Below are positions 1-35,814 of a stretch of 35,814 nucleotides of DNA, piece after piece. The stretch lies in contig LNDN01000120.1 of the NCBI GenBank assembly GCA_001464065.1, positions 1-35,814 on the forward strand, in the 5' to 3' direction. The translations under genes were made by a program, and so were the position numbers. The stretch is from Acidobacteria bacterium Ga0077522 (GTDB taxonomy: Bacteria; Acidobacteriota; Vicinamibacteria; Vicinamibacterales; Vicinamibacteraceae). How positions within the stretch are numbered: position 1 is the first letter of the stretch; every line of letters starts with the position of its first letter. The notes below the pieces were generated by a model. The model was given only the letters and a program-made list of their open reading frames with translations, was not told the origin of the DNA and did no database searches.

Positions 1-1700
1 CGATAGAACGGCTCGAAGATGCGTGGCAGGTCCTGCTCGGGGATGCCGCGCCCGTGGTCGGAGACCGCGATGGCCACCGTGCGCGCATCGGCCTGTCGTA
101 CGCGCACGCCGACCCAGCGGTCCGCCCCGCCGTACTTGACCGCGTTCGAGATCAGGTTCTGCACGGACCGGGCCAGGGCCCCATGGTTGGCCCGCACCAG
201 GACCGCCCCGTCGGGGGGCTCGACGTCGACCGACGTCCCGGTCTCGGCCAGCAACGGACCGGAGGCCTCGATGGCCATCTGCACCACGTCCGCGGCCGCC
301 ACCGGCGACACGTCGAGCGCGCGGCCGGCCTCGAAGCCGGCAAACTCCATCACCTGCTCGACCATCTCGGTGAGGCGCCGCCCCTCGCCGGCGATCAGCT
401 GCCCGTAGCGCTTCACCTGATCGACATCGCCCACCACGCCGTCGGCCAGGTTCTCCGCGGCCGACCGGATCACGGCCAGCGGCGTGCGCAGTTCATGCGA
501 CACGCCGGCGACGAACTCCATCTGCTGCGCCGCCAGCGTGCGGGCTCGCGCGCTCGACACGAGCAGCATGCCGATGCTGGCCCCGAGCAGCAGCAGCACA
601 CTCGAGCTGACGAACAGGTTCCGTCGCCGTGCCGAGGCGACCACCGCCTCGAGCGAGCCGGCCTGGTGCGCGAAGTCCGCGCGCCACAGCGGCTGCCGTT
701 CGGGCCGCCGCTCGCCCTGCTCGCCGCGCTCGCCGCGCACCACGTTGACGGGGACATTCGCGCCGGGCGCGACCGGCGGCAGCGGGACCGTGGCGAGGGG
801 CGGCGTGCTGCCGGCCGACCCCTGCGGCGCGCGTGCGGGCTGACCGCGCCGGTCGTCGACGACCACGAAGCGGTTGAACTCGCGCATCCGGACCTCGAAG
901 AACTCCTCCGAGGCGTCGGGCTCGGCGATGGCGCACCGGGCCACGTTCGCATCCGAGCAGAACATCGACGCCTGGCTCGCGCGGTCCACGATCGACACGC
1001 GGTACTCCGAGGCACGCGCCTCGCCGAAGTGCTTCGTCAGCAAGTCCGGAAGGAACGTCTGACGGATGTACGTCGTGTCCAGCTGCACGATCGTGTAGTC
1101 CCAGGGACGACGCTCGCGCGAGAACTCGATGGCGCCACCGGCATTGATCACCGGGACGGGCGGTCGCGGGATGATCAGCGCCGGCCCTTCCGCGGCGACG
1201 GCTGGCGTGAAGGACCCCGGACCGCGATCGGGGCCCGGCCCGGGCACGTCGCGCAGTCGCGCCAGGATCGGCATCAGGTCGGCCGGCAGCGTCGCCACCG
1301 GCACCAGCGTCTCGCGGTCCCGGTCGTACCGGGAGACGTCCGCGTCCTGCGGCCCCGGCGGCCCGTCGTGCGCCACGGACACCACGAAGATCTCGCGGAC
1401 CAACTGTGGATGGGGCGCGGTCGTGAACCACCGCTGGAAATGCCCGACCGAGTCCAGGGCCGCCACGGCGGGGGCGGGGCCGCGATCGGCCTGCAGCCAG
1501 AAGTACGCCCGGGTGAGCTCGCGGTCGAACTCCTGGGTGAACTGCGTCACCTGCGTCCGCAGACTGGTCTGCATGCGGTCGCGCTCGTCCGCGCTGATCT
1601 GGCCGAGCCAGCGCCACTGCAGCGCCGCCAGCGACAGCAACAGCGCGGCCAGCACCCCGGCGAGCGCCAGCGGGCCCCACGGACGTCCTCCGGTTCGCAT
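1..1700 (-). CDS. Two-component sensor histidine kinase, 3' end cut by window edge
   Basis: Membrane sensor kinase that should autophosphorylate on histidine and pass the phosphate to an unseen partner regulator. Reading down from the ATG at 1700, a membrane segment lies at residues about 11-31, followed by a periplasmic region of about 320 residues. A second membrane segment (361-384) leads directly into the HisKA box FVAGVSHELRTPL, with His402 as phospho-acceptor. The ATPase domain shows its N box (QNLISNAVKYG) and G1 box (VSDHGRGI), and the frame is still open at FEPFYR when it meets base 1, so only the last part of the ATPase domain is missing. No SwissProt-like input domain is recognised in the periplasmic part, which has a Pro/Arg/Gly-rich stretch near residue 290. 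The start has no Shine-Dalgarno, but a TAGATT box sits six bases before it. Sure of the family, not of the signal. Confidence 0.9.
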   Translation of the reverse strand, partial: MRTGGRPWGPLALAGVLAALLLSLAALQWRWLGQISADERDRMQTSLRTQVTQFTQEFDRELTRAYFWLQADRGPAPAVAALDSVGHFQRWFTTAPHPQLVREIFVVSVAHDGPPGPQDADVSRYDRDRETLVPVATLPADLMPILARLRDVPGPGPDRGPGSFTPAVAAEGPALIIPRPPVPVINAGGAIEFSRERRPWDYTIVQLDTTYIRQTFLPDLLTKHFGEARASEYRVSIVDRASQASMFCSDANVARCAIAEPDASEEFFEVRMREFNRFVVVDDRRGQPARAPQGSAGSTPPLATVPLPPVAPGANVPVNVVRGERGEQGERRPERQPLWRADFAHQAGSLEAVVASARRRNLFVSSSVLLLLGASIGMLLVSSARARTLAAQQMEFVAGVSHELRTPLAVIRSAAENLADGVVGDVDQVKRYGQLIAGEGRRLTEMVEQVMEFAGFEAGRALDVSPVAAADVVQMAIEASGPLLAETGTSVDVEPPDGAVLVRANHGALARSVQNLISNAVKYGGADRWVGVRVRQADARTVAIAVSDHGRGIPEQDLPRIFEPFY

Positions 1701-1706
1701 GAGGGC

Positions 1707-1737
1707 AATCTAGCACCGGAAAGCACGCGCTTTCCGG
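1707..1737 (-). promoter_or_regulatory. Promoter with overlapping perfect dyad for the sensor kinase
   Basis: On the minus strand a TAGATT -10 box (1707-1712) ends six bases before the kinase ATG, which would place the transcript start at or next to the start codon. Immediately upstream, 1716-1737 is a perfect 9-bp inverted repeat: CCGGAAAGC, loop ACGC, GCTTTCCGG. It covers the spacer and the -35 position, as an operator would. It lacks a following T run, so a terminator for the OmpA gene upstream is the less likely reading. Confidence 0.5.
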
Positions 1738-1798
1738 CACGGGGGCGAGATTTTACGTTGTTAACGATCGGTCGCCGCCGGAGCGCCCGACACACGAA

Positions 1799-1831
1799 CG
1801 GGCCGGCGCACCCCGTGGGTACACCGGCCCG
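1799..1831 (-). terminator. Hairpin downstream of the OmpA-type gene
   Basis: Arms CGGGCCGG (1799-1806) and CCGGCCCG (1824-1831) can pair, with a smaller ACCC/GGGT pairing inside the loop. It lies about 75 bases past the stop of the minus-strand OmpA gene and could end its transcript. No T run follows, so this is a candidate only. Confidence 0.35.
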
Positions 1832-1904
1832 CTCTTCAAACGGTCCGCGCCGGACGGTCGCGCCACCCTGGAAGGACTGCGCCGGCCCGGACGTTCGAGA
1901 CGGC

Positions 1905-2573
1905 CTACGAGAGCATCCGCAGCACCACGCGGCGGTTCTCCGCCCGACCCTGACGGGTCTTGTTGTCGGACACCGGCTTCTCCTCGCCGTACGAGATCAC
2001 GTTGATCTTGTGCAGCGGCACCTGATGCGTCTCGTAGAGGTAGCGCTTCACCGCCTCGGCACGCTTCATCCCGAGCACTTCGTTGCTGCGCGGGTTGCCG
2101 ATGCTGTCGGTGTGCCCTTCGATCTCGAAGAACACGCCCTTCGGATCGGCCTGCAGGTCCGTGATCATCTTGTCGAGGGCCGCCTTGGCGTCGTCGGGCA
2201 GTTCGGTCTTGCCGAACTTGAAGCCGCCCTTGGCTTCGCTCAGCACGACCTCGTAGACCAGACGACGGCCGGCCTTGTCGAGGGCCTCGGCGCGGGCGCC
2301 CGCGGCGTCGGCGGCCGACCTGGCCGTGCCAGCCGCTTCCCCGGCCGCGGCGGCGCGGGCATCAGCGGCCCTGGCGGCGTCACCGGCGGCGCCGGCCTTC
2401 TGGTCGACCTCGTTGATGCGCTGCTGGTTCTTCTCGAGGTCGCCCGAGAGGGTCGTGACCTTGCCGTCGACTTCGCCGACGCGCGTGTTGACGAACTTCT
2501 TGGTGGCGCACGCGCTCGTGCCGGTCACGGCCAGGGTGCTCACGGTCAGGGCAATCAATGCTCGCTTCAACAT
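1905..2573 (-). CDS. OmpA/Pal-type peptidoglycan-binding lipoprotein
   Basis: Envelope protein of 222 residues expected to tether the outer membrane to peptidoglycan. It has an N-terminal signal with Cys after TGTSA (a weak lipobox), then a long Ala-rich coiled-coil-like region (about residues 30-105), then a C-terminal OmpA domain. The domain shows the family motifs FEIEGHTDSIG, NEVLGMKRAEAVKRYL and GRAENRRVVL. The start at 2573 was chosen over upstream in-frame codons because GAGGAGGAACGTC directly precedes it, an unusually strong ribosome site for this window. It lies 32 bases after the VWA gene on the same strand, so the two may be co-transcribed. Family certain; the lipid anchor is inferred. 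Confidence 0.9.
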   Translation of the reverse strand: MLKRALIALTVSTLAVTGTSACATKKFVNTRVGEVDGKVTTLSGDLEKNQQRINEVDQKAGAAGDAARAADARAAAAGEAAGTARSAADAAGARAEALDKAGRRLVYEVVLSEAKGGFKFGKTELPDDAKAALDKMITDLQADPKGVFFEIEGHTDSIGNPRSNEVLGMKRAEAVKRYLYETHQVPLHKINVISYGEEKPVSDNKTRQGRAENRRVVLRMLS

Positions 2574-2605
2574 GACGTTCCTCCTCGATATGTAGACACA
2601 GACGA

Positions 2606-3550
2606 TCAATTGCCGTTGGTCGACGGCTGGGCAAAATACCCGGAGCGCGCCCGGACCTGCAGGTCCGGATTGCGCGTGCGCACGGCCACCTGATGCCAGC
2701 CCGCGCGTGTGGACGACTCGAACGCCAGCTGGTACTGATGGCGCAGGTCGATGACGAGACCGCGCGCGATCACGCTGGTCTCAGCGGGAGTCGACGCGAT
2801 CAACATGTCCCCGCCGGTCCAGTAGGCGAGGTTGGCGAGCCGGGTCGTGATCGGCTCCCCGTTCGTGCGCAGCAGCGACCCGCCGTGCTGCGGATTGTTC
2901 GACGGCGACATCACCACCACGACGTAGACGGGGACGTCGATCGCGCTGGCCATGCCGGACACGTCCTCGACCGTCTTGCTGCTCGCGGTGTCGAGGCCAT
3001 CGGTGACCACGATGACGGCGCGTCGGGGCGTCGGCCGGGTCTCGAGCCGCGCCGCCGTCTCGGCAATCGCGTCGTAGAGCGCCGTGGTGCCGTACGCCGA
3101 CAGCCGGGGCAGGGCATCGGCCACCTGCCTCGCGTCGGTCGTGAAGGGCTGGACCTCCCGCAGCTGCTTGTCGAAGGCAAACAGCGCCACTTCGTCCTTG
3201 CCGGCATCGAACCAGGCCAGCAGGTGACGAATGACCTCGCGGGCGGCGTCGAGGTTGTTGGACAGCGTCATGCTGCCGCTCTGGTCCACGAGCACGCCGA
3301 AGGACACCGGGCCCTGGTCCGAGACGTCGAAGTCGACGATCGGACGATGCGCGCCGTTCTCGAGAATCTGGAAGTCGTTGCGCGTCAGGTTCCGCACCGG
3401 CTTGCCGCGCCGGTCCTTCACCACGGCATTCACGGAAACGAGGCTGACGCTGCTGCGGAACGTGGGGACGGGCTCCTGGCCGCGCACCGAGGCCGCCACG
3501 AGTGTGGAGGCGAGGACGCTCACGAGGCCGGTCACCAGCAGATTCCGCAT
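2606..3550 (-). CDS. Secreted VWA-domain protein (acidobacterial VWFA-related family)
   Basis: Exported protein of 314 residues with a von Willebrand A domain. A signal peptide (residues 1 to about 24, cleavage near VRGQ) is followed by a short beta segment containing VRNLTRNDFQILENG. The A domain has the metal-binding MIDAS signature DQSGSM and the later T and D loops (YGTTALYDAI, VVTDGLDTAS). The segment before the A domain matches my memory of the VWFA-related family abundant in Acidobacteria. Start at 3550 is chosen for AAGGGAACCGTC upstream and for the signal peptide it opens; a longer upstream frame would bury the signal. Ligand and role are unknown. It probably shares a transcript with the OmpA-type gene after it. 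Confidence 0.88.
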   Translation of the reverse strand: MRNLLVTGLVSVLASTLVAASVRGQEPVPTFRSSVSLVSVNAVVKDRRGKPVRNLTRNDFQILENGAHRPIVDFDVSDQGPVSFGVLVDQSGSMTLSNNLDAAREVIRHLLAWFDAGKDEVALFAFDKQLREVQPFTTDARQVADALPRLSAYGTTALYDAIAETAARLETRPTPRRAVIVVTDGLDTASSKTVEDVSGMASAIDVPVYVVVVMSPSNNPQHGGSLLRTNGEPITTRLANLAYWTGGDMLIASTPAETSVIARGLVIDLRHQYQLAFESSTRAGWHQVAVRTRNPDLQVRARSGYFAQPSTNGN

Positions 3551-3842
3551 GACGGTTCCCTTCACATCAAGATGTTTGCCAGCGTCGATCGCCGCCAAAT
3601 GGCCCTTGATCGGGACAGATTTGCCCCAAGCCACGGCGAGATCGTGTAAGAACGTCACCTGGCCATGTAATTGTTACGCTTCGTGGACGGTTGCCTGCCC
3701 GATACGTGACGACTCGCGCGGAGAGCGCCCGTTCCAGCTCGACTGGCCCACACACCTCGACCGCTCTGCCGGCCGCAACGCGGACCGGTCCGCCACGTTT
3801 GTCGTCGTCACGCGCCGGAACCTGTAGGGCTACAATCCGGCC
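3551..3842. other. Divergent intergenic region, little structure
   Basis: This 292-base gap separates the minus-strand VWA gene from the plus-strand aminotransferase. Apart from the aminotransferase promoter at its right end I see no gene, repeat or clear -10/-35 pair. An A+T-richer patch near 3665-3680 (GTAATTGTTACG) may hold the VWA promoter, but no convincing box was found. Confidence 0.4.
3823..3842 (+). promoter_or_regulatory. Leaderless-type promoter of the aminotransferase
   Basis: A consensus-like -10 box TACAAT (3831-3836) is followed by only six bases (CCGGCC) before the ATG at 3843, so transcription would begin at the start codon. There is no Shine-Dalgarno. A short dyad TGTAG, GG, CTACA (3823-3834) overlaps the -10 box and could be a repressor site. 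The -35 region is weak. Confidence 0.55.
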
Positions 3843-5060
3843 ATGGCGCTCACGAGTACGCCGCTGCCCGTTGCCGACCGTGTGAACGGCTTCAGCTATG
3901 CGATCCGCAACATCGTCGTGGAGGCCCGGAAGGTCGAAGCGGCCGGCCGCAAGGTGGCCTACCTGAACATCGGCGACCCGATCCCGTTCGGGTTCGTCAC
4001 GCCGCCGCACCTCGTCGAGGCGATCGCGCAGGCGATGCGGGAGGGCCACAACGGCTATACCCCGTCCCCCGGCATCCTGGAGGCGCGGACGGCGGTGGCC
4101 GAGGACTTCGCCAGCCGGGGCCTCGACGTCGATCCCGACCGCGTGTTCCTCACCTCGGGCACGTCGGAGGGCATCGAGCTGACCCTGACGGCCCTGCTCA
4201 ACGCCGGCGACGAGGTCCTCGTGCCGACGCCGACCTATCCCCTGTACACGGCGGTCATCGCCAAGCTGGGGGCGGTCGAGTGCTACTACCGGACGGATCC
4301 GTCCCGCGGCTGGTTGCCCGATCTCGACCACCTGGCCACCCTGGTCACGCCACGGACCCGCGCCCTCGTGGTGATCGATCCGAACAACCCGACCGGCGCG
4401 GTCTATCCGGCCGACGTCCGACGGGCGCTGGTCGAGTTCTCGGAGCGCCACGGGCTGCTCCTGATCGCCGACGAGGTCTACGCCGACCTGGCCTACGACG
4501 GCCCGGTCGAGCCGCTCGGCCTGATCAATCCCGACGCCGCGATCATTTCGTACTCGTCGCTGTCGAAGGCCTACCTCGCGCCGGGCTGGCGCGCAGGCTG
4601 GATGGCGGTGGGCCGCACTCCGCGCCTCGATGGCCTCCTCGGTGGCCTGCGCAAGCTCGCCGATGGCCGGCTGTGCAGCCCCGGGCCGATGCAGTACGCC
4701 ATCACGGCGGCCCTCCGGGGCGACCGGTCGTTCCAGACTGCCCTGCGCGATCAGCTCCGCGAGCGGGCCGAGATCACCGCGACGCGCCTGAACGCCATCC
4801 CCGGCATGCGCTGCGTGCCGGCCCAGGGCGCGTTCTACGCCATGCCGCAGGTCGACCTGCCGTCCGGCAAGACGGACGTCGACTACGTCCTCGGGTTGTT
4901 GCGCGCCACCGGCGTGCTGACCGTCTTCGGATCCGGCTTCGGCACCGATCCGGCCATGGGCGCCTTCCGCGTGGTCTTCCTGGCGCCGCCGGCCGAACTG
5001 CACCGCATCTACGACCTCGTCGCCGAGTACACGGGCGAGTTCCTCGCCGGCAGGGGGTAG
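3843..5060 (+). CDS. alaA: PLP-dependent aminotransferase class I/II, AlaA-like
   Basis: Cytoplasmic fold-type I PLP enzyme of 405 residues, expected to make or use alanine (pyruvate/glutamate transamination) by likeness to AlaA. Seen in order: the N-terminal substrate loop LNIGDPIPFGF, the GYTPSPG segment, the phosphate-site TSGTSEGIEL, the Asn motif DPNNPTGAV, the Asp-Tyr pair in ADEVYADLAYDG, and the Schiff-base lysine Lys242 in SLSKAYLAPGWRAGW. Length is normal for the family. It starts six bases after a -10 box. The next gene follows after a GGAGGAC repeat tract. The subfamily assignment rests on motif resemblance, so the exact amino donor is inferred. Confidence 0.85.
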   Translation: MALTSTPLPVADRVNGFSYAIRNIVVEARKVEAAGRKVAYLNIGDPIPFGFVTPPHLVEAIAQAMREGHNGYTPSPGILEARTAVAEDFASRGLDVDPDRVFLTSGTSEGIELTLTALLNAGDEVLVPTPTYPLYTAVIAKLGAVECYYRTDPSRGWLPDLDHLATLVTPRTRALVVIDPNNPTGAVYPADVRRALVEFSERHGLLLIADEVYADLAYDGPVEPLGLINPDAAIISYSSLSKAYLAPGWRAGWMAVGRTPRLDGLLGGLRKLADGRLCSPGPMQYAITAALRGDRSFQTALRDQLRERAEITATRLNAIPGMRCVPAQGAFYAMPQVDLPSGKTDVDYVLGLLRATGVLTVFGSGFGTDPAMGAFRVVFLAPPAELHRIYDLVAEYTGEFLAGRG

Positions 5061-5072
5061 GGTCCCCCGTGA

Positions 5073-5121
5073 GGAGGACGGAGGACAGAGGAGGGAGGAC
5101 GGAGGTAGGGCAGAGGGAGGA
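5073..5121 (+). repeat. Degenerate 7-bp tandem repeat, GGAGGAC type
   Basis: Seven consecutive heptamers: GGAGGAC, GGAGGAC, AGAGGAG, GGAGGAC, GGAGGTA, GGGCAGA, GGGAGGA. The strand is purely purine-rich and has several Shine-Dalgarno-like cores. It lies between the stop of the aminotransferase and the start of the membrane-protein gene. It is in frame with that gene from an alternative GTG at 5069. Confidence 0.75.
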
Positions 5122-5146
5122 AAGATCGAAGGGCAAAGGGTTCCGC

Positions 5147-7120
5147 GTGTCGGGCCCCGCCGCCGCCGCGGTCTACACCCTGCTCGCGATCGCCTGGACC
5201 TGGCCGCTCTCCGCCGGTCTCACCACCGACCTGCCCTGGGATCTCGGCGACTCGCTCCTCAACTGCTGGATCCTTGCCTGGCACTTCCATCAGGCCGGTC
5301 GGGTCCTGCATGGCGACCTCGGGGCCTTCGCCGACTGGTGGCATCCCAACATCTTCCATCCGGCGCCGTACGGTCTCGGGCAGTCGGAACTCCTCGTCGC
5401 CCAGGCCCTGCAGGGGGCCCCCGTCTACGCCGCGACGGGCAACATCCTGCTGACCTACAACCTGCTGTTCCTGTCCTCCTTCGTGGTGTCGGCGCTGGGC
5501 GCCTTCCTGCTGGTGCGCAGCCTCACCCGCAACGGGACGGCCGGGTTCGTGGCCGGACTCCTCTACGGCTTCGCCCTGTATCGCGTCAATCAGGGGCCGC
5601 ACCTGCAGGTGCTGTCCTCGCAGTGGTTCCCGTTCGTCCTCTGGGGCCTGCATGCCTGGTGGCAGGACGGACGGCTGCGCCACGCCTGGCTCGCCGGGGG
5701 CGCCCTTGCCCTGCAGAACCTCTCGAACGGCTACTTCCTCATCTACGCCGCCCTCTGGCTGCCGCCCTACGTCCTCGCCCAGATCGCCCTGCGCGGCCGG
5801 CTGCGTGACCGTCGCGCCTGGCTCGGGCCGGTCATCGCCGCCGCCATCGGCATCGTCATCACGGCGCCCTTCCTCGTGCCGTATCTGCAGCTGCGCCGCC
5901 TGGGCCAGCCGGCGCGGCCCATGGCGGCCGTGGTGCAGTACAGCGCCGACACCTGGGCCTGGCTGACCGCCAACGACCAGCTGCGGCTGTGGGGCAGTCA
6001 TCTGCAGACCTTCGTGCGTCCCGAGGGGGACCTGTTCCCGGGCCTGATCCCGCTGCTGCTCGCGCTGGTCGCCGTGGGGTTCGCCTGGGCGGAGCGCTGG
6101 CCTGGCGGTCAGCCGACGCGACCCGGGGTCCGGTCCTGGCTCGCGACGATCCTGGCGCTTGCCGCCATCGGCCACGTCGTGGCCATCGGGCTCGCGCTGT
6201 TCGCGGGCCTCCAGCGCCTGCACCTCGGGCCCCTGACCCTCAGCATCACCGATGGGAGGCGCCTGCTGACCGGGCTCGCGATCGCCCTGGTGGGCCTGCT
6301 GGCCACCTCGCCGCGCGCACGCCGCCTGCTGCGCGACGACCCCCAGCGGCCCGTCGTGCTGTGGGTGGGGCTCGCCGCGGTCACGGTGTGGCTCTCGTTC
6401 GGCCCCGTGGTGCACATCGGCGGGCGCACCGCCCGTACCTGGCCGTCGCTGTACGCGGTGATCTACGACCTCGTGCCCGGCGGCGACGCCCTGCGTGTGC
6501 CACCCCGCATCGCCATGGTCACGGCGCTCGCCCTGAGTGTGCTCGGCGGGTTGGCCGCCGCGTCGCTGCTGCGCCGACGCCAGGGCACGCTCGTCACCGG
6601 CGTGCTCGCCGTGGCATTCGTCGCAGAGAGCTGGCCGGCGCCGGTCCCGGTCAACCTGCGCATCGACCCGGCGCCCCTCCGCCCACTCACCGAGCCGCTG
6701 CCTCCCCGACCCGCCGATCATCCGCTGGCCAGGGCCCTGGCCGCCTTGCCACCCGAGGCCGTCATCCTCGACCTGCCGCTCGGCGCGCTGCCCTACGAGG
6801 TGTGGTGGCAGTACCTGTCGATCGGGCATTGGCGCGCGCGCCTCAACGGCTTCAGCGGCGATGCGCCGCCGGCGTTCCTCGCCCTCGTCCAGCGTCTCGC
6901 GCCCTTTCCGGACGCCCTCGCGGCCGGCACCCTCGATGAGGCCGAACAGGCAGCGGTGCTGGCGACAATCCGTGCGCACGGCGCGACGCACGTCCTCGTG
7001 CATGCGGGCGCGTGGCCCTCGCCCGCACCCGCGGCGGCACTGCGCACGTGGCTCCAGCGAGCCGGGGCCTCGCCCCTCTCGACGGTCGGCGCCACCGAGA
7101 TCTGGCGTCTTCCGCCTTGA
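5147..7120 (+). CDS. Polytopic membrane protein, GT-C glycosyltransferase-like (putative)
   Basis: Integral membrane protein of 657 residues with about 11-12 hydrophobic segments and a C-terminal soluble part. Features: an acidic first loop (DLPWDLGDSLLNCW), then HPNIFHPAPYGLGQSELL, repeated membrane segments to about residue 500, and a C-terminal segment with VILDLPLGALPYE and LNGFSG. An acidic residue in the first extracytoplasmic loop is what GT-C lipid-sugar transferases have; that assignment is inference. A paralogue lies at 25066-26733 with the same landmarks in the same order. Start: GTG 5147 is chosen for AAAGGG upstream; GTG 5069 is in frame and would add 26 residues encoded by the heptamer tract. 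The stop codon overlaps the -35 box of the next gene. Confidence 0.75.
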   Translation: MSGPAAAAVYTLLAIAWTWPLSAGLTTDLPWDLGDSLLNCWILAWHFHQAGRVLHGDLGAFADWWHPNIFHPAPYGLGQSELLVAQALQGAPVYAATGNILLTYNLLFLSSFVVSALGAFLLVRSLTRNGTAGFVAGLLYGFALYRVNQGPHLQVLSSQWFPFVLWGLHAWWQDGRLRHAWLAGGALALQNLSNGYFLIYAALWLPPYVLAQIALRGRLRDRRAWLGPVIAAAIGIVITAPFLVPYLQLRRLGQPARPMAAVVQYSADTWAWLTANDQLRLWGSHLQTFVRPEGDLFPGLIPLLLALVAVGFAWAERWPGGQPTRPGVRSWLATILALAAIGHVVAIGLALFAGLQRLHLGPLTLSITDGRRLLTGLAIALVGLLATSPRARRLLRDDPQRPVVLWVGLAAVTVWLSFGPVVHIGGRTARTWPSLYAVIYDLVPGGDALRVPPRIAMVTALALSVLGGLAAASLLRRRQGTLVTGVLAVAFVAESWPAPVPVNLRIDPAPLRPLTEPLPPRPADHPLARALAALPPEAVILDLPLGALPYEVWWQYLSIGHWRARLNGFSGDAPPAFLALVQRLAPFPDALAAGTLDEAEQAAVLATIRAHGATHVLVHAGAWPSPAPAAALRTWLQRAGASPLSTVGATEIWRLPP

Positions 7121-7151
7121 GTGAACGGCAGCAGACGTTTATGCTCCCGCC
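7117..7151 (+). promoter_or_regulatory. Leaderless promoter of the PAS kinase operon
   Basis: The best promoter in the window: -35 TTGAGT (7117-7122), a 17-base spacer, -10 TATGCT (7140-7145), six bases, then ATG at 7152. The -35 box contains the TGA stop codon of the upstream gene. There is no Shine-Dalgarno before the ATG, so the mRNA is predicted to be leaderless. Confidence 0.7.
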
Positions 7152-8279
7152 ATGCTGCCGCCAGGGCACGGCCCGGATGTCAGGCCGGATGCCACGCACA
7201 TCGCCGCGATCGTCGAGTCCGCCATGGACGCGATCATCACCATCGATCACGATCAACGCGTCGTGCTGTTCAATCCCGCGGCCGAACGCATGTTCGGGGT
7301 CCCGGCGGCCGATGCCCTCGGACACACGCTGGACCGCTTCCTGCCCGATCGCTTCCGGGCGTCGCACCATCAGCACGTCACGGCCTTTGCCGAGACCAAC
7401 GTCACGCGCCGGACCATGGGGGCCCTGCGGACGCTGATGGCCCTGCGCGCCGATGGCACCGAGTTTCCGATCGAAGCCTCCATCTCGCAGGTGCGGGCGC
7501 CGGAGGGACGTACGCTGACGGTCATCCTCCGTGACGTCTCCGAGCGCGTCCGGGCCGACGTGCTGGTCGCGGAGTACACCAGAGAACTCGAACACTCGCG
7601 CAGCGAGCTCCGAGCGCTCTCGGCCAAGCTGCAGGAAACCCGCGAGACCGAGCGCGCCAGCATCGCCCGCGAAGTCCACGACCGGCTCGGGCAGTCCCTG
7701 ACCGCGCTGAGCCTCGGCCTCGACCGGCTCTACCAGGACCTCGACCGGCCGGGGCCGGCCACCCTCGCGGTCGCCCGCAAGGAGTGCCAGTCGCTGGCGG
7801 CCCTGGTGCAGGACGCCATCAAGGGGTCGCGCCGCCTGGCGTCTGAACTGCACCCCGCCGTGCTGGATCACCTCGGCCTCGCCGCCGCCGTCGAGTGGCA
7901 GGTGCAGGAGTTCGGCGCCCGTTCCGGTCTGGTCTGCCACGTCGATGTCGACAGCGGGCTGGCGATCCCCCGCGAAGTCGAACTTCCGTTGTTCCGCGTC
8001 CTTCAGGAGGCACTGACCAACATCGCGCGTCACGCCGAGGCCCGTACCGCCATCGTCTCGCTGCAGTTGGACGACGACACCCTCGCGCTGGTGGTGGAAG
8101 ACGATGGCCGGGGGGTGGTGGAGACGAGTGCTCGACCGGTCGGCCTGGGGCTGCTCGGCATGCGGGAGCGCCTCGTCGACTTCGGAGGCCGGGTCACGCT
8201 CTCGGACCGCCCCGCCGTCAAGGGCGCGCGCCTCGACGTGCGCGTGCCCTGGCCCGTCACCCGCCGGGAGGCGCGATGA
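7152..8279 (+). CDS. PAS-domain sensor histidine kinase, NarX/DegS type
   Basis: Soluble kinase of 375 residues, with no membrane segments. A PAS domain spans residues about 13-130 (motif AAERMFGVPAADALG) and ends with a PAS-type VILRDVSER tail. A short coiled coil leads to a HisKA_3 dimerisation box (IAREVHDRLGQSLTALSLG, His176 as phospho-site). The HATPase follows, with EALTNIARHAEA and VVEDDGRGV. This arrangement pairs with NarL/FixJ regulators, and such a regulator follows with a 4-base ATGA overlap, so the two form one operon and one signalling pair. The input is unknown: the PAS domain shows no recognisable heme or flavin ligand to me. ATG 7152 is supported by the promoter six bases upstream. 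Confidence 0.92.
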   Translation: MLPPGHGPDVRPDATHIAAIVESAMDAIITIDHDQRVVLFNPAAERMFGVPAADALGHTLDRFLPDRFRASHHQHVTAFAETNVTRRTMGALRTLMALRADGTEFPIEASISQVRAPEGRTLTVILRDVSERVRADVLVAEYTRELEHSRSELRALSAKLQETRETERASIAREVHDRLGQSLTALSLGLDRLYQDLDRPGPATLAVARKECQSLAALVQDAIKGSRRLASELHPAVLDHLGLAAAVEWQVQEFGARSGLVCHVDVDSGLAIPREVELPLFRVLQEALTNIARHAEARTAIVSLQLDDDTLALVVEDDGRGVVETSARPVGLGLLGMRERLVDFGGRVTLSDRPAVKGARLDVRVPWPVTRREAR

Positions 8280-8902
8280 TCCGCCTGCTGATTGCCGACG
8301 ACCATCCGATCGTGCGGCACGGTCTGGTGCAGATCGTCTCTCGTGAGGTCGACATGCAGGTCGTGGCCGAGGCCGGGGATTCGGCCCAGGCCCTCGACGC
8401 CGGGCAGCGCACCGAGGTCGACGTCGCCGTGCTCGACCTCGCGATGCCCGGCCGGGGCGGCCTCGACGTGCTGCGTGAACTCAAGCGCGTGCGGCCGGCC
8501 CTGCCCGTGCTGATCCTCAGCATGTACGGCGAGGACGTCTTCGCCATGCGAGCGCTGAAGGCCGGCGCCCACGGCTATCTCACCAAGGAGAGCGCGGCCG
8601 GCGAACTGGTCCAGGCCGTGCGCACCGTGATGGCGGGCCGCCGCTACGTCACCACCGCGCTGGCCGAGCGCCTGGCCGCGCTGGTCGGCGGCGCGATGAC
8701 GCCCAATCCGCACGAGCAACTCTCCGACCGCGAGATGGCCGTCTTCCGTCTGCTCGCCGGCGGCCACACCGTGACCCAGGCGGCCGACGACCTCGCCCTC
8801 AGCGTCAAGACCGTCAGCACCTACCGGGCCCGACTGCTGCGCAAGCTGAATCTCCGCACGACCGCCGACCTGGTGCGCTACGCCGTCGATCACGGCATCT
8901 GA
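8276..8902 (+). CDS. NarL/FixJ-family response regulator
   Basis: DNA-binding regulator of 208 residues. The receiver domain shows the acidic pair Asp8-Asp9, phospho-acceptor Asp54 in VAVLDLAMPG, Ser at LILSMYGE and Lys in GYLTKESA. A LuxR-type helix-turn-helix follows (residues about 143-208: LSDREMAVFRLLAGG, LSVKTVSTYRARLLRKL). Start ATG 8276 overlaps the kinase stop (ATGA), showing translational coupling. Its own TGA stop forms the first bases of an AT-rich repeat element (8901-9081). Target genes cannot be told; the upstream kinase is the evident partner. Confidence 0.95.
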   Translation: MIRLLIADDHPIVRHGLVQIVSREVDMQVVAEAGDSAQALDAGQRTEVDVAVLDLAMPGRGGLDVLRELKRVRPALPVLILSMYGEDVFAMRALKAGAHGYLTKESAAGELVQAVRTVMAGRRYVTTALAERLAALVGGAMTPNPHEQLSDREMAVFRLLAGGHTVTQAADDLALSVKTVSTYRARLLRKLNLRTTADLVRYAVDHGI

Positions 8903-9081
8903 GCAATTCAGCATTCAGAATTCAGAATGAAGGGCGGGGCCGACTGGGTTGGCTCTGCCGAACCATACGGCTCTCAGGTCGTTCTGCGAGTGCGTTGCCG
9001 CACCACGACTGGTGTCTGTGCCCCCGCGGAGCCTGGCGATGTCAGCTGCGCGCGACATCTTGAATCTTGAAGTCTGAATTG
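8901..9081 (+). repeat. AT-rich palindromic intergenic element with 7-bp periodic arms
   Basis: The left arm starts inside the regulator stop codon as GAGCAATTC and continues in heptamers: CAATTCA, GCATTCA, GAATTCA, GAATGAA (8904-8931), then GGGCGGGGCC. The right arm (9060-9081) is TTGAATC, TTGAAGT, CTGAATT, G, an imperfect inverted copy of the left arm. The first 44 bases align without gaps to the element at 23324 with about 36 identities. The centre contains a weak bulged hairpin (GGTTGGC, TCT, GCCGAACC) and no gene. Confidence 0.75.
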
Positions 9082-9204
9082 TGTCTATCCGACAGCTGAG
9101 CCGGGCCGCCCGTCAGACCACCGTGGCCGCAGCCGACATGCAGACCGCCGCGGCGCCCTTTCTCGTTTCCCCCCCGCGCGTTCCACTCCCTCCTGGCGCG
9201 TCCT

Positions 9205-9255
9205 GTGCGGTCATGGCACACTGAGCGCCAGTGTGCGGGTGCGGTCACCGCACAC
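9205..9255 (+). promoter_or_regulatory. Paired direct repeats and tandem dyads upstream of the DUF5658-like gene
   Basis: Two 17-base sites, GTGCGGTCATGGCACAC (9205-9221) and GTGCGGTCACCGCACAC (9239-9255), match at 15 of 17 positions and are spaced 34 bases apart. The second contains a perfect dyad GTGCGG, TCA, CCGCAC. Between them GCACACTG, AGCGC, CAGTGTGC (9216-9236) forms a perfect 8-bp hairpin. The layout looks like a regulator binding site pair or competing hairpins, about 100-150 bases before the next start codon. Confidence 0.5.
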
Positions 9256-9354
9256 CGCGACTCCCTCGAGGCGTGATTGCCCCGGTTTCCGGCCTCGTGG
9301 TGACGGCACCAGACTTGTACTGACCAAGGTGGGTCCCGCAGGGCCCAGAACGCC

Positions 9355-9690
9355 ATGGCCATACTGCTGCGCAGGTTCTGGACGCGTGATCTGACGAAGG
9401 GCGAGCTCGCCATCCTCGCCTTCTTCGTCGTGCAGGCCCTGGACGCCGCCTTCACCTACTGGGGCGTCGCCGCGCACGGCCGCGGCATCGAGGCCAACCC
9501 CCTCATCGCCTCGCTGATGTGGTCGATGGGCGAGGGGCCGGCGCTTGCCTCGGCCAAGCTGGCGGCCGCCGGCTGCGGCATGTTCCTCCACCTGACGCAG
9601 GTCCACCGCATCGTGGCGATCCTCACGGCCTTCTACGTCTGCGCCGCCCTGCTTCCCTGGGTCTGGGTGCTCACGGCCCTCCGCCCGTAG
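9355..9690 (+). CDS. Small membrane protein, DUF5658-like
   Basis: Protein of 111 residues with three to four hydrophobic segments: about residues 20-38 (AILAFFVVQALDAAFTYWG), 60-80, and 85-108. The acidic/polar signature GIEANPLIASLMW after the first segment is what I recall from the DUF5658 family of small membrane proteins, whose function is unknown. ATG 9355 is preceded by GCAGGG about 11 bases upstream, a weak ribosome site. A 450-base upstream gap carries the repeat element at 8901 and the paired dyads at 9205-9255. A short CCTGAGC repeat follows it. Sure that it is a gene, less sure of the family. Confidence 0.78.
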   Translation: MAILLRRFWTRDLTKGELAILAFFVVQALDAAFTYWGVAAHGRGIEANPLIASLMWSMGEGPALASAKLAAAGCGMFLHLTQVHRIVAILTAFYVCAALLPWVWVLTALRP

Positions 9691-9694
9691 CCCG

Positions 9695-9722
9695 CCTGAG
9701 CCCTGAGCCCTCGCCCTGAGCC
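9695..9722 (+). repeat. Short imperfect heptamer tract, CCTGAGC type
   Basis: CCTGAGC, CCTGAGC, CCTCGC, CCTGAGC: three copies of the heptamer with one 6-base slipped unit, directly before the promoter of the next gene. Weak alone; listed because 7-bp periodicity recurs in other gaps in this window. Confidence 0.5.
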
Positions 9723-9728
9723 TGTTGG

Positions 9729-9734
9729 TACACT
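9729..9734 (+). promoter_or_regulatory. -10 box of the KBL-type gene
   Basis: TACACT lies ten bases before the ATG at 9745. A transcript would have a leader of only about 3-4 bases, and no Shine-Dalgarno is present. No clear -35 box. Confidence 0.45.
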
Positions 9735-9744
9735 GGCCAGCGGC

Positions 9745-10926
9745 ATGCGTACCGATCCGCTCGCGTATCTCGGCGACCAACTCGACGACCTGAAGGCGCA
9801 GGGACTCTATCGCTCCCTCCGCGTGCTCGAAGGGGAGGCCAGGGCGACCTCGGTCTACGACGGCACCTCCGTCGTCAACCTCTCCTCGAACAACTACCTC
9901 GGGCTCACCACCCATCCGAAACTCAAGCAGAAGGCCATCGAGGCCATCGAGCAGTTCGGCGTCGGGTCCGGGGCCGTCCGCAGCATCTCGGGGACGATGG
10001 CGATGCACCTCGAGCTCGAGCGTCGCCTGGCGGAGTTCAAGCACACCGAGGCCGTGGTCGTCTTCCAGAGCGGCTTCACGTCCAACGCCGGCACCGTCTC
10101 GTCGATCCTCACCCGCGAGGATGCGATCGTCTCCGACGAGCTGAACCACGCCAGCATCATCGACGGCGCCCGTCTCAGTCGCGCCACCATCAAGGTCTTC
10201 CCGCACGGGGATGCCGACGCCGCGCGCCGCATCCTCAGCGAACTGCCGTCCTCGCAGCGAAAGCTCCTGATTACCGATGGCGTCTTCAGCATGGACGGCG
10301 ACCTCGGTCCCCTGCCGGCCCTGTGCGACGCCGCCGAGGCCTACGGCGCCATCATGATGGTGGACGATGCGCATGCCAGCGGCGTGTTCGGCCGCAACGG
10401 GCGTGGCACGGTCGACCACTTCGGAATGCACGGGCGCGTCGACGTGCAGGTCGGCACGCTGTCGAAGGCGTTCGGGTCGCTGGGCGGCTACGTCGCCGGC
10501 AACCGCAACCTGATCGAGTTCCTGTACCACCGCGCCCGGCCGTTCCTGTTCTCGACCTCGCACCCGCCCTCGGTCACCGCCAGCTGCCTGGCGGCGCTCG
10601 ATCTGCTGCTCGAGGAACCCCAGTTGATCGAGCAACTGTGGGACAACACCCGCTTCTTCAAGGCCGGCCTGCAGGGCCTCGGCTTCGACACCGGGATCAG
10701 CGAGAGCCCGATCACGCCGGTGATGGTGGGCGAAGGGGCCAGGGCGATGGCGTTCTCCGACCGCCTCTTCAAGGAGGGCGTGTTCGCGATGGGCATCGCC
10801 TTCCCCACCGTGGCCCGCGACAAGGCGCGCGTGCGCACCATCGTCTCGGCGGCGCACACCCGAGAGGAACTCCAGTTCGCCCTCGACGTATTTGGAAAAG
10901 TCGGGCGGGAGATGGGGATCGTCTAG
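9745..10926 (+). CDS. kbl: Alpha-oxoamine synthase: glycine C-acetyltransferase (KBL) type
   Basis: PLP enzyme of 393 residues that condenses an acyl-CoA with an amino acid; the closest match by motif is 2-amino-3-ketobutyrate CoA ligase, which joins glycine and acetyl-CoA in threonine turnover. Seen: SSNNYLGL near the N-terminus, GVGSGAVRSISGT, the His of DELNHASIIDG, DDAHASGVFG, and the Schiff-base Lys241 in GTLSKAFGSLGGYV. No threonine dehydrogenase gene is next to it, so BioF- or other oxoamine-synthase activity remains possible. The stop codon TAG shares the palindrome CTAG with the stop of the convergent lipoprotein gene. Confidence 0.87.
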   Translation: MRTDPLAYLGDQLDDLKAQGLYRSLRVLEGEARATSVYDGTSVVNLSSNNYLGLTTHPKLKQKAIEAIEQFGVGSGAVRSISGTMAMHLELERRLAEFKHTEAVVVFQSGFTSNAGTVSSILTREDAIVSDELNHASIIDGARLSRATIKVFPHGDADAARRILSELPSSQRKLLITDGVFSMDGDLGPLPALCDAAEAYGAIMMVDDAHASGVFGRNGRGTVDHFGMHGRVDVQVGTLSKAFGSLGGYVAGNRNLIEFLYHRARPFLFSTSHPPSVTASCLAALDLLLEEPQLIEQLWDNTRFFKAGLQGLGFDTGISESPITPVMVGEGARAMAFSDRLFKEGVFAMGIAFPTVARDKARVRTIVSAAHTREELQFALDVFGKVGREMGIV

Positions 10927-11282
10927 CGTCGGCCGGGGCGGCCTGACAGGGCCACCTTCGCGGGGTCGGCGGGGTCGATGGCGACGGCCAGGGTCGCCCC
11001 CGGTTGCACCTGGGGAATGTCGAGCCGCGAGATCAGGGCGCGGGCCGTGGCCGTGTAGGTGGTGCCATCGCCGCGACGCACCTCGAGGTGGAGGACGACC
11101 ACCGGGTCGTCGTTGAGGGTCACGCCGGTGTCCGAGATGTCCAGCACCACCGCTTCGCCGCGCTGTCCGACCCGCCGGATGCGATCGGCGTCCCCTTCGC
11201 CCGTGATCCGGTCGATCGTGGCCCCGCAGCCTGCCAGCAGGGCCGCCAGGGCCAGGGCCGCCATCCGGAGTGTCGTGCGCAT
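10923..11282 (-). CDS. Small hypothetical lipoprotein
   Basis: Protein of 119 residues with a textbook lipoprotein signal: MRTTLRMAALALAALLAGC, Cys19 in lipobox LAGC. The mature part is a single small domain rich in beta-like alternation (AVVLDISDTGVTLNDDPVVVLHLEV, then YTATARALISRLDIP and ATLAVAIDPADPAKVAL). That pattern resembles the short OB-like or DUF3592-type repeats used in cell-surface proteins, but I do not recognise the family. It is convergent with and overlaps the KBL gene by four bases. Confidence 0.75.
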   Translation of the reverse strand: MRTTLRMAALALAALLAGCGATIDRITGEGDADRIRRVGQRGEAVVLDISDTGVTLNDDPVVVLHLEVRRGDGTTYTATARALISRLDIPQVQPGATLAVAIDPADPAKVALSGRPGRR

Positions 11283-11360
11283 GGGCGTCGCGTCGTCCTC
11301 TCCTCACCCCAACGTCGGCACGCACGCGACCGCACGGGGCGCCAGCGGGAGCGTCGACCG

Positions 11361-12524
11361 ATGAGCAGGCGCACGCGCCCGATCGCCGACCGTGCCCGCG
11401 CCTTCATCGACGACTACACCCGCGACCTGACCGCGCGCGACCTGCAGCGCGTCTTCACGCGCGAGACCCGCGACATGGTCTCGTTCTTCACCCAGGGCAC
11501 CAGCCAGGCCGAGGCCACCCAGAAGGAACTGCTGCGCCATCCGTTCCGCAACGCCCGGCAGTTCTTCCTGGCCTTCGCGATGCGGCTCACCGCGGCGCGG
11601 CGCATGCTCTACGCCGGTGCGATCGTGCTCTTCGTGTTCGGTCTCGTCGACGGACTCTCGCCCGATCCCGGCGAGCCGCTCTGGGACAACGGCCTCGTCA
11701 AGCTCCTGCTCGCCTTCGGCCTGATCCACCTCATCCTGCTGCTCGAGGTGGCCGACCGCCTCACGCTGAAGCACGAGCTGAACGTGGCCCGCGACATCCA
11801 GCGCGCGATGCTCCCGGCCGGCACGCTGATGGTCGGCACGGTCGAAGCCCATGGCGAGACGCAGCCGGCCAACACCGTCGGCGGCGACTTCTACGACATC
11901 CTGCCTCGCGCCGACGGTCACGTCCTGGTCATCCTGGGGGACGTCGCCGGCAAGGGCACCCCGGCGGCCCTGCTGATGGCCCTGTTCCTGGCCATGACCC
12001 GCACCCTGCTCGACGAAGCGCTGCCGCCGGCTGGTCTGGCCCTGCGCCTCAACGAGCAGCTGATGCGCCACTCGCCCCGATCGCGGTTCATCACCGCCTT
12101 CATCGGCCTGTTCGACCCGCGCACGGGCGAGGTCCGCTATGTCAACGCCGGCCAGAACCCGCCGATGGTGCGGCGCGCCTCGGGGCGGCTCGAATGGCTG
12201 GCGCCCACCGGCATGGCGCTGGGGCTGTCGCGCAAGGCGTCCTACGACGAAGCCACGGTCACGCTGTCGGCCGGCGACGTCCTCCTGGCGTACAGCGACG
12301 GCATCACCGAGGCCGAGTCCCCCAACGGCGCGTCCTTCGAGGAGGATGGCCTCCGGGTGCTCGCCGACCAGATGGACGGCATGCGCGCCGGCGACATCGC
12401 CCGTGTCGTCATCGACGCGGTCAAGACCCACACCGACGACACGACCCTGTTCGACGACCTCACGGTGCTGGTCTGCCGCCGCGTGCCCGACGTCCCGCCG
12501 CCCCCGCCGCTCCCGATCGGGTAA
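11361..12524 (+). CDS. PP2C/SpoIIE-family serine phosphatase with membrane anchor
   Basis: Protein phosphatase of 387 residues, RsbU-like. After a basic N-terminal region, two hydrophobic segments (about residues 83-102 and 112-130) anchor it. A short linker helix with NVARDIQRAMLP is typical before this catalytic domain. The domain shows GGDFYDI, LGDVAGKGTPAALLMA, YVNAGQNPP, and LLAYSDGITEA, with the metal-binding Asp residues in GGDF, LGDV and YSDG. Such enzymes usually act on anti-sigma-factor antagonists, none of which is nearby. The ATG at 11361 has GGGAG upstream. The C-terminus ends in a proline run (PPPPPLP). Confidence 0.9.
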   Translation: MSRRTRPIADRARAFIDDYTRDLTARDLQRVFTRETRDMVSFFTQGTSQAEATQKELLRHPFRNARQFFLAFAMRLTAARRMLYAGAIVLFVFGLVDGLSPDPGEPLWDNGLVKLLLAFGLIHLILLLEVADRLTLKHELNVARDIQRAMLPAGTLMVGTVEAHGETQPANTVGGDFYDILPRADGHVLVILGDVAGKGTPAALLMALFLAMTRTLLDEALPPAGLALRLNEQLMRHSPRSRFITAFIGLFDPRTGEVRYVNAGQNPPMVRRASGRLEWLAPTGMALGLSRKASYDEATVTLSAGDVLLAYSDGITEAESPNGASFEEDGLRVLADQMDGMRAGDIARVVIDAVKTHTDDTTLFDDLTVLVCRRVPDVPPPPPLPIG

Positions 12525-12564
12525 GTCGGCACGCGGGACGGGCGGCGCCGGGTGCCCGGCTGTC

Positions 12565-12634
12565 GGTTCCCGGTTCCCGGTTCCCGGTTCCCGACTCTCG
12601 ACTCCCGACTCCCGACTCCCGACTCCCGGTTCTT
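12565..12634 (+). repeat. 7-bp tandem array, GGTTCCC then GACTCCC
   Basis: Ten units in exact 7-base phase: GGTTCCC four times, GACTCTC once, GACTCCC four times, then GGTTCTT. It fills the gap between the SpoIIE phosphatase and the M1 peptidase promoter. A second array with the same GACTCCC unit and the same order of unit types is at 33835-33918. Confidence 0.9.
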
Positions 12635-12642
12635 TTCAGGTC

Positions 12643-12648
12643 TATGAT
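12643..12648 (+). promoter_or_regulatory. -10 box of the M1 peptidase gene
   Basis: TATGAT, inside CTATGATC, sits 49 bases before the chosen ATG at 12698 and eight bases after the heptamer array. The same CTATGATC octamer precedes the NuoG-like gene by a similar distance. The ATG inside the box (12644) is an alternative translation start. Confidence 0.45.
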
Positions 12649-12697
12649 CGACCCACGGTCACTCACGCCGCGTCCCCCCGGGGCCGGCCCCGTCGCC

Positions 12698-15424
12698 ATG
12701 CGAGCTTGCGCGGGGGTTCTCATCGTCGTCGCGCTGTGGTGGGCGGACCCCGCTGCGGCGCAATCGGTCGGCCCCGTCGACGCGCTGCTCGTGCGCATGG
12801 AGCAGGTGTTGTCTGCCGGCGGCGATGCGTCGGCGCTCGCCCCCCTGTTTGCCGAGGGGGCCGACCGCGCGCAGCTCGACGCCGTGGCCGGGGAGTCGGC
12901 GAGTGAGCGCACCACGCGCGCCGTGGTCCGCGAACGCGATCGCCAGGACCTGCCCGATGGCGCCACGCGCGTCATCGCGGACGTCCTCGTCGAGACCGCC
13001 GCGATGGCGCACCTCTCGACCTGGCGCTTCGACCTCGAGCCTGGCGCGACCCCTGAGGCGCCGGCGCTGATCCGCGCCGCGGCCCGGCTCAGCATCGTCG
13101 ACGGCCTGGTGCGCCTCAGCCTGGCCGAACGCCAGTACGCCGTCCGCGATCTGCGGATCACCGCCGAGGACCTGCAGATCACCATCCCCTCGGGTGTGGC
13201 CTACGCCGCCGAGATCCGGGGCCTGCTCACCGCGCTCGTGGTGATTGGCGACGGCGATGTGGTGTTCTCACCGCAACCCGAGATGGAGAAGGGGCAACTG
13301 CGTCTGGTGACGGGAGACGACGTGCTGCGGACGAAGGTGTCGCGGCTGTTTCTCCGGGTCAATCCCGCCGACGCCGCGCAACGCCTCGCGTTGCAGGCCC
13401 TGAGCCCGGCCCCCACCGATCGCGGGATGTTCGACCGCGCCCGCAAGCTGTTCGCCGAGCAGGTCACGCAGTCCTACAGCCTCGACCTCAGCGATCTCAG
13501 CCGCGACAACTGGAACCTGGTGCCTCCGATCGGCGACCTGCTGGTCGACATGGATCTGGCCCGCTACGGGCAGCTCTCGTACGCGCGCAGCGGCGCGGAG
13601 TCGGAGGACATCTCGCTGTTCGACCGCAAGCGGCGCAAGAACCTGTCGGTCTACACGTCGGCCCGGAACCTCGAGTTGCGCGGCACGCGCCGGTACAACG
13701 AGGAGGAGCGCCTCGAGTACCACATCGATCACTACAGCGTGGACGTGGCCTTCGATCCGAACCGCGTGTGGCTGGAGGGCCGCGCCGATCTCGACCTCCG
13801 CATCACGGGGGCGGCCGTGCAGACCCTCACGCTGCGGCTGGCCGAGCCGCTGACGCTGCGTGCGGTCACCTCCGACGAGTTCGGCCGCCTGCTCGCACTG
13901 CGCGTCCGCGGCCAGAACAGCATCGTGGTGAACCTGCCCGATACGTTGCGGCGGGGTCAGACGCTGCGGCTCCGCGTGGCGTACGGCGGACGCCTGCCGC
14001 CGATCCCACCCGAGCGCGAGGCCGTCGCCCTCGGGCAGAACCTGGTGTCGGAACTGGCGCTCGAGCCCGAGCCGCGCTTCGTCTACAGCTTCCGGTCCTA
14101 CTGGTACCCGCAGAGCAGCGTGCCGGCGTTCGCCACGGCGCGCATCCGGGTGACCGTGCCACCGGACTTCGCGGTGCTCGGCAGCGGCATCCCGGACCCC
14201 CCGACTCCGGTGACGGGACCGCCGCCCGACGCCCGGACGCGCCGCGCCTTCGTCTTTCGCGCCCTGCAGCCGGTGCGCTACCTGTCGATCGCCGTCAGCC
14301 GGTTCGTGCAGGTGGTGACGGCGACGGTGTCGCGCGAGGTGGCCCCGGCGGCGAGCGGGGGGACCGCCGAGGCGGAACCGCGACTGTCGCGTGCGGGGCC
14401 TGGCGTCTTCTACGACTCCGCCACGGTGGAGATGTGGAGCCAGCCCAGGCAGACCGGCCGCGCCAGGGACCTGCTCGACACCACCACCGACATGCTCCGG
14501 TTCTACGGGGACCTCGTGGACGACCTGCCGTTCCCATCGTTCAGGCTCGCGTTGGCCGAGGACGTGGTGCCCGGCGGACACAGCCCCGGCTACTTCGCGA
14601 TCCTCCACCAACCCCTGCCCGGCACGCCCTTCACGTGGACGCGCGACCCGGTCGCGTTCGAGGGCTTCCCGCAGTTCTTCCTGGCCCACGAACTCGCGCA
14701 CCAGTTCTGGGGACAGGCTGTTGCCGGCGAGAACTACCACGAGCAGTGGATCAGCGAGGGCTTCGCACAATATTTTGCGTTGCTGTACGCGCAGGAGACG
14801 CGGCCACCGGATGCCGTCGACGGCGTCTTCCGCCAGATGTACCGCTCGGCCGTGGACGTGAGCGACCAGGGCCCCATCTGGCTCGGCTATCGCCTGGGAC
14901 ACATGAAGGGGGACAGCCGCGTCTTCCGATCCACGGTCTACAACAAGAGCGCCCTGGTGCTGCACATGCTGCGGCGCCTCATCGGCCCCGTGGCCTTCTC
15001 GCGCGGCCTGCAGCGGTTCTACGGGCAGAGCCGCTTCCGCCGGGTGGGGACCGACGATGTGCGGGCGGCGATGGAAACCGAGTCCGGGACGTCCCTCGAG
15101 CGTTTCTTCGAGCGATGGGTGTATGGCTCGGACATCCCCGTCGTCCGGCCCCACTGGGTGCAGGAGGACGCCGCGACGGCCGGCGCCGATGGCCAGGCAC
15201 CCGGTGGGGGGCTCCTGCGTCTCATCCTGGAGCAGGGTGTGCGCGTCCACGACATCCCGCTGACGGCCACGGTCGTCTACGTGGACGGCCGCACGGAGCA
15301 GGTGCTCGTCGTGGCCAGGGATGCCGTCACCGAGGTGCAGGTGCCGGTGACCGGGCGGGTCCGGGACGTCCGCTTCAACGAGGATTTCGGGGCCCTCGTG
15401 AAAATCGACCGCTCGCGCCGCTAG
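12698..15424 (+). CDS. Secreted M1-family zinc aminopeptidase
   Basis: Exported metallopeptidase of 908 residues. Signal peptide MRACAGVLIVVALWWADPAAAQ, then a long N-terminal region without clear relatives (about residues 25-300). Beta-rich M1 N-domain follows (YHIDHYSVDVAFDPN). The catalytic zinc site is HELAH (His664, Glu665, His668) followed after 18 residues by Glu687 in QWISEGFA, the classic spacing. The exopeptidase motif GxMEN is not evident; GGHSPGYFAILH occupies that area, so endopeptidase or altered N-terminal recognition is possible. A helical C-domain ends with a beta tail. ATG 12698 opens the signal peptide; ATG 12644 is in frame but lies within the -10 box. The heptamer array upstream separates it from the phosphatase gene. 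Confidence 0.85.
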   Translation: MRACAGVLIVVALWWADPAAAQSVGPVDALLVRMEQVLSAGGDASALAPLFAEGADRAQLDAVAGESASERTTRAVVRERDRQDLPDGATRVIADVLVETAAMAHLSTWRFDLEPGATPEAPALIRAAARLSIVDGLVRLSLAERQYAVRDLRITAEDLQITIPSGVAYAAEIRGLLTALVVIGDGDVVFSPQPEMEKGQLRLVTGDDVLRTKVSRLFLRVNPADAAQRLALQALSPAPTDRGMFDRARKLFAEQVTQSYSLDLSDLSRDNWNLVPPIGDLLVDMDLARYGQLSYARSGAESEDISLFDRKRRKNLSVYTSARNLELRGTRRYNEEERLEYHIDHYSVDVAFDPNRVWLEGRADLDLRITGAAVQTLTLRLAEPLTLRAVTSDEFGRLLALRVRGQNSIVVNLPDTLRRGQTLRLRVAYGGRLPPIPPEREAVALGQNLVSELALEPEPRFVYSFRSYWYPQSSVPAFATARIRVTVPPDFAVLGSGIPDPPTPVTGPPPDARTRRAFVFRALQPVRYLSIAVSRFVQVVTATVSREVAPAASGGTAEAEPRLSRAGPGVFYDSATVEMWSQPRQTGRARDLLDTTTDMLRFYGDLVDDLPFPSFRLALAEDVVPGGHSPGYFAILHQPLPGTPFTWTRDPVAFEGFPQFFLAHELAHQFWGQAVAGENYHEQWISEGFAQYFALLYAQETRPPDAVDGVFRQMYRSAVDVSDQGPIWLGYRLGHMKGDSRVFRSTVYNKSALVLHMLRRLIGPVAFSRGLQRFYGQSRFRRVGTDDVRAAMETESGTSLERFFERWVYGSDIPVVRPHWVQEDAATAGADGQAPGGGLLRLILEQGVRVHDIPLTATVVYVDGRTEQVLVVARDAVTEVQVPVTGRVRDVRFNEDFGALVKIDRSRR

Positions 15425-15443
15425 GGTCGCCGCGCCGCTCTGC

Positions 15444-15449
15444 TATGAT
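15444..15449 (+). promoter_or_regulatory. -10 box of the NuoG-like gene
   Basis: TATGAT within CTATGATC, 45 bases before the ATG at 15495, 20 bases after the stop of the peptidase gene. No good -35 match. Confidence 0.4.
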
Positions 15450-15494
15450 CCGCGGTTGCGGGTCACCTCATTTTCTCGCGAGATTCCTGAGCAT

Positions 15495-17171
15495 ATGGAT
15501 ACAGTCACCCTCACCATCGACGGCCGCGAAATCAGTGTTGCCAAGGGCACCACCGTGCTGCAGGCCGCGATCGAGAGCGGGATCAACGTGCCGTACTACT
15601 GCTATCACCCCGGACTCGGGGTCGATGGCAACTGTCGCGTGTGTCTCGTCAAGATCGAGAAGATGCCGAAGCTGCAGGTGTCGTGCTCGATTACCGCGAG
15701 CGACGGCATGGTGGTGCACACGGGCACGCCCGACGTCGTCAAGGCGCGCGCCGGCGTGTTCGAGTTCCTGCTGCTGAACCATCCACTGGACTGCCCGGTG
15801 TGCGACAAGGGCGGCGAGTGCCCGCTGCAGGACTTCTCGTACAGCTTCGGTCCCGACGCCAGCCGCAACGAGTTCCCGCGCCGCGTGTTCGACGGCGAGG
15901 GCGTCAAGGCCGACGTCGACTTCGGGCCCACGCTCATGCTCAACCGGAACCGCTGCATCATGTGCACGCGCTGCATCCGGTTCATGCGCGAGATCGATGG
16001 CGATGCCCAGATCGGCGTGCTCACCCGCGGCAACTCGAGCGAGATCGCGACCTTCGAGGAGAAGGGCATCCACTCGATCCTCTCGGGCAACCTGATGGAC
16101 GTGTGCCCGGTGGGCGCCATCACGACCCGCGACTACCGCTTCAAGTCGCGACCCTGGGACAACCCGAGCGCGGTCGACACCATCTGCACGCAGTGCGAGA
16201 AGGGCTGCAACACGACGGCGTGGCTGCGCGCCAAGCCCGAGTGGGCCAAGGGGGCGCAACTGGTGCGCTTCACGCCCCGCCTCAACGCCGACGTCAACCA
16301 GTTCTGGATGTGCGACATCGGCCGCTTCACTTACCACTGGATCGAGAGCGATCAGCGGCTGACGCGCCCGATCGTGTCCGACGGGCAGGGGCAGCAGGCC
16401 GCCAGCTGGAACCAGGCCCTCGACCGCCTGCGCGACGTGCTCAACGGCGCCGGCGATCAAGTGCGCTTCCTGCTCTCCGCCCACGCGAGTCACGAGGAGC
16501 TCTTCGTCTTCGCCAAGCTCGGCCAGGCCCTGCTCGGCGACAAGGCGCAGCACGCGTTCGACGTCGCCTGGACCGTCTCGGCCAAGGCCCAGCCGGCCAA
16601 CACGAAGTTCGTGGTGCCGCCGGTGGATGCCCCCAACGTCGCGGGCGCGAAGATGCTCGGGCTCGTGGGTGAGGTCGAGGGCGCGCCGACGCTGGCCGGG
16701 CTGCAGCAGGCCGTGAGCGCCAGCGTCAAGGTCCTGTACGTGTTCGACCCGGGGCCCGCGGGTTCGCTCGGCGACACGAGCTGGATCATCGCGGCCAGGA
16801 AGGCCGGACAGATCGGCACGCTCATCGTTCAGGGCGTGCTGATGACCGACCTCGCGGCTGCCGCCGACATCGTGCTTCCGGGCGCGGCCTTCATCGAGAA
16901 GGACGCCTCGTACACCAACCACCAGGGCCGCCTGCAGTTCGCCTCGCGTGCCTTCCCGGCCCCCGGGGAAGCGCTGGACGCGACCTCGGCTATGCCTCCG
17001 GTGCCGCGGTGCGGGCCGCCATTGCCGAGACGCTGCCCGGCGAGGCCGGTGTCGCCGGCATCGCCGACGCCACGTTCGGGGACGCGCGCCACGCGTCGCA
17101 CTGGCTGCAGTCGAGCAACGCGTCCGAGCGGGTCAAGTGGGACACGCTGTTCCAGGACCTGCCGCCGGTGA
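15495..17171 (+). CDS. nuoG: NuoG-like NADH:quinone oxidoreductase subunit, 3' end frame-shifted
   Basis: Iron-sulfur protein of the complex I 75-kDa subunit family. [2Fe-2S] ligands Cys36, Cys47, Cys50 and Cys64 have the standard spacing. A His-Cys3 cluster site follows (His96, Cys100, Cys103, Cys109), then two Cys-rich [4Fe-4S] sites (CIMCTRC at 154-160 and a later CPVGA), then CTQCEKGC of the molybdopterin-type domain. Up to about base 16978 the frame is normal (FPAPGEALD). After that this frame runs into Pro/Arg-rich sequence and stops at 17171, whereas the true family C-terminus continues in another frame (see 16979-17236). The lost stretch is about 18-20 residues by comparison with family layout, so a small deletion rather than a single-base error is likely. 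No other nuo gene is nearby. ATG 15495 is preferred over an upstream TTG at 15456. Confidence 0.8.
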   Translation: MDTVTLTIDGREISVAKGTTVLQAAIESGINVPYYCYHPGLGVDGNCRVCLVKIEKMPKLQVSCSITASDGMVVHTGTPDVVKARAGVFEFLLLNHPLDCPVCDKGGECPLQDFSYSFGPDASRNEFPRRVFDGEGVKADVDFGPTLMLNRNRCIMCTRCIRFMREIDGDAQIGVLTRGNSSEIATFEEKGIHSILSGNLMDVCPVGAITTRDYRFKSRPWDNPSAVDTICTQCEKGCNTTAWLRAKPEWAKGAQLVRFTPRLNADVNQFWMCDIGRFTYHWIESDQRLTRPIVSDGQGQQAASWNQALDRLRDVLNGAGDQVRFLLSAHASHEELFVFAKLGQALLGDKAQHAFDVAWTVSAKAQPANTKFVVPPVDAPNVAGAKMLGLVGEVEGAPTLAGLQQAVSASVKVLYVFDPGPAGSLGDTSWIIAARKAGQIGTLIVQGVLMTDLAAAADIVLPGAAFIEKDASYTNHQGRLQFASRAFPAPGEALDATSAMPPVPRCGPPLPRRCPARPVSPASPTPRSGTRATRRTGCSRATRPSGSSGTRCSRTCRR

Positions 17172-17236
17172 AGTTCGCCGACATGCTGAAGCCGAAGCCT
17201 GCCGGCGACGTGATCCCGCTCCGCAAGGTCGACTGA
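16979..17236 (+). pseudogene. Detached C-terminal tail of the NuoG-like protein
   Basis: Reading frame with no plausible start of its own that encodes DLGYASGAAVRAAIAETL and ends DVIPLRKVD at 17236. It continues the NuoG-like protein after a frame break near 16975-16990. Its composition is ordinary protein-like (hydrophobic core, acidic residues), unlike the Pro/Arg-rich overlapping end of the preceding frame. Whether the break is real or a sequencing or assembly error cannot be told from the sequence. Confidence 0.7.
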
Positions 17237-17241
17237 CGGGG

Positions 17242-17263
17242 GAGGGGCCGGGGTCGGCCCCTC
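17242..17263 (+). terminator. Terminator-like hairpin after the NuoG-like gene
   Basis: Perfect 8-bp stem GAGGGGCC (17242-17249), loop GGGGTC, GGCCCCTC (17256-17263), followed by only two T residues. It is six bases after the 17236 stop, supporting that stop as the true end of the gene. Confidence 0.6.
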
Positions 17264-17316
17264 TTGGCCCCGTGCTTGCAGTTCCTTCTCGCATGAACGA
17301 CCGCAGAGGAGGACAC

Positions 17317-18231
17317 GTGAGCACCTACTTCCGTCTCGACCACCTGGCCACGGCCGCGCTGGCATTCGCGACACTCGGGCTGGGCGCCAGCCCAGCCCTC
17401 GCCCAGGGATCCGACGACGTCACGGTGATGCTGCGATCCGGGGAACGGGTCAGCGGTCGCCTCGAAGATCTCGAGAGCGGCACGCTCTTCGTCCGCGTCA
17501 GCCAGAACGACCAGCGCAAACTTCCGGTCGGCCAGGTCGCGCTCATCGACTACGTCGGTGGCGCGCAGGGCCTGCCTGACACCGAGACCGGCCCCGCGCG
17601 AGGCGCCGACCACGTGCTGGTCATGCGGAACAGCCAGCTGATCCAGGGGCGACTGGTCGACATCGAAGGCGGCGTCGGCTCGAACCGGCCGGACGACCGT
17701 CGGGTGTACGTCTTCAGGACAAGCGCCGGGGAAGAGCGTCGGGTCGCGGCCGAGCAGATCGGACGCGTCTACCTCGGTCAGTACCCGGCCGGGTCGACCC
17801 CGGCCGCCGGTGCGGCCGCCGGTGCGGCCACCACCGGCCTGACCATGCCCGCCTCCGCTTCGGGCGTCCGCGTGGCGGCTAATCAGCCGTGGACGTCGAC
17901 GGGCATCCGCGTGACCGAGGGCCAGACAGTCATCTTCTCGGTGCAGGGTGAGGTGCAGCTGAGCACGGCTGGTGACGACCGCGCCTCGGCCGCGGGCGCG
18001 GCCAACAACCGTCGGGCCGCCGATCGCGCGCCCTTGCCGAGTGCCCTCGCCGGCGCGTTGATCGGCCGCATCGGCAACGGCGCGCCGTTCGGGATCGGCA
18101 ACCAGGTCGTCGTCCCGATGCCGGCCACCGGCGAACTCTTCCTCGGGGTCAATGACGACGAGGTGGGGGACAACAGTGGCGGCTTCGTGGTCGACCTGAA
18201 GCCGCAGGCCGTGCCGCGGCGCCGTCGCTAG
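17317..18231 (+). CDS. Secreted protein with C-terminal LecA (PA-IL)-like domain
   Basis: Exported protein of 304 residues. A signal peptide ends near SPALAQG. An N-terminal beta-rich repeat follows, with two related segments (VMLRSGERVSGRLEDLESGTLFVR and VLVMRNSQLIQGRLVDIEGG described only by position, residues about 35-60 and 95-125), then a Gly/Ala-rich linker. The C-terminal domain has ANQPWTSTGIRVTEGQTVIF and ELFLGVNDDEVGDNSGGF, the pattern of the PA-IL-like galactose-binding sandwich, in which the NDD and acidic residues bind calcium. GTG 17317 is chosen because GAGGAGG precedes it at the right distance. The stop codon TAG shares CTAG with the convergent kinase gene. Confidence 0.8.
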   Translation: MSTYFRLDHLATAALAFATLGLGASPALAQGSDDVTVMLRSGERVSGRLEDLESGTLFVRVSQNDQRKLPVGQVALIDYVGGAQGLPDTETGPARGADHVLVMRNSQLIQGRLVDIEGGVGSNRPDDRRVYVFRTSAGEERRVAAEQIGRVYLGQYPAGSTPAAGAAAGAATTGLTMPASASGVRVAANQPWTSTGIRVTEGQTVIFSVQGEVQLSTAGDDRASAAGAANNRRAADRAPLPSALAGALIGRIGNGAPFGIGNQVVVPMPATGELFLGVNDDEVGDNSGGFVVDLKPQAVPRRRR

Positions 18232-19118
18232 GGACAGGACACGCGGAGGCTGCGCGGACGCACGTCGAACGTCCGCGTCGTCTCCGCGCCGATCACCTCG
18301 CCATCCAGATGAATCGGGAGGGCCGTCGCCTGCGAGATCGCGACGCGACGGGCCCGACCAGTGAACACGCCGGGCACCGACGGCAGCGTGCCGTTGAAGA
18401 GCCGCCACCCATGGCGCACCATCCGTCCCAGCGTCACGTGGGGCACGGCGACGACGTCGAGCAGGCCATCGTCGAAGGCGGCGGCGGGTGCGACACGCGC
18501 GCCATGTCCGTACTGCTGGCCGTTGCAGACGACGACGAGATGCGCCTCCATCTCGAGGGGCAGCGCGTCGTCCAGGCGAAGGCTGAACCTGTGGGGCTCG
18601 GCGGTGCGCCATTCCATGAGAATCGACGTGATGTAGGGCACCAGGCCGCGACGGAGGTTGCGCGTGTTGAAGCGCGCCGCCACCGAAGCATCGAGGCCGA
18701 CGCCGGCGACGTTGAGGAAGGCGTGCCCATCGACGCGTCCGGTGTCGACGTCGCGCGGTTTGCCGCGCATCGCGACCTCCACGGCGGTCTGGACGTCCAG
18801 GGGGAGGCCCAGGCCCCGCGCGAAGCCGTTGCCTGACCCTCCCGGGATGATGCCGAGGGCGACACCGGTGTCGAGCAGGCCCGCGGCGACCTCGTTCAGC
18901 GTACCGTCGCCTCCCCAGACCACCAGACGGTCGGTGCCGGCCTCCAGGGCGGCGCGAACGGCGCGGGTGCCGTCGCCCTGGCCGCGCGTCTCCGTCGCCC
19001 GGATGGTCGTGGCGCCGTGCGTCCGCAACAGATGGCTTACGAAGCGGACGCGATCGGCGCGCGGCACGCGCCTGACGGCAGGTCCAGACGCGGGGTTGAC
19101 AATGAGGTCGACGGTCAA
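18228..19118 (-). CDS. Diacylglycerol kinase-like lipid kinase (DagK/YegS family)
   Basis: Cytoplasmic or membrane-associated lipid kinase of 296 residues, expected to phosphorylate diacylglycerol or a related lipid. Hallmarks: N-terminal IVNPASG, the nucleotide-binding GGDGTLNEV at 69-77, PGGSGNGFARGL, and the C-terminal beta domain with IHLDGEV. Length is typical. The start is TTG at 19118 with a TACTCT box seven bases upstream, a leaderless layout. It is divergent from the GAF-domain gene and convergent with the lectin-domain gene, with which it shares the CTAG stop overlap. Confidence 0.88.
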   Translation of the reverse strand: MTVDLIVNPASGPAVRRVPRADRVRFVSHLLRTHGATTIRATETRGQGDGTRAVRAALEAGTDRLVVWGGDGTLNEVAAGLLDTGVALGIIPGGSGNGFARGLGLPLDVQTAVEVAMRGKPRDVDTGRVDGHAFLNVAGVGLDASVAARFNTRNLRRGLVPYITSILMEWRTAEPHRFSLRLDDALPLEMEAHLVVVCNGQQYGHGARVAPAAAFDDGLLDVVAVPHVTLGRMVRHGWRLFNGTLPSVPGVFTGRARRVAISQATALPIHLDGEVIGAETTRTFDVRPRSLRVSCP

Positions 19119-19125
19119 GGTGGTG

Positions 19126-19131
19126 AGAGTA
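19126..19131 (-). promoter_or_regulatory. Leaderless -10 box of the lipid-kinase gene
   Basis: On the minus strand TACTCT is followed by seven bases (CACCACC) and then the TTG start codon at 19118. No Shine-Dalgarno. It lies back to back with the TATAGT box of the divergent gene at 19150-19155. Confidence 0.45.
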
Positions 19132-19149
19132 CCAGCCCCGGTAACTTGT

Positions 19150-19155
19150 TATAGT
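19150..19155 (+). promoter_or_regulatory. -10 box of the GAF-domain gene
   Basis: TATAGT, near-consensus, with ATG codons nine bases (19165) and 59 bases (19215) downstream. The first ATG opens a short 17-codon frame that ends as ATGA over the main start. Confidence 0.45.
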
Positions 19156-19164
19156 ACCGACCGA

Positions 19165-19218
19165 ATGCATCCGAATGCGTGGTCTGGCCGGAGCGACACG
19201 GGAGTCCTGCACACATGA
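19165..19218 (+). CDS. Possible 17-codon leader peptide coupled to the GAF-domain gene
   Basis: ATG at 19165 follows the TATAGT box by nine bases, again a leaderless layout. It encodes MHPNAWSGRSDTGVLHT and stops with TGA at 19216-19218, overlapping the ATG at 19215 (ATGA). The overlap would couple translation of the main gene to this frame. There is no protein-level evidence; it may be chance. Confidence 0.3.
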   Translation: MHPNAWSGRSDTGVLHT

Positions 19219-20453
19219 CACGCCCGGCGGTCCGGATTGCGCTGGTGTTGCTGCTGGTGGTCGGCGTGGCTGCGGCGGCCTGGCAGCTGCAGGCGCTCGA
19301 GAATCGTCGCCTCGACGGAGTGCGCCAGCAGGACACGCTGGATGCGGTCCGGGATCAGATCGGCCACGCCATCGACGACTCCCGCACCGCGCAGCAGGCC
19401 TATCTTGCGCAGGGCCAGGGCCTCGATTTCTGGGAAGCGAAGTTCGCGGAGGCGATGGCCAGTCTCACGCAGGGTCTCGCCGCCTTGCGCGCGCAGGCCA
19501 ACGAGCAGCCCGCCGCCATCGAGGCGCTCGACGCCGCCGATCGTGCGCTCAAGGTCTACGAGGGTGTGGACCGTCGGATCCGCAGCTTCGTGGTCAACGG
19601 CACCGACCTGATGGCGGCCGATGCCGTCTATGAGGACGGCCTGAAGACGGCCGGGGTCATCCGCACGAGCGTCGAGCAGGCACACGCCGCGCTGGTCGGG
19701 CCCGCCCGCACCGGCTACGACGAGCGGCGACTGCAGTACATCATCGCGGGCGCCGCGGCCGGTGCCGGCATTCTCGTGTCGTTGCTGCTCCTGCCGACCG
19801 GCCGCAAGGACGACCCCGAGGTCGAACTGCACGCCCCCGAGGGGTCGCTGCACCTGAACGAGCGCCCGGGCCGCCTCGACCCCGTAGCGGTGGCCGCGCC
19901 CGCGGTCGACCTGGTCACCCCGGCTCCCGTCGCCGCGGTCCCCACCGTGGTGGAGGCGTCACGCCGCGCGACCCCCGTGGCCGTGGCGGCCTCGGCGGGG
20001 CTCTCCGACGAGACGCTCGACGCCGCGGCCCGGGTCTGCACAGACCTGGCGCGCGTCAAGGACGCCGACGAACTCCGCGATGCGCTGGGCCGGGCGGCGC
20101 GCCTGCTCGACGCCTCCGGGGTGATCGTGTGGGTGACCGATGCGGCCGGCAAGTCACTGAAGCCGTTGCTGACGTACGGCTATCCCGAAGAAGCGCTGCG
20201 CAGGATTCCCACCCTCACGCGGGAGACCGACAACCCGACGACGGCGGCATGGCGCGGGGCGGTCACCGAGTTCGTCGACGCGACGGACACGGCGCCGGGC
20301 GCCATTGCGGTGCCCCTGCTGGTGCCGCAGGGCTGTGTCGGCGTGCTCGCGGCCGAGATTCGTCACGGCCGGGAAGCGGCCGTCGCCACCCGCGCGCTCG
20401 CGCAGATCGTGGCGGCGCAGCTCGCCGTGCTCATCCCCACCGAGTCGGCCTAG
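19215..20453 (+). CDS. Membrane-anchored protein with extracytoplasmic helical domain and C-terminal GAF domain
   Basis: Sensor-like protein of 412 residues without an output domain. An N-terminal membrane helix (IALVLLLVVGVAAAAW, about 7-23) is followed by about 150 residues of mostly helical, Ala/Glu/Arg-rich sequence resembling the four-helix input domains of chemoreceptors. A second helix (IIAGAAAGAGILVSLLLLP, about 177-196) is followed by a Pro/Ala/Val linker and a GAF-like domain from about residue 262 (ARLLDASGVIVWVTDAAG, IAVPLLVPQGCVGVLAAEI). No kinase, cyclase or phosphatase follows, so it may act through a partner. ATG 19215 has GGGAG ten bases upstream; GTG 19179 is an alternative. 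A strong hairpin lies just after the stop. Confidence 0.72.
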   Translation: MTRPAVRIALVLLLVVGVAAAAWQLQALENRRLDGVRQQDTLDAVRDQIGHAIDDSRTAQQAYLAQGQGLDFWEAKFAEAMASLTQGLAALRAQANEQPAAIEALDAADRALKVYEGVDRRIRSFVVNGTDLMAADAVYEDGLKTAGVIRTSVEQAHAALVGPARTGYDERRLQYIIAGAAAGAGILVSLLLLPTGRKDDPEVELHAPEGSLHLNERPGRLDPVAVAAPAVDLVTPAPVAAVPTVVEASRRATPVAVAASAGLSDETLDAAARVCTDLARVKDADELRDALGRAARLLDASGVIVWVTDAAGKSLKPLLTYGYPEEALRRIPTLTRETDNPTTAAWRGAVTEFVDATDTAPGAIAVPLLVPQGCVGVLAAEIRHGREAAVATRALAQIVAAQLAVLIPTESA

Positions 20454-20745
20454 CCGACGCGACGGGCGCGTCAGGCCCCGAGGTGGCCTGACGGCGATCC
20501 GTCGCCCGACGCGGCTCGTCCGGGTCGCACCCGCGCACCGGCTGCGGCTTGATGATCAGCCGCATCTGCGTGACGTCCGGCCGCGCCACCTGCGGCGGTG
20601 GCGGCGGCACGGGGAGGTCGATGGCAGCGGTCCCGAGCGGGCCGATGTCCCCGAAGGGCAAGGTCATCGGTGTCGCGGCGTGCGTGCTGGTGGACACCGC
20701 CAGCAGACAGGCGCCGATTCCCACGCGCAAGACGGAACACGTCAC
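20431..20745 (-). CDS. Possible small secreted protein (uncertain)
   Basis: Frame of 104 residues starting at GTG 20745, chosen because GAGGAGA lies about seven bases upstream. It opens with a plausible signal peptide (TCSVLRVGIGACLLAVSTSTHA), then a proline run (PVPPPPPQVARPDV) and a short tail. Against it: the 3' end overlaps the GAF-domain gene by 23 bases, and the terminator hairpin of that gene lies inside it. No family recognised. Kept because the signal peptide and ribosome site coincide. Confidence 0.4.
   Translation of the reverse strand: MTCSVLRVGIGACLLAVSTSTHAATPMTLPFGDIGPLGTAAIDLPVPPPPPQVARPDVTQMRLIIKPQPVRGCDPDEPRRATDRRQATSGPDAPVASARPTRWG
20469..20493 (+). terminator. Terminator-like hairpin after the GAF-domain gene
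   Basis: Perfect 9-bp stem: CGTCAGGCC (20469-20477), loop CCGAGGT, GGCCTGACG (20485-20493), starting 16 bases after the stop codon. No T run follows. Confidence 0.5.
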
Positions 20746-20827
20746 GGCCACTCTCCTCGAACAAGACACTTCACCGATGTCGAAGGTAGACGGACGGACG
20801 GGGACGGAAGTTCGCCCGTCGTGAGTC

Positions 20828-21814
20828 CTATGCCGTGAACCGCAGCACGCGCGCCGCCGGACGGCTGCCGGACGTGGCCGCCGGTGGCGTCAATGTGACC
20901 GACATCGTGCGCGCCCGCTTGTCGCGCACCACCGTCACCGGCACGACCGCGCCATCGTCGAGGCCCTGGAGATGCTGGAGGATGTCGCTGGTGTCGCCCA
21001 CGGGCTTGCCGTTGACCTCGGTGATCACGTCTCCGGCCGTGATGCCGGCCGTGGCCGCCGCGGAGGCCGGCGTCACCTGCGTCACCAGCACGCCGGTCTT
21101 CGCTCCGAAGAACGAGGCGAGCTGATCGGTCAGCGGCTGCACCATGATGCCGAGCCGACCGCGCCCGACGCGCCACCGGACGTCGGGCCCGGACCGGAAG
21201 GAGAACGCCCGGGGCTCGGGGCGGGGCAGCGCACGTGCCGTCCGCAGCTCGGGCGTCACGGTGACGGTCTGCGTCGAGGTGCCGCGGACGTAGCCGAGCG
21301 TCAGCGGGCGTCCCTCGGGGGACTCGGCGACCACCCGCGCGAGCTGTCGCGCGCTGCGGATCGTCTCGCCGTCCACGGTCACGATGATGTCCCCGGACTG
21401 CAGCCCGGCCTTGCCCGCGGCCGACGCGGCCGGGGCCTCGAGGACGCGCGCGCCGGTGATGCCGGTCAGCCCCGCGGCCTTGGCCTCGTCGGCGGTCACG
21501 TCCCGCGTCTGCACCCCGAGGCGGGGCTGGCCACCGAGCAGCGCCAGGTCGGGCACGCCCTGCATCGCGTCGGCGACGAGCACCTCGACGTCGATGTCCT
21601 TGACCGCGTCCTGCGCCGTCTGCACGGCCTCGCGGATCTCTCTGGCGAGCGCCTCGTGGTCGAGCAGGGCGTCGGACTCGGGCGGTGGGCCGGAGCGCTG
21701 GGGGGCCGTGGCCTGCGGGGCCTGGCCGTGGAGGGAGATGGTGCCCGCGACGAGGGCGCCAGTCGCCGCGAGGGCGACGGTGGCGGCGCTGGCCAGCCAG
21801 AATCGGGTCTGCAT
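20828..21814 (-). CDS. Secreted protein with two PDZ domains, protease domain absent
   Basis: Exported protein of 328 residues. A signal peptide (FWLASAATVALAATGALVAG) is followed by a short acidic helical region, then two PDZ domains. The first spans about residues 95-180 (PRLGVQTRD, AGLQSGDIIVTVDGETI). The second spans about 215-310 (GRLGIMVQPL, AGITAGDVITEVNGKPV). This tandem is like the C-terminal half of DegP/HtrA, but there is no trypsin-like domain, so it may present substrates or act as a scaffold for a partner protease. AAGGAG lies eight bases before ATG 21814. It is divergent from glnA. Confidence 0.85.
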   Translation of the reverse strand: MQTRFWLASAATVALAATGALVAGTISLHGQAPQATAPQRSGPPPESDALLDHEALAREIREAVQTAQDAVKDIDVEVLVADAMQGVPDLALLGGQPRLGVQTRDVTADEAKAAGLTGITGARVLEAPAASAAGKAGLQSGDIIVTVDGETIRSARQLARVVAESPEGRPLTLGYVRGTSTQTVTVTPELRTARALPRPEPRAFSFRSGPDVRWRVGRGRLGIMVQPLTDQLASFFGAKTGVLVTQVTPASAAATAGITAGDVITEVNGKPVGDTSDILQHLQGLDDGAVVPVTVVRDKRARTMSVTLTPPAATSGSRPAARVLRFTA

Positions 21815-21907
21815 GTCGAACTCTCCTTGGGAGGGACCGCTCGCCGAGTGGTCCGTCTGTGCGACGTGAGACGGGAGCGGGTTCCGGAAGGTTGACGCGC
21901 TGCGGAT

Positions 21908-21941
21908 TACACTTGTGACAGACTCCGGACAGGTCCGGAGT
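21908..21941 (+). promoter_or_regulatory. glnA promoter region with perfect palindrome
   Basis: TACACT (21908-21913) is a possible -10 box, giving a leader of about 50 bases. Immediately after the expected start lies a perfect dyad ACTCCGGAC, AG, GTCCGGAGT (21922-21941). It could be an operator or a leader hairpin. The site does not match the nitrogen regulator consensus sites I know (NtrC, GlnR, NtcA). Confidence 0.45.
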
Positions 21942-21969
21942 ACGCAGGCGACACGTCAGGGAGAACACT

Positions 21970-23325
21970 TTGAGTCAACAAGTGCAGGACCCGGCCCAGG
22001 CGTCCAGGAAGCAGCAAATCCTGGCCGAGGCCGAGGCGGCCGGCGTCAAGTTCCTGAGACTGCAGTTCACCGACATCCTCGGGGTGATCAAGAACGTCGA
22101 GGTCCCCGACCGGCAGTTCGCGGCCGCCCTCGACGGCAAGGTGATGTTCGACGGCTCGTCCATCGAGGGCTTCGTGCGCATCGAGGAGTCGGACATGTTC
22201 CTCACGCCCGATCTCTCCACGTTCCGCATCTTCCCGTGGACCGACCCGTCGGGCGAGAAGGTGGCCCGGCTCATCTGCGACATCACCAACCCCGACGGGA
22301 CCGGCTTTGCCGGGTGTCCGCGGCAGACCCTCAAGCGCGCCATCGAGCAGGCTCGTGCCCGTGGATTCACGATGAGCGCGGGGCCCGAGGCCGAGTTCTT
22401 CCTCTTCCAGACGCGCGACGACGAGCCCACCACCGAGACGCACGATGCGGCCGGGTACTTCGACCTCACGCCCGTCGACCAGGGCGAGGACGTCCGTCGC
22501 CAGATCGTGCTGATGCTCGAACAGATGGGATTCGAGGTCGAGGCCTCGCACCATGAGGCCGCCTGGGGCCAGCACGAGATCGACTTCCGGCACGACGATG
22601 TGCTGACCGCGGCCGACAACGTCAGCACCTTCCGGTTCGTGGTCAAGAACGTGGCGCGCCGCAACGGCGTGCACGCGACGTTCATGCCCAAGCCCGTCTT
22701 CGGCGTCAACGGGTCGGGCATGCACACGCATCAGTCGCTGGCGCGCGACGGCGTCAATGCCTTTCACGATCCCGATGGCCCGTTCGAGCTCAGCCGCACG
22801 TGCATGAACTACATCGGCGGCCTGTTGCAGCATGCCGAGGCGTTCTGCGCGATCACCAATCCCCTGGTCAACTCGTACAAGCGGCTCGTGCCGGGCTACG
22901 AAGCGCCCACCCACATCGCCTGGTCGGAGCGCAACCGCAGTCCGCTCATCCGCATCCCGGCGCCGCGCGGCGCGGCGACGCGGATCGAGCTCCGCATGCC
23001 GGACCCCTCCTGCAATCCCTATCTCGCCTTTGCCGCGATGCTGCGGGCTGGCCTCGATGGCATCGACAACGATCTGGATCCGGGCGCGCCCGTCAGCAAG
23101 AACATCTTCAAGATGTCGCAGCGCGAGCGCCGGTCGCTGCGCATCGACGAGCTGCCGCACAACCTCGACGCCGCCCTCGATCAGCTCGAGCGCAGCGCGC
23201 TGATGCGCGACACCATGGGCGACCACATCTTCGAGCACTTCATCGAAGCCAAGCGCCGCGAGTGGTTCGAGTACCTGCAGCAGGTCAGCGCCTGGGAGAT
23301 TCAGCGGTATTTGAAGGTCTACTGA
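21970..23325 (+). CDS. glnA: Glutamine synthetase type I
   Basis: Enzyme of 451 residues that makes glutamine from glutamate, ammonia and ATP; forms a dodecamer in the cytoplasm. Seen: N-terminal DGSSIEGF, the metal and substrate Glu motif PEAEFFLF, HHEAAWGQHEIDF, the KPVFGVNGSGMHTHQSL segment, and NRSPLIRIP with PDPSCNPYLAFAAML. At about 450 residues it is the shorter I-alpha type (as in Gram-positives), and I see no adenylylation Tyr loop (NLY/DLPP), so regulation by GlnE is unlikely. Start is TTG 21970, supported by AGGGAG seven bases upstream. Its stop codon TGA forms the first bases of the composite repeat element. Confidence 0.96.
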   Translation: MSQQVQDPAQASRKQQILAEAEAAGVKFLRLQFTDILGVIKNVEVPDRQFAAALDGKVMFDGSSIEGFVRIEESDMFLTPDLSTFRIFPWTDPSGEKVARLICDITNPDGTGFAGCPRQTLKRAIEQARARGFTMSAGPEAEFFLFQTRDDEPTTETHDAAGYFDLTPVDQGEDVRRQIVLMLEQMGFEVEASHHEAAWGQHEIDFRHDDVLTAADNVSTFRFVVKNVARRNGVHATFMPKPVFGVNGSGMHTHQSLARDGVNAFHDPDGPFELSRTCMNYIGGLLQHAEAFCAITNPLVNSYKRLVPGYEAPTHIAWSERNRSPLIRIPAPRGAATRIELRMPDPSCNPYLAFAAMLRAGLDGIDNDLDPGAPVSKNIFKMSQRERRSLRIDELPHNLDAALDQLERSALMRDTMGDHIFEHFIEAKRREWFEYLQQVSAWEIQRYLKVY

Positions 23326-23586
23326 GCAATTCGAAATTCAAGATTCAAAATGAAGCGCGGGGCCAACTCCGCCATCTCCGGGTAGAGCGCTCGCGGGGCC
23401 AGCGTCAGTGGGTAGGGCCCGTTCTCCGAACGGGCCGTCGTGATCGTGTCCCTCGTGGTCGCAAGGTGCGTGACGGTAGCGGTGGTCTGACGATGACGGC
23501 CGGCTCGGAGAGCCGGCCCTACCCAGCGCCTCGCCCCGCGCTGCATTTTGCATTGTGAATGTCAGTGAAATGAGCCTCAATTGCTC
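23324..23586 (+). repeat. Composite nested palindromic element filling the glnA downstream gap
   Basis: Outer ends are inverted: GAGCAATT (23324-23331) and AATTGCTC (23579-23586). Next to them are AT-rich arms in 7-base phase (AATTCGA, AATTCAA, GATTCAA, AATGAAG on the left; GCATTTT, GCATTGT, GAATGTC on the right). Each arm ends in an inverted GCGCGGGGC/GCCCCGCGC joint. The core is a pair of inverted GTAG-headed hairpins (23410-23524). The element begins in the glnA stop codon and ends at the base before the next ATG. Confidence 0.85.
23410..23524 (+). repeat. Inverted pair of REP-type hairpins, copy 1
   Basis: Left unit: GGGTAG head, then stem GGCCCGTTC, loop TCC, GAACGGGCC (23416-23436), then GTC. 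Right unit in opposite orientation: GAC, stem GGCCGGCTC, loop GGA, GAGCCGGCC (23498-23518), then CTACCC. A GTAG foot directly before a hairpin is the signature of REP sequences mobilised by RAYT (IS200/IS605-like) transposases; two facing units make a BIME-like element. No RAYT gene lies in the window. Confidence 0.8.
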
Positions 23587-23935
23587 ATGCACCTGCTCCT
23601 GGCCGACGACGACGAGTCGATCCTGATGGTGGCGCGGCTCGGGCTGCGCCGTGCCGGGTTCGAGGTGACGGTGGTGGAGGACGGCGTCGCTGCGTTGGCG
23701 GCAGCCCGCGAGACGGCCTTCGACGCGCTCATCCTCGATCGACGTCTGTCGTCAGTTGCTGGCCGACCCGGCCTGGACCAGGGTGCCCATCCTCTTCCTC
23801 ACGGCCGCCTCCCACGAGGGGGCCGAAGAGGAAGCCCTCGCGGCCGGCGCGCACGGCGTCATCGCCAAGCCGTTCGATCCGATGCATCTCGGCGAGCAGG
23901 TCCGGGCGCTTCTCACGAAGCACGCCGAAGGCTGA
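23587..23935 (+). pseudogene. Receiver-domain (CheY-like) gene with internal frame break
   Basis: The first part from ATG 23587 encodes a receiver domain (HLLLADDDESILMVARLGL, then phospho-acceptor Asp in DALILDR). Near 23735-23745 the frame breaks; the second part, in the next frame, reads DVCRQLLADPAWTRVPILFLTAA and ends GVIAKPFDP to HAEG, stop at 23933-23935, with the conserved Thr and Lys. The MMPGLDG loop expected between them is missing. A deletion of about 7-10 residues plus a frame change explains it; short CTCGA-like repeats on both sides could have recombined. Without the break it would be a single-domain response regulator of about 125 residues. The initiation region lies directly against the repeat element and shows no ribosome site. 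Real decay or assembly error are both possible. Confidence 0.75.
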
Positions 23936-23936
23936 T

Positions 23937-23962
23937 GCGCCGACCTGAAGGTCGACGCCTAC
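23937..23962 (-). repeat. REP-like hairpin of a second family
   Basis: Read on the minus strand: GTAG, then stem GCGTCGACCT, loop TC, AGGTCGGCGC. All ten pairs form on the minus strand, one as a T-G wobble; on the plus strand that pair is a C-A mismatch, which points to the minus strand as the functional one. A truncated second copy (CTGAAGGTCGACGCCTG, 23974-23990) follows. Confidence 0.6.
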
Positions 23963-24007
23963 GAACCCTGGGGCTGAAGGTCGACGCCTGCGGCACCCTG
24001 CGACTCG

Positions 24008-25042
24008 CTACGCGACCGCCGGCTCGAGCAGCCGGATCGTGCCCGTCGTGGCGTCGATCTCGGCCGGCACGCCAATCGGCATGATGAACTGCCGGTCGAT
24101 GTGGCCGATCTGCGCGCCTTCCCAGGCCGGCACTTTCAGGGGCTTCAGGTAGTCGTCGAGCACGTCCCCGATGGTGAGCGACCCGTAGCTGCCCTCGCCC
24201 GGCGTGCACTTGGTGCAGCGGCCGAAGATGACGCCCTTCACCTGATCGAGGATGCCGGCCAGCTTCAGCTGCATGAACATCCGGTCGATCCGGTACGGCG
24301 CCTCCTGCACGTCTTCCACGAACAGAATCGCATCGGTGAAGTCCGGCAGCAGTCCCGATCCGACGATCGTCGTCAGCACCGTCAGGTTGCCGCCGAGCAG
24401 ACGACCGCGCGCGCGGCCCGGCGTGATCGTCCGGATCCGGTTCTCGGTCGGCACCAACTGATCGCCGGCCTGCAGCGGGTTGGTCATCGTCACGGCCTCG
24501 CCCTGCATGAGGACGCGGCGGAACCAGTCCACGTTGAACCGGTTCCACTCCGAGGCCCCGTTCATGCCGTGGAACGTCACGAACCCGCCGCGCGCGAACA
24601 CCGGCAGGAGCAGGGCCGTGATGTCGCTGTACCCGAGCAGGATCTTCGGATGACGGGCGATGGCCTCGAAGTCGAGCAGCGGGAGCAGCCGTGCGCAGCC
24701 CCAGCCGCCGCGCAGCGCGTGCACGGCGTCGACCTCGGGGTCGGTGAACATCGCCATGACGTCGGCGGCCCGGTCCTCGTCACGGCCGGCCAGATAGCCT
24801 CGCCGATCGAGCAGATGCGCACCGAGCTTCGCCTTCAGCCCCAGCGCCGCCAGCGACTCCACGACGATGTCCACGTCCACCGGGTCCCACGTCGCCGAGG
24901 CCGGATCGACGACGCCGACGACGCTGCCGGGGGTGAGTCGACGTGGCTTGCGAATGGCCCCGCCGGTGGGGGCGCGTGGCAGGCCGACGGGCTCGGGGGC
25001 CACGAGCGACTGCTGCAGGAACTCCCGGCGCGTGCTCGACAT
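24008..25042 (-). CDS. ldcA: S66-family LD-carboxypeptidase-like protein
   Basis: Serine peptidase family S66 (LdcA, muramoyltetrapeptide carboxypeptidase), 344 residues, expected to remove the terminal D-Ala from peptidoglycan tetrapeptides. The triad is visible: Ser139 in LLGYSDITALL, Glu243 in LFVEDVQEAPYRIDRM, His314 in QIGHIDRQF. HALRGGWGCARLLPLLD and GRLLGGNLTVL are also family motifs. The N-terminus has a twin-arginine-like STRREFLQQS, but the hydrophobic stretch expected after it is nearly absent (LVAPEPVGL), so export is doubtful. ATG 25042 has TACTAT seven bases upstream and no Shine-Dalgarno. It is divergent from the membrane-protein gene with only 23 bases between start codons. 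Confidence 0.88.
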   Translation of the reverse strand: MSSTRREFLQQSLVAPEPVGLPRAPTGGAIRKPRRLTPGSVVGVVDPASATWDPVDVDIVVESLAALGLKAKLGAHLLDRRGYLAGRDEDRAADVMAMFTDPEVDAVHALRGGWGCARLLPLLDFEAIARHPKILLGYSDITALLLPVFARGGFVTFHGMNGASEWNRFNVDWFRRVLMQGEAVTMTNPLQAGDQLVPTENRIRTITPGRARGRLLGGNLTVLTTIVGSGLLPDFTDAILFVEDVQEAPYRIDRMFMQLKLAGILDQVKGVIFGRCTKCTPGEGSYGSLTIGDVLDDYLKPLKVPAWEGAQIGHIDRQFIMPIGVPAEIDATTGTIRLLEPAVA

Positions 25043-25065
25043 GGGCGAGATAGTACCCTGCTCGC
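25043..25065. promoter_or_regulatory. Compact divergent leaderless promoter pair
   Basis: Between the minus-strand ATG (25042) and the plus-strand GTG (25066) only 23 bases remain. The plus strand reads GGGCGAG, ATAGTACCCT, GCTCGC. ATAGTA is the minus-strand -10 box TACTAT (7 bases from its ATG), and TACCCT is the plus-strand -10 box (6 bases from its GTG); they share two bases. Each -35 region must lie inside the other gene's coding sequence, so the two cannot easily be transcribed at once. Confidence 0.55.
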
Positions 25066-26733
25066 GTGAGTGCGCCGCGCAAGGGCCTGGAGGGATCCCC
25101 ACGACTCGAATGGCTGGCGGCCGGGCTGATCTTCGCGGCCCTCACGGTCGTGGTGTTCTGGCCCCAGCCCGTCCAGTGGTTGACGCATGCGCACGGGCAT
25201 CACGACACGCTCTTCAACATGTGGCGCCTGTCGTGGATCACCGAGGCGCTGACCACCGATCCGGCCAGGCTGTTCGACCCGCCGATCTTCCATCCCGCAC
25301 AGCGCGTCCTGGCGTACTCCGATGCCGTGCTGCTGCAGGGGCTCGTCGCGCTCCCGGCGCTGGCTGCGGGCGCGCCCATCCTGCCCGTGTCCAACGTCGT
25401 CCTCCTGCTGGGGCCGTGGCTGTCGGCGCTGGGCATGTATCTGCTGGTACGCGACCTCCTCGCTGGGAGGGACGCCTCGCCGTTCTGGCCGGCGGTGATC
25501 GCCGGGGCGATCTTCGGGCTGTTGCCGTATCGGGTCGAGCACGTGATGCACCTCGAGCTCCAGTGGTCGCAGTGGATGCCGCTGGCCTGCTGGGCGCTGC
25601 ATCGCACGGTGGAGGGCGGCCGTGTGCGGGACGGCGTGTGGCTCGGCGTGTTCGTCCTCGCGCAGTTCCTGAGCTGCATCTACTACGGGGTCTTCCTCGT
25701 AGTGACGCTGGCGTGCGTCACGCCGCTGCTGCTGCTGGCGCGCGGGCGAGCGCCGCTGACGCGCATCGCGGCCGCCCTCGTCGTCGGCATGGTCGTCACG
25801 GCTCCGGTGCTGGGGGTGTACAGCGCGCCGTATCGGGCCAATCAGGCGACGTTCGGCGGTCGGGGGGCGGACGAGATCGACACCTGGAGTGCGACGGCGG
25901 GCAGCTTCATCTCGGCACCCGAGGGCAACCGGATCTACGGGGGGACCGCGGCGTTCGGCGGTCCCGAAGGTCGCCTCTGGCCGGGCGCGATCGCCCTGCT
26001 GCTCGGCATGGTGGGGGTCTGGTCGGCCCGCCGGCAGGTCGTGCTGTGGATGTACGCCGCGATGCTCGTGCTATCGGCGGTGCTGGCCATGGGCACGCAC
26101 ACGCCGATCTATCGCGTCATGCTGACTCTGGTGCCACCGCTGGGCGGACTGCGCGCGCCGTCGCGGTTCGGCATGGTCGTCGCCCTGGCGATCGCCGTCC
26201 TCGCGGGCCTCGGCGCGGCCCATCTGCTGGCCCGCCTGCGCGCGGGATGGCTCCGTCACGTCGCCGGGGTCTTGCTGGTGCTCGGCCTCGGGGTGGAGTA
26301 CGCCTCGCGGATCGGGCCGCTGCACCCGTGGGTGCAGCGCGCGCCGATGTATGCCCGCTGGCTGCGCGACCAGCCGGCCGGGGTCGTGGTCGATCTGCCT
26401 ATGGCCCGCGCCAACGCGCTGCCGCACCACGAGGCCGAGTGGAGCTTCTACGGCCGCACGCACGGCCACCCGATGGCCAACGGCTACAGCGGCTACTACC
26501 CGACACCCTATCTCGATCTGCTGGGGGCGATGGTGGCGTTCCCGCGCGGCCAGAGTCTCACGGCGCTGCGCAGCCGCGACGTCCGTTACATCGTCGTGCA
26601 CGAGGATCGCTACGAACCGGCCGACTATCTCGAGCTCGACGCCCGCCTCCGCGGCACGCCTGGCCTGCGGTTTCTAGGACGCTTCCCAGACCCGGACTAC
26701 CCCGTGGGCATCTACCTGATCGAGCCCCGCTGA
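25066..26733 (+). CDS. Polytopic membrane protein, paralogue of the 5147-7120 gene
   Basis: Integral membrane protein of 555 residues with about ten to eleven hydrophobic segments. It shares landmarks in order with the gene at 5147: an early polar loop (HHDTLFNMWRLSW against GDSLLNCWILAWH), IFHPAQRVLAYSDAVLLQGL against IFHPAPYGLGQSELLVAQAL, a segment near ALGAFLLV/ALGMYLLV, and a C-terminal VVVDLPMA with ANGYSGYYP against ILDLPLG with LNGFSG. GT-C-type glycosyltransferase architecture is my inference; no reaction can be claimed. GTG 25066 has a -10 box six bases upstream. It is 28 bases before the next gene on the same strand, which has its own -10 box. Confidence 0.78.
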   Translation: MSAPRKGLEGSPRLEWLAAGLIFAALTVVVFWPQPVQWLTHAHGHHDTLFNMWRLSWITEALTTDPARLFDPPIFHPAQRVLAYSDAVLLQGLVALPALAAGAPILPVSNVVLLLGPWLSALGMYLLVRDLLAGRDASPFWPAVIAGAIFGLLPYRVEHVMHLELQWSQWMPLACWALHRTVEGGRVRDGVWLGVFVLAQFLSCIYYGVFLVVTLACVTPLLLLARGRAPLTRIAAALVVGMVVTAPVLGVYSAPYRANQATFGGRGADEIDTWSATAGSFISAPEGNRIYGGTAAFGGPEGRLWPGAIALLLGMVGVWSARRQVVLWMYAAMLVLSAVLAMGTHTPIYRVMLTLVPPLGGLRAPSRFGMVVALAIAVLAGLGAAHLLARLRAGWLRHVAGVLLVLGLGVEYASRIGPLHPWVQRAPMYARWLRDQPAGVVVDLPMARANALPHHEAEWSFYGRTHGHPMANGYSGYYPTPYLDLLGAMVAFPRGQSLTALRSRDVRYIVVHEDRYEPADYLELDARLRGTPGLRFLGRFPDPDYPVGIYLIEPR

Positions 26734-26745
26734 GCCTCTCTGCAT

Positions 26746-26751
26746 TACTCT
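26746..26751 (+). promoter_or_regulatory. -10 box of the haloperoxidase-like gene
   Basis: TACTCT nine bases before the ATG at 26761, with the same CCGGCC directly before the ATG as at 3837-3842. No Shine-Dalgarno; very short leader predicted. Confidence 0.45.
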
Positions 26752-26760
26752 GATCCGGCC

Positions 26761-28371
26761 ATGCATCGTCGGGACTGGCTTCGCAGACTCGTGGCCGCTG
26801 GCGCCGCCGGTGTGATGCCGGGCGTCGGGGCGTCGGCCGCGCACGGCCTGGCGATGGGGGAGCGCGCCTCGTGGCTGGACGAGGCCCTGCCGATCCTGCC
26901 GGCTGAGCCGCGTCGGCTGAAGGCGTACGACCTGCGGGTCAAGGCGGCGTATGCGGCGGCTGGCGCCCGGACCCCGCCGCAGGACGGACGCGTCGACGAG
27001 GCGCGTGTGCCCGCCTTCCTGGCGATGTTCAGCAAGGGCCTGCCGCATGACGCGTACGGGATCGTCGATCCCGAGGCCTATCGTGCCCTCGCGCGCGCGG
27101 CGGCAGGCACGGGCCAGGCGCGGTTCGAGGACGTGCCGCTCGGGGGAGTGCGCCGGCTCGTGTCGCCCCAGGCGGCCTTCGCGTTCGCCCTCGACGGTCT
27201 GGATGCCGCCATGCTCGGCGTTCCGGATCCGCCGATGTGGGACACGCCGACATTCGCGACCGAGGCGGTCGAGGCCTACTGGCTCGCGTTGCTGCGGGAC
27301 GTGCCGTTTGCGCGCTATGCGGAGGACCCGCTCGTCGCGCGCGCGGCGGCCGACCTGACCCGCGCCGGTGCTGAGACCACAGCCGGCACGCTCCTGGCGC
27401 GGGTCCATGGGGCACGCGCGGTTCCCGGCCCGATCGTCTCGCAATTCCTGCTGCGGCCGGTGCCCATGGGCGCTCAGGTCCTGTCGCCTCGCGTCGCGGC
27501 GCAGACCTCGGGCGAGACCTTCCTCGCGACGTGGGATGAGTGGCTGGCCTCGCAGAACGGGCACCTGCCCGTCCGCGACGTGACGTACACCGGCCGACGC
27601 CACATCTGCTGCGGTCGCGACCTCGCGACCTGGACCCGCACCGACTACCCCGGGCAGGCCGGTGTGCAGGCGGCGTTGCTGCTCGAGTCGCTGCGGGCGC
27701 CGGTCACCGAGGGTCACCCCTACGTCCGGTCGCGCAACCAGGCGGGATACGTCACCTTCGGCTTGCCCTTCATCGTCGATCTCGCGTCGCGGGTGGCCAT
27801 GCACGCCCTGCGCGCCGCCTGGTTCCAGAAGTGGGTGGTGCATCGACGGCTGCGGCCCGAGGAACTGGGCGGGCGGCTCGAGGCGGCGGTGGCGGGCGCC
27901 CCCGTCGCAGCGTGGCCCGATGCGCGCTTCGTGCAGTCGGACGGCTTCGAGGAGATGCGCCGGCGCACGGGTGCGTGCCTGCTGCCGACGGCCTGGCCTG
28001 AAGGCGCCCCGCTGCACCCGGCGTACCCGGCGGCGCATGCGGCGACGGCCGGGGCCATGGTGACGGTGCTCAAGGCCTACTACGCGGAGGAGTGGGTGCT
28101 GCCGGATGCGGTCGCGCCGTCGGCAGACGGCCGTGACCTGCAGCCCGTCGACGAGCCGCTCACGGTCGGGGGTGAGCTCGACAAGCTCGCGTGGAACCTG
28201 GCGCTCGGGCGTGCCTTCGCCGGGGTGCAGTGGCGCAGTGACGCCGAGGCCGGGCTGCGACTGGGCGAGACGGTCGCGGTGGCGCTGTTGCGTGAACTGC
28301 GCGACCTGTTGCCGGAAGCCGATGTGCGCTTCGCGCTCCGGTCCTTCGATGGCCTGACGATCGACGTGTAG
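26761..28371 (+). CDS. Vanadium-dependent haloperoxidase-like (PAP2 superfamily) protein, metal site altered
   Basis: Protein of 536 residues. The N-terminus HRRDWLRRLVAAGAAGV is Tat- or Sec-like, so it may be exported. The C-terminal half is the algal-type vanadate fold: Lys357 and Arg365 in QKWVVHRRLRPEE, His426 in HPAYPAAHAATAGA, Arg484 in GRAFAGV. The residue that coordinates vanadium in the family (His in AGVHWRSD) is Gln490 here (AGVQWRSD), and the Ser-Gly pair of YPSGHA or YPAGH is Ala424-Ala425. The length and segment order otherwise fit haloperoxidases. With the axial ligand lost, peroxidase activity is doubtful; a phosphatase-like or non-catalytic role is possible. The start has a leaderless-type box. 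The gene is convergent with the outer-membrane barrel gene. Confidence 0.8.
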   Translation: MHRRDWLRRLVAAGAAGVMPGVGASAAHGLAMGERASWLDEALPILPAEPRRLKAYDLRVKAAYAAAGARTPPQDGRVDEARVPAFLAMFSKGLPHDAYGIVDPEAYRALARAAAGTGQARFEDVPLGGVRRLVSPQAAFAFALDGLDAAMLGVPDPPMWDTPTFATEAVEAYWLALLRDVPFARYAEDPLVARAAADLTRAGAETTAGTLLARVHGARAVPGPIVSQFLLRPVPMGAQVLSPRVAAQTSGETFLATWDEWLASQNGHLPVRDVTYTGRRHICCGRDLATWTRTDYPGQAGVQAALLLESLRAPVTEGHPYVRSRNQAGYVTFGLPFIVDLASRVAMHALRAAWFQKWVVHRRLRPEELGGRLEAAVAGAPVAAWPDARFVQSDGFEEMRRRTGACLLPTAWPEGAPLHPAYPAAHAATAGAMVTVLKAYYAEEWVLPDAVAPSADGRDLQPVDEPLTVGGELDKLAWNLALGRAFAGVQWRSDAEAGLRLGETVAVALLRELRDLLPEADVRFALRSFDGLTIDV

Positions 28372-28395
28372 CCGGGCAGGGCCGCGGGCCCGCGT

Positions 28396-28515
28396 TGGGT
28401 AGGGCCCGCCGCTGGGTAGGGCCGGTTCTCCGAACCGGCCGTCACGACCGCATTTCCCATCACCAATGCCGACGACGCTGACGCTGACGGCCCGCTCGGA
28501 GAGCGGGCCCTACCC
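28396..28515 (+). repeat. Inverted pair of REP-type hairpins, copy 2, with partial extra head
   Basis: Main element 28414-28515: GGGTAG, stem GGCCGGTTC, loop TCC, GAACCGGCC (28420-28440), about 48 bases, stem GGCCCGCTC, loop GGA, GAGCGGGCC (28489-28509), CTACCC. A partial duplicate of the head (GGGTAGGGCCCG) precedes it at 28397. Compared with copy 1, the fifth stem pair is switched (C-G against G-C) in both hairpins, yet pairing is kept. It lies between convergent genes and probably ends both transcripts. Confidence 0.85.
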
Positions 28516-28519
28516 GTCG

Positions 28520-29182
28520 TCAGTCGAAGAAGTAGTGCAGCAGCGCCGAGACGCGGGCGCCGCCGATCGACGGGCCGTTGCCGAAGTTGAAGTCGTCCAG
28601 ATCGTTCTCGCCCGACACGCTCAACTCGCCGCTGACCTTCAGGCGCGGCGCGCCACGGAAGCCGACCTCGACCCCACCCACGCCCGCCGGCTTCACCGAC
28701 GTGTCGTCGAAGCTGCCGATGTCGGTGCGGAAGACCCGGATGCCGCCGCCCGCGTAGGGACGCACGTTCACGGCGTCGCTCCCGAAGTCGCCGATGGCCA
28801 CGATGAAGGTCGGTTCGAAGCGCAGGTACTGGACGTCGTCACCCAGGAAGTCGCTGTCGCCGCCGAAGCCGAGATGGGCCTGGACGCCGAAGCGTTCGTT
28901 GGCCCAGTACCGGAAGCTCGGCCCGATCTCGAACTCGGTCAGGCCGCCGACCGCGCCGAGCCCGACGGCGCCGATGTTGGGACCGGCGCTGCGGCCGCGC
29001 CGACCCTGGACCACTGCGGCGGAGAAGGCGGTGCCGGTCTCGAACGGGCTGCTGACGGCCGGCGCCGCGACTGGCGATGCGGAAGATGTACGCACCCCGA
29101 CGGCCGGCTCCTGGGCGAGGAGCGCCGTGGGCGCAAGGACGCAGACCGTCATGAGGGCGGACGCGCGAATGATACGGAGCAT
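28520..29182 (-). CDS. Outer-membrane beta-barrel protein, hypothetical
   Basis: Exported protein of 220 residues. Signal peptide ends at ALLAQ. A Ser/Ala/Val linker (about residues 25-50) is followed by alternating polar/hydrophobic strands typical of an eight-stranded OmpA/OprF-type barrel: EIGPSFRYWANERFGVQAHLGF, FEPTFIVAIGDF, VRPYAGGGIRVF, and a terminal strand GGARVSALLHYFFD ending in Phe-Asp near the C-terminus. GGGAGG lies seven bases before ATG 29182. It follows the UPF0182 gene on the same strand after 107 bases, in which I see nothing clear. Function unknown. Confidence 0.8.
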   Translation of the reverse strand: MLRIIRASALMTVCVLAPTALLAQEPAVGVRTSSASPVAAPAVSSPFETGTAFSAAVVQGRRGRSAGPNIGAVGLGAVGGLTEFEIGPSFRYWANERFGVQAHLGFGGDSDFLGDDVQYLRFEPTFIVAIGDFGSDAVNVRPYAGGGIRVFRTDIGSFDDTSVKPAGVGGVEVGFRGAPRLKVSGELSVSGENDLDDFNFGNGPSIGGARVSALLHYFFD

Positions 29183-29289
29183 GTAAGAACCTCCCTGACC
29201 TCCTGCCCATGGACGAGCAGGAAACCGCGCCGGAACTGCGCGGCGGTCAGGAAGATTGCAAAGGCTGCGCCGATCGGGCGCGGCCGACG

Positions 29290-32178
29290 TCAGGGCCTGG
29301 TCTGGCGCCGACGCTCGGCGTCGCGCAGCTCGGTGAGCGTCCGGCCAAGCAGCTTGATCTGCTCGCCGTAGGCGGCCCAGTCACCTGCACGCTGGGCATC
29401 CATCGCGCGCCGGTAGGCGGCCTCGGCCTGCTGGACGAGCGCGTCGGTCGTCTGCGGTCCTGCCGTGGGCTGCGGACTCGCCGGCAGCGCGGGTGTCCCG
29501 GAGGCGCCGGGGACCGGGGTGGCACCCGTGGCGCTGGCCGGCGTCTCGCCCGGCGCGGCGGCGGTGCCGGCGGTCTGGGCGTTGGCCAGCAGCAGGTCGG
29601 CGGCCCTGACGGCCGCGGCATCGACCGAGGTGGTCGGCGGCGTCGATCCATCGGCCGGGAAGATGCGGTCGAGGGCCTCGGCCAGCGTCTCGGCCATGAC
29701 GATGCGGTCCTGGTGGGCGACGATCACGCGATTGAGTTCGGGGATCTGGCCGCCCGACGCGCGCAGGTACAGCGGCCGGATGTAGATCAGCGACTCCTCG
29801 ATCGGGATCACCAGCAGCGTGCCCTGAATCACCTGCGAGCCCTGCTGGTTCCACAGCGTGATCTGCGGGGCGATGGCCTGGTCCTGGTTGATGCGCGCGA
29901 CGACCTGGCGCGGACCGAACACGACCTTCTGCTTCGGGAACTGGAAGACGGCCAGCTTGCCGTAGTGCTCGCGATCGCTGCGCGCGATCATCCAGGCGGC
30001 CAGGTTGTCCTTCTGCCGCGGCGTGAACGGCAGCATCTGGATGAACTCGGCGCCCTGCTCGCCCGGCAGCTTCATGATCGTGTAGTACGGCTCCATCCGC
30101 ACGGGCTGGTCGCCGATGTCGATCGAGGGCACCTCCCACTGGTCTTCCTTGTTGTAGAAGACCGCCGCGCCCTGCATGTGGTAGGTCGCGAACATGTGGG
30201 CCTGCAGCGCGAAGATGTCCTGCGGGTAGCGCAGGCGCGCGCGCAGCGACGCCGGCATGGCGTCCAGCGGCAGCAGCAGGCCGGGGAAGATGCGGGCGTA
30301 GGTCTGGGCGATCGGGTCGGACGGATCGACGAGGTAGAACCGCGTCGTGCCGTGGTAGGCGTCGATGACCACCTTGATCGAGTTCCGGATGTAGTTGGTG
30401 CCGCCGCCGGTGATCGACGCGTTGGTCGCGCTGGTCACCGCGCGCGAGTACGGGTAGCGGTTGCTCGTCGTGTAGGCATCCTGGATCCAGTACAGGCGGC
30501 CATCGGCGATGGCCATGTACGGGTCCTGGTCGTAGGTCAGGAACGGCGCGATCTTGCGCACGCGCTCGCTGATGCGGCGGTAGTAGAGCACCCGGCTGTC
30601 CGGGCGCAGGTCGTCCGACAGCAGGGCCTTGCCCGAGCCGAAGCGGATGGCGAACAGCAGCTTGCGCCAGAACGACCCCACCGAGACGCCGCCATCGCCC
30701 TTGTACTCGGCAAACACGTTGTCCTCGCCCGACGGGTAGTGGAACTCCTTCGTGTTGGTCCGGACGAAGACGTGATCGTTCGAGAGCTCGCCGAAGTAGA
30801 TCGACGGCTCGTCGACCTTGAGGTCCACCGAGGACTCCGGCGGCAGGTTCTTGATGAACAGGATGGGCAGCCCCTCGGGGGTCACCTCGTTGACCGGGCC
30901 GAGGGTCAGGCCGTAGCCGTGGGTGAAGGTCAGCTGCTCGTTGATCCACGTCCGGTTCGGCAGGCTCTCCGAGTTGAGCTCGCGGGCCGAGAGCATGATC
31001 TGCCGATAGCGGCCATCGATCATGTAGCGGTCGTTGTCCACCGAGACGAAGTCGTAGTAGGTGCGAATCTCCTGGATCTGGGAGAAGGTGTCGAGCAGCG
31101 GCTGGTGGTCCCACAGCGGCACGTTGTCGATGGTGTCGGCGTTGCGGTCGAGGTCGGCGCGCGTCAGCGTCACGTCCCCCGAGAGCTGCCGCTCTTCGAC
31201 CGTGTCCAGCCCGAAGGCCGCGCGCGTCGCCGCGATGTTGTGCTGGATGTACGGCGTCTCGCGCACCTGCTCGTTCGGCGCGACGTAGACCCGCTGGATG
31301 AAGGTGGCATACACGCTGCCGCCGAGCGAGATCGCGACGTAGCCGCCGACGGCCATCGCAATCGGCCACAACCGCACGCTGAACGCCTGGACCACCGCCA
31401 GCACGGCGCCGAGCACGCCGACCGCGGCCAGCAGCCGCAGGGCCGGAATCCGCGCGTGCACGTCGGTGTACGACGGGCCGGTGATGATGCCCGACGGCTC
31501 GAACAGCTGCTGCGGGATTTCGAGCCAGTCGCCGAAGGCCAGCGCCAGCAGCAGCAGGCCCAGCAGGAGCGACAGGTGGCGCCGCGTGCTCTCCGTGATG
31601 AACACACCCCGCCCGATGCGCAGCCCGAGGTTGCCGGCCAGGGCATAGGCCGCCGCCGTCGCGATCACCGCCAGCAGCGACATCGAGAAGAACAGCCCTT
31701 GCAGCAACGACAGGAACGGCCAGCGGAACAGGTAGTACGACACGTCGTAGCCGAGCACCGGATCGACCTGTCCGAACGGCACCGCCTGCGTGTACGCCAG
31801 GTAGCTGCTCCAGCCCGACGAGGCGTAGCCGGCCAGCAGCAGCGCCAGCAGACCCGAGGCCAGCCACACCACCGGGCGCAGCCGCCGGGGCTGCAGGGAG
31901 ATCGTCCGCGGTCCTTCGGGCGTGACGACCACGATGTTGCGCAGGGGCACGGCGCTGAGCGCGACGAAGAGATTGAAGGCGAGGAAGAGCCCGGCCACCA
32001 CGAACACGGTGCTGCCCATCGCCGAGCGGGCCGTCAGCGACTTGAGGAACACGGGCCGGTAGCCGACCTCGGCAAACCACAGCCAATCCGTGTAGAACTC
32101 CGCAAACGACGGGATCGCCATCAACAGGAAGACGCCGAGGGCGAACAGCGGTGCGCGGGGAATGTCTCGGATGGCCAT
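29290..32178 (-). CDS. UPF0182-family large membrane protein
   Basis: Protein of 962 residues. The N-terminal 300 residues hold about seven membrane segments (ALGVFLLMAIPSFAEFY, VFVVAGLFLAFNLFVALS, VVWLASGLLALLLAGY and others). A large soluble domain (about 320-880) contains family landmarks such as ATRAAFGLD, NVPLWDHQPLLDTFSQIQEIRTYYDF and YMIDGRYRQIMLSARE. A Pro/Ala/Thr linker (about 890-925) leads to a helical tail (QQAEAAYRRAMDAQRAGDW). UPF0182 proteins are widespread in Actinobacteria, Cyanobacteria and Acidobacteria and have no settled function. ATG 32178 has TACAAT eleven bases upstream; AAGGG in that gap could also serve as a ribosome site. The GNAT gene ends ten bases upstream. Confidence 0.9.
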   Translation of the reverse strand: MAIRDIPRAPLFALGVFLLMAIPSFAEFYTDWLWFAEVGYRPVFLKSLTARSAMGSTVFVVAGLFLAFNLFVALSAVPLRNIVVVTPEGPRTISLQPRRLRPVVWLASGLLALLLAGYASSGWSSYLAYTQAVPFGQVDPVLGYDVSYYLFRWPFLSLLQGLFFSMSLLAVIATAAAYALAGNLGLRIGRGVFITESTRRHLSLLLGLLLLALAFGDWLEIPQQLFEPSGIITGPSYTDVHARIPALRLLAAVGVLGAVLAVVQAFSVRLWPIAMAVGGYVAISLGGSVYATFIQRVYVAPNEQVRETPYIQHNIAATRAAFGLDTVEERQLSGDVTLTRADLDRNADTIDNVPLWDHQPLLDTFSQIQEIRTYYDFVSVDNDRYMIDGRYRQIMLSARELNSESLPNRTWINEQLTFTHGYGLTLGPVNEVTPEGLPILFIKNLPPESSVDLKVDEPSIYFGELSNDHVFVRTNTKEFHYPSGEDNVFAEYKGDGGVSVGSFWRKLLFAIRFGSGKALLSDDLRPDSRVLYYRRISERVRKIAPFLTYDQDPYMAIADGRLYWIQDAYTTSNRYPYSRAVTSATNASITGGGTNYIRNSIKVVIDAYHGTTRFYLVDPSDPIAQTYARIFPGLLLPLDAMPASLRARLRYPQDIFALQAHMFATYHMQGAAVFYNKEDQWEVPSIDIGDQPVRMEPYYTIMKLPGEQGAEFIQMLPFTPRQKDNLAAWMIARSDREHYGKLAVFQFPKQKVVFGPRQVVARINQDQAIAPQITLWNQQGSQVIQGTLLVIPIEESLIYIRPLYLRASGGQIPELNRVIVAHQDRIVMAETLAEALDRIFPADGSTPPTTSVDAAAVRAADLLLANAQTAGTAAAPGETPASATGATPVPGASGTPALPASPQPTAGPQTTDALVQQAEAAYRRAMDAQRAGDWAAYGEQIKLLGRTLTELRDAERRRQTRP

Positions 32179-32187
32179 GGGGAGCCC

Positions 32188-32754
32188 TTATTGTAGGGTG
32201 TCTCCCGCGATGGGCTCGGCGCTGATGTGCCACACGTCGTGGACCAGGGCCGCGTGCAGGACCGCCCCTCGGGGCCGCATCCCGATGCGCCTGGCCACCG
32301 CCTGCGAGGCGCCGTTCTCCGGCCGGATGAGCGCGACCACCTCGGCCATCGCCCCATGACGCAGCCCGAGCGTCACGCAGGCGCGCGCGGCCTCGGTCGC
32401 ATACCCGTGGCCCCAGGCCTGGCGCGTGAAGTGATAGCCGAGCTCCAGGTGCGTCTCGCCGCCGAAGACGCGCACCTGCAGTCCGCAGTCGCCCAGGAAC
32501 TCCGGGCGGCCACCGCGGTCATCCGCGCGCAGCACCGCGAGCAGGCCCGTGCCGTGCTGCTGATAGCGATCGATGGTGCGGCGCAGCCACTGCTCGGATT
32601 CGACCCGGGTCATCACGCGCGGGAAGTGCCGCATGACGACGGGGTCGGCCAGCATCGCCGCCAGCGCATCGAGGTGCGAGAGGTCGAGGGGCACGAGCAC
32701 CAGCCGCGCGGTGCGCAGCGGCAGGTGCTCGTGCAGGCGAAGCGGAAACGGCAT
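32188..32754 (-). CDS. GNAT-family N-acetyltransferase (RimJ/RimL type)
   Basis: Acetyl-CoA-dependent acetyltransferase of 188 residues. N-terminal LPLRTARLVLVPLDLSHL, a long middle helix region, GDCGLQVRVFGGETHLELGYHF, then the pyrophosphate-loop motif QAWGHGYATEAARACV and ENGASQAVARRIGMRPRG give the RimJ/RimL-like fold. Targets of such enzymes range from ribosomal protein N-termini to small amines; none is indicated here. Start is uncertain: ATG 32754 is used, GTG 32778 would add eight residues; neither has a good ribosome site. Its stop codon overlaps the -10 box of the UPF0182 gene. It lies 78 bases after the TIM-barrel gene. Confidence 0.85.
   Translation of the reverse strand: MPFPLRLHEHLPLRTARLVLVPLDLSHLDALAAMLADPVVMRHFPRVMTRVESEQWLRRTIDRYQQHGTGLLAVLRADDRGGRPEFLGDCGLQVRVFGGETHLELGYHFTRQAWGHGYATEAARACVTLGLRHGAMAEVVALIRPENGASQAVARRIGMRPRGAVLHAALVHDVWHISAEPIAGDTLQ
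32190..32195 (-). promoter_or_regulatory. -10 box of the UPF0182 gene
   Basis: Minus-strand TACAAT, eleven bases before ATG 32178. The box is made of the last codons of the GNAT gene (CTA CAA TAA), so the end of one gene is the promoter of the next. Confidence 0.45.
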
Positions 32755-32832
32755 GTGGCTGGCAGGGAGGGCCCGCACGGCGACCTGTCCGCCAGAGCCG
32801 CAGGCGACGGCGGAGGCGTCCCTCCCATCTGG

Positions 32833-33753
32833 CTAGCGCCCGGGACCAGCCGCCAGCGACTTGAGGTAGGCGAGGCCGGCCGGGACGTTCTTGTCCGGCT
32901 CCGGCGACTCTTCCTCGATGATGTGCCACTGCACCGCGGTGCCACGGGCCGCTTCCACGACGCCCTTGACGTTCACTTCCCCCGACCCGAGCGCGACGCT
33001 CGTGTCGTCGGGGGCGTGGCCGGTCCAGTCCTTCTTCGTGCCCGGCTTCATGTCCTTCATGTGCGTCAGCACGAAGCGATCGGGATGGGCCTTCAACAGG
33101 GCCACGGGATCGGCGCTGCCGTGGTGGGCCCAGAAGATGTCGAGCTCGAACTTCACGGCCTTCGGATCGGTCTGGGCCAGGACCATGTCGAACAGCGTCC
33201 GCGTGGCGGTGCCGGGGGCGAACTCGAAGCCGTGCGGGTGGTAGAAGAACTGCAGGCCGGCCGCCGCGGCGTGCGTGCCGGCGGCGTTGAAGGCGGCGAT
33301 GGCGGCCTTCGCGTCGGCCTCGTCGAACGTGCCCTCGTGCGGGAACCACGCGTTGCCGATGTACTGCACCCCGTAGAACTTCGCATCGTCGAGCAGCTTC
33401 GCCGAGTCGGTCGGGCTGGCGAGCAGCTTGATGTCCGTGTGCATCGACACGGGCGTCAGGCCGGCCTTGCCGAGCTCCGCCTTGAACTGCTCGCGGGTGA
33501 GCCCGTAGGTGCCGGCCAGCTCCACGTGCGTGAAGCCCATGCCCTTGATCTTGGCCAGCGTGGCCGGCACGCCGTTGGCCTTGAAGCTGTCCCGGAAGCT
33601 GTAGAGCTGCAGGGCGATCGGGTTCTTGTACAGCGGGCCTTGTTGCACCAGGCCGGCGCCAGCCGCGGCCACCGACGTCTCCGGGGTCATGGTGCCGACG
33701 CCCACGAGTGCGGACGCCACCGCCACGACCAGCAGGGATTGAACGAGTCTCAT
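32833..33753 (-). CDS. Secreted sugar phosphate isomerase/epimerase-type TIM-barrel protein
   Basis: Protein of 306 residues of the xylose-isomerase-like TIM-barrel superfamily (AP endonuclease 2 family). A signal peptide (QSLLVVAVASALVGVGT) shows export, which differs from the cytoplasmic members. Core landmarks: IALQLYSFRDSF, GFTHVELAGTYG, PVSMHTDIKLL, GLQFFYHPHGFEF, VKFELDIFWAHHG and VLTHMKDM. His and Glu/Asp residues in these strands are placed as in divalent-metal sugar isomerases. The terminal WHIIEEESPE fits the family as well. Such exported proteins are common in Acidobacteria and Planctomycetes and may act on sugars in the periplasm; the substrate is unknown. AAGGAG lies six bases before ATG 33753. 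Confidence 0.85.
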   Translation of the reverse strand: MRLVQSLLVVAVASALVGVGTMTPETSVAAAGAGLVQQGPLYKNPIALQLYSFRDSFKANGVPATLAKIKGMGFTHVELAGTYGLTREQFKAELGKAGLTPVSMHTDIKLLASPTDSAKLLDDAKFYGVQYIGNAWFPHEGTFDEADAKAAIAAFNAAGTHAAAAGLQFFYHPHGFEFAPGTATRTLFDMVLAQTDPKAVKFELDIFWAHHGSADPVALLKAHPDRFVLTHMKDMKPGTKKDWTGHAPDDTSVALGSGEVNVKGVVEAARGTAVQWHIIEEESPEPDKNVPAGLAYLKSLAAGPGR

Positions 33754-33780
33754 CGACGCTCCTTGGAAGAGATCGTCCGG

Positions 33781-33786
33781 AGTATA
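33781..33786 (-). promoter_or_regulatory. -10 box of the TIM-barrel gene
   Basis: Minus-strand TATACT, 27 bases before ATG 33753, leaving a short leader that includes the AAGGAG ribosome site. No clear -35 box. Confidence 0.45.
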
Positions 33787-33834
33787 GCCCCGCGGCTTCG
33801 ACGCCCGGCCCTACCCTTCGCCCTTTCCCGTTCC

Positions 33835-33918
33835 GGTGCCCGGTGCCCGGTGCCCGACTCCCGACTCCCGACTCCCGACTCCCGACTCCCGACTCCCGAC
33901 TCCCGACTCCCGACTCCC
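33835..33918 (+). repeat. 7-bp tandem array, GGTGCCC then GACTCCC
   Basis: Twelve units in exact phase: GGTGCCC three times (33835-33855), GACTCCC nine times without a mismatch (33856-33918). It lies between divergent genes and ends 34 bases before the porin start codon. Perfect identity of nine units suggests recent expansion or active slippage. Confidence 0.93.
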
Positions 33919-33952
33919 GATCGGTATGACGTTCGTGTAAACGTAGAGAGGC

Positions 33953-35119
33953 GTGCGTGGACGACTGCTGCTGCTGGCGGGCCTGATGGCGACACTCCTC
34001 GGGCCGAGTCAGGCCGCGGGCCAGGTGACCTATGGCGCCGAGGGCCTCCGCGTCGCGACGCCCGATGGTGATTTCACGGCCGTGGTCGGCGTCCGCAATC
34101 AGATCCGGTTCACCACGCCGTTCGCGGTGGTGCCCGCCGACGCCGACGAGGTCGGGGTGAAGGTCGGCGACGACTATCGCGTGTTCCGATCGCGCCTGCG
34201 GGTCAACGGGCACGTCTTCTCGCCGCGCCTGCGCTACCAGTTCCAGGCCGACTTCGTCGAGGAGCGGATTCGCGACCTCAGCGTCACGTGGGAGGCGCGC
34301 CCGTGGCTGCGTCTGCGAGCGGGCCGCTGGAAGGCCGCGCTCAACCGTGAGCGCATCGAGTCCTCCGGCGCCCAGCTGCTCGTCGATCGATCCATCCTCG
34401 ACCGCTGGTTCACCCTCGGACGACAGCAGGGCGTGGAGGTGTCGGGTGGCCTCGGTGGCACGCGTCCCCGTGGCGGCACCTACTTCCTCGGGGCCTTTCG
34501 CAGCGTGGACGCGAAGGGCGGCCCGGCGCTCCCGGTGTGGCTCGGCCGCTACGAGTGGACGTGGGCGGGTCGCGAACTGCCGTCCTGGCAGGGCGATCCC
34601 GACGCCTCGCGTGAACTCCTGCTGGCCCTCGGGTCGACTGTTGCCCGCACGGAAGGCGCCTTCGCGTTCTACCAGGGGTCGGGCGTCGGCGCGACGCTGC
34701 CGCTGTTTCCCGCGGGGTCGCCCGATCGCTTCCGCACCCGGCACTACGCCGGCGATGTCGCGCTGAAGTGGCGCGGCGTCTCGGCACAGGCCGAGGTGCA
34801 TCGCAAGGAGGTGCGACGCATCGCCGCCGGTGATCGCCGCACCCTCCGTGGCGCCTACCTGCAGGGCGGCGTGCTCGCCTCCACGGTGTGGGCGCGTTTG
34901 CCGACGCGACTCGAGCTGGCCGCGCGCGCGGCCTGGATCGACCCGCACGATGCCCTCGCCGACAACCACCACGACGAGCGGGTCGTGGGCGTCAACTGGT
35001 ACGTGCTCGGGCATCGCCACAAGATCGCGGCCGACATCTCCCGCCTGCGTTTCACCACACCGACGGGCGTGCGTGCCACCGACAGACGCACGCGCCTGCA
35101 GTGGGAAGTCACCTTCTGA
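33953..35119 (+). CDS. Outer-membrane porin, phosphate-selective porin O/P type
   Basis: Barrel protein of 388 residues. Signal peptide (LLLLAGLMATLLGPSQAAG) is followed by VTYGAEGLRVATPDGDFTAVVGVRNQIRF, the entry pattern of the OprO/OprP family, and then alternating strands such as FRSRLRVNGHVFSPRLRYQFQADF and LRLRAGRWKAALNRERI. It ends with TRLQWEVTF, a terminal Phe as in most outer-membrane porins. The substrate is unknown; the family includes phosphate and pyrophosphate porins. GTG 33953 is used; AGAGAGG is close upstream. The 12-unit heptamer array sits in its promoter area. Confidence 0.85.
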   Translation: MRGRLLLLAGLMATLLGPSQAAGQVTYGAEGLRVATPDGDFTAVVGVRNQIRFTTPFAVVPADADEVGVKVGDDYRVFRSRLRVNGHVFSPRLRYQFQADFVEERIRDLSVTWEARPWLRLRAGRWKAALNRERIESSGAQLLVDRSILDRWFTLGRQQGVEVSGGLGGTRPRGGTYFLGAFRSVDAKGGPALPVWLGRYEWTWAGRELPSWQGDPDASRELLLALGSTVARTEGAFAFYQGSGVGATLPLFPAGSPDRFRTRHYAGDVALKWRGVSAQAEVHRKEVRRIAAGDRRTLRGAYLQGGVLASTVWARLPTRLELAARAAWIDPHDALADNHHDERVVGVNWYVLGHRHKIAADISRLRFTTPTGVRATDRRTRLQWEVTF

Positions 35120-35201
35120 TCAGCCTCGGATCGCGCGGCGGCCACGGCCATGTCGCCCGCACGATCGACGAGATTGTGATGCTCGACGAAAAGTTTGCGG
35201 G

Positions 35202-35207
35202 TATGCT
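35202..35207 (+). promoter_or_regulatory. Possible -10 box of the histone-like gene
   Basis: TATGCT, about 95 bases before ATG 35303. No good -35 match at 16-18 bases. If used, the mRNA has a leader of about 90 bases carrying the two hairpins at 35235-35283. Confidence 0.3.
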
Positions 35208-35234
35208 CGTGCCACAATCCTGCAGATTTCCTTA

Positions 35235-35283
35235 CGCAGTACCGATACTGCGGAGAAGGAACGACGAGCCCGCGCGTGCGGGC
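35235..35283 (+). promoter_or_regulatory. Two hairpins in the leader of the histone-like gene
   Basis: First hairpin: CGCAGTA, loop CCGA, TACTGCG (35235-35252). Second: GCCCGC, loop GCGT, GCGGGC (35268-35283). Both have perfect stems with four-base loops. The ribosome site GGAGG follows about 10 bases later. They may control mRNA stability or translation. Confidence 0.5.
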
Positions 35284-35302
35284 GCATTGCATTGGAGGCA
35301 CG

Positions 35303-35776
35303 ATGAACGACGTGAACGAGACGATCGACGCTGGCGCCACGCCGGCCCCCGAAGTGGCCCCGGTGGCCGACGCCACCCCCGCGCCCGCGCCGAAGGCCGT
35401 GAAGAAGGCCGCGAAGAAGGCTGCCGCCGCCCCGAAGGCCGCGGCGAAGAAGCCTGCGGCGAAGAAGGCCACGAAGAAGGCCGCGAAGAAGGTCGGCCCG
35501 AAGAAGGCCGCCCGCAAGGCCGCCACCAAGGTCGATCGCAAGGCCGGCAAGGCCGCCGCGAAGAAGGCCGCGACCAAGGCGCCCGCTCGCAAGGCCGCCA
35601 AGGCGTCGCGCAAGGCCGTGAAGGCCCGCTCGACGAAGAAGGCCGCCCCGAAGAAGGTCGCGAAGAAGGCCGCCACCAGGAAGGCGCCGGCTCGCGTCGC
35701 GCGCAAGGCCGCCGCGAAGAAGGTCACCGTGGCCCGCAAGGCCGCGCGCAAGACCAGGGGCACCAAGCGCCGCTGA
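35303..35776 (+). CDS. Histone H1-like Lys/Ala-rich DNA-binding protein
   Basis: Protein of 157 residues. A short acidic, Pro/Ala-rich head (residues 1-31, ending APAPK) is followed by about 125 residues of KKA, AKK, RKA and PAKK repeats to the end (TRGTKRR). This composition matches the bacterial H1-like proteins (AlgP/AlgR3, Hc1/Hc2-like tails) that bind and compact DNA non-specifically. No folded domain is seen. Repeat codons are mostly AAG and GCC. GGAGG lies about five bases before ATG 35303. The long leader with two hairpins suggests post-transcriptional control. The gene family is clear; its effect on chromosome packing is inference. Confidence 0.88.
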   Translation: MNDVNETIDAGATPAPEVAPVADATPAPAPKAVKKAAKKAAAAPKAAAKKPAAKKATKKAAKKVGPKKAARKAATKVDRKAGKAAAKKAATKAPARKAAKASRKAVKARSTKKAAPKKVAKKAATRKAPARVARKAAAKKVTVARKAARKTRGTKRR

Positions 35777-35793
35777 GTGGCGCTCGCCCCCGC

Positions 35794-35812
35794 TGTGTCA
35801 TAGCTCGACACA
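35794..35812. other. Dyad after the histone-like gene
   Basis: TGTGTC, ATAGCTC, GACACA: a perfect 6-bp inverted repeat 17 bases after the stop, cut off from its context by the window end. It could be a terminator for the histone-like gene or an operator for the next gene. Confidence 0.3.
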
Positions 35813-35814
35813 TG

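Follow-up and report, generated by a model that had tools for sequence, protein, structure and literature searches.

Does the spacer behind glnA in Acidobacteria bacterium Ga0077522 hold one composite mobile element, or repeats of separate kinds that share a gap? This spacer, 263 nt long (23324-23586), separates glnA from the next gene and consists of AATTCAG-type heptamer arms around an inverted pair of GTAG-headed REPs. We consider it likely that these are two independent repeat families that came to lie in one spacer apparently by chance, and that they do not travel together. Coordinates without a contig name refer to the window, the whole stretch of DNA that was analysed (35,814 nt, LNDN01000120.1), which is contig C120 of the source genome (G000); other C-numbers are contigs of the same genome. 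G001 is a sister species, and G000-G004 belong to the same genus. The G000 stretches examined were picked for their repeats and are not a random sample, and G001, a 7.48-Mb contig, was sampled over 930 kb except in the pattern searches. Genes were called with a home-made caller, and start positions are approximate.

The glnA gene (21982-23325, forward strand) encodes a type I glutamine synthetase (Pfam Gln-synt_C 1.6e-140, Gln-synt_N 5.5e-30); its start is that of gene calling, whereas the ORF list gives a TTG at 21970. The element opens at 23324, on the G of the TGA that ends glnA (23323-23325), and its last base, 23586, directly precedes the ATG at 23587, in agreement with the preliminary description, which had the element bounded exactly by the two codons. 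Direct reading of the sequence places GAGCAATT at 23324-23331 and its complement AATTGCTC at the right end, 23579-23586. A mechanical inverted-repeat search found an outer pair (23333-23363/23533-23563, 31 nt, 84% complementary) and, nested in it, an inner pair (23409-23439/23495-23525, 31 nt, 87% complementary). The left arm (23328-23386, forward strand; arm profile, model 2-60, E 2.3e-15) has AATTCAG-type heptamers at ~23328-23352, phased as AATTCGA, AATTCAA, GATTCAA and AATGAAG, followed by the GC box GCGCGGGGC (23355-23363) and an inner part. The right arm (23530-23568, reverse strand; model 2-40, E 2.5e-10) is truncated on its inner side and is a less regular end variant, GAATGTCAGTGAAATGAGCCTCAATTGCTC, with no clean heptamer run. 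The earlier claim of AT-rich arms with a 7-base phase thus holds for the left arm and fails for the right.

The predicted RNA fold of the 263-nt block is a single hairpin of -133.2 kcal/mol (z -5.53), closed by the two outermost ends, and 0 of 200 dinucleotide shuffles were equally stable. The stacking of palindromic layers is therefore real, as seen in the sequence, the two nested inverted repeats and the fold. Transcription through the gap would give the glnA mRNA a long hairpin at its 3′ end. No known RNA family was matched at the Rfam gathering score in the window and eight further loci. The downstream neighbour is a response-regulator gene (23587-24084) whose Pfam domain is matched over the first half only (residues 4-59); the G001 orthologue has a full receiver domain, and either a frameshift in the source genome or an assembly error may account for the half domain. 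A second arm element of the same family lies in the window at 8901-9081. It also begins at a stop codon, and its two arms (8905-8961, forward; 9021-9080, reverse) enclose no core REP, as was first noticed from the sequence.

The inner part of the glnA gap, 23409-23525, comprises REP 1 (23409-23439, forward strand), a 55-nt spacer (23440-23494) and the inverted partner REP 2 (23495-23525, reverse strand). A 301-nt query gave 124 matches in G000, mostly to this core, with about ten aligning over both hairpins and the spacer; alignments of several further copies through the spacer have 71-83% identity. Matches to a core query numbered 85 in G000, 50 in G001, 23 in G002, 45 in G003, 3 in G004 and 11 in G005, with 7 of the 20 genomes searched being matched, and 79 unique core REPs occur in the G000 stretches examined. 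Two Y1_Tnp genes are present in G000. The gene at C241, which scores above the Pfam cut-off, sits between REPs: REP 2 occurs exactly (31/31 nt) twice beside it, and REP 1 twice over 30/31 nt. A RAYT-type gene, which had been suggested as worth looking for, is thus present with cognate REPs on both sides. The second Y1 gene (C159) is flanked by another REP class, GTAG with GTCGACC stems. RAYTs are labelled by their HUH and tyrosine motifs. With its inverted GTAG-headed hairpins and spacer, its dispersed intergenic copies and a Y1 gene flanked by the same REPs, the core is, by its sequence, an ordinary REPIN of a RAYT system. A more diverged second REP pair of the core family is found at 28402-28515, within the convergent gap 28371-28520.

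The arms have a distribution of their own. Allowing at most two mismatches, the arm pattern ATTCNNNATNNAGCGCGGGGC has 86 matches in G000, versus 3 for the reversed pattern. G001 has 27, and 22 of them fall within 113.8 kb of its contig. Among 60 genomes listed in a search of relatives only these two stand out, the others giving 0-9 matches, about the control level; on closer inspection, G004 (the same as G060) has 2-3 credible copies. An exact-pattern scan of genome contigs for copies beyond the genus returned two records, one being the congener G004 and the other a single short match beside a tRNA that was taken as chance. Thirty aligned arms give the consensus GAGCAATTCAGAATTCANAATTCAGAATGAAGCGCGGGGCGAGCACCGCCA, and a second outer-end variant is also present. 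The profile built from G000 arms detected 31 arms in G001 C1:7328249-7442024 and four more at two sites near 3.5 Mb when 930 kb of G001 was searched. This cluster (31 of the 35 arm matches in the sampled sequence, 114 kb) lies 40-150 kb before the contig end, and the window is collinear with the edge of the cluster region. Some G000 arm loci map to this region and others elsewhere, many being unplaced since G001 was only sampled. As judged from these copies, the arms are a family separate from the REPs, an AATTCAG class with a conserved GC box, restricted to the genus. The claim that two repeat families are present, one nested in the other, is supported. The variant AATTGAG is found in 8 of the 27 G001 matches versus none of the 86 in G000 (Fisher 4e-6), with some copies lying in look-alike neighbouring blocks and not all being independent; this suggests that arms spread within a species.

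How arms are arranged with respect to each other bears on how they multiply. In the G000 and G001 stretches examined, 27 of 28 opposite-facing neighbour pairs in one gap face inward, and the remaining neighbour pairs are 28 same-side tandems. Within one group, same-side arms have an identity of 86% in G000 and 81% in G001. Between opposite arms the values are 67% and 69%, the same as for arms of different groups (67% and 69%). Arms thus duplicate in tandem, and have done so recently, whereas copying from arm to arm does not maintain the palindrome; correction between the two sides of a palindrome was therefore rejected.

Possible cargo or transposases of the arms were also considered. Arms as the ends of a Y1 transposon were rejected, since neither Y1 locus of G000 (C241, C159) has a significant arm and matches at E<=1 were limited to two of 22 nt close to the second locus. 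A 23S rRNA-intervening-sequence protein (PF05635) is encoded between inward-facing arms, with outward gene neighbours, at C88:7123-7515 (within C88 6701-7760) and in G001 near 7356.3 kb. Since PF05635 matches mostly lack arms (arms at 1 of 9 in G000 and 1 of 10 in G001), the association was taken as incidental and the arms are not regarded as carriers of this gene. An ISL3 transposase remnant between arms at C233 was taken as a later insertion.

If arms and REPs formed one unit, as in the composite non-autonomous element moved by a RAYT that the preliminary description proposed, they should be found together; the arms would then be terminal repeats and the REP pair cargo or a recognition site. 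The clean nesting in the glnA gap, the RAYT that the genome does have and a second locus with arms and a nested REP (C232:4818-5064) speak for such an element. However, a core-type REP lies in or within 150 bp of only 4 of the 53 arm groups in G000, and 49 arm groups exist without cores; counted among these 53 are a truncated duplicate (L015, a piece of C88:16680) and a group covering two gaps (L050). When gaps of at least 40 nt were compared with a length-matched expectation, counting only the core REP class, REPs and heptamers or arms shared 4 gaps in G001 versus 7.3 expected (450 gaps) and 3 in G000 versus 5.1 expected (103 gaps). An affinity between REPs and heptamers was therefore rejected, gap sharing being slightly below chance in both genomes. 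By eye, the two nested-REP loci have no interior sequence in common, and no significant arm flanks either Y1 gene. We therefore hold a single composite element to be very improbable, and the proposed co-occurrence of arms and core does not go beyond chance. The other course suggested at the outset, insertion of a REP pair into a heptamer palindrome, agrees with the shape of the right arm in the glnA gap, which leaves the family model at position 40, where it meets the REPIN; the left arm follows the model as far as position 60. This truncation suggests that the REPIN arrived after the arms.

The stop-codon precision of the element turned out to be real, without being the mark of a composite. 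Among arm ends facing a called stop, 39 of 54 begin -2 to +6 nt from the stop. Eight of these 39 begin at -2, where the arm itself supplies the AA of TAA. Ends that face a start are scattered. With gap filling allowed for, the stop-side excess is 0.84 versus 0.62 in G000 (n=19, modest) and 0.86 versus 0.31 in G001 (n=7), and start-side ends fall below the gap-filling null. In other heptamer classes, 40 of 103 stop sides lie within 6 nt (null 18.8%) and 10 of 99 start sides do (null 14.2%). Since these classes are likewise stop-anchored, precision at the stop codon is a property of the class, and the rule for heptamer arrays in the genus.

Orthologous gaps were compared with the sister species using two tables, one HSP-based and one gene-caller-based; both have boundary errors, and the sites were checked by eye. 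The G001 glnA gap is 101 bp long and holds GTCTCAG arrays facing their complements, with no arms and no REP. The orthologous gap is thus without the element, as had been asked of it, and holds a different heptamer palindrome. Seven G000 arm sites lack arms in G001. Five of them hold another heptamer array there (C120:23324, C120:8901, C339, C85:8277 and C207:2216), a proportion with p 0.006 against 94 of 450 G001 gaps that have heptamers or arms, from a small sample of sites chosen by eye. The counterpart of C88:9613 is a REP-like cluster, and that of C88:12157 is a longer stretch with a called gene. Of two arm sites found in G001 only, one has a CCTGAGC array in G000 instead, and the other, a 233-nt element in G001, faces a 10-nt gap in G000. 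The latter is a clean empty site for an arm element, of the kind that was sought at the start, away from the glnA gap. No target duplication is visible at this single site, where the flanks have diverged, and insertion is inferred from this one locus. Where both species have arms in a gap, these arms exceed others in similarity only slightly (0.697 versus 0.668; 12 comparisons, with 3 further ones not made), making their age and order of arrival uncertain, although the pair C85:5587/G001 7431677 is clearly inherited.

Two other orthologous gaps were compared. At C88 18100-18320, a double REP is flanked by two heptamer arrays (GAACGCA and CCCGACT), and the G001 orthologue is an AT-rich palindrome with an 8-nt phase. 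At C88 8670-8910 and in G001 near 7354.9 kb, both between convergent genes, the same heptamer palindrome class is kept (AGGACGG facing CCTCCGT).

Heptamer repeats are common throughout the genus. In 930 kb of G001, lag 7 accounts for 123 noncoding arrays, whereas lags 6, 8 and 9 have 2, 14 and 6, and TRF distinguishes 51 heptamer classes in the same sequence. Their density per 100 kb is 13.0 in G000, 15.2 in G001, 17.5 in G002 and 15.0 in G003. Outside the genus, small samples show a patchy occurrence of lag-7 arrays: G009 has 8 over 60 kb and G007 has 5 over 38 kb, but the samples of several relatives such as G043, G019 and G026 have none. Lag 8 exceeds lag 7 in similarly small samples of G005 (5 versus 3), G035 (5 versus 1) and G030 (2 versus 0), and the repeats of G005 and G035 lean to 8-nt units. 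The preferred repeat step may thus differ between lineages; for G011 and G055, runs of masked N enter into the lag counts. In G001, inverted heptamer neighbours did not show a general excess over direct ones (10 inverted, 6 direct, 12 of another class). Other heptamer arrays in the window lie at 33833-33920, 12551-12632, 5073-5105 and 9695-9722, the first containing a perfect run of 9.7 CCCGACT copies (33853-33920) that is probably length-variable.

With two independent families, the history of the glnA gap can be envisaged as follows. The arm family would spread from gap to gap, with arms facing inward and duplicating in tandem, and arms would settle in the gap that separates a stop codon from the following gene, since new sequence just past the stop is tolerated. 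Tandem slippage may lengthen and alter the heptamer arms, as may their exchange for other heptamer arrays. The RAYT would mobilise REPINs in trans, and one of them would later have landed in the right arm of the glnA gap and trimmed it.

Other readings concern what the arms are. They could be MITE-like and moved by a putative transposase that targets the 3′ ends of genes, which we regard as possible, if somewhat unlikely. Terminal inverted repeats and dispersed copies, both features of MITEs, are present, and so are the clean empty site, arm ends that lie only a few bases from the stop codon on the stop side and the crowding of 22 of the 27 G001 matches into 114 kb of 7.48 Mb. On the other hand, target duplication is not seen at the sole empty site, the ends differ by a few bases between elements, and left and right arms resemble each other no more than arms taken from different elements do. 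No arm-bounded transposase was found in a search that was genome-wide for Y1 only, the ISL3 remnant in one element looking later. It is unlikely that nothing moves and that the spacer is an ordinary diverged one in which selection maintains the repeats as 3′ hairpins of the mRNA or as terminators. The very stable predicted fold and the position after stops would be expected of such hairpins, and the glnA gap has a palindrome in both species, though with different heptamers. Yet the identity across gaps and species is that of a dispersed family, arms are present or absent at orthologous gaps, and the sequence after the hairpin has no poly-T tract. There is also a slim chance that a dedicated process, beyond mere polymerase slippage, lays down or remodels tandem repeats in spacers from stop codons onward, with a step specific to the lineage (7 nt in this genus and perhaps 8 in some relatives). 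Orthologous spacers would then switch palindromes with the flanking genes intact, and the AATTCAG family with its GC box would be one product.

On our preferred reading, a spacer with the look of a single elaborate element can owe it to the chance stacking of two repeat families that are independent of each other, and the tests used here distinguish them. At the level of the genus, the spacer repeats offer a lead, as they have a sharp 7-nt step, tend to begin at stops and differ in class at orthologous gaps, with some of the relatives sampled having none. A pair of cultured species with such turnover would make the 7-nt preference testable.

In the open-licence literature we found no account of such elements in Acidobacteriota, nor of a REPIN nested in a heptamer palindrome. 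Work on small dispersed repeats of cyanobacteria reportedly exists. For the systems compared below, we rely on excerpts of the papers cited. GTAG-headed REPs with RAYTs have already been described (PMC3733652; PMC3116915), and the core here is the same in its inverted GTAG-headed pair with spacer, its dispersed copies and a tyrosine transposase flanked by the same REPs, as well as in a second Y1 gene that carries its own REP class; only the setting differs, inside an unrelated repeat. The excerpt of PMC3733652 names Proteobacteria, Cyanobacteria, Chloroflexi and the PVC group as carriers of GTAG repeats, and does not name Acidobacteria. The 'TIRtrons' of the same paper, tyrosine-transposase TIR families of Acidobacteria, are likewise dispersed inverted repeats in the same phylum, but they flank transposase genes, whereas the arms were not seen to flank either Y1 gene.

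Among heptamer repeats, Xanthomonas (GGGAATC) and Nostoc (GGGGAYT) have hundreds of intergenic 7-nt arrays whose lengths vary between species, with convergent inverted pairs (70 cases in one species) and a mean distance of 28 nt to the upstream ORF versus 160 nt to the downstream ORF (PMC4692102). The present repeats resemble them in the intergenic arrays, the convergent inverted pairs and the closeness to the upstream ORF. One G-rich heptamer dominates there, whereas many classes coexist here, the AATTCAG class has a conserved GC box and classes differ between orthologous gaps. The TAACTGA arrays of Beggiatoaceae are also dispersed and intergenic, some overlapping stop codons, and relatives lack them at the same gap; they are direct and mostly upstream of start codons (PMC4679880), in contrast to the palindromic arrays here. 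A polymerase footprint has been suggested for the bacterial preference for 7-nt repeats, as cited in PMC4679880 and PMC4692102. In P6b of the Nostoc trnL intron, 7-nt repeats build both sides of the stem, and unrelated classes (Class I and Class II) substitute for each other at the locus (PMC4476775), giving a heptamer stem with class substitution as in the glnA gap, although at a single intron locus rather than in a dispersed spacer family. Heptamer repeats and REPINs are thus both known kinds, and the element behind glnA is a variant of them.
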